Shown piece after piece: positions 1 to 64,000 of a stretch of 64,000 nucleotides of DNA. The stretch lies in the NCBI GenBank assembly GCA_944392655.1, contig CALXXL010000004.1, positions 62,001 through 126,000 of the forward strand, read 5' to 3'. The notes under the pieces are model-generated. The model had not been told where the DNA came from and did no database searches. It saw only the letters and a list, made by a program, of their open reading frames with translations. Position 1 is the stretch's first letter, and each line of letters opens with the position of its first letter. The position numbers and the translations under genes are program-made. The DNA is from an uncultured Victivallaceae bacterium (lineage in GTDB: Bacteria; Verrucomicrobiota; Lentisphaeria; Victivallales; Victivallaceae).

Positions 1-624
1 TATGTATTTCTGGAGAAATGGTTTCAATTTCACCGGGATCAGATCAAGGTAGACGAGCTTATACGCGGTTTAACGAATGTTCTTAGGCGGGATGGTTTTA
101 TAGAAGCGATCAGTTTGTGTGACCACACGCCGGGACCTGCGGCGCGGGTATTAACGGCGATGATACTTGCGTGTGAGCGTGGGGAGAAGGATCTGGAGTC
201 TGCGGCGGAGGATGCGGCTTTAACGGAGATTCCGAAGTTGGAGCGTAAGCTGGCGGTATTGGGGACGATAGGTTACATTGCGCCGTTACTGGGATTATTT
301 GGTACGGTACTGGGTATGATCCGTCTGTTTCAGACGGTCGCGGCGGAAGAGTCGACCTATCTGACGGCGACGTTGCTCTCGTCGTCATTAAACATGGCGT
401 TATTGACCACTGCGGCCGGGCTGGCGGTAGCGATACCGTGTTATGTAGCGTACAACTATCTGGTGTCGCGTGTGGATGCGATGACGCTGGACATGGAGAA
501 AGCGTCGCGTGAGATGCTGCGTTTTTTTGCCTCGCATCAGCGTGGGGCGGACAAAGCGCGCAGTGAAGCGGCGGAGGTAGAGCTGGAAAATGTTGCGGAG
601 TCAGAATCCGGAGACGAAGCGTGA
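1..624 (+). CDS. exbB: ExbB/TolQ/MotA-family proton channel subunit, 5'-truncated
   Basis: Inner-membrane channel subunit that uses the proton gradient to energise outer-membrane transport together with ExbD and TonB. The frame is open from base 1, so the N-terminus lies outside the window; a TTG at 115 is only an internal codon. Of 207 visible residues, two hydrophobic segments (about 84-106 with a G-L-F-G-T-V-L-G-M signature, and 133-154) match the last two ExbB membrane helices, and a charged cytoplasmic tail follows. The stop overlaps the exbD start by 4 bases, which indicates translational coupling. Family assignment is firm; ExbB versus TolQ is chosen because ExbD- and TonB-like genes follow. 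Confidence 0.93.
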   Translation, partial: YVFLEKWFQFHRDQIKVDELIRGLTNVLRRDGFIEAISLCDHTPGPAARVLTAMILACERGEKDLESAAEDAALTEIPKLERKLAVLGTIGYIAPLLGLFGTVLGMIRLFQTVAAEESTYLTATLLSSSLNMALLTTAAGLAVAIPCYVAYNYLVSRVDAMTLDMEKASREMLRFFASHQRGADKARSEAAEVELENVAESESGDEA

Positions 625-1085
625 ACAGATCGAATTGCAATGATTTTCACCGGCGGAAGTTCTGCACCAAACTCCGGCAGTTTTCCGGACGTCCTGATTT
701 GACGCCGTTGGTGGATGTATTTTTCATACTGCTGCTGTTTTTTCTTTTCTCGAGTTCATTTATTCAGATATCGGGGATACAGTTTGAGTTGCCGCGTGTG
801 GATGCGCCGTACAGTTCCGGGGGGCTTGAGCGTCATGTAATAACGGTGAGCTGGTCGCCCGGCGGGAATCAGATATACTTCAATGAGCGTCCGATGACGC
901 TGGATATGCTGAAGGCCGAGTTGGGCAATATCGATGGGCGTGGCAGTCGCATACTGCTCTACTGTGATTACCGTGTGAGCAGTGGAGATGCGCTGGAGAT
1001 ACTGACATTGGCGCGAAAAGCCGGTCTTCCGGTAACTTATGCGACGATGCCCGGCAGTAAGATGGATCAGGCGGTATTTGAGTAA
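621..1085 (+). CDS. exbD: ExbD/TolR-family biopolymer transport protein
   Basis: Partner of ExbB in the proton-driven energy-transduction complex. The start is GTG at 621, inside a GTGA overlap with the exbB stop. A single membrane helix (about residues 29-48) carries the conserved aspartate in T-P-L-V-D-V (Asp32), the residue that conducts protons in this family. A periplasmic domain follows, ending in an ExbD-like segment (residues about 110-145). At 154 residues it has the usual ExbD length. It lies one base from the TonB-like gene. Confidence 0.93.
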   Translation: MNRSNCNDFHRRKFCTKLRQFSGRPDLTPLVDVFFILLLFFLFSSSFIQISGIQFELPRVDAPYSSGGLERHVITVSWSPGGNQIYFNERPMTLDMLKAELGNIDGRGSRILLYCDYRVSSGDALEILTLARKAGLPVTYATMPGSKMDQAVFE

Positions 1086-1086
1086 T

Positions 1087-1824
1087 ATGTCGTTGACGTT
1101 GTTAAAACACGATGAAAAATTTTACCGGCGTTGCGATATATTTGCAGCGTTGTCACTTACTTTATTATTTCATGCGGTGCTGCTGGTTCTGTTCAAGAGT
1201 CCTGAAGAGCAGGTGAAGCGTGCGGGCTATGAGCTTCCGGAAGTCGGGGTAATTGATTTAAGCGACGAATCGGATCCGGAGGCCTGTGAATTGTTGAGTT
1301 ATATAAAAGTGCATGATCCCTCCTTATTTGTATTGAGCGACAAGGATGTCGGTTACAGTTATATTTGCCGTCAGCCGGATCTCCGTCCGTCCTTACCGGC
1401 AGAGCGTCCGGTTAAGGTCGTGGAACGAGGTAGTTATGAGCTGCCTTCAGATGTGGCGATAAAGATATCGCCGCGTCCTGAGGGGGTGATAGAGCCAGGG
1501 TTGCTGCCGGTACTGTTGTCACACAGTGGGGTTGGTGCAGTTCTGGACCGCCGTTATCCTGAAATAGATTTTTCCGGAGGCTATATTCCGTCAAAACGTT
1601 ATGATTTTTCCGGATATGAGGATAAGATTGCTGGCATTGCTGAAATAGTATCGTGTTACCGGGTGGAATTTTCCGGGGAAGATGAGCTTCCGCGGGTGGA
1701 AGTGCTTAAGAGCAGCGGAGATGTATTGCTGGACAATGCGGTTGTAGTTGCGCTTCTTGGAGACATGGATTTACGGAAAAACCGTAAGAGTGTAACGGTT
1801 ACGGTGCGTTGGAAGGAGGGTTAG
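1087..1824 (+). CDS. TonB-like energy transducer
   Basis: Predicted periplasm-spanning protein that would carry energy from ExbB/ExbD to outer-membrane receptors. The start chosen is ATG 1087, directly after exbD; a longer in-frame reading upstream overlaps exbD and has no better ribosome site. The product has 245 residues: a short cytoplasmic N-terminus, one membrane helix at about 19-36, a variable middle, and a C-terminal ~70-residue segment (V-E-V-L-K-S-S-G ... V-T-V-T-V-R-W) with the beta pattern of TonB C-terminal domains. It lacks the long Pro-Lys linker of classical TonB. The call rests on weak sequence features plus strong context. Confidence 0.72.
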   Translation: MSLTLLKHDEKFYRRCDIFAALSLTLLFHAVLLVLFKSPEEQVKRAGYELPEVGVIDLSDESDPEACELLSYIKVHDPSLFVLSDKDVGYSYICRQPDLRPSLPAERPVKVVERGSYELPSDVAIKISPRPEGVIEPGLLPVLLSHSGVGAVLDRRYPEIDFSGGYIPSKRYDFSGYEDKIAGIAEIVSCYRVEFSGEDELPRVEVLKSSGDVLLDNAVVVALLGDMDLRKNRKSVTVTVRWKEG

Positions 1825-1830
1825 GGCTTT

Positions 1831-2070
1831 ATGTTGCCATTTTCCTTTGCAGACGGGCTGTTTTTCTATGCTGCGTTGTGGCTGATACTGATAATATTCT
1901 TATGGTTAAGGGAGCTGCATCGCAACCGCCGTTCCGGCTGGGAGCTGGTAAAGGGGCGTCTGTTCAATTGCAGCAGTTGTCATCACTCCTTTATAGTAAA
2001 GGATTCGCGGAATGTGGTGCGCTGTCCGAAATGCAATGCGATGTGTATTTTGCGGAAACATCGCAATTGA
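1831..2070 (+). CDS. Small membrane protein with C-terminal zinc ribbon
   Basis: A 79-residue protein of unknown function. Residues about 8-26 form one hydrophobic helix; the C-terminal half has two Cys-x-x-Cys knuckles (C-S-S-C and C-P-K-C) about 18 residues apart, a small zinc-ribbon layout. A clear ribosome site (GGAAGGAGGG at 1811-1820) precedes ATG 1831, and the spacing to the TonB-like gene is 6 bases, so it is the last gene of the exb operon. A membrane-tethered zinc ribbon is not a standard Ton component; its role here cannot be stated. Confidence 0.75.
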   Translation: MLPFSFADGLFFYAALWLILIIFLWLRELHRNRRSGWELVKGRLFNCSSCHHSFIVKDSRNVVRCPKCNAMCILRKHRN

Positions 2071-2177
2071 TCTGCAGTTTTGCTTGTAAAAGTCGAGTAG
2101 GAATGTAAAGTATTTGCTGATCTGTGATTATGAGACATGGATCTGAAAATAAAAAAAGAAAAGAATGGAGTTGAATA

Positions 2178-3032
2178 ATGAAAATCGGGATGATAGTTGA
2201 AATGTTGCGCAAGCCGCTGCGTGAAGCGTTGAAGACGGCGGCGGAGATGGGCGTAAGTGGCGTACAGATATACGCAGTATACGGTACGGATCACAATCTT
2301 ATGGAAATGAGTGATGATGAAGTCCGTGATCTCAAGAAATATTGTGATTCCCTGGGTTTAACGGTCAGTGCGGTCTGCTGTGATCTTGGTGGACATGGTT
2401 TTGCGGATGCCGCGGGCAATCCTGAGCGTATAGCGAAAACGAAGAAGATCATCGACAAGGCTGCTCTGCTTGACACGCATGTATTGACAACGCACATAGG
2501 AGTAGTTCCTTCTGATCCGTCGAATCCGCGTTATCCTGTAATGGTTGAAGCGATGCGTGAATGCGGCGAATATGCTTTGGCGCATGATATGGTTATGGCG
2601 ATTGAAACCGGACCTGAACCGGCTAAGACGCTGAAGCGTTTCCTGAGTGACATCAACTGCAAAGGTTGCGGTATCAACCTTGACCCGGCGAATCTGGCGA
2701 TGGTGTGTAAGGATGACCCGGCGCAGGCGGTATTGACGCTGGCAGGCAACATAGTGCACACGCATGCCAAGGATGGAGTCAATCTGCGTGATTGTGATCC
2801 TGAGATTGTCTACGGTGCTTTTGCGGACGGAGGTTTTGCGAAGATGGTGGAAGAGGGCGGAGCCTTTTTCCAGGAAGTTCCGCTGGGGACAGGTGATGTT
2901 GACTGGGATGCGTACTTAAGCGCGTTAAAAGAGATCGGCTATGATGGTTATCTGACGATTGAGCGTGAAGTTGGTGCGGATCCGAAAGCTGATATCGCCA
3001 TGGCGATAGAGTTTTTAAAAGCGCGGATTTAA
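2178..3032 (+). CDS. Sugar phosphate isomerase/epimerase (xylose isomerase-like TIM barrel)
   Basis: Cytoplasmic TIM-barrel enzyme of the AP-endonuclease-2/xylose-isomerase-like family, which isomerises or epimerises sugars or inositols using a divalent metal. Typical metal-site strands are visible: a glutamate in M-A-I-E-T-G near residue 140, H-T-H-A-K-D-G near 195, and the C-terminal L-T-I-E-R-E-V-G near 265. Its 284 residues fit the family. ATG 2178 follows GGAG at a fair distance. A strong terminator follows, so it is probably monocistronic. The exact substrate cannot be read from sequence. Confidence 0.85.
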   Translation: MKIGMIVEMLRKPLREALKTAAEMGVSGVQIYAVYGTDHNLMEMSDDEVRDLKKYCDSLGLTVSAVCCDLGGHGFADAAGNPERIAKTKKIIDKAALLDTHVLTTHIGVVPSDPSNPRYPVMVEAMRECGEYALAHDMVMAIETGPEPAKTLKRFLSDINCKGCGINLDPANLAMVCKDDPAQAVLTLAGNIVHTHAKDGVNLRDCDPEIVYGAFADGGFAKMVEEGGAFFQEVPLGTGDVDWDAYLSALKEIGYDGYLTIEREVGADPKADIAMAIEFLKARI

Positions 3033-3045
3033 GTTGCCAAAACAG

Positions 3046-3084
3046 ATTCCGGTGTTACTTTAACGGGGTGACACCGGAATTTTT
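3046..3084 (+). terminator. Rho-independent terminator after the isomerase gene
   Basis: A perfect 10-bp stem (ATTCCGGTGT at 3046-3055 with ACACCGGAAT at 3071-3080), a 15-base loop, then TTTT. It separates the isomerase gene from the NagX-like gene. Confidence 0.85.
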
Positions 3085-3108
3085 AATTTAGTGAAAGGTG
3101 ATGGAGTT

Positions 3109-4356
3109 ATGCCCAAGGTTGAGCGTGTAAGTTCGGTAGACATACTGCGTGGGATTGTCATGGCGACGATGATCTTTGTAAACTGCAGTTATTTCAATGC
3201 TCCGTGGTGGAGTTTGCACTACAAATCCGGTGGTGACGGGATAACCTATGTGGATCTGGTATTTCCCGGTTTTCTGTTTCTTGCCGGAGTAGCGATACCG
3301 CTGGCGTTTGAGCGTTATGAGAAGAACTGGCGCGGTCGCGGGCTTAATCTGTTTCATGTTATTTACCGTGCGGCAACGCTGATGATAATGGGGGTACTCT
3401 ATGTAAATATGAGTCCCGATGTAGAGAAGATGGGGTTAACCTACCGCTGGTGGCTGATAATACCATTGCTTTTAATCTTCATGGTATGGCACCAGTACCG
3501 TGGGGAGAAGCGCTGGGGGCATTGGGTATCGAATATAATCAAGCTGTGCGGTGTAGCCGGTTTAATCTGGTATTTCAGTTATTATGAGACGCCTTGGGGC
3601 AGTGGTTTACAGGCCTCGTGGTGGGGTATACTTGGTCTTATCGGGCGTTCATATTTAATTGCCTCGCTGTTGTACATGATAATAGGGCGTCGGACGGAGC
3701 TGCTGATGTTTGCGGTGCTGATGATGACGCTGATACATATAGTTTCATTTGGCGGTGGATTGAATGAGTGGTGGTATCTAGGTTTTGGCGCTCCGGTTTC
3801 GATATTCTGGGGGCAGGGTTCGGTAACTATGCTTGGCGTAGTGTGCGGGGCTAAGCTGCTTGAGGCGCAGAAGGAGGGAGACCGGGAGCAGCGCCATCGT
3901 GATCTGTTAAGATTTTTCATTTTCTTTGCGTTATTGAGTTTTATCTGCGGTGAAGTGTTGCATAAGATATACGGTATTCATAAGGATTCGACATTTCCTG
4001 CGTATGTCTATACCAGTGTTGGTTATACGATGCTGGTTTGGATAATGGTTTATCTGATATCGGATATCAAAGGGATCAACAATGCGGTTACGCGTTTTTT
4101 CTTGCAGGTTGGTTCTGTTCCGTTGACGGCGTATGTGATGAGTTCGCTGGTAAACAAGCTGCTGTCTGAGATTCCGCTGTTCGGAAAGACGGTGTTCCAC
4201 TGGTTGTTCAAATCGCTTGGGCCATGGGCGGCGGATCTGGGCTGGCCGATGTGGATTGCGCAGTGGCTTGGTGCGTTGCAGACGGTATTTTTTGTTATAG
4301 TGGTCTGCTTAATCTGCATAGGTCTCAAGCGGGCGAAGATATTCCTGAAGATCTGA
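3109..4356 (+). CDS. NagX/HGSNAT-like acetyltransferase, DUF5009-type membrane protein
   Basis: Polytopic membrane protein of the heparan-alpha-glucosaminide N-acetyltransferase/NagX type, which transfers acetyl groups across the membrane to amino sugars. The start motif R-V-x-S-V-D-I-L-R-G is the family hallmark, followed by M-x-x-V-N and a L-V-F-P-x-F-L-F-L-A-G-V loop. About ten hydrophobic helices run through the 415 residues. ATG 3109 was preferred over in-frame GTG 3091 because an AAGGTGATGGAG ribosome site lies between them. Substrate unknown; a role in polysaccharide-derived amino-sugar handling is inferred from the glycan-oriented gene set. Confidence 0.85.
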   Translation: MPKVERVSSVDILRGIVMATMIFVNCSYFNAPWWSLHYKSGGDGITYVDLVFPGFLFLAGVAIPLAFERYEKNWRGRGLNLFHVIYRAATLMIMGVLYVNMSPDVEKMGLTYRWWLIIPLLLIFMVWHQYRGEKRWGHWVSNIIKLCGVAGLIWYFSYYETPWGSGLQASWWGILGLIGRSYLIASLLYMIIGRRTELLMFAVLMMTLIHIVSFGGGLNEWWYLGFGAPVSIFWGQGSVTMLGVVCGAKLLEAQKEGDREQRHRDLLRFFIFFALLSFICGEVLHKIYGIHKDSTFPAYVYTSVGYTMLVWIMVYLISDIKGINNAVTRFFLQVGSVPLTAYVMSSLVNKLLSEIPLFGKTVFHWLFKSLGPWAADLGWPMWIAQWLGALQTVFFVIVVCLICIGLKRAKIFLKI

Positions 4357-4381
4357 TGCGGGATGCAGGTTTGTTGGTTGA

Positions 4382-4417
4382 CGCTTCTCTCTTCTAAAAG
4401 AGAGGAGCGTTTTTTTT
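4382..4417 (+). terminator. Terminator whose 3' arm holds the next gene's ribosome site
   Basis: A 12-bp stem (4382-4393 with 4398-4409, one G-U pair), loop CTAA, then eight T (4410-4417). The AGGAG at 4403-4407 that would serve the gene at 4416 lies in the 3' arm, and the T-run supplies the first two bases of its TTG start codon. Confidence 0.88.
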
Positions 4418-4868
4418 GGGCGACAAATACTATCGCAAAGAGTTTCCGGAACTGGCGGAGCAGTACATTAAAGATGGTCTGAGCCTGCCTGAGATCGCGT
4501 CAAAACTGGGCTTGACTCTGAATCAGTTGAATGAGCGTGCGCACGTGCATCCTGACTTTGCCGCGGCGCTGCGTCTGCCGTTTGGCGGAGAACACTTGAA
4601 TGACAAGGTTGAGGAAGCGCTGCTGCGCCGGGCGCTGGGTTATCAGAGTAAAGAGATTTACAGTGAAGAGATCGTTGATTCGGAGACAGGAGAGGTGATA
4701 AAGCAGCTCAAGCGCCGGACGGTGGTCAAAACAGTTCCCCCGGACGTCCGTGCTGCGTTGCTGTGGTTGCAGAATCACCGTCCTGACGTCTGGGGCAGTG
4801 GCGCCGGAGCGTCGGATATAGACCGTCTGTTATCGGGGATGGATCCGGAGGACAGTGATCTGCTTTAG
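4416..4868 (+). CDS. Phage terminase small-subunit-like protein (orphan)
   Basis: A 150-residue protein that resembles DNA-packaging small subunits: an N-terminal homeodomain-like helix-turn-helix (Y-I-K-D-G-L-S-L-P-E-I-A-S-K-L-G-L-T, about residues 17-34), a middle region with E-E-A-L-L-R-R-A-L-G-Y, and the typical end K-T-V-P-P-D-V-R-A-A-L-L-W-L-Q-N-H-R-P-D-V-W. The only start not blocked by an upstream stop is TTG 4416; the in-frame stop is at 4395. No large terminase, portal or other phage gene is nearby, so it is a remnant or a domesticated DNA-binding protein. It converges with aroC, 4 bases away. Confidence 0.65.
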   Translation: MGDKYYRKEFPELAEQYIKDGLSLPEIASKLGLTLNQLNERAHVHPDFAAALRLPFGGEHLNDKVEEALLRRALGYQSKEIYSEEIVDSETGEVIKQLKRRTVVKTVPPDVRAALLWLQNHRPDVWGSGAGASDIDRLLSGMDPEDSDLL

Positions 4869-4872
4869 TTGG

Positions 4873-5925
4873 TTATATTCTTGCCGCGCGGTTGCGCATA
4901 ATCATATCGGCGATAACGGCGGCGGCCATTGCCTCGAGGACGACGGCGATTCTCGGGCAGAGGCACGGGTCGTGCCGTCCGGTAATAAGGCACTGGGTGG
5001 ATTCGCCGTTTTTGCCGGAGCATTTCTGCGGCTGGGCGATGGATGGAGTCGGCTTGACCGCGATGCGGAAGACGATGGGTTCACCGTTGGATATACCGCC
5101 CAGAATACCTCCGGAATTATTGGAGAGATATCCGTGTTCGAACTGGTCGTTATTCTGGCTTCCGCGCAGAGATGCCGCCTCGAATCCGAGTCCGAACTCG
5201 ATTGCTTTTACGCCGCCAATAGAGAGGGCGGCTTTGGCGAGTTCGGCGTCCAGTTTATCGAAAGCCGGCTCTCCGAGTCCCGGCATAACTCCGCTGATAC
5301 GGCATTCGACGATACCGCCTACGCTGTCGCGTTCGCTGAGGGCGGAGCGGATCTCTTCGGCCATAGCGACAGCGGCCTCCGGGTCGGCGCATCTCACCGG
5401 ATTATTTTCAATAGTGTCGGGTATAAACTGCTTTGCGGTTATTTTGCCGACTCTGGTAACGTATGCGAGTACCGAGATATTGAAATGTTTCAGAATCTGC
5501 TTTGCCACGGCGCCTGCGGCTACCCGTGCGGCGGTTTCCCGTCCGGATGACCGTCCTCCGCCGCGGTAATCGCGGATACCGTATTTAAGGAAATAGCCTG
5601 CATCGGCGTGACCGGGGCGGAAGATATCTTTAATTGCGCTGTAATCCTGACTGCGCTGATCCTGATTCCGGATAATCATAGCGATCGGGGTACCGGTGGT
5701 AAGTCCCTCGAATACTCCTGAGAGGATTTCTGCCGAGTCGCTCTCTTTTCTCTGGGTGGTAAGTTTTGACTGCCCCGGTCGTCTCCGGTCGAGTTCGAGC
5801 TGAATCATGCTGATATCGAGGGGGATACCGGCAGGTACGCCGTCAACGATGACTCCAATGGCGGCTCCGTGTGATTCGCCGAATGTGGTAAAGCGGAATA
5901 TTTCTCCGAAAGAGTTCCCAGCCAT
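4873..5925 (-). CDS. aroC: Chorismate synthase
   Basis: Converts 5-enolpyruvylshikimate-3-phosphate to chorismate with reduced FMN, the last step of the shikimate pathway. The N-terminus reads M-A-G-N-S-F-G-E-I-F-R-F-T-T-F-G-E-S-H-G, the family signature including the catalytic histidine; G-G-R-S-S-G-R-E-T-A-A-R-V-A lies near 125. A longer reading to a TTG at 5945 adds seven non-family residues, and ACGGAGAT sits just upstream of ATG 5925, which fixes the start. The product has 350 residues. The gene lies 4 bases after the shikimate kinase gene. Confidence 0.97.
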   Translation of the reverse strand: MAGNSFGEIFRFTTFGESHGAAIGVIVDGVPAGIPLDISMIQLELDRRRPGQSKLTTQRKESDSAEILSGVFEGLTTGTPIAMIIRNQDQRSQDYSAIKDIFRPGHADAGYFLKYGIRDYRGGGRSSGRETAARVAAGAVAKQILKHFNISVLAYVTRVGKITAKQFIPDTIENNPVRCADPEAAVAMAEEIRSALSERDSVGGIVECRISGVMPGLGEPAFDKLDAELAKAALSIGGVKAIEFGLGFEAASLRGSQNNDQFEHGYLSNNSGGILGGISNGEPIVFRIAVKPTPSIAQPQKCSGKNGESTQCLITGRHDPCLCPRIAVVLEAMAAAVIADMIMRNRAARI

Positions 5926-5929
5926 AAAA

Positions 5930-6475
5930 TTATATCTCCGTTGCAATAAACTTCATAAGTTCAGAGTTGTTATCCCCGGCGCTGTCCTGCATATTTAGTT
6001 GAAATATCTTATCAGCGGTCGCGGTGAAGCTCTTCTCGCGTTCTGCGGTAATTTCGAGGAACTTCTTATACGGTTCAGGTTCGCTGGCGAGATAGGGCGG
6101 CAGGCCGCGTCCTTCGATGCGCTGATACAGAACCAGCGGATTTGCGGCGAGGTATACGACCACGCCGAGCGAGCGCCAGTTTTCCGGCATAAACGGGTTG
6201 GCCACGGCTCCGCCGCCGAAAGCGATAATCTGCTGATTATCGTTGTTATCCATCATAAATTGAACCGCTTCAGCTTCGAGTTTCCGGAAGAAGGTCTCTC
6301 CGTGTTTCCGGAAGATTTCGCGGCATGACAGTTTTTCATTATGCTTACGGGCATATATCTGTTCAATAACGTCGTCGGCGTCGATAAAATTCCGGTGCAA
6401 TTTTTCCGCGAGCATTCTGCCCTGGGTTGATTTACCGCAGTGCTTCATGCCGGTAAGAACGATAGTTTTGCTCAT
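5930..6475 (-). CDS. aroK: Shikimate kinase
   Basis: Phosphorylates shikimate at the 3-OH with ATP. A P-loop variant G-M-K-H-C-G-K-S-T (residues 8-16) is followed by F-I-D-A-D-D, the shikimate-binding D-x-D motif, F-G-G-G-A-V in the middle (shikimate site), and a lid segment with E-G-R-G-L-P-P-Y. At 181 residues it has normal length. The ATG overlaps the argB stop (ATGA), so the two are translationally coupled although they serve different pathways. aroK versus aroL naming is arbitrary here. Confidence 0.9.
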   Translation of the reverse strand: MSKTIVLTGMKHCGKSTQGRMLAEKLHRNFIDADDVIEQIYARKHNEKLSCREIFRKHGETFFRKLEAEAVQFMMDNNDNQQIIAFGGGAVANPFMPENWRSLGVVVYLAANPLVLYQRIEGRGLPPYLASEPEPYKKFLEITAEREKSFTATADKIFQLNMQDSAGDNNSELMKFIATEI

Positions 6476-7356
6476 ATTGAATCCGGTTTAACGATTTCCG
6501 TACCGACGCCTTTATCGGTAAATAGTTCGAGGAGGAGCGAGTGTTCGGCGCGTCCGTCGATCATGTGAACTTTATTTACGCCGCTGTTAAGGGCGGAGAG
6601 GCAGCTTTCGATTTTCGGGAGCATCCCGCCTGAGATGACCTTTGAGGCGATCAATTCCGGTACATCGGTAGTTTTGATAGTGGAGATGACGCTGGAAGGA
6701 TCGTTCTGGTCGCGCATAACGCCCGGCACGTCGGAGAGGAACACGAGTTTGCGAACGTGCAGTGCCTCTGCGACTTTGCATGCGGCGATATCGGCGTTGA
6801 CGTTGAAAACTTCGCCGTTTTTACCGGTTGCCAGAGGAGTTACAACGGGTATATATCCCTCCCAGATGGCGTGCATAATTGGAATGGGGTCGACGCCGGT
6901 GACATTGCCGACGAATCCGATATCGAGTTTTTCGCCGGTTTCCGGGTCGGTGGTAAAAGCTCTTTCTGCGGTCAGGATATGTTTCCCGGAGATGCCGATA
7001 GCGTTGCCTCCGGACTCTTTAGCGAGTTCGACAAGGTTGCGGTTGACCTGGTTATGCAGTACGTCGTCCACAATTTTGATAGTGCGTTCGCAGGTATGTC
7101 GCAACCCGTTGACGAATTTAACGGGAATATTCTGTTTTTTGAGTTCGGCTGATATAGCCTTGCCGCCGCCGTGAACGACGATAGGTCTCATGCCGATGCA
7201 CTCCATAAGTACCACGTCGCGCATGGTTTCGCGCACGAGTTCCGGATTTTCCATAGCGCTGCCGCCGAACTTGATTACCACCATAGCCTGGCGGAATTTC
7301 TGTATATAGGGCAACGCCTCCATCAAAACTTTGGCCTTCTGCAAACTCGATTCCAT
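6472..7356 (-). CDS. argB: Acetylglutamate kinase
   Basis: Phosphorylates N-acetylglutamate in arginine synthesis. Visible motifs: V-I-K-F-G-G-S-A-M (residues about 28-36, phosphate binding), V-V-H-G-G-G-K-A-I (substrate binding), N-V-N-A-D-I-A-A and G-G-M-L-P-K-I-E-S-C. The start is ATG 7356, preceded by AGGAG; a longer reading adds 16 residues with no ribosome site. The product has 294 residues. It heads a three-gene unit argB-aroK-aroC, a mixed arginine/aromatic operon. The acetylated-cycle partner argJ lies at 32671. Confidence 0.97.
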   Translation of the reverse strand: MESSLQKAKVLMEALPYIQKFRQAMVVIKFGGSAMENPELVRETMRDVVLMECIGMRPIVVHGGGKAISAELKKQNIPVKFVNGLRHTCERTIKIVDDVLHNQVNRNLVELAKESGGNAIGISGKHILTAERAFTTDPETGEKLDIGFVGNVTGVDPIPIMHAIWEGYIPVVTPLATGKNGEVFNVNADIAACKVAEALHVRKLVFLSDVPGVMRDQNDPSSVISTIKTTDVPELIASKVISGGMLPKIESCLSALNSGVNKVHMIDGRAEHSLLLELFTDKGVGTEIVKPDSI

Positions 7357-7471
7357 AACTGAAACTCCTGAATTATATGTTGATATAGTTAAATATACCA
7401 CCACAATTGCGTATGAACAACCTGTTTACTTAAAAAGGCGGATATAAAACCCGCGGTATTTCCGTCGAACC

Positions 7472-7500
7472 TTGAAAAAATGTTTTCCGGGCTGTATCTT
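7472..7500 (+). promoter_or_regulatory. Candidate sigma70-type promoter for the DEAD-box gene
   Basis: TTGAAA (7472-7477), 17 bases, then TATCTT (7495-7500), followed by an AT-rich start region, about 40 bases before the helicase start. The same TTGAAA-N16/17-TATNNT form recurs before trpB, the tRNAs and the methyltransferase in this window. Confidence 0.45.
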
Positions 7501-7539
7501 AATATATTATACATTATAGAATAAGGACAAGCAAAGAAA

Positions 7540-9072
7540 TTGTTTAAAAAATTAAGTTCATTATTCCGGGATCTGCTGATGGGGCGTGCGGCTGCGGATC
7601 AGGAGGCGGCGCGCAAGGTGGTAAAGAGTGGGCGTCCGTCGTCATCCGGTGGAGCCGGGAGCCGTGTTGATGGTAAGCAGGTTCCGGCGCCGTTGTCCGG
7701 TGGGGATGAAAAGCGCAAGCGGAAGCGGCGCAAACGTTCCGGGCGGAAGAATCCTGAGAACGAGCCGGTGGATGTTCCTCCGTTGAATAAGGTGGGAATT
7801 CCGGCGATGCCGGAAGAACTGCGTGAAGTGGCGGTGGTGGAGGGGAAGACCCGTTTTCTTGATCTGGCTCTTCCCCGTTCGGTGCAGTGCGGGCTTCAGG
7901 ATTTGAAATTTGAATACTGTACGCCGATACAGAGTGTTGCGCTGCCGGCCCTGCTGGCGGGGCGTGATGTCTGCGGCAAAGCGCAGACTGGTACGGGGAA
8001 GACGGCGGCATTTCTCCTGGCGATTTTCAAATATTTGCTGGACAATCCGTTGAGTGAGCGTAAAAACGGCAGTTGCCGGGCGCTGGTGCTGGCGCCGACG
8101 CGTGAATTGGCGATACAGATCCACAAGGATGCCGAGCTCCTGGGCAAATACACAGGTTTGCACAATGTGGTGGTATTTGGCGGTATGGAGCACCGTAAGC
8201 AGGAGGGTGAATTGAATCGTCCGGTGGATATATTGATAGGGACTCCTGGGCGTATAATTGACTTTTCGCGCAGTGGTACGCTGGACTTAAGCCGGGCTGA
8301 AGTGCTGGTTATTGACGAGGCAGACCGGATGCTGGACATGGGTTTTATTCCGGATGTGCGCCGGATAGTGGCGCAGTTGCCTGGGCGTGGCAAACGTCAG
8401 ACGATGCTGTTTTCGGCGACGCTGGATGAGACGATACTGCGTTTAGCGGCAAATTTTCTGTCGGAACCTGAGATGCTGGAGAGTGAACCTGAGTCGATGG
8501 TGGGAGATAATATAGACCAGACCTTCTACACGGTATCCGGGGATGAAAAACTTGCGCTGATAATTTACCTTCTTACCCATCTGGATTACGAGCGTGTGAT
8601 GATATTCGGGAACCGCAAGTGCGACAATCTTGATTTGCAGCGTGATCTTGCGCGTTACGGTGTACGCAGTGCGTTGTTGTCCGGGGACATAGCGCAGGAG
8701 AAGCGGCTGAAGATACTTGAAGCTTTCCGTTCCGGCCGGGAGAAGGTGCTGATAGCCACGGATGTGGCGGCGCGTGGGATACATGTAGACAATGTCTCGC
8801 TGGTGATCAACTATGATCTGCCGGACCGTCCGGAGGATTATGTTCACCGTATTGGCCGGACCGGCCGTGCCGGCAAACGAGGTACGAGTTTAAGTTTGCT
8901 GGATGAATATGGTTCTTATGCTTTACCGGCGATAGAAGAGATGCTTGGGCGTGAGTTCCACTCGATTTTTCCGGAAGATGAGATGGTGACGTTGCCGGAG
9001 CCGGTCTCAGATCCGTCCGTTTCGGTGGATCGCCGCCATGTATCGCGTAATCGCCGGAACAGGCGTGGTTGA
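7540..9072 (+). CDS. DEAD-box ATP-dependent RNA helicase (RhlE/RhlB type)
   Basis: Unwinds RNA duplexes using ATP, probably in mRNA decay or ribosome assembly. After a basic, low-complexity ~95-residue N-terminal extension come the canonical motifs: Q-motif region near 120, A-Q-T-G-T-G-K-T (I), P-T-R-E-L-A (Ia), T-P-G-R (Ib), D-E-A-D (II), S-A-T (III), and in the second RecA domain A-T-D-V-A-A-R-G-I and H-R-I-G-R-T-G-R-A-G-K. It starts at TTG 7540 with AAGGA 11 bases upstream; no ATG gives a complete N-terminus. The 510 residues end in a short basic tail. Confidence 0.95.
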   Translation: MFKKLSSLFRDLLMGRAAADQEAARKVVKSGRPSSSGGAGSRVDGKQVPAPLSGGDEKRKRKRRKRSGRKNPENEPVDVPPLNKVGIPAMPEELREVAVVEGKTRFLDLALPRSVQCGLQDLKFEYCTPIQSVALPALLAGRDVCGKAQTGTGKTAAFLLAIFKYLLDNPLSERKNGSCRALVLAPTRELAIQIHKDAELLGKYTGLHNVVVFGGMEHRKQEGELNRPVDILIGTPGRIIDFSRSGTLDLSRAEVLVIDEADRMLDMGFIPDVRRIVAQLPGRGKRQTMLFSATLDETILRLAANFLSEPEMLESEPESMVGDNIDQTFYTVSGDEKLALIIYLLTHLDYERVMIFGNRKCDNLDLQRDLARYGVRSALLSGDIAQEKRLKILEAFRSGREKVLIATDVAARGIHVDNVSLVINYDLPDRPEDYVHRIGRTGRAGKRGTSLSLLDEYGSYALPAIEEMLGREFHSIFPEDEMVTLPEPVSDPSVSVDRRHVSRNRRNRRG

Positions 9073-9116
9073 TAAATAAAGAAAAAGTTCAAAAATAACA
9101 TTTAAAGGGTGTAGTT

Positions 9117-11303
9117 ATGCCGATTAGTTTTGATTCGGAGAGAAAGATTTTCAAGTTGGATGCTGGCGATACGAGCTATGCGTTTATGATCGAGAAGCAC
9201 AATTATCTGTCGCATCTCTACTATGGTCCGGAGCTGTCGACAATGGATCTGGAGTATCTGTATCGTCCGACGGTGCGTGGTTTTGCCCCCTATCCTGAAG
9301 GGATGCAACCGGAAGCGTCGCGTGATGTAACTGCGCAGGAGTATTCGGCATTTGGTACGGGCGACTACCGCACTCCCGGCTTTATAATCCGTGACCTTAA
9401 GGGCTATACGGCTACGGATCCCCATTATGTTTCGCATAAGATTTACGCGGGCAAACCCGGCAAGCCCGGACTTCCGGCGACCTTTGGCAAGGAAGCTGAA
9501 ACACAGACGCTGGAGATACTGTTAAGGGATGAATTTTCCGGAGTTGAGTTTACGCTCTACTATTCGGTTTTTGAAGGAGAAAACATCATTGCCCGTTCGG
9601 TAAAGGTAGCCAACTGCGGAAGTGAGAAGGTTTATATTGAAAAGGTTTCCAGCTGTACGCTGGACTTCTGGGATGGTGATCTTGAATTTCTGCATCTGTG
9701 GGGCTCGCACTGCCGTGAGCGCTGGGTTGAGCGTGAAAAGCTGATACACGGGGTGCAGAGTGTTGGTTCGATGCGTGGTTTATCGAGTCACCAGCACAAT
9801 CCGTTTTTTGCGTTGGCTGAACCTGGAACGGATGAGACGCACGGGCGCATTTACGGGGCGGCCTTGCTTTACAGCGGCAATTTCCTGATAGAGGTGGAAA
9901 AGGATCAGTTTGAGCTTGTGCGCACGCAGATAGGGATAAATCCGGAGAACTTTGAATGGGAGCTGGCGCCAGGAGCTGAGTTTCATGCGCCGGAAGTCAT
10001 ACTTACGGTAAGTGACAAAGGTCTGCGCGGAATGAGTCACAACTTCCACAACGGCATCCGCAACCATCTCATCCGCAGCTGGTGGAAGGACCGCAAGCGT
10101 CCGATACTGGTAAACAACTGGGAAGGCACCTACTTCAACTTCAATGCGGAAAAGCTGTTGAACATTGCGCGTGATGCGGCTGCGCTTGGTATTGAGATGC
10201 TGGTGCTGGACGATGGCTGGTTTGGCCACCGTAATGATGACAGCAACAGTCTGGGCGACTGGTTTGTCTTTGAAGAAAAGTTGCCTGGCGGCTTGAATAA
10301 TCTGGTTAAGGAGATCAACAAACTCGGGTTGAAGTTTGGTCTGTGGTTTGAGCCGGAGATGATTTCGAAGGACAGCGAACTTTACCGCAAACATCCGGAC
10401 TGGGTACTGGAGATCCCCGGGCGCACCCGCTCTTTAGGCCGCTGGCAGATGGTGCTGGATATGTCGCGTGACGAGGTGGTGGATTATCTTTTCGACTCGA
10501 TTTGTGCGATACTTGATTCGGCGAACATTGAATATATCAAGTGGGATGCGAACCGTCATTTAACCGAAGTTGCTTCGGCGGTCATGCCGCCTGAGCGTCA
10601 AAAGGAGGTATCGCACCGTTATGTACTGGGCATGTACCGTCTGCATGAGCGTCTGCTTGAGCGTTATCCCAAGTTGCTGATCGAGGGTTGTTCTGGTGGT
10701 GGCGGCCGATTTGATGCGGGTATGCTCTACTATGTTCCGCAGATCTGGACGAGTGACGATTCGGATGCGATTGAGCGTCTGAAGATCCAGTACGGTACGA
10801 GTCTGGTCTATCCGTGTTCAACGATGGGAGCGCACGTCTCCGACTGTCCGAATCACCAGACTGCGCGCAGTACTCCGTTTGAAACCCGCGGGATAGTGGC
10901 GTTGTCTGGTACTTTCGGTTATGAGCTTGACTTGAACAAGATGACGCAGGAAGAGCGTGATCTGATTAAGAAGCAGGTTGCCGACTATCATAAATACAAT
11001 CACATTGTGGCGAACGGTGATCTCTACCGTCTGACTGATCCCTTTACAGAACCGCGTTACACGGTATGGATGCAGGTGACGAAGGACAAGAGTGAGTTTC
11101 TGCTGAGCTATGTACAGTCTCGGATGATTCCGCACGGTCCGCTGTACAGTGTGAGACTGGATGGGCTGGATCCTGCGCGCCGCTACCGGAACAGTGAAAC
11201 AGGAGAAGAGTTCTCCGGAGAAGCGTTGATGAAAGCCGGTTTCATGCTGCCGCATCTTTTCACTGATGGAACCGGAGCGATCTATCACTTTCAGGCGGTG
11301 TAG
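9117..11303 (+). CDS. Alpha-galactosidase, GH36 family
   Basis: Retaining glycosidase that removes terminal alpha-1,6-galactose from raffinose-type sugars or galactomannan. The 728 residues show the full GH36 layout: N-terminal beta-sandwich, a barrel with W-E-G-T-Y-F-N-F (about 340) and L-D-D-G-W-F-G (about 365), the nucleophile in Y-I-K-W-D-A-N-R (Asp477), the acid/base region W-T-S-D-D-S-D-A (Asp547) and a C-terminal beta domain. No signal peptide is seen, so it acts in the cytoplasm on imported sugars. AAAGGGTG precedes ATG 9117. The next gene starts 2 bases after the stop. Confidence 0.95.
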   Translation: MPISFDSERKIFKLDAGDTSYAFMIEKHNYLSHLYYGPELSTMDLEYLYRPTVRGFAPYPEGMQPEASRDVTAQEYSAFGTGDYRTPGFIIRDLKGYTATDPHYVSHKIYAGKPGKPGLPATFGKEAETQTLEILLRDEFSGVEFTLYYSVFEGENIIARSVKVANCGSEKVYIEKVSSCTLDFWDGDLEFLHLWGSHCRERWVEREKLIHGVQSVGSMRGLSSHQHNPFFALAEPGTDETHGRIYGAALLYSGNFLIEVEKDQFELVRTQIGINPENFEWELAPGAEFHAPEVILTVSDKGLRGMSHNFHNGIRNHLIRSWWKDRKRPILVNNWEGTYFNFNAEKLLNIARDAAALGIEMLVLDDGWFGHRNDDSNSLGDWFVFEEKLPGGLNNLVKEINKLGLKFGLWFEPEMISKDSELYRKHPDWVLEIPGRTRSLGRWQMVLDMSRDEVVDYLFDSICAILDSANIEYIKWDANRHLTEVASAVMPPERQKEVSHRYVLGMYRLHERLLERYPKLLIEGCSGGGGRFDAGMLYYVPQIWTSDDSDAIERLKIQYGTSLVYPCSTMGAHVSDCPNHQTARSTPFETRGIVALSGTFGYELDLNKMTQEERDLIKKQVADYHKYNHIVANGDLYRLTDPFTEPRYTVWMQVTKDKSEFLLSYVQSRMIPHGPLYSVRLDGLDPARRYRNSETGEEFSGEALMKAGFMLPHLFTDGTGAIYHFQAV

Positions 11304-11305
11304 TC

Positions 11306-12442
11306 ATGTCGCGGGAGAGTAAGACGCCGCAGTTGATGTTTATTGCGGGGATAGTGATGATGCTGTGCGGTGGGGGTCTGCTTTTAATGGGCAAGCTGGA
11401 TTCGCGTGATTTCAGTGTATTGGAGGCGGCGAAGGCGGCGAGTTACGGTGGGAACCGTGAAGCCACGGAGAATTTTGAAAAAGCGGTGAATCGTTATGAA
11501 GCGCCTCCGGTTGTGTTGAATCTTTCCGGGAATAATCCTGAGATAGAGTCTGAACATATCCGGAAGAACGCGAATGCGATCAATTATATAGACAAGGCGG
11601 TGTTGTCAGACAGGATCAGCTTCCGCCGTGAGTGGCGTGAAGGCTTTGGCATCAAGCTGCTTGGGGTGGTGGATACGCACAACTTCTGCAAATTGAATCT
11701 GCTGCGTGCGCGTGCCTCATCGGATCCGGCGGAGATCAAACGGCTTACCGGATCGTTGCGTACGATAGGGAACTGGCTGTTGTATGATCCCATGACCGCT
11801 TCGGTGTGGGTGTATGCGCCGGACGCACACATCTGGCTTTTTGGTCTGAACGAAGCATTGAACCGGGTGGAATACAGTGATGAAGAGCTTGAGCGTCTGC
11901 TTGCGGAGTTGAAAGAGGATGAATCGCGTTACAGCGACTATTTCATCCGTGCGTTGCGGCACGAGCGTGATCTGCTGGATCTGGTACCTGAGAGCTTAAA
12001 AGTTTATGAAAAATATCCCGGTGACGCGGTGTATGAGGCCGACCGCAGTCAGGCGTATGATAATCTGACTGAATTTGCACTGCTGTTGAAGTCTGACTAT
12101 TATCAGAACCGTGAAGCGCTGGAAAATTTTATGGTAAAGGAGGGAGACGGCTGGCGTATTACGGAAGAGCTTTCCCCGCGTAAAGATTATGCGGAGTTGC
12201 TGGCGCAGTTGACCACGCACAACCGTTTAGCGCAGCTGGCGTTGGAAGGGGAGCTCTTTTTCCGCCGCAATGGGCGTCTTCCTGAAAAGGGTGAACTTCC
12301 GGAGCTGAAGAATGCGTTTAATGGAGAACCTTTAGTGCTGGAGTCGGGCAAGGGAGAGGATGGTGTTGATTATATCCGATCCCGTGCAACTGGCGTGATG
12401 CCAGCCGGAGCCCCGGCAGATTTTACGCTTACTCTCCGTTAA
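11306..12442 (+). CDS. Membrane-anchored protein of unknown function
   Basis: A 378-residue protein with one N-terminal helix (about 9-28), then a long hydrophilic, mostly helical domain predicted outside the membrane. The C-terminal part has the pattern F-F-R-R-N-G-R-L-P-E-K ... N-A-F-N-G-E-P-L, a form I associate with uncharacterised envelope proteins of PVC bacteria that end in a 'peptide length / Pro-rich / FNG' module. Its start is 2 bases after the alpha-galactosidase stop, so the two are co-transcribed, but nothing in the sequence shows a sugar-related role. Confidence 0.75.
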   Translation: MSRESKTPQLMFIAGIVMMLCGGGLLLMGKLDSRDFSVLEAAKAASYGGNREATENFEKAVNRYEAPPVVLNLSGNNPEIESEHIRKNANAINYIDKAVLSDRISFRREWREGFGIKLLGVVDTHNFCKLNLLRARASSDPAEIKRLTGSLRTIGNWLLYDPMTASVWVYAPDAHIWLFGLNEALNRVEYSDEELERLLAELKEDESRYSDYFIRALRHERDLLDLVPESLKVYEKYPGDAVYEADRSQAYDNLTEFALLLKSDYYQNREALENFMVKEGDGWRITEELSPRKDYAELLAQLTTHNRLAQLALEGELFFRRNGRLPEKGELPELKNAFNGEPLVLESGKGEDGVDYIRSRATGVMPAGAPADFTLTLR

Positions 12443-12450
12443 AAAGAGAC

Positions 12451-12487
12451 AAAAAATCCGCTGTTTTAACACAGCGGATTTTTTTTA
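12451..12487. terminator. Bidirectional terminator between convergent genes
   Basis: Stem AAAAATCCGCTGT / ACAGCGGATTTTTT around a 6-base loop (12465-12470), with an A-run on one side and a T-run on the other, so it can stop transcription from 11306 (+) and from 12485 (-). Confidence 0.88.
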
Positions 12488-13369
12488 TTCGATATTCTGA
12501 ACCTGTTCGCGGATTTTTTCCAATTCGGATTTAAATGCGACCACAATCGGGGTGATATCGGAAGAACCTGCTTTATTTCCGAGGGTGGTAATTTCGCGGA
12601 ACATCTCCTGAAGGAGGAAGTCCAGACTTCTGCCGACCGGTTCACTGGCGGCAAGGAATCCGTCGAACTGGCGGAAATGGCTTTCGAGCCGGGTAATTTC
12701 CTCGGTGATATCAGCTTTATCGGCATACAGGAGAACCTCTTTAAGGAGTCGTTCATCGTTGGTATCGACCGGAAGGTTTTCGGCGGTTATTTTTTCGATG
12801 AGTTTCTGTTTCAGTGCGGTCGGTACTCCGGCGGCGAGCGGTTTGATTTTTTCGAGGAACTGTTTTAACAGGTCGATTCTGCCGCGCAGATCTTTTTCCA
12901 GTTCAGCGCCCTCTTTGTTACGCATGGCGATAAGGTTATCGAGGGCGGTATTTACGGCCTGAACTGCGGCGGCCTTAAGCTCTTCGGATTCGGAGTCCGG
13001 AACTGCCGGCTCAACCACGCCCGGCACCCGCATAAGTCCGGCAATATCGATAGAGTTATTGAGTTCATACTTGGCGTTGACATGGTCGGCGGTCTCGATG
13101 AGTTTTTCGAGCAGCTCCTGATTGATTACGGCGTTGGCCGCTCCGCTGCCGTGGAACTCCATAGTGACTCTGGCGCTTACGGCGCCGCGGCTGAGTTTTT
13201 TATTGGCAACGTTTCTTAAATCGATCTCCCATGCGGCGAATTCTCTTGGTAGGTTCCATCTTATTTCGAGCTGTTTACGGTTTACCGAAGTAATTTCGGC
13301 GGTAACATTGCACGCCGGATTATCGCAATGAGCCTCTCCTTTGCCGAAGCCGGTCATACTTGCAATCAT
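12485..13369 (-). CDS. YicC/YloC-family endoribonuclease
   Basis: Member of the YicC/YloC family, shown in other bacteria to act as an endoribonuclease that affects small-RNA turnover. It begins M-I-A-S-M-T-G-F-G-K-G, the family N-terminal signature, and ends with an E-M-x-R-E-x-x-T-L-G-x-K-A hallmark about 40 residues from the C-terminus. At 294 residues it has the usual length. The ATG overlaps the stop of the upstream lipoprotein gene (TAATG), so the pair is coupled. Confidence 0.93.
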   Translation of the reverse strand: MIASMTGFGKGEAHCDNPACNVTAEITSVNRKQLEIRWNLPREFAAWEIDLRNVANKKLSRGAVSARVTMEFHGSGAANAVINQELLEKLIETADHVNAKYELNNSIDIAGLMRVPGVVEPAVPDSESEELKAAAVQAVNTALDNLIAMRNKEGAELEKDLRGRIDLLKQFLEKIKPLAAGVPTALKQKLIEKITAENLPVDTNDERLLKEVLLYADKADITEEITRLESHFRQFDGFLAASEPVGRSLDFLLQEMFREITTLGNKAGSSDITPIVVAFKSELEKIREQVQNIE

Positions 13370-14097
13370 TATTCATCTCCGTTGGAAAATTTTTCACCGA
13401 TAAAACCGGTCAATTCATCTGCGCTGTAAATTCCGGCTGAATTGACGGCAAACCCTTCAACCCCGCGACCCTGAGGAGCATATCCTATTACAACCACATA
13501 ATTTCCCGAGTTATCCGGCCATGTCCAGCGCATGGCGAACTGGGTTTTTGAGTTGAGCTGTTTCAGGATAAGTTCTTTTTCTTCTCTGGTTGCGCCGAAT
13601 GGTGTTTCCGGTTTAAAGCTGGAGTAGAATATTTCCGGAGGAGTAAATCTTATCTGGTTGGCCATATCCACGGGCAGATTGGTGTACAGATTCTGGTATA
13701 CATAGTTCCGGGCGGCGTTGACCGCGTTTGAAACGATGACGTCCTTTTGCGGGAACTGTTTACGCACCAGTCGATTGGGAGACCATCCTACCATTCTGCT
13801 GTCGCTGAATCCGACCACCATATAAACATCCTCTTTTCCCGGAATGATCCATGTTACGCATATCTGTCCTGACTGATATACCAGGTCGCCGCCCGATGCG
13901 TTGTTCTCCGGTTCAAAGAGGAAAACCGGGGAGTTGAATCTTACGAATTCGCGCTGGGCGATATCGAGTTCCGGAGCGTTTTCGAGGAGATAATTTCTGG
14001 CCTCTTCGACGGCTTGGTTCTGATAATATAGGTCGGAGCGGCATCCGGTCAAAGCGACGACGGCCGCGGCGAATAAGGACAGTATACCGAATTTCAT
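13369..14097 (-). CDS. Predicted lipoprotein of unknown function
   Basis: A 242-residue protein whose N-terminus (M-K-F-G-I-L-S-L-F then V-A-L-T-G-C) is a lipoprotein signal with the lipid-modified cysteine at residue 19. ATG 14097 is chosen because AAGG lies just upstream and the signal peptide begins there; a longer in-frame reading to 14175 has neither. Two similar halves of alternating strands (W-I-I-P-G-K-E-D-V-Y-M-V-V-G and W-T-W-P-D-N-S-G-N-Y-V-V-V-I-G) suggest an internal duplication of a small beta domain. Function unknown; coupled to the YicC gene. Confidence 0.8.
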   Translation of the reverse strand: MKFGILSLFAAAVVALTGCRSDLYYQNQAVEEARNYLLENAPELDIAQREFVRFNSPVFLFEPENNASGGDLVYQSGQICVTWIIPGKEDVYMVVGFSDSRMVGWSPNRLVRKQFPQKDVIVSNAVNAARNYVYQNLYTNLPVDMANQIRFTPPEIFYSSFKPETPFGATREEKELILKQLNSKTQFAMRWTWPDNSGNYVVVIGYAPQGRGVEGFAVNSAGIYSADELTGFIGEKFSNGDE

Positions 14098-14196
14098 ATT
14101 TTTAATCCTTGCAAGTTGATTAAGTTTAATAAATAATACAATATATATGGCTTTGGCGAAAATACAAACCGTCAACTCCGGTATACTTGTGATAAT

Positions 14197-14230
14197 AAAA
14201 AAACGGACGGAGAAAACCGTTCTCCGTCCG
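14197..14230 (-). terminator. Rho-independent terminator of the ThuA gene
   Basis: On the minus strand: a 10-bp stem CGGACGGAGA/TCTCCGTCCG (14204-14213 with 14221-14230), then a run of T (complement of the A-run at 14197-14203). It lies 22 bases past the ThuA stop. Confidence 0.88.
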
Positions 14231-14251
14231 CACCTTTTGCGAATGAGTTAT

Positions 14252-15016
14252 TTACACGTCCTGAACCACGCCTACAGATACGAAAGAGTCATCTTTTTTG
14301 ATCTCTTCGAGGGCTTCAACGCACGGGCATGTAATTTCGATAAAGTTGGGAGACTTGGCCCAGCGTACGGCGTTGCCGATAACCTTGAGGATTTTCTGGT
14401 CGTAGAAAATCGGGAAAGACTCGTGTCCCGGGGAGAAGTAGAAGATTTTACCGTGTCCGCGTTCAAAGGTCACGCCGCTGCGGAATACGTCGCCGCCTTC
14501 ATACCATGAAATGAAGATAAGTTTTCCATCATCGGGGATATCGAACCGTTCGCCGTACATTTCAACGTGCGGCAGTTCGATATACTGTCCGACGCCCTGT
14601 GTAATTGGGTGATTTGGAGCGATGTTCCACAATCTTTCGCGTTCTCCAACCTCGCGCCATCTGAGGGAGCATGTAGTACCCATGAGTGCGCGGAAGATTT
14701 TGGAGAAGTGGCTTGAGTGGAGGACGATGAGTCCCATACCTTCCAGAACGCGGCGCTGGATTTTGGCTACGAGTTCATCGGGTACTTCGTTGTGAGCAAT
14801 ATGACCCCACCAGACGAGTACGTCGGTGGAGTAGAGAACTTCATCCGGCAGACCGCAATTTGGTTCGTCGAGGGTGGCGGTGCGGATATTGAGGTCATCG
14901 GCTGCGATACCTGCGGCGATCGCCTTGTGCATGCCTTCGGGATAGATTTTACGGATAGCTTCGTTGTTCTGTTCGTGGCGGAACTCGTTCCATACAGTCA
15001 CATTGATTTTGCTCAT
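14252..15016 (-). CDS. ThuA-domain protein (trehalose-utilisation-like)
   Basis: A 254-residue protein with the ThuA/glutamine-amidotransferase-like fold, linked in other bacteria to trehalose or sugar-ring metabolism. Visible pattern: [11 protein letters not shown] (about 65-75), G-L-I-V-L-H-S-S-H (about 97-105), and [16 protein letters not shown] near the C-terminus. No signal peptide, so cytoplasmic. AGGAG precedes ATG 15016. It has its own terminator, and no sugar transporter flanks it. The reaction is not established for most of the family. Confidence 0.88.
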
Positions 15017-15158
15017 AACATTAACTCCTTATGCTGAAAAAAATCACTGATTTGGATTTAATATAACATTATCGTTATCAAAGTCAATATAAAAAATGCT
15101 GCCGCGGACGTAAAAAAACGTTCCCCGGCGGAGATTTTGATCTGTTCTTTTTTTCTGA

Positions 15159-15431
15159 TCAGCTCAGGAAGACCTTTTCGAGGTCCACCTTGGCTAATGA
15201 TGAGAGGGAAATAAGAGTTTTAGTATGGACGATGCCATCGATATCGTGAGTCATCTTGCATGCGATAATATCGGAGAGTTCGGCGTTGGTGCGTACTCTG
15301 ACTATAACAGCGATATCGTATTCGCCGGCAACGGTGTAAACTTCGGAGACACCATCAATTTTGATGATGCCTTCGATAACGTCTGCGATTTTGGCACGCT
15401 CCACATTCACCAGGATAATACCAGTAACCAT
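15159..15431 (-). CDS. Stand-alone Lrp/AsnC effector (RAM) domain protein
   Basis: A 90-residue protein made only of the alpha-beta ligand-binding domain of Lrp/AsnC regulators (I-I-L-V-N-V-E ... V-S-E-V-Y-T-V-A-G-E-Y-D-I-A-V-I-V ... T-K-T-L-I-S-L); the DNA-binding helix-turn-helix is absent and AGGAG just before ATG 15431 shows it is not a truncation. Such proteins form multimers that bind small effectors such as amino acids and may modulate full-length Lrp proteins. No partner regulator is in the window. Confidence 0.88.
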   Translation of the reverse strand: MVTGIILVNVERAKIADVIEGIIKIDGVSEVYTVAGEYDIAVIVRVRTNAELSDIIACKMTHDIDGIVHTKTLISLSSLAKVDLEKVFLS

Positions 15432-15589
15432 ATTATTTGACTCCTTTATTTGGCGATGTTAAAAAACTTGAAAAACTTGGCTTTCCGTCATATCCGGATT
15501 GCCTCTTCAAGGGATACAATAGCAAGTGAAAACCGGAATGCAAGCGCTTTTTTACAAAAAAAATGAGAAGAATGTTTTTTATTGAAAAA

Positions 15590-15601
15590 ATGGTATATAA
15601 T
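15590..15601 (+). promoter_or_regulatory. Candidate extended -10 promoter for rnf
   Basis: TGGTATATAAT ending at 15601, a TGN-type extended -10 with TATAAT at 15596-15601, about 85 bases before rnfA; no good -35 hexamer is visible. Confidence 0.35.
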
Positions 15602-15686
15602 GATTTGAAATTGTGATTGCCGGGTATTAAATTTCTAATTATCCCCGGGAGATAGGGATATAAAACAACACGAAAGAACAGGCACT

Positions 15687-16292
15687 ATGGAAGGCAACAC
15701 AAACTATCTGGAAATCACCATTGGTGCAGTGCTGGTCTACAATTTCGTCTTATCGAGATTCATGGGGGTCTGCCCGTTTCTGGGCGTCTCCAAGCGGCTG
15801 GACACTGCGTTGGGCATGGGAGGGGCGGTTATATTTGTTATGGCGATCGCCTCATTTGCCACGAGTTTAGTTTATCAGTATCTTACAACGGAGATAGAGT
15901 TTCTCGGGCATCATCTGAATCTGGTATTTTTAAAGATCACGCTGTTTATTCTTATAATAGCGGCGCTGGTGCAGATAGTAGAGGTGATATTGCAGAAACT
16001 GAGTCCTCCCCTGTATAAAGCGCTGGGGATCTATCTGCCGTTGATTACGACGAACTGTGCGGTAATGGGGGCGGCGAGCATCAATGCGCAGGAGGGTCGC
16101 GGGATACTGGCGGCCACGCTGTTCGGAACGTTTTCGGGGATCGGCTTTGCGCTGGCGCTGCTGATATTTGCTGGGTTGCGTGAGCGGCTGGAACTTTCGC
16201 AGATACCGCGTCCGTTTCAGGGCATGGCGATTGCGCTGATAACGGCGGGTATTTTAGCGATGGCGTTTCTGGGTTTTTCCGGTATCTGCTGA
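15687..16292 (+). CDS. rnfA: Rnf electron transport complex subunit A
   Basis: Integral membrane subunit of the Rnf complex, which couples electron flow between ferredoxin and NAD+ to Na+ or H+ pumping. The 201 residues carry six hydrophobic helices and the family signatures L-S-R-F-M-G-V-C-P-F-L-G-V-S (about 24-37) and L-P-L-I-T-T-N-C-A-V-M-G (about 113-124), each with a conserved cysteine known to hold a membrane [2Fe-2S] cluster shared with RnfE. First gene of a six-gene cluster in the order A-B-C-D-G-E. Confidence 0.95.
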   Translation: MEGNTNYLEITIGAVLVYNFVLSRFMGVCPFLGVSKRLDTALGMGGAVIFVMAIASFATSLVYQYLTTEIEFLGHHLNLVFLKITLFILIIAALVQIVEVILQKLSPPLYKALGIYLPLITTNCAVMGAASINAQEGRGILAATLFGTFSGIGFALALLIFAGLRERLELSQIPRPFQGMAIALITAGILAMAFLGFSGIC

Positions 16293-16313
16293 TTAAGAGA
16301 GGAGCGGGAAAAG

Positions 16314-17174
16314 ATGGGAACGACGATATTGGTAGCGATACTCTTCACCGGGGTAATCGCTCTTCTTTTAGGTATAATAATCGGGGTGGTATCGAAGCTT
16401 TTCAGTGTACCGAGTGATCCGCGGGTGGAGCTGGTGCTGGGGCTGCTGCCGGGGGCGAACTGCGGTGGCTGCGGCAAGGCCGGCTGTGCTGACTTTGCCA
16501 AAGCGGTAGTTGCGGGCGAGTGTCCGCCGAACAAGTGTCCGGTGAGCAGTTCGGAGCAGGTGAGTTCAATAGCGCGTGCTCTCGGGATAGAAGCCGGCAG
16601 TGAATTCCGTCAGAAGGCGGTGGTGTTGTGCGGTGGTGATGTCAATCAGATGAAGATGCTCACTTTGTACAATGGTGTAAGCGACTGCGTCTCGGCGTCG
16701 ATGATCGGCGGCGGTCCCAAGAGCTGTGCCTACGGCTGTTTAGGGATGGGCAGCTGTGCGCGGAGTTGTCCATTCGGGGCGATAGAGATGATCAACAATC
16801 TTGCGGTGGTACATGCTGAGCTGTGCGTTGGTTGCGGTGCGTGTGTAAAGACCTGTCCGCGCAATCTGATCAAGCTGGTGCCGGCGGATTCGGAGGTACA
16901 TATTTACTGTTCATCTCCGGTGAAGGCGCCGTTGAAACGTCAGGTGTGCAATGTGCCATGTATCGGCTGCCGTAAGTGCATGAAATCTGGTGAAGAGGGT
17001 CAGTTTGAGGTGGATGGTTTCAAGATAAAGGTAGCCTACGACCACCAGCCGCTGCCCGGAGCTGAAGTAGTTGATGCGGCGTCGTGTCCGACGGGCTGCC
17101 TGCTGACGGAGAAACAGCATTTAGCGATAGAGCGGGCGGAAAAGCCTGTGGTTGAAGAGGAGGTGGCGTCATGA
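16314..17174 (+). CDS. rnfB: Rnf complex subunit B, multi-cluster ferredoxin
   Basis: Iron-sulfur subunit that accepts electrons from ferredoxin. One N-terminal helix (about 4-24), then the N-C-G-G-C-G-K-A-G-C cluster motif (about 46-55), then two groups of 4Fe-4S cysteines (C-A-Y-G-C-L-G-M-G-S-C-A-R-S-C-P and C-V-G-C-G-A-C-V-K-T-C-P), and a further C-I-G-C-R-K-C ... C-P-T-G-C set near the C-terminus. The 286 residues match anaerobe-type RnfB. The stop overlaps the rnfC start (ATGA). The high cysteine count fits an electron-bifurcating anaerobe. Confidence 0.95.
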   Translation: MGTTILVAILFTGVIALLLGIIIGVVSKLFSVPSDPRVELVLGLLPGANCGGCGKAGCADFAKAVVAGECPPNKCPVSSSEQVSSIARALGIEAGSEFRQKAVVLCGGDVNQMKMLTLYNGVSDCVSASMIGGGPKSCAYGCLGMGSCARSCPFGAIEMINNLAVVHAELCVGCGACVKTCPRNLIKLVPADSEVHIYCSSPVKAPLKRQVCNVPCIGCRKCMKSGEEGQFEVDGFKIKVAYDHQPLPGAEVVDAASCPTGCLLTEKQHLAIERAEKPVVEEEVAS

Positions 17175-18511
17175 GTGAACGTGTAATACCGCCCAAGCCG
17201 TTGTCATTTCCCGGAGGGATTCATCCGGCGAAGGACGGCAAAGGGCTTACAGAGCATAAAGCGGTTGAAAAGGCGCCATTGCTGGAAGATTATGTGGTGC
17301 TGGTGAGTCAGAATGTCGGTGCACCGCCGAAGGTAACGGTGAAAAAGGGCGATGCGGTAAAGAAGGGTGATATTCTTGCGGAAGCGGGCGGATTTGTCTC
17401 TGCCGCGTTGCACTCTCCGACGAGCGGAGTAATTACAGATATAGGTGAAGCTCCGGGGCCGATGGGGGTCAATGTACCGGCGATTTTCATCAAGGCAGAC
17501 GGTCTGGATGAGTGGAGCGATAAACTTCCTGCGGGATTGAATTGGCGCGAGGCATCGGCAGATGAATTGAAATCGCGGATAGCCTCATCTGGTATTGTCG
17601 GTATGGGTGGCGCGGCATTTCCGACGCATGTAAAGCTGTCGCCACCGCCGGATAAGAAGATAGACTGCGTAATACTGAATGGCGCTGAATGCGAGCCGTA
17701 TCTGACGGCGGACCACCGTCTGATGGTGGAGACGCCGGAGCGTGTGCTTGCCGGGGCGGCGATCATGGGGAAAATCCTCGGAGTAGAAAATATTGCGATT
17801 GGGGTTGAGCTGAACAAACCGGATGCGATTGCGGCGTTGGAAGCGCGTGCGCAGGAGTACGGAGTTAAGATAGTTGGATTAAAGGTGCAGTATCCGCAGG
17901 GTTCGGAAAAGCAGTTGATCTATGCGATAACCGGCCGCTGTGTTCCGACCGGTGGTCTGCCGATGGACGCCGGTTGCGTGGTGCAGAATGTGGCGACGGC
18001 GGCGGCAATTTACGATGCGGTTGCGGAAGGTCATCCTCTGATAGAGCGTGTAGTAACGATAACCGGGGACATAGTGGTGAATCCGGGCAATTACCTGGTG
18101 CGGATTGGTACACCGGTAATCAAGCTGGTGGAGTGGGCTTCCGGGGTGAAATCCGAGCCGCGCAAGCTGATACTAGGCGGGCCGATGATGGGTTTTGCGC
18201 AGAAGAGCTACAATGTTCCGGTAAGCAAGAACACATCCGGGGTTCTGCTGCTGGGCGGAGCGGAGATAATCCAGTATGAATCTTCGAGCTGCATACGTTG
18301 CGGGATGTGTGTGCGCGGCTGTCCGATGCACCTGTCGCCGGGGCCTTTGAGTATGCTTATAGAGAATGAGAAGTTTGATTTGGCGGGTCAGAATCATGTT
18401 ATGGACTGCCTGGAATGCGGGGCATGTGCCTATGCTTGTCCGGCGCACCGTCCGTTGGTTCAGCACATGCGCCGGGCTAAGGCGGAGATCCGCCGTGCCG
18501 GGAAGAAATAG
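17171..18511 (+). CDS. rnfC: Rnf complex subunit C, NADH-binding
   Basis: Peripheral subunit that holds FMN and the NAD(H) site and two 4Fe-4S clusters. The 446 residues show an N-terminal barrel-sandwich domain, a Rossmann-like FMN/NADH region with G-M-G-G-A-A-F-P-T-H (about 140-149) and N-G-A-E-C-E-P-Y-L-T-A-D (about 170-181), and a C-terminal pair of cluster motifs (C-I-R-C-G-M-C-V-R-G-C-P and C-L-E-C-G-A-C-A-Y-A-C-P). Start ATG 17171 overlaps rnfB. Confidence 0.96.
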   Translation: MSERVIPPKPLSFPGGIHPAKDGKGLTEHKAVEKAPLLEDYVVLVSQNVGAPPKVTVKKGDAVKKGDILAEAGGFVSAALHSPTSGVITDIGEAPGPMGVNVPAIFIKADGLDEWSDKLPAGLNWREASADELKSRIASSGIVGMGGAAFPTHVKLSPPPDKKIDCVILNGAECEPYLTADHRLMVETPERVLAGAAIMGKILGVENIAIGVELNKPDAIAALEARAQEYGVKIVGLKVQYPQGSEKQLIYAITGRCVPTGGLPMDAGCVVQNVATAAAIYDAVAEGHPLIERVVTITGDIVVNPGNYLVRIGTPVIKLVEWASGVKSEPRKLILGGPMMGFAQKSYNVPVSKNTSGVLLLGGAEIIQYESSSCIRCGMCVRGCPMHLSPGPLSMLIENEKFDLAGQNHVMDCLECGACAYACPAHRPLVQHMRRAKAEIRRAGKK

Positions 18512-18527
18512 GGGGAGATAGCGTAAA

Positions 18528-19628
18528 ATGAGTGAAGAAAACAAGTCGGCGATAATGATGCCGAAAGCGGACGATCTGATATTGAGTTCATCGCCGCATA
18601 TACATTCGGATGTAAATGTCCGCAAGATAATGTTAAAGGTCATACTTGCGCTGGTGCCTGCGTTGATTGCTTCGGTGATCTTTTTCGGCTGGGATGCGGT
18701 GCGTGTGATAGTTATAACTGCGTTAAGCGCGGTGGTGGCGGAAGGGTTGTGGCTCTGGCTGGCCAAGCGTCCTCTGACGCCGTTGCGGGACCTATCGGCT
18801 TTGCTGACGGGGCTGTTGCTGGCGATGAATCTGCCGAGCAATGCGTCGTGGTGGATCTGTGTCGTCGGCGGTTTTCTGGCGATCTGGGTAGGCAAGCAGG
18901 TATTTGGCGGATTGGGTCATAATATTTTCAATCCGGCTCTGGTTGCCCGGGTAGCGCTTCTGATTGCGTTGCCTGCGGCGATGACCACCTGGACTCCGAC
19001 TGGCGGATTGCTGGAAAAGAATATGCGTTTGCCTTCGGGTGAAAACGTATCGATAACGACGGTGGCGGAGAGTGAAGCCCCGGCGGTAATAAGCTGTGCC
19101 ACTCCGCTTGGGGAGGCGGCAGAGCTCAAGCGTACGCCGAATGGCGCGGCGACATTTGCTCCGATCACGGAGAAGAGCGATTATGTCAAATATTTTCTGG
19201 GAGAGCGGCTTGGTTCTCTGGGCGAAACCAGCTGTCTTGCGTTGCTGATTGGCGGAATAGCGTTGATGTTCATGAAGCTGATCAAGTGGCAGATTCCGAT
19301 ATTTTTCATCGCCACGGTGGCGGTTTTTACGGCGATTGTGCATTTATGTGCGCCGGCCATGACGCCGCCGCCGCTGTTCCATCTGCTGACGGGCGGATTG
19401 CTTCTGGGGGCGTTTTTCATGGCCACGGACATGGTAACGAGTCCGATGACGACGGGCGGCTGCATTCTTTTCGGAGTGGGCTGTGGTGTGATAACCTGTG
19501 TAATCCGGATCTGGGGCGGTTATCCTGAAGGGGTAAGTTTTTCGATACTGCTGATGAATGCTCTGGTTCCGTTGATAGACCGTCTGTTCCAGCTGCGTCC
19601 GTTCGGTTATGTGCGCAAGAGAGCTTGA
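18528..19628 (+). CDS. rnfD: Rnf complex subunit D, FMN-bearing membrane subunit
   Basis: Membrane subunit with about nine helices that carries a covalent FMN and takes part in ion translocation. The attachment motif, usually S-G-A-T-P-L, appears here as S-C-A-T-P-L (near residue 191), with the FMN-linking threonine kept. Other family stretches: F-G-G-L-G-H-N-I-F-N-P-A-L (about 125-137) and F-F-M-A-T-D-M-V-T-S-P-M-T (about 297-309). At 366 residues it has normal length. GGGGGAGA lies upstream of ATG 18528. Confidence 0.94.
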   Translation: MSEENKSAIMMPKADDLILSSSPHIHSDVNVRKIMLKVILALVPALIASVIFFGWDAVRVIVITALSAVVAEGLWLWLAKRPLTPLRDLSALLTGLLLAMNLPSNASWWICVVGGFLAIWVGKQVFGGLGHNIFNPALVARVALLIALPAAMTTWTPTGGLLEKNMRLPSGENVSITTVAESEAPAVISCATPLGEAAELKRTPNGAATFAPITEKSDYVKYFLGERLGSLGETSCLALLIGGIALMFMKLIKWQIPIFFIATVAVFTAIVHLCAPAMTPPPLFHLLTGGLLLGAFFMATDMVTSPMTTGGCILFGVGCGVITCVIRIWGGYPEGVSFSILLMNALVPLIDRLFQLRPFGYVRKRA

Positions 19629-19644
19629 TTCGGGAGGTAGGGAG

Positions 19645-20328
19645 ATGAATTTAAAGAATGTAAAAAACTCTCTGGCGTTGGGGGTTATACTTGGGATCGT
19701 CGGGGTTGTCGCTTCCGGTGTACTGGCCTGGTTTTACGGGGTGACAGAGCATGCGATAGAGGCTGGTCGTATTCGTAAAACGAATCAGGCGCTGGCGATG
19801 GTTCTGCCGGCGTTTGAAAATGACATAGCGTCGAATGCGATAGAGTTTGACGGGGTTAAATTTTATGGCGCGCTCAGCGGCGGGAAGCTGATTGCAGTTG
19901 CGGCGGAAGCGGCGGTGCAGAGTGGTTATGCCGGAGAGATCTCCGGTCTGGTTGGCCTGTCGGATAGCGGCGCGGTACTGGAGCTGAAAGGCGGGCGTTC
20001 TGCGGTGTTGATAACCGGTCAGCAGGAGACCCCGGGACTTGGAGCCAACGTCTGCAACCGTCAGAATGTGAAGACGCTTGCCGGGATATTGCGGGGCGAG
20101 AAGGCGGAGCCTGGGGTATTGCCCGGCAATGCGGTTCTGGACTCGTTTGCCGGCAAAGGGGTTGATTCGCTGCCTTTGCAGGTGAAGAAGGATGGCGGGG
20201 ATATAGAGTTTATCACCGGAGCGACGATTACCAGCAGAGCGGTGACGGATCTGGTGAACAAGGTGCTTGAGACATACAAAGCGCATCAGGGTGAGATAAT
20301 TCCTGCGCTTTCCGGAGGTGTAAAATGA
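19645..20328 (+). CDS. rnfG: Rnf complex subunit G, covalent-FMN periplasmic subunit
   Basis: Single-helix anchored subunit with a periplasmic FMN-binding domain. The FMN attachment motif is visible as F-I-T-G-A-T-I-T-S (near residue 190; FMN ester-linked to threonine). The start chosen is ATG 19645 behind GGGAGGTAGGGAG; an in-frame reading from 19609 overlaps rnfD and lacks a ribosome site. The product has 227 residues with a helix at about 9-30. Confidence 0.94.
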   Translation: MNLKNVKNSLALGVILGIVGVVASGVLAWFYGVTEHAIEAGRIRKTNQALAMVLPAFENDIASNAIEFDGVKFYGALSGGKLIAVAAEAAVQSGYAGEISGLVGLSDSGAVLELKGGRSAVLITGQQETPGLGANVCNRQNVKTLAGILRGEKAEPGVLPGNAVLDSFAGKGVDSLPLQVKKDGGDIEFITGATITSRAVTDLVNKVLETYKAHQGEIIPALSGGVK

Positions 20329-21002
20329 TCAAGGTGTTATGGCAGGACTTTATCAAAGGTATCTGGCGTGAGAATCCGACGTTGGTATTGCTGCTTGGTA
20401 TGTGTCCTACGCTGGCGTTGACCAGCAAGGCGATCAATGGTGTTGGCATGGGGGTGGCGACCACGGTAGTGCTGTTGGGTAGCAACGTGGTGATCTCTCT
20501 GGTCAAGAATCTGATCCCCAACCGTGTACGTATACCGATCTACATTGTGGTCATAGCCACATTTGTAACGCTGGTGGACCGTACGATGCAGGCCTACGCT
20601 CCTGAATCGCTTTACAATGCACTTGGTATATTCATTCCTCTGATAGTGGTAAACTGCATAGTATTGGGTCGTGCGGAGGCTTTTGCCGCCAAGAACGGAG
20701 TGGTGCGTTCATTTTTTGACGGACTTGGCATGGGGTTGGGCTTTACGCTGTCGCTGACGGTTCTTGGTTGTATCCGTGAATTTCTGAGTACCGGTGGTGT
20801 ATTTGACATAATATTGGTACCGGGCTGGAATTTCATGCTGCCCGGGCTGGCGCCAGGCGGATTTATTTTGCTTGGGGTACTGCTGGCGTTCATGAATGTA
20901 TTGAATGAGCGTAAAGCGGTCAAATCCGGCAAGCTCTACATTCCGCCGCAGGGCATGGACTGCAAACACTGCCGGATCTGTTTTATAGACAAGGAAGAAT
21001 AG
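20325..21002 (+). CDS. rnfE: Rnf complex subunit E with cysteine-rich C-terminal tail
   Basis: Membrane subunit, paralogue of RnfA, with six helices and the conserved L-G-M-C-P-T-L-A-L-T and I-P-L-I-V-V-N-C-I-V-L-G segments whose cysteines share a [2Fe-2S] cluster with RnfA. The 225-residue product ends with a hydrophilic tail of about 20 residues containing C-K-H-C-R-I-C, three cysteines in a cluster-like spacing that I do not recall from E. coli RsxE. The start overlaps rnfG (ATGA). Last gene of the operon; a strong terminator follows. Confidence 0.94.
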   Translation: MIKVLWQDFIKGIWRENPTLVLLLGMCPTLALTSKAINGVGMGVATTVVLLGSNVVISLVKNLIPNRVRIPIYIVVIATFVTLVDRTMQAYAPESLYNALGIFIPLIVVNCIVLGRAEAFAAKNGVVRSFFDGLGMGLGFTLSLTVLGCIREFLSTGGVFDIILVPGWNFMLPGLAPGGFILLGVLLAFMNVLNERKAVKSGKLYIPPQGMDCKHCRICFIDKEE

Positions 21003-21024
21003 AATATTCCTGTAATATCTTATC

Positions 21025-21060
21025 TGCTCCGGAGGCGTTGGTTTCCGGAGCATTTTTTTT
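21025..21060 (+). terminator. Terminator of the rnf operon
   Basis: Nine-bp stem TGCTCCGGA (21025-21033)/TCCGGAGCA (21044-21052), then eight T. It lies 22 bases after the rnfE stop. Confidence 0.92.
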
Positions 21061-21083
21061 CAAAGATTTCTTCTAAAAATAAT

Positions 21084-21235
21084 TTGCAAAAAATCCAACA
21101 TCGCCTATATTAATAAGGTTAAAACGTCGCTTTCCATATCGAAATTCCACCGCTCGTGGGGAGAGACGGAGGAGAACCTGAGCTTGGGCGATCATAAAAG
21201 TGAGAGTCCGGGATCGGGCGGGTTTTTTATTTTTA
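21084..21235 (+). ncRNA. Candidate structured small RNA with its own promoter
   Basis: A well-formed promoter, TTGCAA (21084-21089), 16 bases, TATATT (21106-21111), drives a region with no plausible ORF. The predicted RNA (about 21118-21235) can form a hairpin CGTCgCTTTCC (21125-21135) with GGGGAGaGACG (21158-21168), ten pairs with one mismatch, and ends in a GC-rich stretch then T-runs at 21223-21236. It does not show the hallmarks of 4.5S, RNase P, tmRNA or the common riboswitches. It sits between the rnf terminator and rpmJ, so it may be free-standing or an attenuated leader of the ribosomal operon. Confidence 0.4.
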
Positions 21236-21417
21236 CGTGATATGAGCGGTTGGCGCAATAAATTCCGCGGGTGCTGAAATAGCGACATGGCGGATCCTGG
21301 CATATAAACCGTTCTGTTATCAGTAGAAGTTGAGACCGCAAGTACAATTGCCGGGGAGTTCCGGCTGGTTAGAGAATCAGGTATTTTTTATCGTATAACA
21401 TTCGGGAGAATGGAATT
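21236..21417 (+). other. Leader region before rpmJ
   Basis: No gene seen. It holds a short GCCGG/CCGGC stem (about 21349-21365), a T-run at 21383-21388, and a ribosome site GGGAGAA before rpmJ. No strong promoter hexamers are found here, so transcription of the ribosomal operon probably begins at the promoter at 21084 or within this leader. Confidence 0.4.
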
Positions 21418-21534
21418 ATGAAAGTAAGAGCATCAGTAAAACGCAGATGCGAACATTGTCAGATCATCAAGCGCAAGGGCGTGATCCGGGTAATCTGCTC
21501 TCGCAATCCCCGTCACAAGCAGAGACAGGGCTAA
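21418..21534 (+). CDS. rpmJ: 50S ribosomal protein L36
   Basis: A 38-residue protein beginning [14 protein letters not shown] and ending in R-H-K-Q-R-Q-G. The zinc-binding set C-x-x-C ... C ... H (C11, C14, C27, H33) is complete. Its place before rpsM is the standard start of the alpha operon. infA and secY, often found upstream, are not present here. GGGAGAATGG upstream of ATG 21418 provides the ribosome site. Confidence 0.97.
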
Positions 21535-21559
21535 CCATTAACGAAAGAGGGAAAAGAAT

Positions 21560-21958
21560 ATGCCAAGAATAATCGGTGTTGACATTCCGGGGAACAAACG
21601 GATAGAGTACTCCTTGCGCTACATTTACGGTATTGGACCTGCGAAGGCGCTTGAGATTATAGAAAAGCTGGGAATTCCGGTAGGCCTGAAGGCTTCCGAA
21701 CTTACTCCTGAAAACATAGCAGCGATCACGAAATATCTTCAGAATGAGATATTGGTAGAAGGTGATCTGCGTCGTGTAATAGCGGCGGACATCCGTCGTC
21801 TGCAGCAGATCAACTGCTATCGTGGTATCCGTCATCGTCGTGGTTTGCCGGTACATGGTCAGCGTACCAAGACGAATGCCCGTACCCGCAAAGGTAAGAA
21901 GATTACGATTGGAGCCATCCGTGACAAAACTCAGCGTCGTCTGGCTGCTAAGGGTTGA
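21560..21958 (+). CDS. rpsM: 30S ribosomal protein S13
   Basis: Small-subunit head protein that contacts tRNA and L5. It begins M-P-R-I-I-G-V-D-I-P-G-N-K-R and ends with a basic tail (G-Q-R-T-K-T-N-A-R-T-R-K-G). The 132 residues fit. It follows rpmJ by 25 bases behind AGAGGGAAAAG. Confidence 0.98.
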   Translation: MPRIIGVDIPGNKRIEYSLRYIYGIGPAKALEIIEKLGIPVGLKASELTPENIAAITKYLQNEILVEGDLRRVIAADIRRLQQINCYRGIRHRRGLPVHGQRTKTNARTRKGKKITIGAIRDKTQRRLAAKG

Positions 21959-22028
21959 TATGGTATACGGTTGTACAGCGTAGCCTGTCATGAATTAACT
22001 AAAAATAAAAATTCAGGATTTAAAGAAT

Positions 22029-22487
22029 ATGGCTGAAGAATTGAATCAGAATATGGAAGCTCAGGCGGTATCAGAAGCTGGTGCTCCGGCAGAAGGTGCG
22101 GCTGAAGTTCAGGTCAAACAGCGTGGCAAGACGGGTCGTCAGATTCCGTCCGGGATAGCGTATGTGCTTGCCACTTTCAATAACACGAAGGTAACGTTCA
22201 CCGACTTGCACGGCAATGTGCTGTGCTGGTCAACTGGTGGGAAGAATGGTTTCAAGGGTTCGCGCAAGAGCACGGCGTATGCGGCTCAGGTGATTGCCGG
22301 TGATGCGGCGAAGAAGGCGCAGCTTTTGGGCATGAAGGAAGTAGAAGTCCGGATCAAGGGTCCGGGAGCTGGTCGTGAATCTGCTGTTCGCGGCATAGCT
22401 GCTACAGGAATGGAAGTTATAGCGATAAAGGATATTACTCCGGTTCCGCATAATGGTTGCCGTCCTCCGAAGCGTCGTCGTGTCTGA
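22029..22487 (+). CDS. rpsK: 30S ribosomal protein S11 with N-terminal extension
   Basis: Platform protein of the small subunit. The conserved core ([17 protein letters not shown] to the C-terminal [12 protein letters not shown]) is preceded by an acidic, Ala/Glu-rich extension of about 30 residues, making 152 rather than the usual ~128. rpoA follows directly; the rpsD gene normally between them is absent. Confidence 0.97.
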
Positions 22488-22561
22488 TGCTTTGTGTGGG
22501 AAGAATTATTGTGGATGATAAGTTTATTGAATAAAAACCAACTGTTTCTGGAGGTAATATT

Positions 22562-23587
22562 ATGAGTGCTGCATCAGGATTTCCAATGCCGACCTCACTA
22601 GTGGTGGAAGACGGGGGAAAAGACAGCAATACTTACGCGAAGTTTATCGCGGCGCCGTTTCAGAGCGGTTTCGGTCACACATTAGGCAACAGTTTGCGTC
22701 GTGTCTTGCTCTCGTCGCTGGAAGGTGCGGCGATCTGTGCTGTACGCATAGATGGAGCTGCGCATGAATTTCAGACGCTGCCGCATGTAGTGGAAGATGT
22801 GACTGAGATAGTATTGAATCTGAAGTGTGTGCGTTTAAATCTCTTCAGTGATCAGGAAAAGACGCTTGAGATCCGCAAGAATACGGCGGGTCCTGTAACT
22901 GCTGGAGACATAGTTACGGATGGTACGGTAGAGGTACTGAATCCGGATCAGCTGATCTGCACGTTGGACAAGGATGTACCGTTCCATGCCGAGATAGACA
23001 TACGCAAAGGCAAGGGTTATTTACCGGCAGAGCGTGTATCTTCGCAGCAGGTTATAGGTACGATTCCGGTGGACTGTCTGTTCAGTCCTGTAACGCGTGT
23101 AAACTACCAGGTTGGGGCAGCGCGTGTAGGAGAAGAGACCGAGATGGACTCATTGGAGCTTGAAGTCTGGACAGATGGTCGTATAACTCCGGCGGATGCG
23201 GTAGAGCAGGCGGCCAAGATACTTCGTGATCACCTGCAGGTCTTTGTTGGCGGTCAGTCGAATGAGCGTGATGTCAAGGATCTGATGAGTGAAGAAGAGT
23301 TAAAGCTCTTCAAGGTGCTGATACAGGATGTAGAGGTGCTGGATCTGTCTGTGCGTGCGATGAACTGCCTGAACAATGCGAACATCAAGTTGATAGGCGA
23401 GCTGGTCACGAAGACGGAAAGCCGTATGTTGAAATACCGTAATTTCGGTAAGAAATCGTTGGATGAGATCAAGGAAAAAATAGAAAAGCTCAATCTTGGC
23501 CTTGGGATGCAGCTTTCTGAAACACTGGAAAGTGCATTGGAAGAGGAATCTGCTAAAGTGCGGGCTGATGAGCAGGAGGAAAAATAA
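22562..23587 (+). CDS. rpoA: RNA polymerase subunit alpha
   Basis: Scaffold of RNA polymerase assembly. The N-terminal dimerisation domain is recognisable from F-G-H-T-L-G-N-S-L-R-R-V-L-L-S-S-L-E-G (about 38-56); the C-terminal domain, with helix-hairpin-helix segments (L-S-V-R-A-M-N-C-L ... N-I-K-L-I-G-E-L-V ... F-G-K-K-S-L-D-E-I-K), binds UP elements and activators. 341 residues. GGAGGTAA precedes ATG 22562. The stop shares a base with the rplQ start (TAATG). Confidence 0.98.
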   Translation: MSAASGFPMPTSLVVEDGGKDSNTYAKFIAAPFQSGFGHTLGNSLRRVLLSSLEGAAICAVRIDGAAHEFQTLPHVVEDVTEIVLNLKCVRLNLFSDQEKTLEIRKNTAGPVTAGDIVTDGTVEVLNPDQLICTLDKDVPFHAEIDIRKGKGYLPAERVSSQQVIGTIPVDCLFSPVTRVNYQVGAARVGEETEMDSLELEVWTDGRITPADAVEQAAKILRDHLQVFVGGQSNERDVKDLMSEEELKLFKVLIQDVEVLDLSVRAMNCLNNANIKLIGELVTKTESRMLKYRNFGKKSLDEIKEKIEKLNLGLGMQLSETLESALEEESAKVRADEQEEK

Positions 23588-23979
23588 TGCGTCATCGTGT
23601 GCATACGTTTAAAGTAGGTCGAACCAGTTCTCATCGCCGTGCGATGTTGGCGAACATGGTATCGAGTTTGATAGAACATGGACAGATCACGACTTCGCTG
23701 GTAAAGGCGAAGGAAGCGCGTCGTTTTGCGGAAAAGCTGGTAACGATGGCGAAGAGTGACAATGTGCATCATCGTCGTTTAGCTGTAGCGCGGATACATG
23801 ACAAATCTGCGGTAAAGAAGCTTTTTGATGAAATTGCTCCGAAGTACATGGAACGTCAGGGTGGATACACCCGTATTCTGAAGCTTGGCAAACGCATTGG
23901 CGATGCTACGGAAATGAGTATTTTGCAGTGGGTTGAATCCGCTCCTGCCGCGGCGCCTGCAGCAACTGAAGAAAAGTAA
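23587..23979 (+). CDS. rplQ: 50S ribosomal protein L17
   Basis: Large-subunit protein near the exit tunnel. M-R-H-R-V-H-T-F-K-V-G-R-T-S-S-H-R-R is the family start; R-Q-G-G-Y-T-R-I-L-K-L-G-K-R-I-G-D follows near residue 95. 130 residues with an Ala/Pro-rich tail. Last gene of the alpha operon, followed by two terminators. Confidence 0.98.
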   Translation: MRHRVHTFKVGRTSSHRRAMLANMVSSLIEHGQITTSLVKAKEARRFAEKLVTMAKSDNVHHRRLAVARIHDKSAVKKLFDEIAPKYMERQGGYTRILKLGKRIGDATEMSILQWVESAPAAAPAATEEK

Positions 23980-24000
23980 TATAGATTATATTGCTTTTGG

Positions 24001-24047
24001 AACCGCCGGAAACGGCGGTTTTTTTTTGCCATAATAATTGCAACAAC
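24001..24047 (+). terminator. Terminator cassette, copy 1
   Basis: Stem AACCGCCG / CGGCGGTT closed by a GAAA tetraloop (24001-24020), a T-run, then GCCATAATAATTGCAACAAC. The whole 47-base block recurs at 25691 with two differences, well beyond the hairpin itself. Confidence 0.9.
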
Positions 24048-24089
24048 CGTGCTGGCTGTTTTGGGTTTATAGATTTATCTAATGTTGTT

Positions 24090-24114
24090 AAACCGCCCTT
24101 TGTGGCGGTTTTTT
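24090..24114 (+). terminator. Second terminator after rplQ
   Basis: Stem AACCGCC (24091-24097) / GGCGGTT (24104-24110) with a T-run; backs up the first terminator 70 bases earlier. Confidence 0.85.
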
Positions 24115-24237
24115 GTATTTTTTTTATAAAAAATCATATTTCCGGTTGAAAATACATAATTAATACTTGATTTTATATTTTAAATGTGTTTTATTTTAGC
24201 ATATAAGCATTACAATCTTTTCAAGGAGATGCGGACT

Positions 24238-25155
24238 ATGAAAAGCATAGGCAAACTTATTTCCGGTACCGTTGCAGTTTGGTTAAGTGTATTTGCGCTG
24301 ATTGGAGCGGAGAGTCTGCCTGATGCGGATGAGCTCTTCAAGCGGGCGAATGATCCCGGGCAGGGGAAAGCGTTTTCCATGCTGGAGGTGGTGACTCCCG
24401 GCGGGGTGAAGAACCGGGTGGTGCAGCAGATTCTGCCGGATGGAACCAAACTGTCCCGTTCGGAGCGGGTTGACAGAGACGACAATTTCCATTGGATGCT
24501 GATTAACGGGGATGGCGCTTATATGCTAATCGGCAACACGGCGATCAAGACGGACGAGGTGACCAGTGATCCGCAGAAAGAGATCGACAAGATGTTTGAC
24601 GGAGCGGAACCACGTCTGTCGTCGGAGACCACGGTTGAGTTGACGGATCTGGGCGGAGTTGAGTGCTATCTGGCCACGCGGAAATTCCATTTAAGTGATT
24701 CGGATAAAAAGGCAGTGTATAATTTACTGCCTGAGGATATCCGTTCCCGCATATCATTGGAACAATTAGTTAAATCATTGCCGGCCACGATACAGCTGTA
24801 TATGGGCAAGGAGGATTCTTTCCCATATAAGATAGCGATTTACAATCCGGCTGGGCAGCTTATATCCAGTCAGAGCTACAGTGAATTTGAGCTGGATCCG
24901 GATCTGCCGGATGACTATTTTGAAATTCCTGCCGGGATAAAAGTAGTAGTTCCCAAGAGCATAAATGAGATGACGCGGGCGGCGGTTGACGCAATACGTG
25001 AAAGCCGTGCGGCGGCGGACAGTGCGGCCAAAGCGGCTGCGGAGGCTCCGTTTTCGGTAGGCAAAGGCAAGACAATATTGATTTCTTCGATTGGCGGTTT
25101 AGCTGCGATATTGGTTATAACTATAATAATCCGTATGATTCGTAAGAACCGTTAA
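24238..25155 (+). CDS. Exported, C-terminally anchored protein with LolA-like region
   Basis: A 305-residue protein with a signal peptide (M-K-S-I-G-K-L-I-S then V-W-L-S-V-F-A-L-I-G-A), a periplasmic domain and a C-terminal helix (about 280-298) followed by basic residues, so it is held in the membrane by its tail. The middle, with L-Y-M-G-K-E-D-S-F-P-Y-K-I-A-I-Y-N-P and D-D-Y-F-E-I-P-A-G, resembles the beta sheet of LolA-type outer-membrane lipoprotein handling proteins. The start is ATG 24238 behind AAGGAG; the ATG at 24229 overlaps that ribosome site and is not usable. Exact role unknown. Confidence 0.7.
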   Translation: MKSIGKLISGTVAVWLSVFALIGAESLPDADELFKRANDPGQGKAFSMLEVVTPGGVKNRVVQQILPDGTKLSRSERVDRDDNFHWMLINGDGAYMLIGNTAIKTDEVTSDPQKEIDKMFDGAEPRLSSETTVELTDLGGVECYLATRKFHLSDSDKKAVYNLLPEDIRSRISLEQLVKSLPATIQLYMGKEDSFPYKIAIYNPAGQLISSQSYSEFELDPDLPDDYFEIPAGIKVVVPKSINEMTRAAVDAIRESRAAADSAAKAAAEAPFSVGKGKTILISSIGGLAAILVITIIIRMIRKNR

Positions 25156-25174
25156 CCCGGGGAGGGCAGTTGGA

Positions 25175-25216
25175 ATGAAGCTGTGGATGAATACTTTTGC
25201 AGACGTGGAAAGATGA
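25175..25216 (+). CDS. Possible 13-residue leader peptide or frameshifted start
   Basis: GGGGAGGG (25159-25166) is followed at good spacing by ATG 25175, but this frame ends at TGA 25214-25216 after M-K-L-W-M-N-T-F-A-D-V-E-R. It overlaps the start of the next gene by 20 bases in another frame. A +1 shift at the TTTT (25195-25198) would join it to the 158-residue frame. Either a translated leader that couples to the TTG start, a true frameshift, or a base error. Confidence 0.35.
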   Translation: MKLWMNTFADVER

Positions 25217-25673
25217 TTTCGGGCAGTGGTCGAGCCGGGAGAAGTGCCGGAGCAGAATAAAATCGACGTGGCTGAACCTGATCGGGGTGCTGATTCTGGT
25301 CGGGGCGGTCAGTTATTACTTTATCTTCTGGCAGAAGAGTTGGAGTACACCTCTGATTACCGTCTGGACGGTGCTGGTTGTGGCGTATATAGCAGACATG
25401 CTGTTCTGGATAGGCTTCTGGAGTCGCTGTAATACTGCGGCAGAGACGATTCCGGACGGGGTAAAATCCGGGATGGAAAAGACGCTTAAGCGTACCAATT
25501 TTATATTTATACTTGCGGTGCTTTACGCGGTATGCGCGGTAGCGGCATATGTGATATTAGGGGCGGAGAGTCTGGTGTTGGCGGCGCTGGTGATAATCGG
25601 GCCATTGTATATCGTATCCGAATTGGTACGGATTGTATTGCGTGCGAAGATGTCCGCGCTGTTAAAGAGTTAA
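25197..25673 (+). CDS. Small membrane protein with four helices, uncertain start
   Basis: A 158-residue protein of unknown function with four hydrophobic helices in two pairs (about 26-44, 50-70, 98-120, 124-142). The frame is blocked upstream by TGA 25188-25190, and the only start is TTG 25197, with no ribosome site close by; the good site and ATG just before it belong to a different frame. The gene lies 41 bases after the exported-protein gene and is followed by a strong terminator, so the two form a small operon. Confidence 0.6.
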   Translation: MQTWKDDFGQWSSREKCRSRIKSTWLNLIGVLILVGAVSYYFIFWQKSWSTPLITVWTVLVVAYIADMLFWIGFWSRCNTAAETIPDGVKSGMEKTLKRTNFIFILAVLYAVCAVAAYVILGAESLVLAALVIIGPLYIVSELVRIVLRAKMSALLKS

Positions 25674-25690
25674 TATGTACTAAACAGCAT

Positions 25691-25737
25691 AACCGCCGGA
25701 AACGGCGGTTTTTTTATGCCATAATAATTGAAACAAC
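25691..25737 (+). terminator. Terminator cassette, copy 2
   Basis: The same AACCGCCG-GAAA-CGGCGGTT hairpin and 27 further bases as at 24001, identical at 45 of 47 positions. The 20 bases after it (AGCACGGTTGTTTTTG) read as the inverted form of the bases after copy 1. Confidence 0.9.
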
Positions 25738-25823
25738 TACTAGCACGGTTGTTTTTGTCAGGGATTAAGAACAAACCGTTTCCGGAGTTCCGGCGATACT
25801 GAATTGACCGCCAGTTGCACGAC

Positions 25824-25898
25824 CTGATATTTCTGCATAAAAAAAGACTTGCTGTATTTCCAGCAAGCCCCTTGATTATCGATTGGTACCGAAGGTGG
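25824..25898 (-). repeat. Duplicate of tRNA-Leu 3' tail plus terminator (outer copy)
   Basis: About 75 bases nearly identical to 25910-25983. On the minus strand it reads as the last ~15 bases of tRNA-Leu including CCA, then a spacer, a CTTGCTG/CAGCAAG hairpin (25848-25867) and seven T. The body of the tRNA is missing in this copy. Confidence 0.9.
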
Positions 25899-25909
25899 TA
25901 GCCGCCCAT

Positions 25910-25983
25910 CTGATATTCCCGCATAAAAAAAGACTTGCTGTTTTCCAGCAAGCCCCTTGATTATCGATTGGTACCGAAGGTGG
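25910..25983 (-). repeat. tRNA-Leu 3' tail plus terminator (functional copy)
   Basis: The real end of tRNA-Leu and its terminator: hairpin CTTGCTG/CAGCAAG at 25934-25952 on the minus strand, T-run at 25924-25930. It forms a direct repeat, period 86 bases, with 25824-25898. Confidence 0.9.
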
Positions 25984-26055
25984 GACTCGAACCCACACGG
26001 TGTCGCCACCACCAGATTTTGAGTCTAGCGCGTCTGCCAGTTTCGCCACTTCGGC
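25969..26055 (-). tRNA. tRNA-Leu (anticodon CAA)
   Basis: An 87-base tRNA with a long variable arm (GGTGGTGGCGACACCGT), typical of class II tRNAs. Acceptor GCCGAAG/CTTCGGT (one G-U), discriminator A, encoded CCA. The anticodon stem CTAGA/TCTGG encloses loop CTCAAAA with CAA at the anticodon, which reads UUG leucine codons. Confidence 0.96.
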
Positions 26056-26066
26056 TTGTGTTGAAT

Positions 26067-26095
26067 AATATAGTGCGCAAGGAGGTTAAAGTCAA
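26067..26095 (-). promoter_or_regulatory. Promoter of tRNA-Leu
   Basis: On the minus strand TTGACT (26095-26090), exactly 17 bases, TATATT (26072-26067), 12 bases before the tRNA 5' end. Confidence 0.85.
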
Positions 26096-26132
26096 ATGGA
26101 AAGCGGGTTAAAATATTAAAAAACCGTGATAG

Positions 26133-27395
26133 TCAGAATTTTATTTTGCGTAAAGGTATAAGATAAATTGCGGTGCACAGGTTGATACTGGCAATAAAGA
26201 TGAATACGCCGGTATTGGAGATGAATCCTGCTTTGGACATTACGGCGACGGCGATGGTACCGAGTGCGATAGCTCCTGAGTTTACAACGTTGTTGCCGGC
26301 GACTATGCGTGCGACATTATCTTTTTTTGCGCTGCGCTGCAGGAGTGCGTTAAGTGGAACGGAGTATAAACCTCCGCATACGGCCAGGAGCAGTAAATCT
26401 ATGACGATGCGTATAAATGCGGGGTTGTGGAAGAATGCGATAAACGCTTCTCCGTCTGGAGCGGGGGAGATATGCTGTGCGGCGAAGAATATATCGCAGG
26501 TAAATGCGGCCATGATAATGAGAGCCGGCGGCACGGTTTTCATAGCTGGAACAATCCGGTTAAGCGCGTTGCTCAAAATGGATCCTGCTGCTACTCCGAC
26601 AGAGAACAGGAGATAGAAGAACAGCACCATAACCGGAGGCGCATTAAGTATGTTGCTGCAAAATGGTGCGAGCTGGGCCATATAGAGAGCTCCGGCCATC
26701 CAGAATCCGGACAATCCCAGAATGCAATGTCTGGTAAGGCTGTTTTTCATACAGGTTTTTATCAGGCCTGCGGTGCTGGAGATACAGTTGAAGTTCAGTT
26801 TAAGCTGTGGATTTACCGGTGGAGTTAGGGGTATGAGCCATGCCGCACCAGCGCCGACTGCGGCAAATATGACGAGAGCCGCCCCGGTAAGGATGCGTCC
26901 ATTGGGAGAATCGATGAGGATATTACCCATAATTGATCCGCATATAATGGCGATATATGTACCGGCGTTGACATATGCGTTGCCGCGCAATAATTCGTTA
27001 TGAGGCAGCATTTGCGGGATATAGGAGTACTTGAGCGGACTGAATACAGCGGACTGAGTTCCCATAAAGAAGAGTAGAATCATCAGCATGGGGACATTTT
27101 TCCCGGCAAATGCGGCGAGTGTGAGAATCATCAGAATAAGTTCAGCCGCTTTAGTAGCGATAAACATTTTTCTCCGGTCGATCTTATCTGCCGCCTGCCC
27201 GGCGATAGCGGAGAATGGGAAATACGGCAGCATTAATAGACCCATAGCGATAAAATTTAGAGCGGCGCCGGTGGAGCTGGAGTAGTCCATCTGGTATGAT
27301 ATCATAATTACCAGTGCGTTACGGAACATATTGTCGTTAAACGCACCGAAGGAGAATGTGGTAAAGAAGGGCAGGAATCTGCGGCTGAAAAACAT
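26133..27395 (-). CDS. MFS transporter, LplT-like (lysophospholipid transporter type)
   Basis: A 420-residue, twelve-helix transporter. Features typical of LplT, which flips lysophospholipids inward for re-acylation: N-terminal F-G-A-F-N-D-N-M-F-R-N-A-L, a loop D-K-I-D-R-R-K-M, and F-S-P-L-K-Y-S-Y-I-P-Q-M-L-P around residue 120, corresponding to the F-S-P-x-K-Y-G signature. In many bacteria LplT is joined to the acyltransferase Aas; here no acyltransferase is adjacent. It lies 2 bases after the AGE-family gene, in a run with murJ, all envelope related. Confidence 0.82.
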   Translation of the reverse strand: MFFSRRFLPFFTTFSFGAFNDNMFRNALVIMISYQMDYSSSTGAALNFIAMGLLMLPYFPFSAIAGQAADKIDRRKMFIATKAAELILMILTLAAFAGKNVPMLMILLFFMGTQSAVFSPLKYSYIPQMLPHNELLRGNAYVNAGTYIAIICGSIMGNILIDSPNGRILTGAALVIFAAVGAGAAWLIPLTPPVNPQLKLNFNCISSTAGLIKTCMKNSLTRHCILGLSGFWMAGALYMAQLAPFCSNILNAPPVMVLFFYLLFSVGVAAGSILSNALNRIVPAMKTVPPALIIMAAFTCDIFFAAQHISPAPDGEAFIAFFHNPAFIRIVIDLLLLAVCGGLYSVPLNALLQRSAKKDNVARIVAGNNVVNSGAIALGTIAVAVMSKAGFISNTGVFIFIASINLCTAIYLIPLRKIKF

Positions 27396-27397
27396 AG

Positions 27398-28729
27398 TTA
27401 CATATCCTGCCGGCTGAAATTGAGAACATCGATCAGGGATAAATTGGTATGATATCCCGGGTCGGCGTCAGGGGTGGCTGGAATGGTTTTAACTATGTCG
27501 CCTTTGGCGCTGCGGTTCTGGAATGCCATGCAGTGGACTTTGGGGTTGACGAACCATCCGGAGAAAGCGTCGAAACACTTGTTAAAGATATTCGCCATAG
27601 CCGGGTGCAGTTCATGCAGGAGTGCAGCTGCGCGCATGGTTTCCGGCAGGTTCCACCATGGCATATCGGTGTTTACCGGTGTACCGGTAATAAGGTCAAC
27701 GCTTTTGCATATTCCGTGACCGTGCGGTGAGAATCCGAGGGCGAAATTAGCACTTACGATTTCGGGCAATTCCGCGTTCATTCTTCTTGCCAGTATGGGA
27801 TATTTCTGAACGAAGGATTTGATTTTCAGGCATTTCCCTGCGAGTCCGGAGAATTCGCATGCGTGTCCTGGGTCGCCCAGTATGTGTTCATTGGTAACAT
27901 ATGGTGTATTATCATCTTTTACGGCTTCGATAAAGCCGTAATCCATCAATTGCGGATATTTCCCATGGCTGTTGACGTGATGATCGAGAGCTTCTTCAAT
28001 AAATCTGGCGGCATATCCGTGCCAATCGGCGGTAGAATTTCCTGCGTTCATAAAATTGGCGAGTCCGCCTATTGCGATCATTTTGGGGCCGAGGAATCTC
28101 TTGCCCGGAACAAAAGTGACGGGATTATTTGGGTCGAACGGCTGCTGGTCGGTATGGAATGAATTATTCTGAATCTCTTTAAGAATAAGTTCAAATTCTT
28201 TTGCGGCATTTTCCGCCAGCGACATATTCCCTATAGCGCTGGCGGCGGAGAATAATCCTTTAAAGTAGAACAATTCGCTGTAATTTCGTGCGGCAGGAAT
28301 AGAATTCATAGGTACAGGGGTATGAAAATCCTCGATTTTCACGGGTGTTCCGTCCTTGTGCATAATGAACCACAACCGGCCGTTGTTTTTAGCGCGTAAA
28401 TTTTCCATACCGTCAATTACGCGTTTAATGGTATTGTTGATGCGCCGTGCGGTTTTCAGTTGTTCAGAGGTATCCATGCCGGATACCGGCAGGAAGTTAA
28501 GGTGTCCGGTCAACGCTTCGAGTCCCCGGCCCTGGATCCAGCTGTAAATAAAGTCGGATTTACGGAAATCCCAGTATGGATCGGAGCATGAATCGAACTC
28601 CTCACCGGTTGCGGTACTGAGTTTGGTATTGATAAACGGGTAATCGGGGTTGGCGTCTGAGCGGTCAAGGATAGCGTTAAGCGAGGTGGTGATAATGGTT
28701 CTGAAAAAGTTTTCCTGTTGTTGGTTCAT
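27398..28729 (-). CDS. AGE-family (N-acylglucosamine 2-epimerase-like) protein
   Basis: A 443-residue alpha/alpha-barrel protein probably related to N-acylglucosamine 2-epimerases and cellobiose epimerases. Supporting pattern: R-N-Y-S-E-L-F-Y-F-K-G-L-F (about 175), G-D-P-G-H-A-C-E-F-S-G-L-A-G-K (about 285), resembling the P-G-H-x-x-E active-site loop, and helix-rich spacing throughout. ATG 28729 overlaps the murJ stop and has GGAGGAGAAA in front; a longer reading into murJ is rejected. Substrate uncertain; it could also be a related glycosidase-like barrel. Confidence 0.65.
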   Translation of the reverse strand: MNQQQENFFRTIITTSLNAILDRSDANPDYPFINTKLSTATGEEFDSCSDPYWDFRKSDFIYSWIQGRGLEALTGHLNFLPVSGMDTSEQLKTARRINNTIKRVIDGMENLRAKNNGRLWFIMHKDGTPVKIEDFHTPVPMNSIPAARNYSELFYFKGLFSAASAIGNMSLAENAAKEFELILKEIQNNSFHTDQQPFDPNNPVTFVPGKRFLGPKMIAIGGLANFMNAGNSTADWHGYAARFIEEALDHHVNSHGKYPQLMDYGFIEAVKDDNTPYVTNEHILGDPGHACEFSGLAGKCLKIKSFVQKYPILARRMNAELPEIVSANFALGFSPHGHGICKSVDLITGTPVNTDMPWWNLPETMRAAALLHELHPAMANIFNKCFDAFSGWFVNPKVHCMAFQNRSAKGDIVKTIPATPDADPGYHTNLSLIDVLNFSRQDM

Positions 28730-30309
28730 TTTCTCCTCCGGCGCAGAATATTGAGGTTTTCCCGTATTTCCGGGCATTTCATAAAGATGGAAATAATGGT
28801 GTATACAATAGAGAATATTATTCCGGAAACGGCGAGTGGAACAAGCTCCTGTTTCCATATAATTATATTCAGACTCATAATTGGGCTGTAACACAATCTG
28901 GCGGCGGTCGCTGCCACTGCGGCGGCGATGAGAGCTTTAACGATGGTTACAGCGGCCGGTTTCAGCGAGAACATGAAACCCTGTTTTTTCAGGATAACGA
29001 TCAGGGTAAAGTTGTTAAGCATAGCGGCGAGAACGGTGGCCAGTGCTATGCCACCCTGTTTAAGCGGCCACATAAGAATAAGGTTCATAATGATATTGAA
29101 AACGATAGCGACTAGTGCGACCTTGAGCGGAGTCTTCATCTCTTTTCTGGAGTGGAATGCGGGTATGATCACCTTCTGGGCGCAGAATACCGGTATTCCG
29201 ATGGAATAGAAGAGTGTGGCAAAGCAAGTTGCCTGGAGATTGGACTCGTTAAAGTTGCCTCCGAAGAACAGGAAAGATATTATTTCAGTCCGGAAGAAGA
29301 TGACGAATGCGGCGAGTGGTATACAGACAAAATATACCTGCCGCAGGCCGAAGACCAGGTCGTCGAGGAACTCCTCTTTGTCGTCTCTTGCGGCGGCTCT
29401 GGCCATATCGGTAAGCAGAACGGAGCCGAGTGCGAGGGCGAATACGCCGATAGGCAGATAAACTACGCGTTCGGTATAGTTGAGAGCCGGAGCGGCCTCT
29501 GGTCCGATAAAAGCGGCCAGGGCGCGGTCGATAATAAAGCTGACCTGGGTAGCTGATGCGCCGATAATTCCTGGCAGGGTAAGGTGCCACAGATTCCGCA
29601 GCATTCTGCTGTTTTTCACTGCCTGGAGTTTGAACAGCGGTAGCCGGTTATTCCGTTTGAGGAGTACGATCAGCAGGAGCAGGTGCACAACACCTGCGGC
29701 GATAACGGTCCATCCGAGGGAATTAAGGATATGCATCGGGGATTGATTTCCGATATGCCGCAGTATAAGCATGGCCAAAATCAGCATGATATTGAGCAGC
29801 AGAGCGCCGAGCGCGGGCAGGAAGAAGACCCGTTTGCTGTTGAGGATTGATCCTGCGATACCGATAATACATATAAAAAATGCGTAAGGCATAAGTACCG
29901 GCAGGACTTTTATAGCCAGTTTAACGTGTTCATATTCCGCGGATATATGGGGTGAAATCCACACATCTGCGGCGATAGCGGCCAGCGATGTCACAAGAAC
30001 GATGATTAGCAGAATTGCGCTGAGGGCGGCGAACACCACGGTAAGGTTGTATCTCACCTCTCTGTCGCCCTCTTTTTCTTCTATGCCGGTGAGCAGGGGA
30101 ATGAGGGCGGAACCCAGAGCGCCTTCGCCGAGGATACGGCGGAAGAGATTAGGCACCATAAAAGCGAGTACCCATGCGCTGGCGAGTGTTCCGCCGCCGA
30201 GGACGCGTGCCTCAAGCATAACGCGTCCCAGGCCGAGGATCCGGCTGAACAGGGTGGCCAGGGCCACACCGAACGAACTTTTAAGTATTTTGTGCCGGTT
30301 TTCGTTCAT
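28726..30309 (-). CDS. murJ: Lipid II flippase MurJ (MviN)
   Basis: Moves lipid II across the inner membrane for peptidoglycan synthesis. The 527 residues contain 13-14 helices. Signatures: G-V-A-L-A-T-L-F-S-R-I-L-G-L-G-R (about 14-29), M-V-P-N-L-F-R-R-I-L-G-E-G-A-L-G-S-A (about 51-68), and conserved charged residues in the central cavity (R-x-x-x near 18 and 24). It lies 8 bases after ychF; its stop overlaps the next start (ATGA). Its presence shows a peptidoglycan-making cell. Confidence 0.95.
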   Translation of the reverse strand: MNENRHKILKSSFGVALATLFSRILGLGRVMLEARVLGGGTLASAWVLAFMVPNLFRRILGEGALGSALIPLLTGIEEKEGDREVRYNLTVVFAALSAILLIIVLVTSLAAIAADVWISPHISAEYEHVKLAIKVLPVLMPYAFFICIIGIAGSILNSKRVFFLPALGALLLNIMLILAMLILRHIGNQSPMHILNSLGWTVIAAGVVHLLLLIVLLKRNNRLPLFKLQAVKNSRMLRNLWHLTLPGIIGASATQVSFIIDRALAAFIGPEAAPALNYTERVVYLPIGVFALALGSVLLTDMARAAARDDKEEFLDDLVFGLRQVYFVCIPLAAFVIFFRTEIISFLFFGGNFNESNLQATCFATLFYSIGIPVFCAQKVIIPAFHSRKEMKTPLKVALVAIVFNIIMNLILMWPLKQGGIALATVLAAMLNNFTLIVILKKQGFMFSLKPAAVTIVKALIAAAVAATAARLCYSPIMSLNIIIWKQELVPLAVSGIIFSIVYTIISIFMKCPEIRENLNILRRRRK

Positions 30310-30317
30310 AGTATGTT

Positions 30318-31418
30318 CTAAACGGAGAAGCGGACGTGAATAACGTCGCCGTCCTGAACGATATACTCTTTTCCTTCGATGCGCAGTTTACCGGCGGTCT
30401 GGGCTTTATTCCACGATCCGTACTGCACCATATCGTCGTATGATACCACCTCCATGCGGATAAAACCGCGGCACATATCGGTATGTATTTTACCGGCGGC
30501 CTGAGGTGCTGGTGTGCCTGCGGTGATGGTCCATGCTCGTGATTCCATAGGTCCTGCGGTAAAGAATGTGATATAGTTAAGGAGTTTGTACCCGGTTTTA
30601 ATCACCTGATCGAGCCCTCTGGACTTCATGCCGAGTTCTTCCATAAACATCGCGGCTTCGTCGGGTTCGAGGGCGTTGAGTTCGTCCTCGATTTTGGCGC
30701 ATACGGGAATTACCTCCATATTGTGTTGAGCGGCGAACTCCTTAAGTCTGATGGCATTCGGGTCGGAGTCAAAGTTGGCATACCCCTGTTCGTCGGTATT
30801 GGCTACGACGAATGCGGGCATAACGGTAAGCAGTCCGAGCTGTTTAACGAAAGCATTGGCTTTTTCGTCATCTCTGTCCCATTCCGGGAGTTTTCCCTCG
30901 CCGAGCCGTGCGGCAAAGCTCTTAAGGGTTTCGAGCTCCATTTTCGCGTCCGGATTTGGAGCTCTTCCGAGTTTGCCTGAGCGTTCGAGCCGTTTTTCGA
31001 GCATTTCGAGGTCGGCGAGCATCAATTCAGTAAGGATAACCTCGAGGTCTTCCACGGGGTCGATATGTCCAGAAACGTGAACGACGTCGGAATCCTTGAA
31101 GAGTCGCACAACGTGTCCTATGGCGTCGACGTTGCGGATATGTCCGAGGAACTGGTTACCGAGGCCCTGTCCCTTGCTTGCGCCGCGGACGAGTCCGGCG
31201 ATATCGATAAATTTGAGTGAAGTTGGTACAATTCTGCCGGAATTTTCCATTTTAGCCAGAACCTCGAGCCGTTCATCCGGCACTGGGACGACGCCGGTAT
31301 TTGGCTCGATGGTGCAGAACGGGAAGTTGGCCGCCTCTGCGCCTCCGGAGCATAAAGCGTTGAACAAAGTTGATTTACCTACGTTGGGGAGCCCAACGAA
31401 GCCGCAAGAAAAACTCAT
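30318..31418 (-). CDS. ychF: Redox-regulated ATPase YchF (OLA1 family)
   Basis: Obg-family ATPase that binds ribosomes. G1 G-L-P-N-V-G-K-S-T (residues 8-16), D-I-A-G-L-V-R-G-A-S-K-G-Q-G-L-G-N (about 70-86), a non-canonical G4 N-T-D-E that explains ATP over GTP preference, and the C-terminal TGS domain ending D-G-D-V-I-H-V-R-F. 366 residues, the standard length. Confidence 0.96.
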   Translation of the reverse strand: MSFSCGFVGLPNVGKSTLFNALCSGGAEAANFPFCTIEPNTGVVPVPDERLEVLAKMENSGRIVPTSLKFIDIAGLVRGASKGQGLGNQFLGHIRNVDAIGHVVRLFKDSDVVHVSGHIDPVEDLEVILTELMLADLEMLEKRLERSGKLGRAPNPDAKMELETLKSFAARLGEGKLPEWDRDDEKANAFVKQLGLLTVMPAFVVANTDEQGYANFDSDPNAIRLKEFAAQHNMEVIPVCAKIEDELNALEPDEAAMFMEELGMKSRGLDQVIKTGYKLLNYITFFTAGPMESRAWTITAGTPAPQAAGKIHTDMCRGFIRMEVVSYDDMVQYGSWNKAQTAGKLRIEGKEYIVQDGDVIHVRFSV

Positions 31419-31450
31419 AATAAAACCTGAAATTAAATATTAAGATTCAA

Positions 31451-31480
31451 CAAAAAACCCGCCTCTTGGGAGACGGGTTC
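31451..31480 (-). terminator. Terminator after the TIGR04073-like gene
   Basis: Minus-strand stem AACCCGTCTC/GAGGCGGGTT (31479-31470 with 31465-31456) and T-run; one G-U pair. It lies 27 bases after the stop at 31507. Confidence 0.88.
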
Positions 31481-31506
31481 AAAAAATGGAACTTCAAAGG
31501 ATAAAA

Positions 31507-31935
31507 TCAGTCGCCGTTGGCGATGGTATTATCTTCGAAGAAGAAGTTAAATGCGTTGTGTTCGGTATCGACCACCCACGCCGGGCGCATAATCGGGCCG
31601 TATCCGTAACCGACGTCATTGGGATCATCCTTGCAATCGGGGAGCGGAACCGGGAAGGTTACGATATCTACGATACCCACGCCAGCGCGGAGGACGGTAT
31701 AGCAAACGCCTTTAAGCACGCCGAAAGTCAATCCGGCGATAGCGCCTTTATCCTGGGTTACATCATAGGGGCGGATAAGGAGTTCGAGCGGCCCGAAAGC
31801 CACGTTGGCGATACCGCGTCCGAGTTTTTCTACGGGGCCGGATTCCATGACATTATCAACTTCTTCGACGCCCATTGCGTAATAGGCGGTTGAGAACATC
31901 ATCAACGCCAACACCAATTTCGCTAACAGTTTCAT
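31507..31935 (-). CDS. Exported protein, TIGR04073-like (exosortase-system-associated type)
   Basis: A 142-residue protein with a signal peptide (M-K-L-L-A-K-L-V-L-A-L-M-M-F-S then A-M-G). The body K-L-G-R-G-I-A-N-V-A-F-G-P-L-E-L and G-V-L-K-G-V-C-Y-T-V-L-R-A-G-V-G-I-V-D-I-V-T-F-P-V-P matches the pattern I know for TIGR04073, common in Lentisphaerae and Verrucomicrobia. Start ATG 31935 is fixed by AAGGG and the signal peptide; the longer frame to 32058 has no support. No exosortase gene is nearby. Function unknown. Confidence 0.72.
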   Translation of the reverse strand: MKLLAKLVLALMMFSTAYYAMGVEEVDNVMESGPVEKLGRGIANVAFGPLELLIRPYDVTQDKGAIAGLTFGVLKGVCYTVLRAGVGIVDIVTFPVPLPDCKDDPNDVGYGYGPIMRPAWVVDTEHNAFNFFFEDNTIANGD

Positions 31936-32249
31936 TAAAGAACCCTTCTTCTTTTGGTTGTTATTTTTAAATAAACAAATACAATTTACATCCTGACATA
32001 TCAAATATAACCGTAGTAAATCAAAAATCAAGAGAAAAAAGCACTCTTTTGTTTTCATTTTTTATGAAAAATGGCATTTTGTGTATAATTAATGATAAAA
32101 AGCGGGGCTGATCGGTAATATTTTCTATAGATTAAAAAGTCCAACATTCCTGATTATTGTATATAAGCGGGTATGTTTTTTAACAAAAGCGGTATATATT
32201 ATGTATACGATAAGTAAAAAAACAAACGGCATGAGGAAAGGGTCGTTTT
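31936..32249. other. Divergent intergenic region, 314 bases, AT-rich
   Basis: No gene seen. It must hold promoters for the TIGR04073-like gene (-) and queF (+). A TATAAT at 32084-32089 preceded by TTTTGTG is the best -10; no convincing -35. A preQ1 riboswitch was looked for upstream of queF and none was recognised. AGGAAAGGG at 32232-32240 is the queF ribosome site. Confidence 0.5.
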
Positions 32250-32678
32250 ATGGAAAAGAGCAAAACCCGTTTTGCGGATCTTACATTGCTGAAGGCGTCG
32301 GAGACGCGTTATCCGGAGACGCCGGATGCGGCTAAGCTGGAGGCGTTCACAAACGTCTATCAGGATCGGGACTATGTAATAACGTTTGACTGTCCGGAGT
32401 ACACGAGTCTGTGTCCGGTGACGAACCAGCCGGACTTCGGTCATATAATCATCCGCTACATACCGGACAAGCTGTGTGTGGAGAGTAAATCGCTGAAGCT
32501 GTATCTGTATTCATTCAGGAACACCAACACTTTTCATGAAGAGTCGGTGAACACCATACTTGATGCGCTGGTTGAGTTATGCAAGCCCCGTGCGGCGGAG
32601 GTGGTGGGCTTATTCCGTCCGCGTGGAGGAATTGCGATCAATGTAAAAGCAACCTATGGGGAGAAGATAGATGAATAA
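32250..32678 (+). CDS. queF: NADPH-dependent preQ1 synthase QueF
   Basis: Reduces the nitrile of preQ0 to the amine preQ1 in queuosine synthesis. The 142-residue, single-domain form shows the catalytic cysteine in Y-T-S-L-C-P-V-T-N-Q-P-D-F (Cys55 with Asp62 close by) and the QueF signature E-S-K-S-L-K-L-Y-L (about 78-86). The other queuosine genes (queC, queD, queE) are not in the window. It overlaps argJ by 8 bases, so the two are co-expressed though unrelated in pathway. Confidence 0.96.
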   Translation: MEKSKTRFADLTLLKASETRYPETPDAAKLEAFTNVYQDRDYVITFDCPEYTSLCPVTNQPDFGHIIIRYIPDKLCVESKSLKLYLYSFRNTNTFHEESVNTILDALVELCKPRAAEVVGLFRPRGGIAINVKATYGEKIDE

Positions 32679-33897
32679 TTACAAAGTTGATTTTTCCGGT
32701 TCGGTAACATCGCCGAAAGGTTTCAAAGCGTCCGGGGTCACAGCCGGTCTGAAGAAGAGCGGCAATGCTGACATGGCGTTGGTATATTCGGAAGAGCCGT
32801 GTGCGTTTGGTGCGGCGTTTACCAGCTGTACTTTTGCGGCGGCGCCGGTGCAGGTATCTCGCCGTCATGCGGCGGAGGGTGAAGTTCTGCGTGCGATGAT
32901 CATCAACAGCGGCAATGCGAATGCCTGTACCGGGGCGAAAGGTCTTGCCAATGCGGAAAAGATGTGTGAATTAACTGCGGCGGAGCTGGGTATTCCGTCT
33001 GGCGAAGTAGTGGTGGCATCTACCGGCCGTATCGGGGTGCAGATGCCGATGGAGATAATTGGCCGGGGGATCAAGCTGGCGGTGTCGGAGTTGTCGTCGG
33101 ATGGTGGAGTTGCGGCGGCGAAGTCGATTATGACGACCGACACGGTGGAAAAGCATCTGTCGCTGGAAGTTGAGTTAAGCGGCGGCCGGGTGACGATTGG
33201 CGCGATGACGAAGGGCGTGGGGATGATCGATCCTTATCTGAAGACGGTTCCTCATGCAACGATGATCTGCGTAGTTACGACAGATTGCGGTCTGACGAAC
33301 GGTGAACTTTCAGATATGGTCTGCGAATGCACCGGTGAATCGTTCAACCGGATAACGGTTGATGGTGACATGAGTACGAACGACACGGTAATTGTGCTGG
33401 CGAACGGAGCTTCCGGGGTAAAGGTGGCGAATGCGTCGGATGCGGAGAAGTTCAAATCTGCGTTGAAGCTGGCGATGCAGGAGCTGGCGCGCAAGATGGT
33501 TATGGATGGCGAAGGTGCGACGAAGTTTGTTGAAATAAAGGTGGTGAACGCCTCCAGTGAAGCGGCAGCCAGGCTGTGTGCGGAAGCGGTGGCGAACTCA
33601 TTATTGTGCAAGACTGCGTGGTTCGGGTGTGATCCCAACTGGGGACGTATTGTAGCGGCATTGGGCTACTCCGGAGCGGAATTTGACCCGGGCAAGGTGA
33701 ATGTTTTTTACAATGAATATCCGGTGGTGCGCGATGGTGGAGATGCCGGCACTCCGGAGAGTGATCTGGCAAAGGTATTGAAGAACCGTGAGTTCAGAGT
33801 TACGGTTGAATTGAACAATGGCGACAGTGATTACTGGGTATGGACGAGTGACATTTCGTACGAATATGTAAAGATCAATGCCGAGTATCACACCTAG
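32671..33897 (+). CDS. argJ: Glutamate N-acetyltransferase / ornithine acetyltransferase
   Basis: Transfers acetyl from N-acetylornithine to glutamate, recycling the acetyl group in arginine synthesis. The autocleavage site is visible as H-A-T-M-I-C near residue 195, where the threonine becomes the N-terminal nucleophile of the beta chain; K-G-V-G-M-I-D-P lies just before it and C-D-P-N-W-G-R near 317. 408 residues. It fits with argB (7356) as the cyclic arginine route. Confidence 0.96.
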   Translation: MNNYKVDFSGSVTSPKGFKASGVTAGLKKSGNADMALVYSEEPCAFGAAFTSCTFAAAPVQVSRRHAAEGEVLRAMIINSGNANACTGAKGLANAEKMCELTAAELGIPSGEVVVASTGRIGVQMPMEIIGRGIKLAVSELSSDGGVAAAKSIMTTDTVEKHLSLEVELSGGRVTIGAMTKGVGMIDPYLKTVPHATMICVVTTDCGLTNGELSDMVCECTGESFNRITVDGDMSTNDTVIVLANGASGVKVANASDAEKFKSALKLAMQELARKMVMDGEGATKFVEIKVVNASSEAAARLCAEAVANSLLCKTAWFGCDPNWGRIVAALGYSGAEFDPGKVNVFYNEYPVVRDGGDAGTPESDLAKVLKNREFRVTVELNNGDSDYWVWTSDISYEYVKINAEYHT

Positions 33898-33914
33898 TCG
33901 CAAACATATAATGA

Positions 33915-33943
33915 TTGAAAATAGCGTGTGAAGCGGTTATATT
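33915..33943 (+). promoter_or_regulatory. Promoter of the trpB-proS-nifU-nifS run
   Basis: TTGAAA (33915-33920), 17 bases, TATATT (33938-33943), 56 bases before trpB. No trp leader peptide or attenuator was seen between it and the gene. Confidence 0.75.
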
Positions 33944-33998
33944 AATATATTTGTATATAGTGATTTTGAGTTGAGAACAGCTTGTTAGGAGAGAGACA

Positions 33999-35222
33999 AT
34001 GGATTTTTCCACATATTTTCGTGATTACCCGACGCCGGATGGATATTATGGTGAATTTGGGGGGATGTTTCTGCCGCCGGAACTGCAGACGGCGTTCAAA
34101 GAGATATACGATGCCTATTTAACGATCTGCAAATCGGCGCAGTTTATCAGTGAATTGCGTCGTATCCGCCGTGAATTTCAGGGGCGTCCGACTCCGGTCT
34201 ACCACTGCCAGCGTCTGTCGCAGAAACTTGGCAACTGCCAGATATATCTGAAGCGTGAGGATCTGAATCACACGGGTGCGCACAAGCTGAATCACTGCAT
34301 GGGTGAAGGTCTTCTGGCGAAATACATGGGCAAGAAGAAGCTGATTGCGGAGACTGGCGCTGGGCAGCACGGTGTGGCGTTGGCGACGGCGGCGGCGTAT
34401 TTTGGTTTGGAGTGTGAAATTCACATGGGTGAAGTTGACATAGCCAAACAGGCTCCGAATGTAGCGCGCATGAAGGTGCTGGGGGCGAAAGTGATTCCGG
34501 TAACTCGTGGTTTGAAGACATTGAAGGAGGCGGTGGACTCCGCCTTTGAATCATATCTGGATAGCTACAAGGACTCGATCTACTGTATTGGTTCAGTAGT
34601 TGGTCCTCATCCTTTCCCGTTGATGGTGCGTGACTTCCAGATGGTGGTCGGGGTAGAGGCTCGTGAGCAGTTTATGGAGATGACCGGATTTCTGCCGGAT
34701 GTAGTCACTGCTTGCTGTGGTGGTGGCAGTAATGCGGCGGGGATGTTTGCGGCGTTTCTGAATGATCCTGTGCGTATAATCGGGGTAGAGCCGCTGGGTC
34801 GCGGGCCGAAGATCGGGGATCATGCGGCGAGCATGGCTTACGGAACGAAGGGTGTTCTGCACGGGTTTGAAAGTTACATATTGCAGGATGAGTCGGGCAA
34901 TCCGCAGCCGGTCTACTCGGTGGCGAGCGGGCTGGACTATCCGGGGATTGGACCGGAACACGCGTTGTGGCGTGACTGTGGCCGGGTGGAATACGATGCG
35001 ATAGGCGACAAGGAAGCGGTGGATGCCTTCTTCAAACTTTCGCGTTACGAAGGGATCATTCCGGCGTTGGAAAGTGCGCATGCGATTGCGTATGCGATGA
35101 AGCTGGCGAAAGAGATGCACTCGGGCTCGATATTGGTGAACTGCTCTGGTCGTGGTGACAAAGATTTGGATTACGTTATTGAGAACTTCGGTTTTGGTGA
35201 AGATCACCGTTTTGAAGATTGA
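33999..35222 (+). CDS. trpB: Tryptophan synthase beta chain
   Basis: Condenses indole and serine using PLP. The lysine that binds PLP is in H-T-G-A-H-K-L-N (about residue 92), and [10 protein letters not shown] (about 243) is the phosphate-binding loop. Start [12 protein letters not shown] matches the TrpB1 type. 407 residues. No trpA follows: the partner subunit is elsewhere, and proS lies 12 bases downstream. GGAGAGAGA precedes ATG 33999. Confidence 0.96.
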
Positions 35223-35234
35223 GGGTAGAGAGCT

Positions 35235-36974
35235 ATGCGAATGAGTAAGATGGTCGGTCGCCGCCTGAAGGAAGACCCGAAGGATGCGCGTACGATAAGT
35301 CATAAATTTCTGATCCGTGGTGGCTATGCGCGTCCGGTATCGGCGGGGATCTACTCGCTTCTGCCATTGGGCAAACGAATCGTGGCTAAGATTGAGGAGA
35401 TCATCCGTGAAGAGATGAACCGTGTGGATGGTCAGGAAGTACTGATGCCGGTGGTGTTGCCGGCTGATTTGTGGCAGGAGTCGGGGCGTTATGAATCGGT
35501 AGGTGACGAGCTGTTGCGTTTCAAGGACCGTAATGACAAGCCGATGCTGCTGGCGATGACGCATGAAGAGGCGGTGGTTCAGCTGGCGCGTACGGAGTTG
35601 ACGAGTTACAAGCAGCTGCCGGTGATGCTGTATCAGATTCAGACTAAATACCGTGATGAAGCCCGTCCGCGTGCCGGTCTGATCCGTGTCCGTGAATTTA
35701 CGATGAAGGATGCCTACAGTTTCCATGTATCGCAAGCGGATCTTGAGACCTATTACATGCGGGTTCATGAGGCGTACGAGCGTATATTCAAGCGTCTTGG
35801 GATGCGCAACTTCATCTCTATTGAATCGAATTCGGGGATGATGGGAGGCAAGGTTTCGCATGAATTCATGGCGATCTGCGATTGCGGGGAAGACACGATT
35901 TTTGTCTCGCAGGATTACCGTTACCGTGCGAACCGTGAGATTGCGAAAGCGGCGTGGAAATACGAAAAAGCTCCGGAGCTGGCGTTGGAAAAGGTGCATA
36001 CTCCTGGGACGAAGACGATTGAAGATGTGGCGGCCTATCTCGGGGTTCGTCCGGAAGATACAGGCAAGGCGGTATTTTATCAGGACAAGCAGACAGGTGA
36101 GCTGATATTTGCGCTTATCCGTGGTGATTTTGAGGTGAATGAGACGAAGCTGCAAAATCTGGTGAAGGTTTCGGAGCTTGGTTTTGCGGATGACGAATCT
36201 ATCCGTGCGATTGGCTGTGAACCCGGTTATGCTTCGATACTTTCAATAGATCCCGGCAAGGTGAAGATAGTGGTAGACAACTCGATCGCGGGATCGTCGA
36301 ATCTGGTGGTCGGGGCGAATGAGCCGGACTATCACTATAAGAACTTCAACTTTGAGCGAGACTTTGCCCGTCATGGCGAAGTGATTGTGGCGGACATTGC
36401 CACGGTGCGCGCGGGAGATCCCTGCGTGCTGGACGGTACGCCGTTGCAGATGGTGCGCGGTATAGAGATCGGGAACATATTCCAGCTTGGAACGCGTTAT
36501 TCTGAAGCGATGAATTGCTGTTATCTGGATGAGAACGGCAAGAGTCACCCGATGGTGATGGGTTGCTATGGTATCGGGGTTGGCCGTGCGATGGCTGCGG
36601 TGATTGAGCAGGCGAACGACCAGTATGGTCCGATTTGGCCGATGAGCATAGCGCCGTATCAGGTGGAGATAGTATCGCTGACGCCTGAGCGTGATGATTG
36701 CGGTGCGGTATCGGAAACGTTGTACACGGAGCTGTCTAAGCGCGGGGTTGAAGTATTGTGGGATGACCGTGGGGAAAAAGCCGGCTTCATGTTCAGCGAT
36801 GCGGATTTAATGGGAATACCTCTGCGGATAGTAGTTTCGCCGAAGACATTGGCGGATGGCGAAGTAGAGTTCAAGATCCGTGGGGAAAAAGAGAGCGTCC
36901 GGGTAAAGCTGGATGAGATCTGTGATTTTGTAGAAGTAAAGATAGCGGAGAAACTTGCGGAGTTGGAGCCGTAA
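35235..36974 (+). CDS. proS: Prolyl-tRNA synthetase, bacterial type
   Basis: Class II aminoacyl-tRNA synthetase. Motif 1 region G-I-Y-S-L-L-P-L-G-K-R (about 38-48), motif 2 K-Y-R-D-E-A-R-P-R-A-G-L-I-R-V-R-E-F (about 138-155), a long insertion editing domain (about 225-400), motif 3 G-C-Y-G-I-G-V-G-R, and the anticodon domain at the C-terminus. The 579 residues fit the E. coli-like form with editing. Starts ATG 35235. Confidence 0.97.
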   Translation: MRMSKMVGRRLKEDPKDARTISHKFLIRGGYARPVSAGIYSLLPLGKRIVAKIEEIIREEMNRVDGQEVLMPVVLPADLWQESGRYESVGDELLRFKDRNDKPMLLAMTHEEAVVQLARTELTSYKQLPVMLYQIQTKYRDEARPRAGLIRVREFTMKDAYSFHVSQADLETYYMRVHEAYERIFKRLGMRNFISIESNSGMMGGKVSHEFMAICDCGEDTIFVSQDYRYRANREIAKAAWKYEKAPELALEKVHTPGTKTIEDVAAYLGVRPEDTGKAVFYQDKQTGELIFALIRGDFEVNETKLQNLVKVSELGFADDESIRAIGCEPGYASILSIDPGKVKIVVDNSIAGSSNLVVGANEPDYHYKNFNFERDFARHGEVIVADIATVRAGDPCVLDGTPLQMVRGIEIGNIFQLGTRYSEAMNCCYLDENGKSHPMVMGCYGIGVGRAMAAVIEQANDQYGPIWPMSIAPYQVEIVSLTPERDDCGAVSETLYTELSKRGVEVLWDDRGEKAGFMFSDADLMGIPLRIVVSPKTLADGEVEFKIRGEKESVRVKLDEICDFVEVKIAEKLAELEP

Positions 36975-37025
36975 AGCTCTCCGTATGAAATAAGCCTGAA
37001 ATAGCATGGCTTAGGGAGAGACAAC

Positions 37026-37877
37026 ATGTGGGATTACAATGAAAAAGTGATGGATCACTTTCTGCATCCGCGCAATATCGGTGAAGTAGAGAATGCCGAT
37101 GGCGTGGGGGAAGTGGGCAACGTCAGCTGTGGTGATGCGCTTAAGCTGAGTTTCAAACTGGATAAAGATGGAAAGATCAGCGAAGCCAAGTTCAAGACCT
37201 TTGGCTGTGCCAGTGCAATAGCCTCTTCGTCGGCGTTGACGGAGCTGTTGATAGGCAAGACGCTGGAAGAGGCGGAAAAGATCACGAACAAGGACATAGT
37301 TGCCGAGCTTGGCGAGCTTCCGGAAGAGAAGCTGCACTGTTCGGTAATGGGTATGGAAGCGTTGCAGGCGGCGATTGCCGACTACCGTGGAGAAAAGGTG
37401 GCGGATGGCGAAGACGAGCACGAAGGCCGGATTGTGTGCAAATGCTTTGGCGTTACGGATGTCAAGCTGCGCAAAGTGATCCGTGAGAATAACATTAAGA
37501 CGTTGCAGGAGGTGACGAACTACTGCAAAGCCGGCGGTGCGTGTTCGAGCTGTCTGGATGACATTCAGAAGATACTGGATGAAGAGTTAAAGGTCAAGCA
37601 CGATGAATCCTCGAAGCAGCCGGATAACGGTTTTGCCACCTGGCCATTGGTGCAGAAGGTGGTGAAGGTGCAGGAGGTGGTTGACCGTGAGATTGTGCCT
37701 TTGCTGGCAAAGGATGGCGGCGGCATGGAACTGGTGGATATTGTTGGTTCAACGGTGCGTGTGCGTCTTCAGGGACACTGTTCGGGTTGTCCGTCTGCGG
37801 GTGTAACGATCAAACATCTGGTGGAGGACAAGCTGCGTGAATATGTATCTCCGGACATAATGGTGGAAAGTGTGTAG
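37026..37877 (+). CDS. nifU: NifU-type three-domain Fe-S scaffold
   Basis: Assembly platform for iron-sulfur clusters. Three domains in order: IscU-like N-terminus with the three scaffold cysteines (N-V-S-C-G-D, F-G-C-A-S-A and L-H-C-S-V), a central permanent [2Fe-2S] domain (C-K-C-F-G-V ... C-K-A-G-G-A-C-S-S-C, about 138-180), and the NifU C-terminal domain with C-S-G-C-P-S. 283 residues. nifS follows 3 bases later. No nitrogenase genes are near; as in some other anaerobes this pair probably serves general Fe-S assembly, including Rnf. Confidence 0.95.
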   Translation: MWDYNEKVMDHFLHPRNIGEVENADGVGEVGNVSCGDALKLSFKLDKDGKISEAKFKTFGCASAIASSSALTELLIGKTLEEAEKITNKDIVAELGELPEEKLHCSVMGMEALQAAIADYRGEKVADGEDEHEGRIVCKCFGVTDVKLRKVIRENNIKTLQEVTNYCKAGGACSSCLDDIQKILDEELKVKHDESSKQPDNGFATWPLVQKVVKVQEVVDREIVPLLAKDGGGMELVDIVGSTVRVRLQGHCSGCPSAGVTIKHLVEDKLREYVSPDIMVESV

Positions 37878-37880
37878 ATT

Positions 37881-39065
37881 ATGAAGCGTGAAGTTATATA
37901 TGCGGACAACAATGCGACCACCTGCGTAGCGCCGGAAGTATTTGAAGCGATGCGTCCGTATCTGTTTGAAAAGTACGGCAATCCGTCGAGCATCTACACG
38001 TTTGGCGGAGAGTTGGCGGCGGACATAGAGCGTGCGCGGATAGAGGTTGCGGAGCTGCTTGGCGCGTCTTGGCGGAACAATCTTGGCCAGGCGACGGAGA
38101 TAATCTTCACCAGCTGCGGTACGGAGAGTGACAATGCGGCGTTGCGCAGTGCATTGGAAGTGCAGAGCGGGCGGCGCAAGATAGTAACGAGCAAGGTGGA
38201 ACACCCTGCGATACTGAATCTCTGCCGTGAGCTGGAGCGTGAAGGTTACACGGTGGAGACGATCGGGGTTGATGGCGATGGCCGTTTAGACATGTCCGCG
38301 TTGGAGCGTGCGGTGGATTCGGAGACAGCGTTGGTAACCCTGATGTGGGCTAACAATGAGATTGGTAACATCTACCCGGTGGAAGAGGTAGCGCGGATTG
38401 CGCACCGTGCGGGTGCATTGTTTCATACGGATGCGGTGCAGGCGGCAGGCAAGGTTCCGATGAACATGAGTGAATCGGAGATAGACATGCTGAGTATTTC
38501 CGGGCACAAGCTGCATGCGCCGAAAGGCGTTGGAGTGCTGTATGTGCGTCGCGGGGTACGTTTCCGTCCGTTTATAATTGGCGGTCATCAGGAGAAGGGT
38601 CGCCGCGGCGGTACGGAGAATGTGGCGAGCATAATTGGGCTTGGTAAGGCGTGTGAACTGGCGCGCAAAGGCATGGCGGAAGAGATAGCGCATGTAAAGA
38701 AGCTGCGTGACCGTCTGGAAACGGGGATTGCCGAACGTATTCCTGCGATCCGGATCAACGGGGACAAATCCAGCCGTCTGCCCAACACTTCGAGCATCAG
38801 TTTTGAGTATATAGAAGGGGAAGCGATACTGCTTCTGCTGGATCAGCATGGAATTTGTGCGTCGAGCGGCAGTGCGTGTACAACCGGCAGTCTTGAACCC
38901 TCGCATGTATTGCGTGCGATGGGGTTGCCTTATACGGCGGCGCATGGTACATTGCGTTTCAGCTTCTCGCGTTACAACACGGTTGAAGAGGTTGACCGTA
39001 TAATAGAGGTGCTGCCGTCGGTGATATCGACGTTGCGTAAGATGTCGCCTTACTGGAAGGAGTAG
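37881..39065 (+). CDS. nifS: Cysteine desulfurase NifS/IscS
   Basis: PLP enzyme that delivers sulfur from cysteine to NifU. Lysine of the PLP site in S-I-S-G-H-K-L-H-A-P-K-G (about 205), T-D-A-V-Q-A-A-G strand (about 182), catalytic cysteine in A-S-S-G-S-A-C-T-T-G (about 327) on the flexible loop. 394 residues. It is adjacent to nifU and to a DUF493-like gene 5 bases on. Confidence 0.96.
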   Translation: MKREVIYADNNATTCVAPEVFEAMRPYLFEKYGNPSSIYTFGGELAADIERARIEVAELLGASWRNNLGQATEIIFTSCGTESDNAALRSALEVQSGRRKIVTSKVEHPAILNLCRELEREGYTVETIGVDGDGRLDMSALERAVDSETALVTLMWANNEIGNIYPVEEVARIAHRAGALFHTDAVQAAGKVPMNMSESEIDMLSISGHKLHAPKGVGVLYVRRGVRFRPFIIGGHQEKGRRGGTENVASIIGLGKACELARKGMAEEIAHVKKLRDRLETGIAERIPAIRINGDKSSRLPNTSSISFEYIEGEAILLLLDQHGICASSGSACTTGSLEPSHVLRAMGLPYTAAHGTLRFSFSRYNTVEEVDRIIEVLPSVISTLRKMSPYWKE

Positions 39066-39070
39066 GAAAG

Positions 39071-39337
39071 ATGAAGGATCTGATGAGAGAAGAGATAAAA
39101 TTTCCTGTAGTCTGGCATTATCATATAATAGTAGAGAGTGAAGACACTGAGTGTGTTGAAGCGCTGAAAGGGATATTGTCTGACTTTGACCGTCGGATCC
39201 GTCTGGAACCCGGAGCGCCATCAGGAGGAGGGCGTTATCAGAGCTACCGGGCGGATGCGGAGGTGAATTCTCTGGAAGAGCTGGAGGGTCTGAGCAGTCG
39301 TCTGGAAAAGGTTCGGGGGGTGAAGTTTCTGCTGTAA
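39071..39337 (+). CDS. DUF493/YbeD-like small protein
   Basis: An 88-residue protein with the ferredoxin-like alpha-beta pattern of the YbeD/DUF493 family: F-P-V-V-W-H-Y-H-I-I-V-E near the start, then S-G-G-G-R-Y-Q-S-Y-R-A-D-A-E-V (about 50-64), and a C-terminal K-V-R-G-V-K-F-L-L matching V-K-x-x-L. Proteins of this type are thought to be small regulatory domains. AAGGAG precedes ATG 39071. Last gene of the trpB-nifS run. Confidence 0.72.
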   Translation: MKDLMREEIKFPVVWHYHIIVESEDTECVEALKGILSDFDRRIRLEPGAPSGGGRYQSYRADAEVNSLEELEGLSSRLEKVRGVKFLL

Positions 39338-39636
39338 TTGTAATCCGGCATGAAAAGCGTCAAAAAAAGCGTTTACGGGTTGAAAAAAAGTATTTTACGG
39401 GTTAGACTAAAGAGATATTGCATGATATATAAAGGAGTGTTTTTCCCGCTGTAAAAGGTATTATAGCAGTTTTTTTCTTGATTTTTTTATTAAAGATAGC
39501 TTCACGGATTTGAAAATACAGTTAGAAGTGCTAATTTTGTTACTGCCGGATTATGACGAATATTCCGGTATGGAATTGGGTTTTAAGTTTTTGAAGACAA
39601 AAAAATATATAAAAAAGGACTAAACAGGAGAGCACG
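39338..39636 (+). other. Long AT-rich leader with candidate promoters
   Basis: 299 bases without a gene. Two candidate promoters: TTGAAA (39380-39385)-N17-TAGACT (39403-39408), and TTGAAA (39510-39515)-N16-TAATTT (39532-39537). Between them lie imperfect stems, a long T-run (39470-39488) and a CCGGA/TCCGG hairpin around 39546-39570. The phrase TTTACGGGTT occurs twice (39372-39381 and 39394-39403), overlapping the first promoter, and could be a repressor or activator site. Confidence 0.5.
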
Positions 39637-40836
39637 ATGAAGGTTCTGAACATTGTACTGAGTATTTTAATTCTGATACTCGCGATCGCATCGGCTGTTT
39701 TTGCTTATCTTCTCTTTGATAAGCGTCAGCAGATGGTCGAAGGGTATGAGTCGCTGGGTAAAGGTATAGCTGATACCGCCAGATATCTGGACAAAGACAG
39801 CGGCACACAGACGAAGCTGAACATCGATCATCGTTCAGAAAGTCTGGATCAGGAGATCCGCAAGCTCAGTCAGTTGGCGAAGCAGGTTAGTGAAGAGCGC
39901 AATGCCCTGGCGCAGGCGCTGGTAGAAATTTCGGCGCAGGCCGGAGGCAATGCGACGTTGGAATCGCTTACGGAGCTTGCCGGTTATGAAAGTGGTGCAG
40001 CCAGCGTAATAGCGTCGGTGAACAATCTGCGTACGAACCGTGACATGTTGGCCGAAGGTTATTTGCAGGCGGCCGGCAAATTTGATTTGTCGCTGGATTA
40101 CAATGAGCTGGTAGGATTGGATCGCAGTGGCTGGGAAAATTCGATTCGTGCGTTCAATGTTGACTTGGACAATGTAAAGAAATACAAAGAGCAGCAGGAA
40201 GCGGTTATGCGTAAGGTAGCGAAATCGCTTGGCGTGGAAATTTCGCTGAAACCTGCGCGTTACGAAGCTGATCTCAAGAACTACAATGCGGCGATAGCCG
40301 GATTGCAGAAGGACAAAGCTGATTTGGAAGCGGCCAAGGCTGATCTGACCGCCAAACTTGATGCTGCGAACAAATCGATAGCGTCCAAGGAAGGTGAAAT
40401 TGCTTCTTTGAATACAGAACTTGCCACGCAGAAGGACGAATACAACCGTCTGAGTGCGATCATCAAGGATGAAGCTTATGAATATCCGGTAGCGTTGTGG
40501 CGTGCCGGTTCTCCGGAAGCGCGTAAAGCGGTTGACGGCAAGATTATTGACATCAACAAGAAATTTGGTTATGTAGTAATAGACATTGGTTCTGAAACGC
40601 TGGTTGAACAGCCGATAGCTCCGAACCGTGAACCGAACAAGGTAAATCCGAACATCACAGCTGGTGATGAAATGATGGTATCGCGTTATGTTGGAGCTGA
40701 TGATGCCAAATACATTGGCAACATCAAGATCTTCAAGGTTGAAGGAGCGTGTGCATTTGCGAACGTCACTGATCTGGCAGACGGCAATGCGATCGCGGTT
40801 GGCGACACGGTGCTTTTTGATCCGGAAAAGCTGTAA
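39637..40836 (+). CDS. Membrane-anchored coiled-coil protein
   Basis: A 399-residue protein: N-terminal helix (about 5-26), a long region rich in heptads with two coiled coils (about 68-95 and 215-275, for example K-D-K-A-D-L-E-A-A-K-A-D-L-T-A-K-L), then a beta-rich C-terminal domain of ~120 residues (I-N-K-K-F-G-Y-V-V-I-D-I-G ... G-D-E-M-M-V-S-R-Y-V-G ... A-V-G-D-T-V-L-F). I know this layout from uncharacterised PVC envelope proteins; the C-terminal part looks like a small barrel. AGGAGAG precedes ATG 39637. Function unknown. Confidence 0.75.
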   Translation: MKVLNIVLSILILILAIASAVFAYLLFDKRQQMVEGYESLGKGIADTARYLDKDSGTQTKLNIDHRSESLDQEIRKLSQLAKQVSEERNALAQALVEISAQAGGNATLESLTELAGYESGAASVIASVNNLRTNRDMLAEGYLQAAGKFDLSLDYNELVGLDRSGWENSIRAFNVDLDNVKKYKEQQEAVMRKVAKSLGVEISLKPARYEADLKNYNAAIAGLQKDKADLEAAKADLTAKLDAANKSIASKEGEIASLNTELATQKDEYNRLSAIIKDEAYEYPVALWRAGSPEARKAVDGKIIDINKKFGYVVIDIGSETLVEQPIAPNREPNKVNPNITAGDEMMVSRYVGADDAKYIGNIKIFKVEGACAFANVTDLADGNAIAVGDTVLFDPEKL

Positions 40837-40861
40837 TAGGCGATATATTGGAGGCGATGAG

Positions 40862-40987
40862 ATGTTTGAAAACAAATACTTCACTGTTGCGGCGGTAGTC
40901 TCGGTATTGCTGCTGGTAGCGGTAGTCTCATTCCAGTATATGGAATTGCAGAAATACGGAGTGGTGGAAGCGTTGCTGAACAAGTAA
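40862..40987 (+). CDS. Very small single-helix membrane protein
   Basis: A 41-residue protein starting ATG 40862 behind GGAGGCGATGAG, 25 bases after the coiled-coil gene. Residues about 8-26 are one hydrophobic helix, then a short polar tail. The strong ribosome site, the clean terminator right after it and the co-transcription with the coiled-coil protein support it as a real gene. It may be a partner of that protein. Confidence 0.65.
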   Translation: MFENKYFTVAAVVSVLLLVAVVSFQYMELQKYGVVEALLNK

Positions 40988-41010
40988 CTGATTTTACCGT
41001 GGTATTTCCA

Positions 41011-41039
41011 GGGAGTCTCAAAAAGGGGCTCCCTTTTTT
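41011..41039 (+). terminator. Terminator after the coiled-coil gene pair
   Basis: Stem GGGAGTCTC/GGGGCTCCC (two G-U pairs), loop of five A, then six T. Confidence 0.9.
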
Positions 41040-41176
41040 ATTTTTTGTGGCTAAAGCCGGTTCAGGTATTGCAATTGGGATAAAAATGTAATAAGTTTAT
41101 ATTGAATATACGCAATAAAAGTTATTTTAAGGTGTTCAGTTGAATAAATAGTTTTTACTTATGTGGAGAGGTAACG

Positions 41177-41326
41177 ATGCGCAAGCTGTTATTTTTAGTT
41201 GTATTGGGGTTATTGGTATTGGGTTTAGCCGGGTGTACGCCTCAGGAGCGCAGTGGAATATCGCCATTGCCGCAGAACCGTCCGGCGGATTGGGAGAACC
41301 GTCCTTATGGAGATTTACGGATATAA
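41177..41326 (+). CDS. Tiny lipoprotein
   Basis: A 49-residue protein starting ATG 41177 behind GGAGAGG. Its first 20 residues are a textbook lipoprotein signal ending L-A-G-C, and the mature part is only about 30 residues, rich in Pro and Asn: P-L-P-Q-N-R-P-A-D-W-E-N-R-P-Y-G. I associate this short N-R-P-x-x-W-E motif with small lipoproteins of Verrucomicrobia and Lentisphaerae. It lies 27 bases before the DUF4349-like gene. Confidence 0.75.
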   Translation: MRKLLFLVVLGLLVLGLAGCTPQERSGISPLPQNRPADWENRPYGDLRI

Positions 41327-41353
41327 CATAATAAACAGAATGGAGGTTGGGTG

Positions 41354-42568
41354 ATGAAGCGGTTGTGGTGTACAGGGGCAGGTTTACTGGTATTGCTGTC
41401 TGGCTGCTGCAGTACGGGGGCGTTGACAGTGGCGGATGGTGAACTGATGGTGGAAGAGGAGTCATACCGTGGAGATGCGGGCATGAGATTTGCGGCCAAG
41501 GCGGCATCTCCGGCTCCGGCAATGGCGGCTCGTAATATGGTGGCAATGGATTCAGCGTCGTCAGAATCGCTGGGAGGAGGCGAGATGATTAGTGCGCCTG
41601 AGGGGCGCAAGATGATCTTCACGGCGCATTATTTTATGACGGTGCTGGATGTAAAATCGGCGCAGGATGCGTTGCAGAAGCAGGCTGAATCTTTGGGCGG
41701 GTATGTGCAGAGCATAACGGATGATACGATGACGCTCCGTATTCCTTTGGATAAAGCGAATGGTTTTCTTGGTGATTTAGGTAAATTCGGGACGATCAAT
41801 TCACGCAGTATTTCCGGGCGTGATGTTACGTCTGAGATGGTGGATATGGAGATCCGGCTGGAGAATCTTGAGTTAATGCGCCGTCGTCTTCAGGCGTTGG
41901 CTGATCAGGGAGGGAGCAAGGTAGAGCAGTTGCTTGAAGTTGAGCGTGAGCTTGGCCGTGTAACGACGGAGATAGAGCGTTACAAGGGGCAGTTGAAGCT
42001 GCTGACGAACCAGGTAGATTACGTAACCGTAACGTTGAATATGAATGCCGAGCTTCCGGTGGGAGAACTTGTGCGTCGTATACCGGTGGATTGGGTAGCC
42101 AATCTTGGTCAGGACTTATGGAATGATGTTCCGGTGAATGGCGAATACGGTTATGCGTTTGATGTTGATTTGCCGTTGAATTTCACGGTAGTAAGTTACT
42201 TTAAGGATATGGACGTCACCTATGCGATAAGTTCGGATGAGGGAGTAATCAAGCTGAGTCGTAAATCTGATTTCAAGGGGGCGACGGATGAATTCTGGCG
42301 TGGATTATTGAAGCGTGGTTTTACCGAGGCAGGCAATTTCACGTTAGTAGAAGAGTATGAGTTTGAAACAGGGGAAGGTTTAACGGGCTATGTAATCAGT
42401 GGCAAGCGTCAGCTGAATCAGGTAACTTATGGTTATCAAGTAATGCTGATGCGTCATTCAGACGAGCTTTATCTGTATGAATTCTGGGCGCCGGAGGTAG
42501 TATTTGACGGTTCGATAGACAAGGTAAAAGATTCGTTAAAGAGTGTAGATTTAATCTGGTGGCGTTAA
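41354..42568 (+). CDS. DUF4349-like lipoprotein
   Basis: A 404-residue lipoprotein: signal with V-L-L-S-G-C, a low-complexity Ala/Glu/Ser linker (about 25-75), then the DUF4349 core with beta strands (T-D-D-T-M-T-L-R-I-P-L-D-K-A), S-R-S-I-S-G-R-D-V-T-S-E-M-V-D-M-E-I-R-L-E-N-L and a coiled coil (E-V-E-R-E-L-G-R-V-T-T-E-I-E-R). The C-terminal ~130 residues form a further alpha/beta domain not usual in the family. The start is ATG 41354; GTG 41351 is adjacent. GGAGG sits 7 bases upstream. Confidence 0.8.
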   Translation: MKRLWCTGAGLLVLLSGCCSTGALTVADGELMVEEESYRGDAGMRFAAKAASPAPAMAARNMVAMDSASSESLGGGEMISAPEGRKMIFTAHYFMTVLDVKSAQDALQKQAESLGGYVQSITDDTMTLRIPLDKANGFLGDLGKFGTINSRSISGRDVTSEMVDMEIRLENLELMRRRLQALADQGGSKVEQLLEVERELGRVTTEIERYKGQLKLLTNQVDYVTVTLNMNAELPVGELVRRIPVDWVANLGQDLWNDVPVNGEYGYAFDVDLPLNFTVVSYFKDMDVTYAISSDEGVIKLSRKSDFKGATDEFWRGLLKRGFTEAGNFTLVEEYEFETGEGLTGYVISGKRQLNQVTYGYQVMLMRHSDELYLYEFWAPEVVFDGSIDKVKDSLKSVDLIWWR

Positions 42569-42582
42569 TATAGTTTAAGAAT

Positions 42583-42614
42583 AAGCCGTCCGTTATTTTA
42601 CGGGCGGCTTTTTT
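42583..42614 (+). terminator. Terminator of the DUF4349 gene
   Basis: Eleven-bp stem AAGCCGTCCGT (42583-42593)/ACGGGCGGCTT (42600-42610) with one G-U, then a T-run. Confidence 0.92.
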
Positions 42615-42650
42615 AGTGTACAAAAAACGGGTGGAAAATGGTTATTTAGC

Positions 42651-42678
42651 TTGAAAAATAAAAAAAAGCCTATATATT
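42651..42678 (+). promoter_or_regulatory. Promoter of tRNA-Gln
   Basis: TTGAAA (42651-42656), 16 bases, TATATT (42673-42678), 21 bases before the tRNA. Confidence 0.75.
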
Positions 42679-42699
42679 AAAGTACAATATAATTGAAAC

Positions 42700-42773
42700 A
42701 GCCCTGTGGTGTAACGGTAGCACAAGTGATTCTGGTTCATTTTGTTGAGGTTCGAATCCTTACAGGGCTGCCA
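42700..42773 (+). tRNA. tRNA-Gln (anticodon CTG)
   Basis: A 74-base cloverleaf: acceptor AGCCCTG/CAGGGCT, discriminator G, encoded CCA; anticodon stem AGTGA/TCATT with loop TTCTGGT, so CTG at the anticodon, reading CAG; T-arm TGAGG-TTCGAAT-CCTTA. Confidence 0.94.
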
Positions 42774-42817
42774 TTTTTCTCTTGAGAATAAAGTTGGTTA
42801 AAAGTTCATTAGTCAGC

Positions 42818-42845
42818 TTGAAAGATAGAGAAAATGGTGTAAATT
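42818..42845 (+). promoter_or_regulatory. Promoter of tRNA-Phe
   Basis: TTGAAA (42818-42823), 16 bases, TAAATT (42840-42845), 16 bases before the tRNA; each of the two neighbouring tRNAs thus has its own promoter. Confidence 0.65.
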
Positions 42846-42861
42846 ATATAGAGTAAAGAGT

Positions 42862-42937
42862 GGCAGGATAGCTCAGTCGGTAGAGCAGGGGACTGAAAAT
42901 CCCCGTGTCCCCAGTTCGATTCTGGGTCCGGCCACCA
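42862..42937 (+). tRNA. tRNA-Phe (anticodon GAA)
   Basis: A 76-base cloverleaf with anticodon stem GGGGA/TCCCC, loop CTGAAAA (GAA anticodon), T-arm CCCAG-TTCGATT-CTGGG and encoded CCA. The acceptor GGCAGGA/TCCGGCC has an A-G mismatch at the fourth pair; GGCCGGA or TCCTGCC would pair fully. The 3' part from TCTGGG on is repeated exactly at 43117, so the 3' strand may have been replaced during integration of the downstream island. Confidence 0.94.
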
Positions 42938-43021
42938 TTTTTTTTGCCCTGACTCCTGGTGATGGCGGCTTATAGTTGACAAGACAAGCGGGCTGGAGTG
43001 AAACCTCCGCCCGCTTTTTTA
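42921..43021 (+). repeat. 101-bp direct repeat, copy 1 (tRNA-Phe tail and terminator)
   Basis: Begins inside the T-arm of tRNA-Phe (TCTGGGTCCGGCCACCA) and runs through a spacer to the terminator hairpin AGCGGGCTGGAG / CTCCGCCCGCT with T-run (42986-43020). Identical in all 101 positions to 43117-43217. Confidence 0.97.
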
Positions 43022-43116
43022 TCATCTTCCGTCCACCGCAGTCCGGGCAAAACATTGTCCGTCCTTTGTGTCCGGTTGCCTTTCGCTTCGCTCAAGGCTT
43101 GCCGCCGCTGTCGTCA
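43022..43116. other. 95-base spacer between the two exact repeats
   Basis: No gene, no promoter and no hairpin of note seen. It is GC-richer than the island that follows. It may be a remnant of an earlier insertion. Confidence 0.4.
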
Positions 43117-43217
43117 TCTGGGTCCGGCCACCATTTTTTTTGCCCTGACTCCTGGTGATGGCGGCTTATAGTTGACAAGACAAGCGGGCTGGAGTGAAAC
43201 CTCCGCCCGCTTTTTTA
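43117..43217 (+). repeat. 101-bp direct repeat, copy 2 (att-like, left edge of island)
   Basis: Exact copy of 42921-43021, including 17 bases of tRNA-Phe 3' end with CCA, but without the rest of the tRNA. The base composition drops to AT-rich a few tens of bases after it, which makes it the left boundary of the restriction-modification island. Confidence 0.95.
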
Positions 43218-43371
43218 GCCATCTAGAATCTGCTCGTTTTTTGCGCTCGGCAGCCTTTCAAATTTTTTAATAAAACTTGATGTGTTCTCCTGTAAATATT
43301 ATAAATGCTGAATGAACAGTTTATATACCATTAGGCAAATCAGAAAAATTACGGTTTTTTATGACACTTTA

Positions 43372-43399
43372 TTGAAATCATGAAAAACAGATATATACT
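43372..43399 (+). promoter_or_regulatory. Promoter of the methyltransferase gene
   Basis: TTGAAA (43372-43377), 16 bases, TATACT (43394-43399). Transcription would start at about 43405-43407, inside the inverted repeat described next. Confidence 0.65.
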
Positions 43400-43403
43400 A
43401 GAC

Positions 43404-43421
43404 TGCCAACAAGTGGTGGCA
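43404..43421. promoter_or_regulatory. Candidate operator of the HTH-methyltransferase
   Basis: Inverted repeat TGCCA-N8-TGGCA lying directly on the predicted transcription start, 28 bases before the ATG. A DNA-binding protein here would block transcription; the HTH domain of the encoded methyltransferase is the obvious candidate. An overlapping AGTG-N7-CACT (43413-43427) adds symmetry. Confidence 0.45.
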
Positions 43422-43448
43422 ACACTAAAAATTCAGCAGGAGTTAAAA

Positions 43449-44804
43449 ATGAACATTTTTTCCGATATAGGAATACAACTTGCAGATCTGCGTCGCAGGG
43501 CAAATCTGACAGTTTCTGAACTTGCAAGCAGAGCAGGAATTAAGGCTGTAACATTGCAGAATTTGGAAACAGGAAAATTTTGCAAGCCGGAACTTATAGA
43601 TGTTATATTAAATGTTCTAGGGTATGAAGTAAAATTCACACCTGTAAAAAAAGTTTCAACTTTTACACGTATTTCAGACAATATTCAATCATTTTTGAAA
43701 TCTGGTTACACAGAGGCAGAAATAGCCGTATTTTCGCATTATTTACATACTACAGGTTCCGTTTATGCAAATTTTTATAAGGAAATTTGGGAAAATTTAT
43801 CTTTCGGTAAGAACTGTATTTGTGAGATAGATATAAAGAGACAAATAAAAAAAGATATAAAGACGATTCCATTTCCACCTTCTGAAAAAACATCTTTTTC
43901 ATTTATCGATCTTTTTGCTGGTATTGGAGGATTCCGTCTGGCAATGCAATCCGTAGGAGGAAAGTGCGTTTTTTCATCGGAATGGGATAAAGCGGCGCAG
44001 AGAACATACTATGATAATTATGGAGATTATCCATTTGGAGATATTACGAAGAGAGAAATAAAAGATTGTATTCCCGATAATATAGACGTTCTTTGTGGTG
44101 GATTCCCATGTCAACCTTTTTCTCTGGCAGGAAAAAAACAAGGTTTTCAGAATGAAACTCAAGGAACTTTGTTTTTTGATATTTTACAAATAATTCATGA
44201 AAAAAAGCCCAAAATAATATTTTTGGAGAATGTTCGTAACCTAGTAGGGCATGACGGCGGAAAAACATTTTCAATAATACAAAATGCAATTATGGCAGAA
44301 GGATACTCGTTCCAATATCAAATTATTGACGCCAGTTCTCTTGTTCCTCAAAAACGGGTTCGTTGCTATATAGTTTGTGTAAGGGATAATAAGCCGTTTT
44401 TATTTCCGGAGATAGTAGGTCCAGAAATTCCTCTTTCTTGTGCTCTTGAAAATAATGTGCCGGATACATATACTATTTCAGATAATATGTGGGCTGGACA
44501 TCAAAAAAGAACAGAAAGAAATCTTGCACGCGGAACTGGTTTTACCGCACATACTGCGGATATAACAAAACCTGCTCATACTCTTGTTGCAAGATATTAT
44601 AAAGATGGCAAGGAATGTTTAATTCCACAGGATGGTAAAAATCCAAGAATGCTCACACCTAGAGAATGTGCCAGATTGCAGGGATTTCCAGAAGAGTTTA
44701 TTCTTCCTGAATCTAAAACGGTTGCATATAAACAAATGGGAAATTCTGTTGCAGTACCTGTCTTGAAGAAAATCGCTGAGTGTATTGTAAAACAACTCTT
44801 GTAA
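43449..44804 (+). CDS. DNA (cytosine-5) methyltransferase with N-terminal HTH domain
   Basis: Methylates cytosine in a specific site, protecting host DNA from the partner nuclease. The 451 residues start with an XRE-type helix-turn-helix (about 8-55: L-A-D-L-R-R-R-A-N-L-T-V-S-E-L-A-S-R-A-G-I), then a ~90-residue linker, then the C5-methylase core: F-I-D-L-F-A-G-I-G-G-F (motif I), G-G-F-P-C-Q-P-F-S (motif IV, catalytic Cys221), F-L-E-N-V-R-N-L (motif VI), Q-K-R-V-R (VIII) and Q-M-G-N-S-V-A (X). The start is ATG 43449 with AGGAG 6 bases before. AT-rich, unlike its neighbours: a sign of transfer. Confidence 0.95.
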   Translation: MNIFSDIGIQLADLRRRANLTVSELASRAGIKAVTLQNLETGKFCKPELIDVILNVLGYEVKFTPVKKVSTFTRISDNIQSFLKSGYTEAEIAVFSHYLHTTGSVYANFYKEIWENLSFGKNCICEIDIKRQIKKDIKTIPFPPSEKTSFSFIDLFAGIGGFRLAMQSVGGKCVFSSEWDKAAQRTYYDNYGDYPFGDITKREIKDCIPDNIDVLCGGFPCQPFSLAGKKQGFQNETQGTLFFDILQIIHEKKPKIIFLENVRNLVGHDGGKTFSIIQNAIMAEGYSFQYQIIDASSLVPQKRVRCYIVCVRDNKPFLFPEIVGPEIPLSCALENNVPDTYTISDNMWAGHQKRTERNLARGTGFTAHTADITKPAHTLVARYYKDGKECLIPQDGKNPRMLTPRECARLQGFPEEFILPESKTVAYKQMGNSVAVPVLKKIAECIVKQLL

Positions 44805-44818
44805 GGAGGGAGGCCTCT

Positions 44819-45724
44819 ATGCAATTTGGAATAGTCCAACAGGAAAAATTCAACGCAAAAGATGGTTCATATTCACTTGTTACGCGCAGAGAGCTTATTG
44901 ACTCTCAGATTACAGCTACAGATGCAGAGGCGGCATTACTGAGAAATTATTTTCTTATGAGGGGAGAACGTATACATGTAGGTAATGTAAAGTCAAGTAA
45001 TGGAGCTGCTGCAAAAGAATTTAAATTGTTTCCATCTGGGCAAATAATAAACTTGAATCTGGTTTATCCAAAGCCTGAAAAAAGTGAATTACGCTTATAT
45101 ATATCAAAAGGTGCGGGGTTCTTTCCCAATGAGGGAGATGTATGGTTTCTTTTTATCAGGCGTGATGATGAATCATTGTGGATTGGTTCTATGTCTGAGA
45201 AGGAATGGCGACGTTTGAACTCTATTGGTAAAATTGATGATGAAGAATCATTATTAGATGAAAATATTGATGATATTGATGCACAGATCTTAGCACAACA
45301 AAATCATTGTAACCATATTATTCCAGAAGGTAAACCCGCATCTATAATAGACAGCAAAAGAGAAATAATTGTTCGTCGGCGTGAAATTGCTGTGCGCCGA
45401 ATGCAGCAAAGCCGTTATAAATGTGAATTTGATGTATCACATTCGCTTTTTATCGCCAAAGCAACCGGCTGCCCTTATTTGGAAGTCCATCATATTATTC
45501 CGATTCGCTTTCAAAAACAGTTGCATGGTTTGAAGCTTGATACTTTAAACAATTTGTGCTGTTTATGTCCATCGTGTCATCGTGCAATTCATCACGCAGA
45601 AGATGATTTAGTAAAATCTATTCTTGATCGTGTTGCAGAAAAAAGAGAGATCACAAAGAATTTCGGTTTGTCAACAGAAGATCTTTATAGATTATACGCA
45701 GTTGAAGACATTGTGCGCCAATAA
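44819..45724 (+). CDS. HNH restriction endonuclease (probable R-M partner)
   Basis: A 301-residue protein; the C-terminal third is a clear HNH (beta-beta-alpha-metal) nuclease domain: Y-L-E-V-H-H-I-I-P-I-R (about 220-230), L-N-N-L-C-C-L-C-P-S-C-H-R-A-I-H-H (about 244-260), with catalytic histidine and Cys pairs for structural zinc. The N-terminal ~170 residues are a separate alpha/beta region, perhaps for site recognition; I do not recognise it. Start ATG 44819 behind AAGGAGGGAGG, 14 bases after the methyltransferase stop. Its place makes it the cutting half of the system. Confidence 0.82.
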   Translation: MQFGIVQQEKFNAKDGSYSLVTRRELIDSQITATDAEAALLRNYFLMRGERIHVGNVKSSNGAAAKEFKLFPSGQIINLNLVYPKPEKSELRLYISKGAGFFPNEGDVWFLFIRRDDESLWIGSMSEKEWRRLNSIGKIDDEESLLDENIDDIDAQILAQQNHCNHIIPEGKPASIIDSKREIIVRRREIAVRRMQQSRYKCEFDVSHSLFIAKATGCPYLEVHHIIPIRFQKQLHGLKLDTLNNLCCLCPSCHRAIHHAEDDLVKSILDRVAEKREITKNFGLSTEDLYRLYAVEDIVRQ

Positions 45725-45735
45725 TATAGCATAAG

Positions 45736-46155
45736 ATGTATTCTATGGACCGTCTAACACCTGAAAAACGAAGCTGGAACATGAGTCGCATCAAATCAAA
45801 AGATACGACTCCTGAGCGTATTGTGCGTTCGTTTCTTCATCGTAACGGATTCAGATTCAGATTGCATGTAAAAAATCTTCCCGGTAAACCGGATATAGTT
45901 TTATCTAAATATAAAACAGTAATAGAAGTTCGCGGATGTTTCTGGCATCGACACAATGGTTGTAAAGATGCTACTATGCCTTCAACCCATACTGAATTCT
46001 GGCAAAAAAAGTTTGCAGAAAATGTTGTTCGTGATCAACGTTCAGAACAAGCTCTGAAAGAGCTCGGGTGGCAGGTTATCATTATTTGGGAGTGCGAAGT
46101 GGAAAGAAAATCTTTTCAGGATTATTTGATCGCTGCAATTAAAGGCAAAATTTAA
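45736..46155 (+). CDS. vsr: Very short patch repair endonuclease Vsr
   Basis: Nicks DNA at T-G mismatches that arise when 5-methylcytosine deaminates, so it often travels with C5-methyltransferases. The family start R-L-T-P-E-K-R-S-W-N-M-S-R-I-K-S-K-D-T-x-P-E is complete, followed by K-P-D-I-V-L (catalytic Asp) and V-R-G-C-F-W-H-R-H-N-G-C. 139 residues. Start is ATG 45736 or 45745; neither has a good ribosome site. It completes a methylase-nuclease-repair trio. Confidence 0.93.
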   Translation: MYSMDRLTPEKRSWNMSRIKSKDTTPERIVRSFLHRNGFRFRLHVKNLPGKPDIVLSKYKTVIEVRGCFWHRHNGCKDATMPSTHTEFWQKKFAENVVRDQRSEQALKELGWQVIIIWECEVERKSFQDYLIAAIKGKI

Positions 46156-46337
46156 AATTATTATTGAAACTGCTTGAATAGAATAAATCTTTATTTTACA
46201 TCCTCGAATAAAGCTATAATAAATGTACGTAAATCGTTTTCATATTCGTATTTCTTTGCATCTAAATCACGTGTCCCTGCACATATAATCAATGCTTACA
46301 TAAGAGAAGAATGAGTTGCGATTTGCATAAAGATACT
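46156..46337. other. Right end of the island, no gene
   Basis: 182 AT-rich bases after vsr with no ORF of note, no promoter pair and no hairpin. They end at the diverged repeat that closes the island. Confidence 0.45.
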
Positions 46338-46421
46338 CCATCATTTTTTTGCCCTTATTCGGGGTGTATTTTTGAGTTGACAGTTAAGCGGGCAGGAGAT
46401 AAACCTCCGCCCGTTTTTTTT
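46338..46421 (+). repeat. Diverged third copy of the tRNA-Phe tail repeat (right edge of island)
   Basis: Begins CCATCA plus a T-run and GCCCT, compared with CCACCA plus T-run and GCCCT in copies 1 and 2, and ends with GTTGACA-n-AAGCGGGCaGGAG-n-AAACCTCCGCCCG plus T-run. The hairpin (46386-46415) is retained as a terminator for vsr. The middle has drifted. With copies 1 and 2 it frames the AT-rich genes. Confidence 0.8.
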
Positions 46422-46444
46422 ATTGTCTGCCGTAGACTACGGTG

Positions 46445-49400
46445 TTATTTAGCGACAATCCGGTAGATCATGCATACGCCTTCAGGATTGAAAATGCTGA
46501 TATTGAATTTTAGTTTGCCATTTTCCATTTTGGCCGGGACGGTTTTCAGGATGGAGCCGTCAAGGGCGGCGGCTTGTACCTCCCACTTGCCTGCGTTGGG
46601 ATTTACATTGAGTGTAATTTCGGCGCGACCGTTGCGGACGAGAACCGGCAGAGAGCCGTTGTCCAGGGTAAGGCGCATTTCTTCGTTCTGGAATACCGTG
46701 CCGCTGTTGAGCGCGTTGGTCAGATGAAAGAGCAGAATATCGCGACTCTCCTTTAACGGCAGATTATCGAGCGAGTGAGCCGATATGGTAGCAAATCCGC
46801 CGGATTTTTCAATAGAGACAAATTCGCCGCCGGCGTTGCCTCCGGTAAAGGTAAACAGTTCGGATCTGGGCGTTATAACGGTTATCCGGTTTTCTTTCCG
46901 GTCAAGAGTTATCTCTCCGGTGGAGCTCACCGCTGTTCCGCTGTCTTGATAGTGTTTCAATCCGGTGCGCAGCTGTAATGGCAAAGCGTCGAGCCAGTTT
47001 TGTTGCGGCAGGATCAAGGTATTGTCTATTTTGGCGTTTTGCGGGGCTGAGCCGATTCGGGTAAAAAGTCCTAAATTACGGAAGTCGGGGTCGAATTTAT
47101 CGTCATATGCCGGGTCATTCCAGCCATAGCAGACAATCGGTCCTTCTGCCGGCGCGACATCGCCGCGGACGAAGAGGAAGTAGATAATTCTTCCGGATAA
47201 AATACCGATGGGATCATAAAAGTGGTCAAATGTCGTAACCGGTGTTGGCCGGGATATTTTATCCGTACTGTGTCCATAGGCAAACCGGTATATAGCGTCC
47301 CAATCCTGCATCGCCGCGTATGCTCCGGCCAGAGGGGCGATTTCGCTGCGGAACCGGTTAGGGTAGCAGAACTGCAGTTCGGTTGCGATCATGGGTTTAC
47401 CGGGGATACGGATCCGCATATTATTAAGCATGGCTTCGTTGCCGGATGCGATTGCGCTTTTCTGGGTATTGCTGATGGGGACGTTCCAGTTCTGGAGCGG
47501 ATAAGTCGGGTGATCGTGATATATATGCGCATCAACCACATCCAGTTCCTGTCTGAACGGTTGTAGATTAAGGTTGGCTTCATTATTTAGATTAGCGATA
47601 TATGCCTTCACTTTCAGCACATTTTTAAGGAAATCGACCTGCTGGCGTTGGATATTGAACTGTCTTTCCTTCAGAAAATCATAAAATTCCTCACCGCGTT
47701 TTTCAAGCAGTTGGTCGGAATAGATATTTTTGCGGTGCAGATACTCGGCGTAAGTTTGTTCAATCAGCGGCATAAGCTGTGGATGTAGTTTCCAGGTATG
47801 ATAAACAGGCGCTTCGTTATCCATATTTATAGCGAACAGAGCGGGGTCTTCGGCGAGGGACAATCCGGTATATGGATTTTCAGTGGTCATAAGCTTGGTG
47901 GCGAACCGTTTCCAATCCTCCATTGCTGATGGAGAGAACATGGTGAGGGTTTTGCGGATGGAGTCGCTGTCGGATGATTGGCATTCGGCGATGTTGTCGG
48001 CAGGGCGTACCACTCTGGTACAGTTGAGATCGATGGTCAAATAGAGATTTTTCTCGCGCAGTCTGGCCCACAGATACATGAAGTTATCGAGTTTTTCCGG
48101 GTTGAAATCGCTGGAAGACGGTTTGGTCCAGTCGTAAATCCAGTTTTCGAACTGATGAATGCGTACTGAGTTGAATCCCTCCCTGGCGATTCGTTCGGCC
48201 ATGGCGTCGGCCTCCTGATGGGTTGGCACGGTCATATTCTGCGCGAGATTGGTGCCGTACAGTCTGATTTTGCCATTTGGATTGCTTTTGGTGGAGAAAT
48301 GGCCGTTCTTGGTGATAATCAATGCGCCGTCCCTGTCAGGGGAGATGCGGTTAAATCTGGAAAAATCCATGACAGAGTTTTTGATGAATTGAACCGGCAG
48401 TTCAACCGGTTGCCAGTTTTCGTTTGCCTTGATGGTCATGCGGCGTTCTCCGTTGCGTTGCGGCCGGATGTTGCCCAGAGCTGCTCCGGCGATCATCCAC
48501 ATACCGTTCTGCGGTATAAATTGGATTTTCTGCAATGGTTTTTCCGGGATCTGGAATGCGGAGACGAACAATCCTATCTGTCCGGATCGATTGCTGCCGG
48601 TCCATCCGGAGAGTGCGTTTTCAAAAGAGAAGACTGGATTCCACCAGTTGCCACAGTCTTTGCCGGAGATCACCGGTATTTCAGAGGAGGATTGATCGTC
48701 AAAGGTAAGTTTGATTATTCCGTTTGGTCTGCCGTTTTCCGGTGGCCATGCGGCGGCGTGAAGCAGATACAGATACCTTGCCTTGGCTGCCGGTTGAAGG
48801 ATAATGGGCGCTGCGTCTGGCAGATTGCCGGTGGAAGCTGTCACGATGCAGCTTCTGCCGTGGTTGTATAGCGGATTGATGATATTGAAAGGTATTCCGG
48901 CGAACTCCTGTTGTCCGAACAAATTGAATGCCGCCATATCGTTATCCGGTCCCTGATCGGTCCACCCTCCGGTATAGTCGTCTGGCTTCTGGTCGGCGAA
49001 CCCCATATTGGCGGCCTGTGATATATCGATGGGCTGGATCTGCACGGGTTCTCTCCGGATATTGACATTCATATCGAATCTTTTTTCCTGAGAGGACTCC
49101 GGCACATATATTGTGATGGAGTAGAAATTCTCTCCAGTAGCCCCTCGCAGATCGGAAATTGCGGCGGAGAAATCGCCGCTGATGGTATAAACTCCGTCAT
49201 CAGCTTCGATGCGCATGGAGTTATTTTTTTGTACGGGCGACCAGGTTAAAATATCGTTTTGCTGTTTCCGTTCCGTAAGGTGATATACTTTGCCGTTAAC
49301 TTCCACATCCGTTGGGTTATCGGCGGGGAGTTTAATTTCGGCATAGATATGCTGCGTTGCTCCGATGCCGTATAGTGTGGCGTGGTACATCCATTGATTT

Positions 49401-49663
49401 TCCGCGATTCCGGTAAGGGAGAATTCGGCGTCGGCGCCAAGTTTTCCGTTAAAGCGGCACTGTCCGGAGAGGGTTGCGGTATTGTTCCGGAGGACCGGAT
49501 GTCCTTGGATTACGATGGGTTGCCATGCGGGGTTGTGTCGCCATTCAAGGGTGATGTTGCTGCCGATGGCGAGTCGACCCTGCGGAGTCAGAGTCACCTC
49601 TGCGCCGGCGGGGCAGAATGTTATATAGAGGAATGCCGTGATAAATATTGCTAAGAGTCTCAT
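46445..49663 (-). CDS. Large secreted glycoside hydrolase, clan GH-A type
   Basis: A 1072-residue exported enzyme. Signal peptide at 1-21 (start ATG 49663 behind CGGAGAAC; a longer reading from 49693 is rejected), N-terminal beta-sandwich modules to about 430, then a TIM barrel: G-T-N-L-A-Q-N-M (about 475), G-F-N-S-V-R-I-H-Q-F-E-N-W (about 503), proposed acid/base in I-N-M-D-N-E-A-P (Glu617) and nucleophile in M-I-A-T-E-L-Q-F (Glu762), and a C-terminal beta domain. The N-E pair and strand order fit clan GH-A (GH5-like), but I cannot assign a family. Probably digests a host or plant glycan. Confidence 0.82.
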   Translation of the reverse strand: MRLLAIFITAFLYITFCPAGAEVTLTPQGRLAIGSNITLEWRHNPAWQPIVIQGHPVLRNNTATLSGQCRFNGKLGADAEFSLTGIAENQWMYHATLYGIGATQHIYAEIKLPADNPTDVEVNGKVYHLTERKQQNDILTWSPVQKNNSMRIEADDGVYTISGDFSAAISDLRGATGENFYSITIYVPESSQEKRFDMNVNIRREPVQIQPIDISQAANMGFADQKPDDYTGGWTDQGPDNDMAAFNLFGQQEFAGIPFNIINPLYNHGRSCIVTASTGNLPDAAPIILQPAAKARYLYLLHAAAWPPENGRPNGIIKLTFDDQSSSEIPVISGKDCGNWWNPVFSFENALSGWTGSNRSGQIGLFVSAFQIPEKPLQKIQFIPQNGMWMIAGAALGNIRPQRNGERRMTIKANENWQPVELPVQFIKNSVMDFSRFNRISPDRDGALIITKNGHFSTKSNPNGKIRLYGTNLAQNMTVPTHQEADAMAERIAREGFNSVRIHQFENWIYDWTKPSSSDFNPEKLDNFMYLWARLREKNLYLTIDLNCTRVVRPADNIAECQSSDSDSIRKTLTMFSPSAMEDWKRFATKLMTTENPYTGLSLAEDPALFAINMDNEAPVYHTWKLHPQLMPLIEQTYAEYLHRKNIYSDQLLEKRGEEFYDFLKERQFNIQRQQVDFLKNVLKVKAYIANLNNEANLNLQPFRQELDVVDAHIYHDHPTYPLQNWNVPISNTQKSAIASGNEAMLNNMRIRIPGKPMIATELQFCYPNRFRSEIAPLAGAYAAMQDWDAIYRFAYGHSTDKISRPTPVTTFDHFYDPIGILSGRIIYFLFVRGDVAPAEGPIVCYGWNDPAYDDKFDPDFRNLGLFTRIGSAPQNAKIDNTLILPQQNWLDALPLQLRTGLKHYQDSGTAVSSTGEITLDRKENRITVITPRSELFTFTGGNAGGEFVSIEKSGGFATISAHSLDNLPLKESRDILLFHLTNALNSGTVFQNEEMRLTLDNGSLPVLVRNGRAEITLNVNPNAGKWEVQAAALDGSILKTVPAKMENGKLKFNISIFNPEGVCMIYRIVAK

Positions 49664-49948
49664 TTTGTTCTCCGGATATTTTTCTGTGAACAAAAGTTAT
49701 ATGAGGAAGATATATTTGTCAAGCCGGGGTTGTATTTCCGGCGGATAAAAATCCTTTATCATTTATGGCGTATATGCTTAAATAAGTTTCCTGCAAGATG
49801 TTTATGGTGGGAATGATTTCAGAGTTAAAAAAGAGCTTTTTTATTTGCAGTTTATGCTGTATGGCAACATAATTATAATAATCGGCAGTATGTTTTCTAT
49901 TTTTTTCATGCCAGGCTGAATTAAAAATCGGGAAAGGAGATGGGTAAA
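49664..49948. other. Divergent intergenic region, 285 bases
   Basis: No gene. It is AT-rich and must hold promoters for the glycosidase (-) and the zinc-ribbon gene (+). No strong hexamer pair or hairpin was found. AAGGAG at 49934-49939 is the ribosome site of the next gene. Confidence 0.4.
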
Positions 49949-50473
49949 ATGGGAGAAATCCGTTTTAAATGCAGCAGTTGTGGTCAGGCGATGATTGCGG
50001 ACAGCAGCTTATCCGGTAAAAAAGTGGTGTGTCCTTCCTGCGGAGCAGAAGTAGTGGCTGCTGATTTTGAACAGAATGCGGCCATACGAGGAAGCGCAGA
50101 TAGTGCAGAGCGCAAAATAAGTTCTGTCGTGAATTTTCCTTTATGGTTGGCGATTATTTTAAGCGGGATATTGTTGGTGAATATAATATCATTGGGTATA
50201 TCGTGCCTGCCATTGGTCAGCAAGTATGAATATAAGGCGGTTAGGATATACGGTGAAGCCGTTGATTCAAAAATGGACGAATTTCTTCCGAGAAAGCTAG
50301 ATGAATTTACTCTTGAGAGAACTTTAAACAGTGATCCGGAGTGGGAACTGGTGGATATAATTACAGAGACGGAAACCGTTCATCCCAATTTTGGTAATGA
50401 TGACTATGTTGCAGGGATACAGCCCAATGTCCGGACCAGGAGTGTTATTTTATTGCTTCGCCGCCGCATTTAG
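49949..50473 (+). CDS. Zinc-ribbon membrane protein with DUF4177-like domain
   Basis: A 174-residue protein: N-terminal zinc ribbon (C-S-S-C ... C-P-S-C, about 6-32), one membrane helix (about 65-85), then a C-terminal Y-E-Y-K-A-V-R-I ... L-E-R-T-L-N-S-D-P-E-W-E-L-V-D-I-I pattern that is the DUF4177 signature. ATG 49949 is used, because the ATG at 49940 overlaps the AAGGAG ribosome site. The zinc ribbon recalls the small protein at 1831. Function unknown. Confidence 0.78.
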   Translation: MGEIRFKCSSCGQAMIADSSLSGKKVVCPSCGAEVVAADFEQNAAIRGSADSAERKISSVVNFPLWLAIILSGILLVNIISLGISCLPLVSKYEYKAVRIYGEAVDSKMDEFLPRKLDEFTLERTLNSDPEWELVDIITETETVHPNFGNDDYVAGIQPNVRTRSVILLLRRRI

Positions 50474-50546
50474 TTTGTCTCGCTACGCTTTGAATGATGG
50501 CGATATCTAGCACGGTGCCTGATAATCTAAAATTAAGGAGATGCAA

Positions 50547-51173
50547 ATGAATGATTTATTTTGTAAAACAGCGATAACAGTCCTGGAATTATTGCCGTTT
50601 CCGATCGTTTGCTTTTTTTATTTCAGCCTACCGGCTCAGGTTTCGACACAACTGGGGAGTAGCGTAACCACGACAAACAAAGATTCATTACTTTATGGCC
50701 TTGTGTTACCGCTATTGTTACTTGTCGTATATTGGTTGATAAGAGCTAAAGAGAGAGGAAACGCAAAATCATTACAATACCTGAACTTAAATTTTCTCGG
50801 TGTGATAATTTTTGCTGGTGTATTGACCCTGCAAACTTGGCTGAACGCATATTTAGAGTTTAAGGGTATCCATTGGGGAATATCAATTGTAACGTTGAAG
50901 TTTTTTCCGGTGTTATTATTGTTTGCCTATTTTGGTTTTGCATTATTTTATGTGCCGGATAAATTCCTGCGAATGCCTTGGATCGCGGCAAATATTTCTT
51001 GGGAGCGACTGTATCTGATGCGGAATATTTGGGCTTGGATGCTTATTTCCGGGGGTATTATTGGGGCAGTTACAATATTTTTTGTTTCGCCGGCGATAGT
51101 TGGCGCTGTTGCAATGGGTTTTCTCTTGTGGAGTGGATTAGCTCCGGTTATAATGACCTTTTTCTTTTGTTGA
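50547..51173 (+). CDS. Membrane protein with five to six helices, DUF1648-like start
   Basis: A 208-residue membrane protein. The N-terminal part has a first helix, an L-P-A-Q-V-S-T-Q-L-G-S loop (about 27-37) and a second helix, which resembles the DUF1648/SdpI family (P-x-x-I-P-x-H-F-x-x-x-G). The rest is three more helices. ATG 50547 is chosen: ATG 50541 overlaps AAGGAG. It follows the zinc-ribbon gene by 73 bases. Function unknown; a link to SdpI-type immunity is only a guess. Confidence 0.55.
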   Translation: MNDLFCKTAITVLELLPFPIVCFFYFSLPAQVSTQLGSSVTTTNKDSLLYGLVLPLLLLVVYWLIRAKERGNAKSLQYLNLNFLGVIIFAGVLTLQTWLNAYLEFKGIHWGISIVTLKFFPVLLLFAYFGFALFYVPDKFLRMPWIAANISWERLYLMRNIWAWMLISGGIIGAVTIFFVSPAIVGAVAMGFLLWSGLAPVIMTFFFC

Positions 51174-51287
51174 ACTGTTGGATTTTTACAAAACAGGTCT
51201 GTTATTCTGTCGCTTACAATATGAAATTTTCAGGTTATGCGATGATGCAAAAAGCTGAAATCCGCATAAATATGTTCCACTATTTTA

Positions 51288-51623
51288 TCACATCACGCAC
51301 TGGACGAGGACCATATATATGGCGGTGCCTGCTATGATAGATAACAGGGGGTTGCGCCGCCACAGCTGCAGGAGGACGACGACTGCGGCGGCAATGAGTT
51401 CGGCGGCGCCGAACATATGTTCCGCGGTCATTCTGGATTCGGCATAAACGCCCATGCAGTATACGACGAGCATCGCGATGGCGGCGGGAGAGAGTACGCG
51501 GCCGATGTATCCGATAACGGCGGGCGGCTGTTTGCCGGAGCCGAAGAGGATGAATGGCATAGCGCGCAGGAGGATGGTCACGCCGCCGGTAACGGCGACT
51601 AATGCGAGCATATAGCTATTCAT
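51288..51623 (-). CDS. azlD: Branched-chain amino acid exporter small subunit AzlD
   Basis: A 111-residue, three-to-four-helix protein of the AzlD family, partner of AzlC in export of branched-chain amino acids. T-I-L-L-R-A-M-P-F-I-L-F-G (about 16-28) is the family signature, with Y-I-G-R-V-L-S-P-A-A-I-A-M-L-V (about 39-53). It overlaps the azlC stop by 8 bases. Confidence 0.92.
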   Translation of the reverse strand: MNSYMLALVAVTGGVTILLRAMPFILFGSGKQPPAVIGYIGRVLSPAAIAMLVVYCMGVYAESRMTAEHMFGAAELIAAAVVVLLQLWRRNPLLSIIAGTAIYMVLVQCVM

Positions 51624-52335
51624 TTACCTTCGCCTCCCTTTTAGCATCGAGTTTCGGGCGTGCGACCACGAAAGCGGTAATCATGATAATCATTGCCGGT
51701 ATAAGCATATTTTGGGATCCGAAGATGAGAAAAGCTATAATTGCGGCAAATCCTCCTATTGCTGCCGGTATACGATTCTGGGCTTCGCGGCACTGATCGG
51801 TCAGGATGACGATAAACAGCGCGGTCATGGCGAAGTCGATGCCTTTATCGGAGAAAGGCAGAGCCATACCTGCTACTGCGCCTGAAGTTACGCCGGCGAT
51901 CCAGTAAAGGTGGTTAAGTGCGGCTAGGGTGAGGCAGTAGCGTATGCTGTCGTTATGGGAAGACTCTTTTTCGGCGACTTCGAGTGCGTAAGTCTCGTCG
52001 GTCAAACTCCAGATGAGATATAATTTTTTCCACCATGTAATATTCTTAAATTTGCCAATAAGCGATAACCCGTACATAGCATATCTTATATTGAGGCATA
52101 GGGTCAGGAGGGCTACCTGCATAAGAGGAGTTTGCATTCTGGCCCAGTCGACGATCATGAACTGCAGTGCGCCGGAGATGGATGTTGCGCTGGTAGTTGC
52201 GCCCCATACCGCAGGCATAGAGATGCCGCTGTGTGCGGCGAGGAGCACTCCGGCGGCGAATCCCATGGCAAGATATCCCATCATAACGGGCAGAGAGCTG
52301 ATAAAAGCCCGTCTGACAACTGGGGAAAAGCGCAT
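51616..52335 (-). CDS. azlC: Branched-chain amino acid exporter large subunit AzlC
   Basis: A 239-residue membrane protein with about seven helices. M-G-Y-L-A-M-G-F-A-A-G-V (about 19-30), S-A-T-S-I-S-G-A-L-Q-F (about 48-58) and C-L-N-I-R-Y-A-M-Y-G-L-S (about 80-91), W-S-L-T-D-E-T-Y-A are AzlC hallmarks. The start is ATG 52335 after AGGAGT; a reading from 52362 is not supported. No Lrp-type regulator lies next to it, although a RAM-domain protein is at 15431. Confidence 0.94.
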   Translation of the reverse strand: MRFSPVVRRAFISSLPVMMGYLAMGFAAGVLLAAHSGISMPAVWGATTSATSISGALQFMIVDWARMQTPLMQVALLTLCLNIRYAMYGLSLIGKFKNITWWKKLYLIWSLTDETYALEVAEKESSHNDSIRYCLTLAALNHLYWIAGVTSGAVAGMALPFSDKGIDFAMTALFIVILTDQCREAQNRIPAAIGGFAAIIAFLIFGSQNMLIPAMIIMITAFVVARPKLDAKREAKVNE

Positions 52336-52485
52336 AAGATTGTACTCCTGAATTATTAACAAACAAGGTCATATAATATAATTCCTCATATAGAAATTAC
52401 AACTGTTCGGAATAGTTGATTTTCAAAGTTGCGCTTATAGAGATGGGGTGATATGTTATAGCTTAAGGAGGGAAATTTTACCGGT

Positions 52486-53277
52486 ATGAAAAAGAAGAGT
52501 TGTTTATTATCGCTCCTGATATTGCTTTGCGGATGTATTGGCGGTGTTGATGGGGATACGGCGCTGCCGTCGCATTTTGTTGCGGTATTCCGGGGTGATA
52601 GCAGTCCGGATTACAGGATAATCGGGGATAAAAGAGAAGCGTCGCACCGTTTCACGCCATGTTCCACGTTTAAAATAATCTCCACGGCGATGCTGCTGGA
52701 TAGCGGCGCTGCGGAGTTGGATACCCGTCTGGGCTATGATGGTACTGAATACAGCATGCCGGAATGGAATAAAGATGTAACATTGCTTGAGGCGTTTCGT
52801 TACTCCTGCGTACCCTACTACCGCAAAGCTGTCTTACTGCTGGACAAATCATATATACAGGAGTGTTTAAATGCGCTTAATTACGGTAATTGTGATATTG
52901 GCGGCACGGGCAGAGTGGCTGATGAATTATTCTGGCTGGAATCCAGTCTGGCCATATCTCCGGAGGAGCAGATAGAGGTTCTGCATCGGATATTTACTCT
53001 GGGGACAGTATTCAGCGCGGAGACGGCGGAGCAGGTCAAACTCTGTATGTACACTGGTGAATTTGAGTCGGGAACATTATATGGTAAAACCGGCACTGGT
53101 CGTAATTATGACACCGGTTGCCTGGAGGCCTGGTATGTTGGCTTTATCGATTTGAAGGATGGTGAGGGGCGGCTTTACTTTGCGGTACACGGAGCCGACC
53201 CCGGCCGTGATGTATTAAGCTCGGAACTGCGCAGTTGGGTGGAATCCCGGCTTGCGGAAGGTCTTTGGGGGCTGTAA
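52486..53277 (+). CDS. Class D (OXA-type) beta-lactamase, lipoprotein form
   Basis: Predicted serine beta-lactamase: the active-site Ser60 opens the lactam ring, with carbamylated Lys63 as base. All class D motifs are present: P-C-S-T-F-K (Ser60-Lys63), S-C-V (107-109), Y-G-N (133-135), F-W-L-E-S-S-L-A-I-S-P-E-E-Q (about 145-158) and Y-G-K-T-G-T-G (Lys201). The signal ends with C-G-C, so it may be lipid-anchored. 263 residues, usual length. It may also be a penicillin-binding regulator domain, but the YGN motif favours an enzyme. Ribosome site AAGGAGGG. Confidence 0.88.
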   Translation: MKKKSCLLSLLILLCGCIGGVDGDTALPSHFVAVFRGDSSPDYRIIGDKREASHRFTPCSTFKIISTAMLLDSGAAELDTRLGYDGTEYSMPEWNKDVTLLEAFRYSCVPYYRKAVLLLDKSYIQECLNALNYGNCDIGGTGRVADELFWLESSLAISPEEQIEVLHRIFTLGTVFSAETAEQVKLCMYTGEFESGTLYGKTGTGRNYDTGCLEAWYVGFIDLKDGEGRLYFAVHGADPGRDVLSSELRSWVESRLAEGLWGL

Positions 53278-53311
53278 ACCGGGAATTATTATTAATTTTT
53301 TAAATCAGCTG

Positions 53312-53340
53312 TTGACTTTAATATTATATTTTGCTATAAT
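53312..53340 (+). promoter_or_regulatory. Strong sigma70-type promoter of the tetR operon
   Basis: TTGACT (53312-53317), exactly 17 bases, TATAAT (53335-53340): nearly perfect consensus. Confidence 0.9.
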
Positions 53341-53362
53341 GTTAGTGATTAATAACTAACAT
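53339..53362. promoter_or_regulatory. Palindromic TetR operator
   Basis: ATGTTAGT-N8-ACTAACAT, a perfect 8-bp inverted repeat (53339-53346 with 53355-53362) overlapping the end of the -10 box and the predicted transcription start. Bound regulator would shut off its own operon. Confidence 0.85.
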
Positions 53363-53375
53363 AGGGAGATACAGG

Positions 53376-53948
53376 ATGGAGTACACGTTACGTCAGGAGG
53401 AGATAATCACGGCGGCGCTGCATTTGCTGGCGTCTGGTGGATTGCGCAGTCTGACGATGAAACGGATTGCGGATGCGATAGGTGTCACGGAGCCGGCGGT
53501 CTACCGTCATTTCCGGAGTAAATCGGAGATTATAAAAGCGCTTTTAAGCCGTTTTGATCTTGCGGTTGAATTTGGGAATGGGGCTGGTTTTGAGCCGGTG
53601 GCGGAGTTTATCCGTGCGCGGGTCAAACAGGTAATGGCTGAGCCGGATTTGGCTCGGGTGCTGTTTGCGGAGGAGTTCTTTATGGAGAGTGAGGATTACT
53701 CGCGTGAGCTGGTGGGTATGATGCACCGTCATAAAGAGGGGGTATTGGAGTATCTGAGAGCCGGGCAGAAGGCGGGTTTAATCCGTTCGGACATTGGTCT
53801 GGATGAGTTATTCCGTATAATTATGGGGCCGGTGCGTTTGCTGATCAAACAGTGGGGATTGAGCGGCGGCGGCTTTGATCTGGAAAGCAAGTCGGAAGAT
53901 CTGCTTGCGGCGTTGAAGATCTTACTTGAGATAAAAAAGGAGGTATAA
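53376..53948 (+). CDS. TetR-family transcriptional regulator
   Basis: A 190-residue repressor. The N-terminal helix-turn-helix is typical (R-Q-E-E-I-I-T-A-A ... L-T-M-K-R-I-A-D-A-I-G-V-T-E-P-A-V-Y-R-H-F-R-S-K, about 6-50); the C-terminal helices form an effector and dimer domain that is variable in sequence. Its operator (53339-53362) sits directly in its promoter. A ferredoxin-type gene follows 3 bases after the stop, so it controls the two genes behind it. Effector unknown. Confidence 0.95.
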   Translation: MEYTLRQEEIITAALHLLASGGLRSLTMKRIADAIGVTEPAVYRHFRSKSEIIKALLSRFDLAVEFGNGAGFEPVAEFIRARVKQVMAEPDLARVLFAEEFFMESEDYSRELVGMMHRHKEGVLEYLRAGQKAGLIRSDIGLDELFRIIMGPVRLLIKQWGLSGGGFDLESKSEDLLAALKILLEIKKEV

Positions 53949-53951
53949 ATT

Positions 53952-54767
53952 ATGAAGCGCAGTATTATAGAGATAGATGAAGAGAAGTGCAATGGTTGCG
54001 GGAAATGCATACCGAATTGTCCGGAAGGTGCGTTGCAGATAATTGATGGAAAAGCGCGTTTGATAAGCGATCTTTTCTGTGATGGGCTGGGGGCGTGCGT
54101 AGGCGAGTGTCCGCTTGGTGCAATCCGTACGGTTGAGCGTGAAGCCGAACCATACGATGAGCGCAAAGTGATGGCGAACATAGTAAAGCAGGGTGCGAAC
54201 ACGATTGCGGCACATCTCAAACATCTGAAATCGCATGGGGAATTAAAGCTCTACAATATTGCAGTGGAATATTTAAAGGAGCACTCTATTCCGGTGCCTG
54301 ATCTGGATGGCGGCAAACTTCCCTGCGGTTGTCCCGGAACGCTGGCGAAACTGCTGAAGCGTGATGTCCCGAAGGTGGAGGATCTTGGTGGAGGCGCCTC
54401 TGCGTTGCGTCAGTGGCCGGTGCAGTTAAAGCTGTTGAATCCCATGGCGGAGTATTTTGACGATGCGGAACTGTTGATATCAGCGGATTGTGTAGCACAC
54501 GCCTATGGGGCATTCCACCGGGATCTGCTGGCAGGCAGGATACTGGTAGTCTTCTGTCCCAAGCTGGACAGTGATCTTGAGAGCTATGTCGAAAAGTTGG
54601 CTCAGATATTTACAAATCACAATATCCGTTCAATAACGGTTGCCCGTATGACAGTTCCCTGTTGTGGCGGAACAGTTGCGATAGTAGAGAAGGCCTTGGA
54701 GCGTGCGGGAAAGAAAATTCCATTGACTGTGCGTACAGTTGGTTTGAATGGTGAAATGGAGGATTGA
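53952..54767 (+). CDS. Ferredoxin-domain protein with two 4Fe-4S motifs and an extra Cys-rich region
   Basis: A 271-residue protein. N-terminal dicluster ferredoxin: C-N-G-C-G-K-C-I-P-N-C-P (about 13-24) and C-D-G-L-G-A-C-V-G-E-C-P (about 43-54). The remaining ~200 residues are a separate domain with conserved cysteines (L-P-C-G-C-P-G near 118, S-A-D-C-V-A near 177, V-F-C-P-K near 198, T-V-P-C-C-G-G near 236), perhaps holding further metal. I know similar proteins in anaerobes beside hybrid-cluster or redox-stress genes. It lies between tetR and a TIGR04076 gene. Confidence 0.82.
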   Translation: MKRSIIEIDEEKCNGCGKCIPNCPEGALQIIDGKARLISDLFCDGLGACVGECPLGAIRTVEREAEPYDERKVMANIVKQGANTIAAHLKHLKSHGELKLYNIAVEYLKEHSIPVPDLDGGKLPCGCPGTLAKLLKRDVPKVEDLGGGASALRQWPVQLKLLNPMAEYFDDAELLISADCVAHAYGAFHRDLLAGRILVVFCPKLDSDLESYVEKLAQIFTNHNIRSITVARMTVPCCGGTVAIVEKALERAGKKIPLTVRTVGLNGEMED

Positions 54768-54769
54768 TG

Positions 54770-55045
54770 ATGTGGGCAGGCAAAAAGGATATTATTCTAA
54801 CGGTGGTGGAGCGTCGCGGGGAGTGTGGCTGTCATCATGGTCATAAGGTGGGTGACAGCTTCAGTTTTGAGCGTGATCGCGGCCGGCTGTGTCCGATGGC
54901 GCTGCATGTAGCGTTTCCCTATATAGATATACTGCGTTATGGGGGTACGCCGCCCTGTTCGCGTAGAGACGGGCGTCTGCTATTCTCCTGTCCGGACACG
55001 GATGTATTGAATATCTTTGAGCTGACGGTAAAAGAGTCGGAATAA
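54770..55045 (+). CDS. TIGR04076-family protein
   Basis: A 91-residue protein: V-V-E-R-R-G-E-C-G-C-H-H-G-H-K-V-G-D-S-F-S-F (about 10-31), L-C-P-M-A-L-H-V-A-F-P-Y-I-D-I-L-R-Y-G-G (about 41-60) and C-P-D near 76: the TIGR04076 pattern of short Cys-containing proteins of anaerobes, function unknown. ATG 54770 is 7 bases after GGAGG; ATG 54767 overlaps the previous stop and is possible too. Last gene of the operon. Confidence 0.82.
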   Translation: MWAGKKDIILTVVERRGECGCHHGHKVGDSFSFERDRGRLCPMALHVAFPYIDILRYGGTPPCSRRDGRLLFSCPDTDVLNIFELTVKESE

Positions 55046-55062
55046 GAATTTCCATTAAAACT

Positions 55063-55094
55063 TGCGGGGATGCGGAAATCATTCCCGCTTTTTT
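55063..55094 (+). terminator. Terminator of the tetR operon
   Basis: Stem GCGGGGATG / (T)CATTCCCGC with one G-U, a short loop, then T-run at 55088-55092. Confidence 0.85.
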
Positions 55095-55177
55095 ATTGGT
55101 GAGTTTTCCGGCATTTTTGCTCTTGCAGTAAGCTGATGCCCCGTACGTCCTTTACCCCGTATTTTCCTTACTGACAC

Positions 55178-55226
55178 AAAAGCCTCCCCTGACAGGAGGC
55201 TTTAAAAGTTATAAGCTGGCGGATTC
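55178..55226 (-). repeat. Degenerate duplicate of tRNA(CAT) tail plus terminator
   Basis: On the minus strand: a 10-base tRNA-end-like sequence (GAATCCGCCA against GGATCCACCA in the real tRNA), AGCTTATAACTTTT, then a hairpin AGCCTCC-CTGACAG-GGAGGCT and T-run. Close in sequence to 55241-55288; the stem differs by a matched pair change. Confidence 0.8.
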
Positions 55227-55240
55227 TCTTTCCAACAAAA

Positions 55241-55288
55241 AAAAGCCCCCCTGACAGGGGGGCTTGAAAGTTATAAGATGGTGGATCC
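55241..55288 (-). repeat. tRNA(CAT) tail plus terminator (functional copy)
   Basis: End of the real tRNA, TCTTATAACTTTC, hairpin AGCCCCC-CTGACAG-GGGGGCT and a run of eight T. Period to the duplicate is about 63 bases. Confidence 0.85.
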
Positions 55289-55355
55289 GGACGGACTTGA
55301 ACCGCCGACCCGGAGATTATGAGTCACCTGCTCTAACCGACTGAGCTACGGATCC
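55279..55355 (-). tRNA. tRNA with anticodon CAT (Met or Ile2)
   Basis: A 77-base cloverleaf: acceptor GGATCCG/CGGATCC, discriminator A, encoded CCA; anticodon stem GGTGA/TCTCC, loop CTCATAA (CAT anticodon); T-arm GGCGG-TTCAAGT-CCGTC. It could be elongator Met or the lysidine-modified Ile tRNA that reads AUA; it is not an initiator, since the first pair is closed. Confidence 0.94.
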
Positions 55356-55419
55356 AACGCTTGTATAATGTAGGTGCTTTGTCAAAAAAAACAAATGAAA
55401 AAACATAAAAAAATTGATT

Positions 55420-55842
55420 TTATCTTGGTTTTATGGCGCGGAAACAGTGCTGATGGTGAAAGATTTTAACCGGGCGTCGTTTATTCATCCATACCTCAAT
55501 AAGGTCGAAGCGGTGCGGAATATCTTTATCGGCGAATATTTTCCACAGGAATTTCTCTGCTCCGAAGCGTATTCTTTTAATCTGTTTCGGGCGCAGATTG
55601 GTGCGTGGCGGGGTTGCCTTTGGGGTTACTCTTTTGGATTTGACCTCAACGAAGACGAGCATAAAACCGTCGCGGGCGACGATATCCAGTTCTCCCTTGC
55701 CCTCTTTCCAGTTCCGGCATATTATGGAGAATCCTTTACTTTTCAGCATTTCCGCGGCATATTTCTCACCGGTTCTGCCGAGGCGGATATGTGCGGCTCG
55801 GCCGGAACTGAAAATGCTTTTCAGTTTACTGTTTATCTTCAT
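55420..55842 (-). CDS. YraN-family (UPF0102) predicted endonuclease
   Basis: A 140-residue protein with the YraN nuclease-like fold: R-L-G-R-T-G-E-K-Y-A-A-E-M-L (about 20-33), E-L-D-I-V-A-R-D (about 51-58) and F-V-E-V-K-S-K (about 63-69), the D-x-E-x-K pattern of restriction-like nucleases. It starts within the last 17 bases of the upstream membrane gene. Often found beside rnhB; here rnhC is two genes away. Confidence 0.92.
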   Translation of the reverse strand: MKINSKLKSIFSSGRAAHIRLGRTGEKYAAEMLKSKGFSIICRNWKEGKGELDIVARDGFMLVFVEVKSKRVTPKATPPRTNLRPKQIKRIRFGAEKFLWKIFADKDIPHRFDLIEVWMNKRRPVKIFHHQHCFRAIKPR

Positions 55843-56398
55843 TTTCCGGGAGCAGAACCTGAACGATGGTAATTACGACCACGGCTCCAACGGCGATAAT
55901 CCACACAATATTGGTAAGGCCGAAAGCCTCCTGAGCGAGAGCCGGTTCCGGCATAGCCTTGCCCCAGTTCCATGGCGGAGCGACAATTTTCTCAAAGATT
56001 CTCTTGGCCGGCACAGCCAGGAACATGCCAATCAAAGTCCATATCAGATACAGTCTTCCGGCGCCGAAAGATGCGATTGCGCTTGCGGGCATGATGCCAG
56101 CGGCTGCGAATCCGATACCGGAAAGCACTCCGCCCAGGATAACGGAGTAGAGATAAGTTGGTACTGCGTTGATATGTACCAGTCCGTATCTGGCGGCGAA
56201 ATAGAAACCGACAGTAGCGAAAGCGACCGTCATCAAAGCGATTTTGATCAATCTCCCGCTTTTCAGTGTAAAGAATCTCACGCAGCTTTTTTCCCAGGTA
56301 AAATCTGCTTTTACGAGGGTAAATCCCAGGATAAGTCCGAGAATGATAGCCACGCCGAGTCCGGAGTTGCCGTCGAGAGCCAGAGGCTGTGTATTCAT
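55826..56398 (-). CDS. YeeE/YedE-family membrane protein, second half
   Basis: A 190-residue membrane protein with four to five helices, of the YeeE/YedE (TsuA/PmpA) type that brings in sulfur compounds such as thiosulfate. G-G-V-L-S-G-I-G-F-A-A-A-G-I-M-P-A-S (about 88-105) corresponds to the G-x-G-x-x-x-x-G-C-P motif, but the cysteine is replaced by methionine and isoleucine, so it may carry something else. It overlaps the partner gene by 4 bases. Confidence 0.75.
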   Translation of the reverse strand: MNTQPLALDGNSGLGVAIILGLILGFTLVKADFTWEKSCVRFFTLKSGRLIKIALMTVAFATVGFYFAARYGLVHINAVPTYLYSVILGGVLSGIGFAAAGIMPASAIASFGAGRLYLIWTLIGMFLAVPAKRIFEKIVAPPWNWGKAMPEPALAQEAFGLTNIVWIIAVGAVVVITIVQVLLPENEDKQ

Positions 56399-56916
56399 GA
56401 TTTTGCCTCCTCTTTTTCCTGTGAATCTGTCTTATCGTCGGCGCGCTGTTCGGCGGCGTTCTGCCAGAAGCTGAGGATCAGATGTGCAGCGAGGAACGCG
56501 CATCCCAGATATATCCATGATCCGAGAGACAACTGGAACGCGGAGACGATATGCCCGAGGACGATATCACCGGCGACCATTCCTCCGAACATGATAAGGA
56601 ATCCTCCGAGGAGTCCACACGGTATGGTCATGGAAGTGCCGACTCTGGGTGAAAATATCTGGAACCGTATTTTCTTGCTGCACATAGCTCCGAGGAGACC
56701 TCCTGCGATGATCCCGGCGAGGAATCCGGTGGAGTAGCTCAAAGGCGGAGGGTTGTATATTTTGGTTTCGATAGTCTGTTCTCCGTATTGTGAAACTTCG
56801 GAGATGCCCTGCTGCATAAATACGGGCGAATCGAGCAGATAGAGGTGTGCGAGGAATATTATGGCGAATACAGCTGCGCAGACATAGAAAGGCCATCTTG
56901 CGGTAAGGAATCTCAT
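56395..56916 (-). CDS. YeeE/YedE-family membrane protein, first half
   Basis: A 173-residue partner with about four helices. G-F-L-A-G-I-I-A-G-G-L-L-G-A-M-C (about 64-79) and G-L-L-G-G-F-L-I-M-F-G-G-M-V-A-G-D-I-V-L-G-H (about 101-122) match the family repeat. A periplasmic insert follows helix 1, and the C-terminus is acidic. It overlaps rnhC by 4 bases. Confidence 0.75.
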   Translation of the reverse strand: MRFLTARWPFYVCAAVFAIIFLAHLYLLDSPVFMQQGISEVSQYGEQTIETKIYNPPPLSYSTGFLAGIIAGGLLGAMCSKKIRFQIFSPRVGTSMTIPCGLLGGFLIMFGGMVAGDIVLGHIVSAFQLSLGSWIYLGCAFLAAHLILSFWQNAAEQRADDKTDSQEKEEAKS

Positions 56917-57854
56917 AAATCCGCCTCCCCGTTGGTATTTCCGGCAACAACGCTGTAATTTTTAAAATGGAGTTTGGCGACTTTGCCGAGGAAGTCAATG
57001 CCATGTTTTTCTTTAATAACTTTTGCGCATTCGGTTGCGTTATGACCGCCGCCTCTGGGGAGTTCGCATTCGGCGATGCGGCTTAACTTCTCCATATTTT
57101 TAAGGAATCCCTCGCGTGCGAGTATACTTGCGGCGGCCACGGCCACGTCGCTTTCGGCGCGTACTTGCTGATCGAGCTGAATAGTTTTGCCTTTCTGCAT
57201 CAGCGCGCGTTTGATAAGAGATTCGTCGGCGAATTTATCGGATAACATTCTGGGGCATTCCGGGGCGAGTTCGAGCAGGTTTTCGATCACTCTGGCGTGT
57301 CCCCATGCGAGCAGCCGGTTCAGATTTCCCATGGATGAATAGAGGCGGTTGTATGCTTCGGGGCCGATGGTAACGACGGCGTATTTCTGAGGGATAACGG
57401 CTCTTATTCCGGCCGCGGCGGTATAAATTTTCTTAGTTGACTTAATCAACTTGGAATCTTTCACGCCTAATTTTATAAGCTCCACTGCCTGTTTTTTATC
57501 GACGCATGCTCCGGCGATAACGAGTGGGCCGAAGAAGTCGCCCTTGCCGCTTTCGTCGATGCCGCCGTGGAACTGGTAGTCATCCTGGATCAGATTTTCG
57601 TCCGGGGTATTGAAGTGGAATTCGCCGAGGATATCCGGTTCGAGTACGAACTGGATAAAATCGGGAGCGTTTTTCCCCTGAATGGTCAAAGCGCCGCTCT
57701 GATATGCGACGATGGATAATTTATCTCCTTTAACCTTCCAGTGAGCGTATGGAGCGGCTCCGAACTCCCACCCGCGGTTGCGGCAATACTCCTCCAGCCG
57801 CGTCCGTTGTGCGTCGTTGATTTTAAAGCTCTGATTTTTTCCTGATTCAGGCAT
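56913..57854 (-). CDS. rnhC: Ribonuclease HIII
   Basis: Cleaves RNA in RNA-DNA hybrids. A ~90-residue N-terminal TBP-like substrate-binding domain precedes the catalytic domain, which starts G-I-D-E-S-G-K-G-D-F-F-G-P-L (about 98-111; Asp and Glu of the metal site) and holds V-K-D-S-K (about 130). 313 residues with the N-domain make it HIII rather than HII. It overlaps the prfB stop. Confidence 0.94.
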   Translation of the reverse strand: MPESGKNQSFKINDAQRTRLEEYCRNRGWEFGAAPYAHWKVKGDKLSIVAYQSGALTIQGKNAPDFIQFVLEPDILGEFHFNTPDENLIQDDYQFHGGIDESGKGDFFGPLVIAGACVDKKQAVELIKLGVKDSKLIKSTKKIYTAAAGIRAVIPQKYAVVTIGPEAYNRLYSSMGNLNRLLAWGHARVIENLLELAPECPRMLSDKFADESLIKRALMQKGKTIQLDQQVRAESDVAVAAASILAREGFLKNMEKLSRIAECELPRGGGHNATECAKVIKEKHGIDFLGKVAKLHFKNYSVVAGNTNGEADL

Positions 57855-58947
57855 TTAGTGTTGCGCTTCGCAAAAATGCTTCAATAAACATATCGATTTC
57901 GCCGTCGAGAACTGCGCCGGTATTGCCTGTTTCGGCTCCGGTCCGCAGGTCTTTAACCATCTGATATGGTTGCAGGACGTATGATCTTATCTGGCTGCCC
58001 CATCCGTTTTCCGACTGTTCTCCGCGGAGACCGGCGGCCTCCTGGCGTCGTTTTTCCTCTTCCATGGCGTACAGTTTAGCCTGGAGCATTTTCATAGCGG
58101 TCGCGCGGTTTTTATGCTGAGAGCGTTCATTCTGGCAGCATACGACTACGCCGGTTGGGAGGTGTGTTATGCGTACGGCGCTGTCGGTGGTATTAACGTG
58201 CTGACCTCCGGCGCCGCTTGATCTGTAGGTGTCGATGCGCAGATCTTTCTCATCGATTTCGATATCGATATCGTCGTCGAGTTCGGGGAACTCTTCGACG
58301 GAGGAGAAGGAGGTATGTCTTCTTGCGTTGCTGTCGAACGGCGATATGCGTACGAGGCGGTGTACGCCGCGTTCGGAGCGCAGATATCCATATGCGAATT
58401 CGCCGGTAACTCTCAAGGTAACGCTTTTAACACCGGCCTCTTCGCCTGGCTGCATATCGATAATTTCGTCTTTCCACCCTTTACGTTCAAAGAATCTGCG
58501 ATACATACGCAGCAGCATGGAGGCCCAGTCGCAGGACTCGGTGCCGCCTGCGCCGGCGTGAATGGTAACGTATGCGTTAGCGTGGTCGAACTTGCCGGAG
58601 AGGAAGCTGATAATTTCGATATCCGAGATCTCCTTTTCGAGTTTCTGAGCGGATTCATCGGCTTCCTGGAGCAGCGATTCGTCCTCGTTGGCGAGTTCGG
58701 CGAGGGCATAAAAGTCTTCGGCGTCGGCTGCGAGTTTATCGAACGGCTGGATAAGGTTGCGGCAGCTGCTCAAAGCAGCCATAAGGTTCTGAGCTTCCTC
58801 TTTGCGGTCCCAGAAATCGGGTGCGGCCATTTTCGCTTCGATTTCGGCCATTTCGCGCCGTTTTTCGTCGATATGTAAAAAATCCTTCAGCGTCTGGAGT
58901 CGTTTTTTCAGCTCATCGGCGAAGGTATTAAGTTCATCAAAAGTCAT
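57847..58947 (-). CDS. prfB: Peptide chain release factor 2, without programmed frameshift
   Basis: Terminates translation at UGA and UAA. The class-2 anticodon motif S-P-F (in R-I-S-P-F-D-S, about 210) and the catalytic G-G-Q (in G-A-G-G-Q-H-V-N, about 248) are present. 366 residues in one frame: at the place where E. coli and most others have an in-frame UGA (between L and D-Y-D near residue 25), this gene reads F-L-H-I-D-E with no stop, so the classic frameshift feedback is absent. Confidence 0.96.
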   Translation of the reverse strand: MTFDELNTFADELKKRLQTLKDFLHIDEKRREMAEIEAKMAAPDFWDRKEEAQNLMAALSSCRNLIQPFDKLAADAEDFYALAELANEDESLLQEADESAQKLEKEISDIEIISFLSGKFDHANAYVTIHAGAGGTESCDWASMLLRMYRRFFERKGWKDEIIDMQPGEEAGVKSVTLRVTGEFAYGYLRSERGVHRLVRISPFDSNARRHTSFSSVEEFPELDDDIDIEIDEKDLRIDTYRSSGAGGQHVNTTDSAVRITHLPTGVVVCCQNERSQHKNRATAMKMLQAKLYAMEEEKRRQEAAGLRGEQSENGWGSQIRSYVLQPYQMVKDLRTGAETGNTGAVLDGEIDMFIEAFLRSATLNA

Positions 58948-59012
58948 ATTTCAATCCGTTTTTATAATATCTAAGAGTTACGGCAGATAATCTAGCATGA
59001 AATGGCTGAAAA

Positions 59013-60221
59013 TCAAGAGTTATTTACTGCAACCATAAGACCTTTCAGGTAACTGCTTTCCGGATGGTTGAGGGCGATGGGGTGATCGGCGTCCTGAGCC
59101 AGTCGGCGCAGTATGACTGCGTCCCTGCCGGAATCGAGAGCCGCGTCGAAGGTGATTTTGGTAAAAAGCTCCTGAGAAACCAGTCCCGAGCATGAGAAAG
59201 TAAAAATAATTCCTCCCGGGTTAAGGAGTTTAAAAGCCCGCATAGCCAGCTCTTTGTAAGCCCGGCATCCCTTTATGAGGTGATATTTTGAGTCGACGAG
59301 TTTCGGTGGATCCAGAATGATCATATCGAAGAACTTTTTATCTTTCTCATACTGCCGCATGAGTTCGAATACGTCGGCTCTGGTATTACGGAATTTTGCT
59401 TCCGGGATCTGGTTGAGATTCATATTCCGCCGTGCGGTCTCCAGCGCCGGAGCGCTGGAGTCGACATTTTCCACGAAAGCGGCCTGAGCGGTTGCTGCTG
59501 CTGCTGCGAAACCTCCGGTATAGGAGAACAGGTTGAGAACGGTTCTGTCTTTGGCAAACATTGCGGCGGTTTTGCGATTAAGTCTCTGGTCGAAATAGAA
59601 TCCGGTTTTGTGGCCGTGTACTACATCGGCGGCGAGCCGCCACTCATATTCGCTGATAATGATTTCAGGGGGAGGATTTTCGCCGTATATGACGCCCTGG
59701 CGCATGGGCAGTCCCTCTTTCCGGCGCACGTCGGCGTCGGAGCGTTCATAAATGCCTTTAATATCGGGGAACAGGTCGAGGAGTGCGCCGACGATCTCAT
59801 CTTTCATCATATCTGCCGGAGCGCTCAAAAGCTGGATTACCAGGAAATCGTTGTAGAGGTCGATGATGATCCCCGGGAGGGCGTCGCCTTCAGCGGCGAC
59901 GAGCCGGTATGCCGAGGCGCATTGAGGAATCATTGCACTCTGCCGGAGCTGATATGCGGCGGCGATTTTGCGCCGGAAGAATGCGCGGTTGATCTTTTCC
60001 TGGAGGAAGCTCCACACCTTTGCGGATATCTGTGATTTGGGAGAATATCCTGCCACGGCGAGGAATTCGCCCCTGTCGCTGACGACATTGACTGCTGCGG
60101 CCGGTTTATCAGCCTCCTGCGGTGGTTGTGCGATAGCGCCGGAGAACACCCAGAAGTTACGGAGTTTAAGAGATTTCTCTCTTCCCGGCTTTAATCTGAT
60201 TTCGGTATTATTATTGGGCAT
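59013..60221 (-). CDS. RlmI-like 23S rRNA cytosine methyltransferase
   Basis: Class I SAM-dependent methylase with an N-terminal PUA domain (about 1-75) and a Rossmann core: L-N-L-F-S-Y-T-G-G-F (about 232-241, SAM binding), I-I-L-D-P-P-K-L-V (about 300-308, catalytic) and F-S-C-S-G-L (about 346-351, catalytic cysteine). 402 residues. It matches RlmI, which makes m5C1962, but related proteins modify other bases. Confidence 0.9.
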   Translation of the reverse strand: MPNNNTEIRLKPGREKSLKLRNFWVFSGAIAQPPQEADKPAAAVNVVSDRGEFLAVAGYSPKSQISAKVWSFLQEKINRAFFRRKIAAAYQLRQSAMIPQCASAYRLVAAEGDALPGIIIDLYNDFLVIQLLSAPADMMKDEIVGALLDLFPDIKGIYERSDADVRRKEGLPMRQGVIYGENPPPEIIISEYEWRLAADVVHGHKTGFYFDQRLNRKTAAMFAKDRTVLNLFSYTGGFAAAAATAQAAFVENVDSSAPALETARRNMNLNQIPEAKFRNTRADVFELMRQYEKDKKFFDMIILDPPKLVDSKYHLIKGCRAYKELAMRAFKLLNPGGIIFTFSCSGLVSQELFTKITFDAALDSGRDAVILRRLAQDADHPIALNHPESSYLKGLMVAVNNS

Positions 60222-60227
60222 AATTAT

Positions 60228-60761
60228 TTACTCTTGGTCAAAGATGGCGTTATATACGCGCAGATTCTCCTGTTGTTCAACTGCTTCCAGTTCAGCATCT
60301 GGGAGAACGGCGCGAGCGGCGTCGATAAGATATTCGGGAATTTCGCCATTATCCGCCGGTTTGCGTGAAAGGATCCACAATTCATCATTGCGTTCATTAT
60401 AAATCACGGTTTCCCGGTAATCCCGGTCGAGGTATACGATATAACACTTCCCGGCGTTAAAAATGCTGTTTTTCATGTCAAACACCCCGGTATCCGGGTC
60501 ATTGAATTTGAGTGAACCTGACTGAGTCCGGTTTTTCCCGTCAATAATTTCGCGGCGTTGGAATTCGATTTTGCCATTGGGCATACATTCGAAGTTGAAC
60601 CTTGTTTCGGTGGCGTTTCCGGCTGGATGCCCGGCGATTTTGTACCATACGCCGCAGAATTTTGCCGCGTCGAATGGTGTAACGGGCTGGATATTGTTAT
60701 TGGTGGTACATCCGCAGAGAATGATTGCGGCGGAGATCAAAGCCGGAATGAATCTGAACAT
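60228..60761 (-). CDS. Lipocalin-family lipoprotein (Blc-like)
   Basis: A 177-residue lipoprotein. Signal with I-L-C-G-C, then lipocalin motif F-C-G-V-W-Y-K-I-A-G-H-P (about 35-46; G-x-W), a beta barrel including Y-I-V-Y-L-D-R-D-Y (about 107-115) and W-I-L-S-R (about 128-132), the last forming the second lipocalin motif. Outer-membrane lipocalins bind lysophospholipids and help under stress. It fits with the LplT-like transporter in the window, but is not adjacent to it. Confidence 0.9.
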   Translation of the reverse strand: MFRFIPALISAAIILCGCTTNNNIQPVTPFDAAKFCGVWYKIAGHPAGNATETRFNFECMPNGKIEFQRREIIDGKNRTQSGSLKFNDPDTGVFDMKNSIFNAGKCYIVYLDRDYRETVIYNERNDELWILSRKPADNGEIPEYLIDAARAVLPDAELEAVEQQENLRVYNAIFDQE

Positions 60762-60772
60762 ATTTCACCTCT

Positions 60773-62890
60773 CTATCTCAAATAATATTGATACAGCTCC
60801 AGATTTTTCTGTCTTGGCAGTTCAAAGACCGTGCCATTGGGCAGAGAGATCAGAGTTGTGCCGTAATCGTCCTGATATCTGGCGGAAATCTGATACTCTC
60901 TATAATGTAACACATTAAATTGATTTTTTAAAGTAAAAGCAGTGCATCCGCCCTGCCATATTGCGGATTTTCCGACGGTGCGGCATGGATACGGGGCGAT
61001 GATGATGGCGGTCTTTGCGGTTGGTTTGCGTTGCGGGAGGATGAGAAGCTGAAGATTTTCGTCCGGGGTGAATGCCTGAACGCCTTTGGAATCGGCGGCA
61101 TTTGCGTTTGCCAGTGCGAGATAGTTGATCTGGCTGACGCCGTGTTGCTGAAGAAAATCTGACACACACTGTGCGGACTGGTAGTCTGGAGCGTTGAGTG
61201 CGGCGGCGAAATTTTTTGAGGGATCGGCGACCGCGATCATGGGTATTTGTGTTCCTCCGTTAGCGATCAGGATAAACGGTCTGGCGAAGAGTGGAGCGCC
61301 GAATATGACCGCGCACCATACGGTGATTACGGCGAATCCAGCCGCTCTCATTCTGCTTCCGGCGAAGAGAGCTGCTACTGCGACGATAAATGCGGCAGTC
61401 ATCCATGCGTTTGGAGTTATTGCAACTGCGGGGGTGAAGAGTGAGTCGATAAATCCGGCGATTTTTTCGAGAACCGCCACGAGGAAATTGAGTATATCTC
61501 CGGAGAGCTGATAAACCGGCGGTATAAAACTCCCAACAGCTCTTATTCCGGAGACGATAAAGATCAGTGGTGTAAGAGGCAGGATGAACAGATTTCCCGG
61601 GAAAGAAGCGGGGATAAACATCCCCTGATGGTGAAGCGCCAGCGGCATGGCAGCCAGATACGCGGCGGCTCCGGCGGTCACGGTGAGCGGCAGTTTAATT
61701 TTCAGGCAGTTGCGGAGCGGTTTTCTCTGCATATGGAGGGGCAGGAAGAGATCGTCTCCGGCGAGATACCGGCGCATAATTTTCTGTTTCTGAGCGAATA
61801 ACAGGAGAATTGCGGTCACGGTGAACGAGAACTGGAATCCGAGGTCGAACAGGTTGCGCGGATTAAACACGAGCAGAATTACGGCGGCGAGAGCAATAGC
61901 CGATAACGGTTGGATTTTCAATCCGCACAGCTGTGAAACGATATATACTCCGATCATAATGGCGGCGCGTACGGCAGGCGGCTGTGCTCCGCATATAATC
62001 ACATACATAATAACTGCGGCGAGCGCGGTAAAATTCTTCATCTGCCACGGCAGTGGACGGAGTATGGCGAAGATGATGAGAGCTGCGATACCGACGTGCA
62101 TACCTGACACGGAGAACAGGTGGATAATTCCGCTCTGGAGGAACATCTTTTTCGTCTCCGGTTCGAGGTTATTGCGCTGATTAAAGAGCATAGCTTCGAT
62201 TATAGCGGCATAATTTTCCGTCAGCCCTCCGGTGATAATTCCGGCGAGATTTTCGCGTGCGGCGAACATTTTCCGCAGCACACCCCCGTTGGACGCAATC
62301 TTCTCCGGAGTTGATTCCGGGTGTATAGTCCCTGCGAATCCGCGGTTAATCATATACTGGTCAAAGCTGTCCGGCGGCAGGAACTTCTGCCGTTGAACCT
62401 CTCCCCGGTCATTGATCAAGTTAATTCTGATTTCTTTTGCTGGGGTGAAGACAGTTCCGTCAAACCTGAAGATATCGCCGTATCCGTAGACGGTATTTTC
62501 CGGCAGACGGACAAAAGCATGTTTTCCCGTCAATCCGTATTGTTCTCCGGCGGCAGAGTTAAATCCGGAGATCTGTACTTGAGTCAAGCCGTGCCCGGAG
62601 GCGGCAGAGCGGCCGGAATTTTCAGTTATTTCAACGGTAAATTCTCCGTATATGGCGGGATACGGCACACTCTGACGGTGGCATTCCTGCCATACTGAGC
62701 TGATGGTGCCGAATGCGGCGCCGATCAGGAAGAGGGCGGAGATCCGTCGTTTTCCGGTCTGTGATTTTACGGCAACGATTGCGGTAGCGGCGGCGATAAC
62801 GATGGAAAAAGAGAGGAAGCCGTAAACCGCAGTTACGGCGCAGATGATACCTGCGAGAAGGAAGTATACGCCGGCCTGTCTGGTTGGCAT
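60773..62890 (-). CDS. comEC: ComEC/Rec2-family DNA uptake channel
   Basis: Inner-membrane channel that brings single-stranded DNA into the cell during competence. A soluble N-terminal OB-like domain with two helices, then the competence domain with H-L-F-S-V-S-G-M-H-V-G (about 260-270) and about ten helices, and a shortened C-terminus of ~150 residues. The usual beta-lactamase-like nuclease domain (H-x-D-x-D-H) is not seen, so it is a reduced form. ATG 62890 is 4 bases after the PHP gene. 705 residues. Confidence 0.92.
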   Translation of the reverse strand: MPTRQAGVYFLLAGIICAVTAVYGFLSFSIVIAAATAIVAVKSQTGKRRISALFLIGAAFGTISSVWQECHRQSVPYPAIYGEFTVEITENSGRSAASGHGLTQVQISGFNSAAGEQYGLTGKHAFVRLPENTVYGYGDIFRFDGTVFTPAKEIRINLINDRGEVQRQKFLPPDSFDQYMINRGFAGTIHPESTPEKIASNGGVLRKMFAARENLAGIITGGLTENYAAIIEAMLFNQRNNLEPETKKMFLQSGIIHLFSVSGMHVGIAALIIFAILRPLPWQMKNFTALAAVIMYVIICGAQPPAVRAAIMIGVYIVSQLCGLKIQPLSAIALAAVILLVFNPRNLFDLGFQFSFTVTAILLLFAQKQKIMRRYLAGDDLFLPLHMQRKPLRNCLKIKLPLTVTAGAAAYLAAMPLALHHQGMFIPASFPGNLFILPLTPLIFIVSGIRAVGSFIPPVYQLSGDILNFLVAVLEKIAGFIDSLFTPAVAITPNAWMTAAFIVAVAALFAGSRMRAAGFAVITVWCAVIFGAPLFARPFILIANGGTQIPMIAVADPSKNFAAALNAPDYQSAQCVSDFLQQHGVSQINYLALANANAADSKGVQAFTPDENLQLLILPQRKPTAKTAIIIAPYPCRTVGKSAIWQGGCTAFTLKNQFNVLHYREYQISARYQDDYGTTLISLPNGTVFELPRQKNLELYQYYLR

Positions 62891-62894
62891 AAGA

Positions 62895-63773
62895 TCATTC
62901 CGTTTTCGGGAGATATCCGGCGCGTATATTTTCGATTCTGTTCTCAAGCGGAGCGATCACTTCAGCGGGGACAAACAGATTGCCGTATCCGGAACCTACG
63001 GCGATATTTTTGTGTCCTGCGCCGTGGAAGTCGCTTCCTCCGGAGAGGATGAGATCAAACTCCTGAGCGAGGTTTTTAACGAGAGTAGTCTGTTCTTCGC
63101 AGAATCCGGCATAATAAGCTTCCATGCCGTCGAGACCGGCGGGTGTGATATGCCGCAGGACTTTTTTTGCCCACTGTCTTTCGCGTCCGTTGGCATATAC
63201 CGGGTGGGCCCATATAGCGGCGCCACCGGCCTGATGTATAACCTGTATAACTTCGGCTGGGGTGGGGAGCAGTCGCGGAACATATCCCGGGGCGCCGTGG
63301 CGGAGCAATTTTTCGAATACGGCGTTGGTATCCTCAAAGTTGTATATTCTGCACAGTATTCTGGCGAAATGCATTCGTCCTACCACCTCATGATTTATCC
63401 ACTCCTCATCGGGGACGGGGTATCCGCACTGGGCGAGTCTTTCGCTCATTATTCTGGCGCGTCTGAGTCGTTCGAGTTTCATGTTGTCTAGGAACTTGCG
63501 CAGTTCCTGATTATGGTGATTGATGCCGAGTCCGATGATATGGATTTCGCGGTATCCGTAACGGCTGGAAAGCTCCACGCCGGGGAAGCACTTCATTTCG
63601 GGGAAATTTTTTCCGGCGAGGAGGAACTCCTCAACACCCTCAATGGTATCGTGGTCGGTGATGGCGCAAGCGGCGAGTCCGGCATTATTTGCGAGTACCG
63701 GCAGTCTGTCCGGTGGTTCGGAGCCGTCGGACGCGGTGCTGTGCAGATGAAAGTCTACGCGGTCGCGGCTCAT
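62895..63773 (-). CDS. PHP-domain phosphoesterase (YciV/RNase AM-like)
   Basis: A 292-residue metal-dependent hydrolase. Motifs: V-D-F-H-L-H-S-T-A-S-D-G (about 6-17), I-T-D-H-D-T-I-E-G (about 38-46), F-P-G-V-E-L-S (about 63-69), I-W-A-H-P-V (about 186-191) and G-S-D-F-H-G (about 245-250), the complete PHP metal set. Relatives cut 3',5'-nucleoside bisphosphates or trim short RNA 5' ends. It overlaps the amidase stop by 4 bases. Confidence 0.92.
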   Translation of the reverse strand: MSRDRVDFHLHSTASDGSEPPDRLPVLANNAGLAACAITDHDTIEGVEEFLLAGKNFPEMKCFPGVELSSRYGYREIHIIGLGINHHNQELRKFLDNMKLERLRRARIMSERLAQCGYPVPDEEWINHEVVGRMHFARILCRIYNFEDTNAVFEKLLRHGAPGYVPRLLPTPAEVIQVIHQAGGAAIWAHPVYANGRERQWAKKVLRHITPAGLDGMEAYYAGFCEEQTTLVKNLAQEFDLILSGGSDFHGAGHKNIAVGSGYGNLFVPAEVIAPLENRIENIRAGYLPKTE

Positions 63774-64000
63774 AGCATTCCCTTCCGGTAATTATCGATC
63801 CCGTCGGCTATAGCCCGGGCTATTTTGAGTTGATATTCTGGATTATTGAGGAGTTTCTCCTCATTTTCGTTGCTGACGAAACCGCACTCCACGAGTACAG
63901 CCGGCACGGAGTTGCGGTACAGTACATGGAATCGTGCGCGTTTTGCGCCGCGGTCATTTGCGCCGGTAGATTCGATCAATTTTTTCTGAATGGCGTAAGC
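63770..64000 (-). CDS. N-acetylmuramoyl-L-alanine amidase, C-terminal part (5'-truncated)
   Basis: The C-terminal 76 codons of an Ami-type zinc amidase that splits peptidoglycan crosslink peptides from muramic acid. The frame runs open to the window edge (A-Y-A-I-Q-K-K-L before the visible TTG). Signature: F-H-V-L-Y-R-N-S-V-P-A-V-L-V-E-C-G-F-V-S-N (about 25-45), with the catalytic glutamate in V-E-C-G-F. The zinc histidines lie outside the window. Confidence 0.92.
   Translation of the reverse strand, partial: AYAIQKKLIESTGANDRGAKRARFHVLYRNSVPAVLVECGFVSNENEEKLLNNPEYQLKIARAIADGIDNYRKGML

Follow-up and report, generated by a model that had tools for sequence, protein, structure and literature searches.

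Does a C5-cytosine DNA methyltransferase that carries a DNA-binding head at its own N-terminus control its own gene, and if so through which site? This question is raised by a short cassette in the 64-kb stretch of DNA analysed here (the window), which belongs to a genome of 2.34 Mb in 37 contigs.

The cassette and its methylase

The cassette (43449-46155) is a low-GC stretch, 33-39% vs. mostly 40-57% in its surroundings. It consists of three co-directional genes on the + strand, for a C5-methylase, an HNH nuclease and Vsr:

43449..44804, +, C5-cytosine DNA methyltransferase with N-terminal XRE helix-turn-helix, 451 aa (Pfam, predicted model)
43467..43622, +, XRE helix-turn-helix, residues 7-58 (Pfam; four helices in the model)
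43674..43862, +, helical middle region, residues ~76-138 (predicted model; no Pfam match)
43896..44789, +, methyltransferase domain, residues 150-447 (Pfam)
44819..45724, +, HNH nuclease, 301 aa (Pfam; likely partner restriction enzyme)
45745..46155, +, Vsr mismatch endonuclease, 136 aa (Pfam)
46350..46366, +, terminator-like stem past the last gene

The gaps between the genes are 14 nt (methylase-HNH) and 20 nt (HNH-Vsr). A search for a terminator-like site at the methylase-HNH junction found none there; two such sites lie 3′ of the Vsr gene. From its predicted products the cassette appears to be a type II restriction-modification unit, in which the HNH nuclease is likely the methylase's partner restriction enzyme. 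The first ~130 residues of the HNH protein (44819-45200) had no Pfam match, yet are conserved among its relatives; they may be its DNA-recognition part.

Just 5′ of the cassette is a 101-bp perfect direct repeat (42921-43021 and 43117-43217), which contains a terminator-like stem and the 3′-terminal 17 nt of tRNA-Phe. A diverged copy lacking the tRNA end lies just 3′ of the cassette (46344-46420). When an empty site was sought for comparison, the same-genus match to tRNA-Phe was within ~130 bp of a contig end.

Residues 7-58 of the methylase matched Pfam HTH_31 above the cut-off (E 9.5e-8), and other XRE models matched more weakly. The XRE-type helix-turn-helix that the original prediction had read at the N-terminus was thus borne out. 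It is encoded within the methylase reading frame, not as a separate small XRE gene. The DNA_methylase match had an E value of 7.4e-87. In the predicted model, four helices at residues 2-56 (pLDDT mostly >80) are followed by a low-confidence linker (62-71), a helical region (77-137) and the methylase fold. The best structural matches of the full model were M.HhaI chains; all 50 matches listed were methyltransferases, so the fold search was uninformative on the head. A model of residues 1-144 built from two sequences was poor (mean pLDDT 57.7) and was set aside. Solved relatives of the head found by sequence were weak (best E 0.0064), with 434 repressor and HipB among them. As modelled, the head appears to be 434-repressor-like; a flexible linker and the helical middle region connect it to the catalytic part. 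This middle region is common to head-less relatives and has a recurrent A-x3-H motif. The same genome encodes a second C5-methylase (L002 1216-2568) with its own, different HTH-like N-terminus.

One independent full-length homologue with the same head was found, in Lentisphaeria bacterium UBA1732 (L033), whose genome is placed in the same order as the window's genome by the search taxonomy. Its methylase is 68% identical, and the methylase-HNH-Vsr order is the same. No further full-length homologue with this head was found in plasmids, phages or viral contigs.

Promoter motifs, leader and candidate operator

The region upstream of the methylase ATG (43449) contains the following features:

43372..43377, +, -35-like hexamer TTGAAA (exact pattern match)
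43394..43399, +, -10-like hexamer TATACT (exact pattern match)
43404..43421, no strand, TGCCA-N8-TGGCA inverted repeat (exact; not kept by the homologue; such repeats are common in shuffles)
43412..43426, no strand, candidate operator, 15-bp dyad AGTGGTGGCAACACT, 6/7 pairs (conservation in one homologue; position relative to SsoII)
43430..43442, +, AATTCAGCAGGAG, leader with ribosome-binding site (~43436-43442), of which AATTCAGCAGG is conserved

The promoter motif TTGAAA-N16-TATACT, as originally predicted, was confirmed at 43372-43399. It has no other exact match in the window, and of the 21 promoter-like sites in the region it ranked first, level with one located within the methylase. Transcription would be expected to start near 43406.

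The original prediction had taken TGCCA-N8-TGGCA as an operator on the transcription start. The repeat is present, exact and in a single copy in 64 kb, with 0.05 expected for the exact pattern; its special standing as an operator was not borne out. When the 49 nt from -10 to ATG were dinucleotide-shuffled, some 5+5 inverted repeat with a spacer of 0-12 occurred in 1829 of 5000 shuffles (37%), and one with a spacer of exactly 8 in 223 of 5000. The proposed check of conservation before a close homologue went against the repeat: in L033 the left arm is lost and the right arm changed. On conservation and chance frequency it was ruled out as a candidate; judged from the sequences, it is probably not the operator.

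The dyad at 43412-43426 overlaps the right arm of this repeat. It begins 12 nt after the TATACT -10 and, with a transcription start at 43406, would occupy +7 to +21. Its L033 counterpart is TGTGGTGACAACACA; GTGGTG[G/A]CAACAC is kept between the two loci and is closely followed by AAATTCAGCAGG. In the upstream alignment, 26 of 29 columns were identical (score 41; maximum among 2000 shuffled pairs, 33). Within the 15-mer, the outer pair A/T of the window is T/A in L033, which keeps the symmetry, and the only other difference is the centre base (G to A). The dyad is therefore kept in L033. Its 13-bp core has exactly one exact copy in each of the two genomes; with at most one mismatch there were 8 and 5 matches, vs. 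8 and 6 for a reversed control pattern. We scanned 26 other methylase loci for the pattern GTGKTGNCAMCAC, beginning as much as 250 nt upstream of the earliest possible start and continuing into the gene. It was exact in one, L033, the locus with the same head, and the best of the other 25 had three mismatches. A search of viral contigs for the leader pattern found none.

As a dyad alone the site is ordinary, since shuffling the 80-nt upstream stretch gave an equally good one in 51 of 300 cases. A dyad of at least 6/7 pairs at exactly this position was found in 31 of 20000 shuffles, in a test designed after the alignments had been seen. For comparison, the best 28-column stretch had 22 identities within the first 414 nt of coding DNA, the N-terminal part, and 26 in the catalytic coding DNA, the latter being as conserved as the leader block, part of which is the ribosome-binding site. 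A coding extension was rejected as the source of this conservation: both loci keep the upstream frame open, but the frame of the conserved AATTCAGCAGG with respect to the GTGGTG codons is not the same in the two, owing to compensating indels. Thus, the leader conservation is not that of a protein. In L033 no sigma-70-like -10 stands 12 nt ahead of the dyad, and a terminator-like stem lies just upstream, indicating that promoter geometry is not conserved.

Known systems and relatives of the cassette

The SsoII regulatory site is described as 15 bp at +7 to +21 of ssoIIM, through which ssoIIM is repressed (PMC6100179), and methylase bound there is reported to compete with RNA polymerase (PMC6100179, PMC3695355). 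Plasmid pKPN2 carries the SsoII 15-mer; this operator and the length of the plasmid's methylase (379 aa) led us to class that enzyme as SsoII-type. With the pKPN2 hexamers assigned by eye, the layouts are TTGAAA-17-CATAAT-12 nt-15-mer in pKPN2 and TTGAAA-16-TATACT-12 nt-15-mer in the window. The window thus resembles SsoII in having one 15-bp dyad starting 12 nt after -10, and SsoII and Ecl18kI in having an XRE head at the N-terminus of a C5-methylase, whose catalytic part is 53% identical to the pKPN2 enzyme. The operators differ (AGGACAAATTGTCCT in SsoII, AGTGGTGGCAACACT in the window), and the window's head could not be aligned with those of SsoII/Ecl18kI by BLASTP. In our own alignment V and Q stand at the places of R35 and R38, residues reported as needed in M.Ecl18kI (PMC3695355). 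Unlike the SsoII/Ecl18kI enzymes, the window methylase has the extra helical middle region; and whereas their genes have two separate facing or divergent promoters, those of the window are co-directional, with an HNH nuclease and Vsr.

Thirteen methylases with HTH-like N-termini were checked for upstream dyads (eight from viral contigs, L102, L091, L002, L033 and the window). An SsoII-like dyad, AGGACA-N3-TGACCT, was present in three of the viral ones (L146, L148, L178) at other distances from ATG, and no SsoII-type dyad was seen upstream of the other five. An upstream dyad is therefore usual near SsoII-type heads, and its exact spacing is not universal.

Possible clues to the target sequence come from the identity with the pKPN2 methylase and from a relative in Spirosoma that adjoins an MvaI/BcnI-type nuclease (the SsoII target is CCNGG). 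Observed/expected CCWGG was 0.60 in the window and 0.70 in 200 kb of its genome. In 200 kb from a genome of the same genus, where searches turned up neither the head nor the HNH protein, it was 0.39. Site depletion was ruled out as a guide to the target because CCWGG was lower still in that genome and GGWCC was low too.

EcoRII and ScrFI methylases, set beside the window by description, likewise have an N-terminal HTH, by which they are reported to repress their own gene; in EcoRII the nuclease gene is reportedly not affected (PMC3874152, PMC12707154). C-protein systems and C-nuclease fusions (PvuII, NsoJS138I) also tie an XRE controller to restriction genes, and fusion of controller and enzyme is described as occurring in nature (PMC3850674). 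In contrast to these, the window has its controller on the methylase, one dyad and no C-box seen; reading the leader by eye, we saw no GACT..AGTC palindrome.

The genome-collection search gave 19 loci, of which 13 also encode the HNH protein and four Vsr. No HTH model matched more than 4 of 27 aligned methylases. The four HTH-bearing methylases, from reading of their N-termini, are those of the window, L033, L091 and pKPN2. In a tree of the catalytic part, whose outgroup (L091 and L093) formed long branches, the window and L033 made one clade (98/86), and head-less L035 and L034 were their next neighbours (96/93 and 99/94). The pKPN2 enzyme fell elsewhere, in a clade with 92/73, which is not a strong branch. 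The simplest reading of this tree is that the head was gained separately in the window/L033 branch; the alternative would be many losses.

At five of 26 loci (L036, L040, L042, L086, L088) a separate XRE gene ends within ~20 nt of the methylase start or overlaps it. The four checked against Pfam (L036, L040, L042, L086) were confirmed, and L093 gave a sixth, weaker match. L036, L040 and L042 have GACT..AGTC-like palindromes before the separate XRE gene, which we take to be C-boxes.

Autorepression and alternative explanations

We consider it probable, at roughly two chances in three, that the methylase represses its own operon through the dyad at 43412-43426 in the manner of M.SsoII/Ecl18kI, using an independently acquired head. 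Two methylase molecules would probably bind the 15-bp dyad, just 3′ of the predicted transcription start, and exclude RNA polymerase. By likeness to SsoII, the methylase should repress its promoter, and enough free methylase would hold down its own operon, the three genes of which would be co-transcribed from here. Two observations support the original prediction that the controller is fused and its operator lies where transcription starts: a dyad is conserved where SsoII has its site, and relatives have a separate XRE gene before the same methylase. That prediction placed the operator ~8 nt off, though.

Its corollary, that self-control would help safe establishment in a new host, fared worse. 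In SsoII/Ecl18kI, blocking of the methylase promoter is reported to benefit the nuclease's own separate promoter indirectly (PMC6100179, PMC3695355). In the window the nuclease gene is downstream on the same strand, after a 14-nt gap, so repression would reduce both enzymes, except if a separate promoter serves the nuclease. An establishment advantage therefore does not follow. The strongest promoter-like match before the nuclease gene (44446-44474) falls within the methylase gene, where it encodes a conserved protein motif.

The same position of that match speaks against a C-protein-type role, in which the head would act as activator/repressor and delay the nuclease until a threshold, rather than as a plain repressor. 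The relatives with separate XRE genes before the methylase, three of them with GACT..AGTC-like palindromes, favour such a role; however, a single dyad 3′ of the predicted start fits blocking and not activation, and a second box was not seen. We regard this role as quite improbable. Repression by the head through TGCCA-N8-TGGCA is more improbable still: the repeat is unique in the window and spans the predicted start, but neither arm is intact in L033, 5+5 repeats arose by chance in 1829 of 5000 shuffled leaders, and 5-bp arms with an 8-bp spacer are unlike the SsoII 15-mer.

A somewhat less improbable, though still unlikely, explanation is that the leader block acts in RNA, or merely reflects common ancestry plus a ribosome-binding site, and that the head places the methylase on DNA without regulation. 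The block does end in the ribosome-binding site, L033 has no clear promoter at the matching place, and the comparison is of just one sequence pair. Against this, the outer pair of the dyad was exchanged symmetrically, the identity of the block is above that of the N-terminal coding DNA, and the dyad has an SsoII-like position. We prefer autorepression through the dyad.

We put forward a wider scheme only tentatively, as possible but doubtful. The same cassette would have obtained its controller in different ways (none, a separate methylase-coupled gene, or a fused head), and the independently gained Lentisphaeria head would make the methylase a sensor. Kept off the operator by unmethylated sites, it would shut the whole methylase-nuclease-Vsr operon only once the chromosome was fully methylated.

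The original prediction treated HTH-bearing, self-repressing C5-methylases as an established type of control, and we agree; the scheme itself is already known from enterobacterial plasmids. Judging from titles and abstract openings in the open-licence literature, we recognised no description of this cassette in Lentisphaerota. The locus would extend methylase-as-repressor control (SsoII, Ecl18kI, EcoRII, ScrFI) to an uncultured PVC-group lineage. It differs in its seemingly separately acquired head, in its candidate operator, and in its gene order, through which repression would reduce the nuclease as well. Since some relatives pair the same methylase and HNH protein with no controller and others with a separate one, these loci form a compact set in which to ask how each arrangement affects establishment and dosage. 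Among the relatives, L085 has two HNH copies, one on each side of the methylase and all on the same strand. In L086 a Vsr match beside the cassette (6906-7254, minus strand) is split in two by an interruption, and this Vsr gene may be broken.
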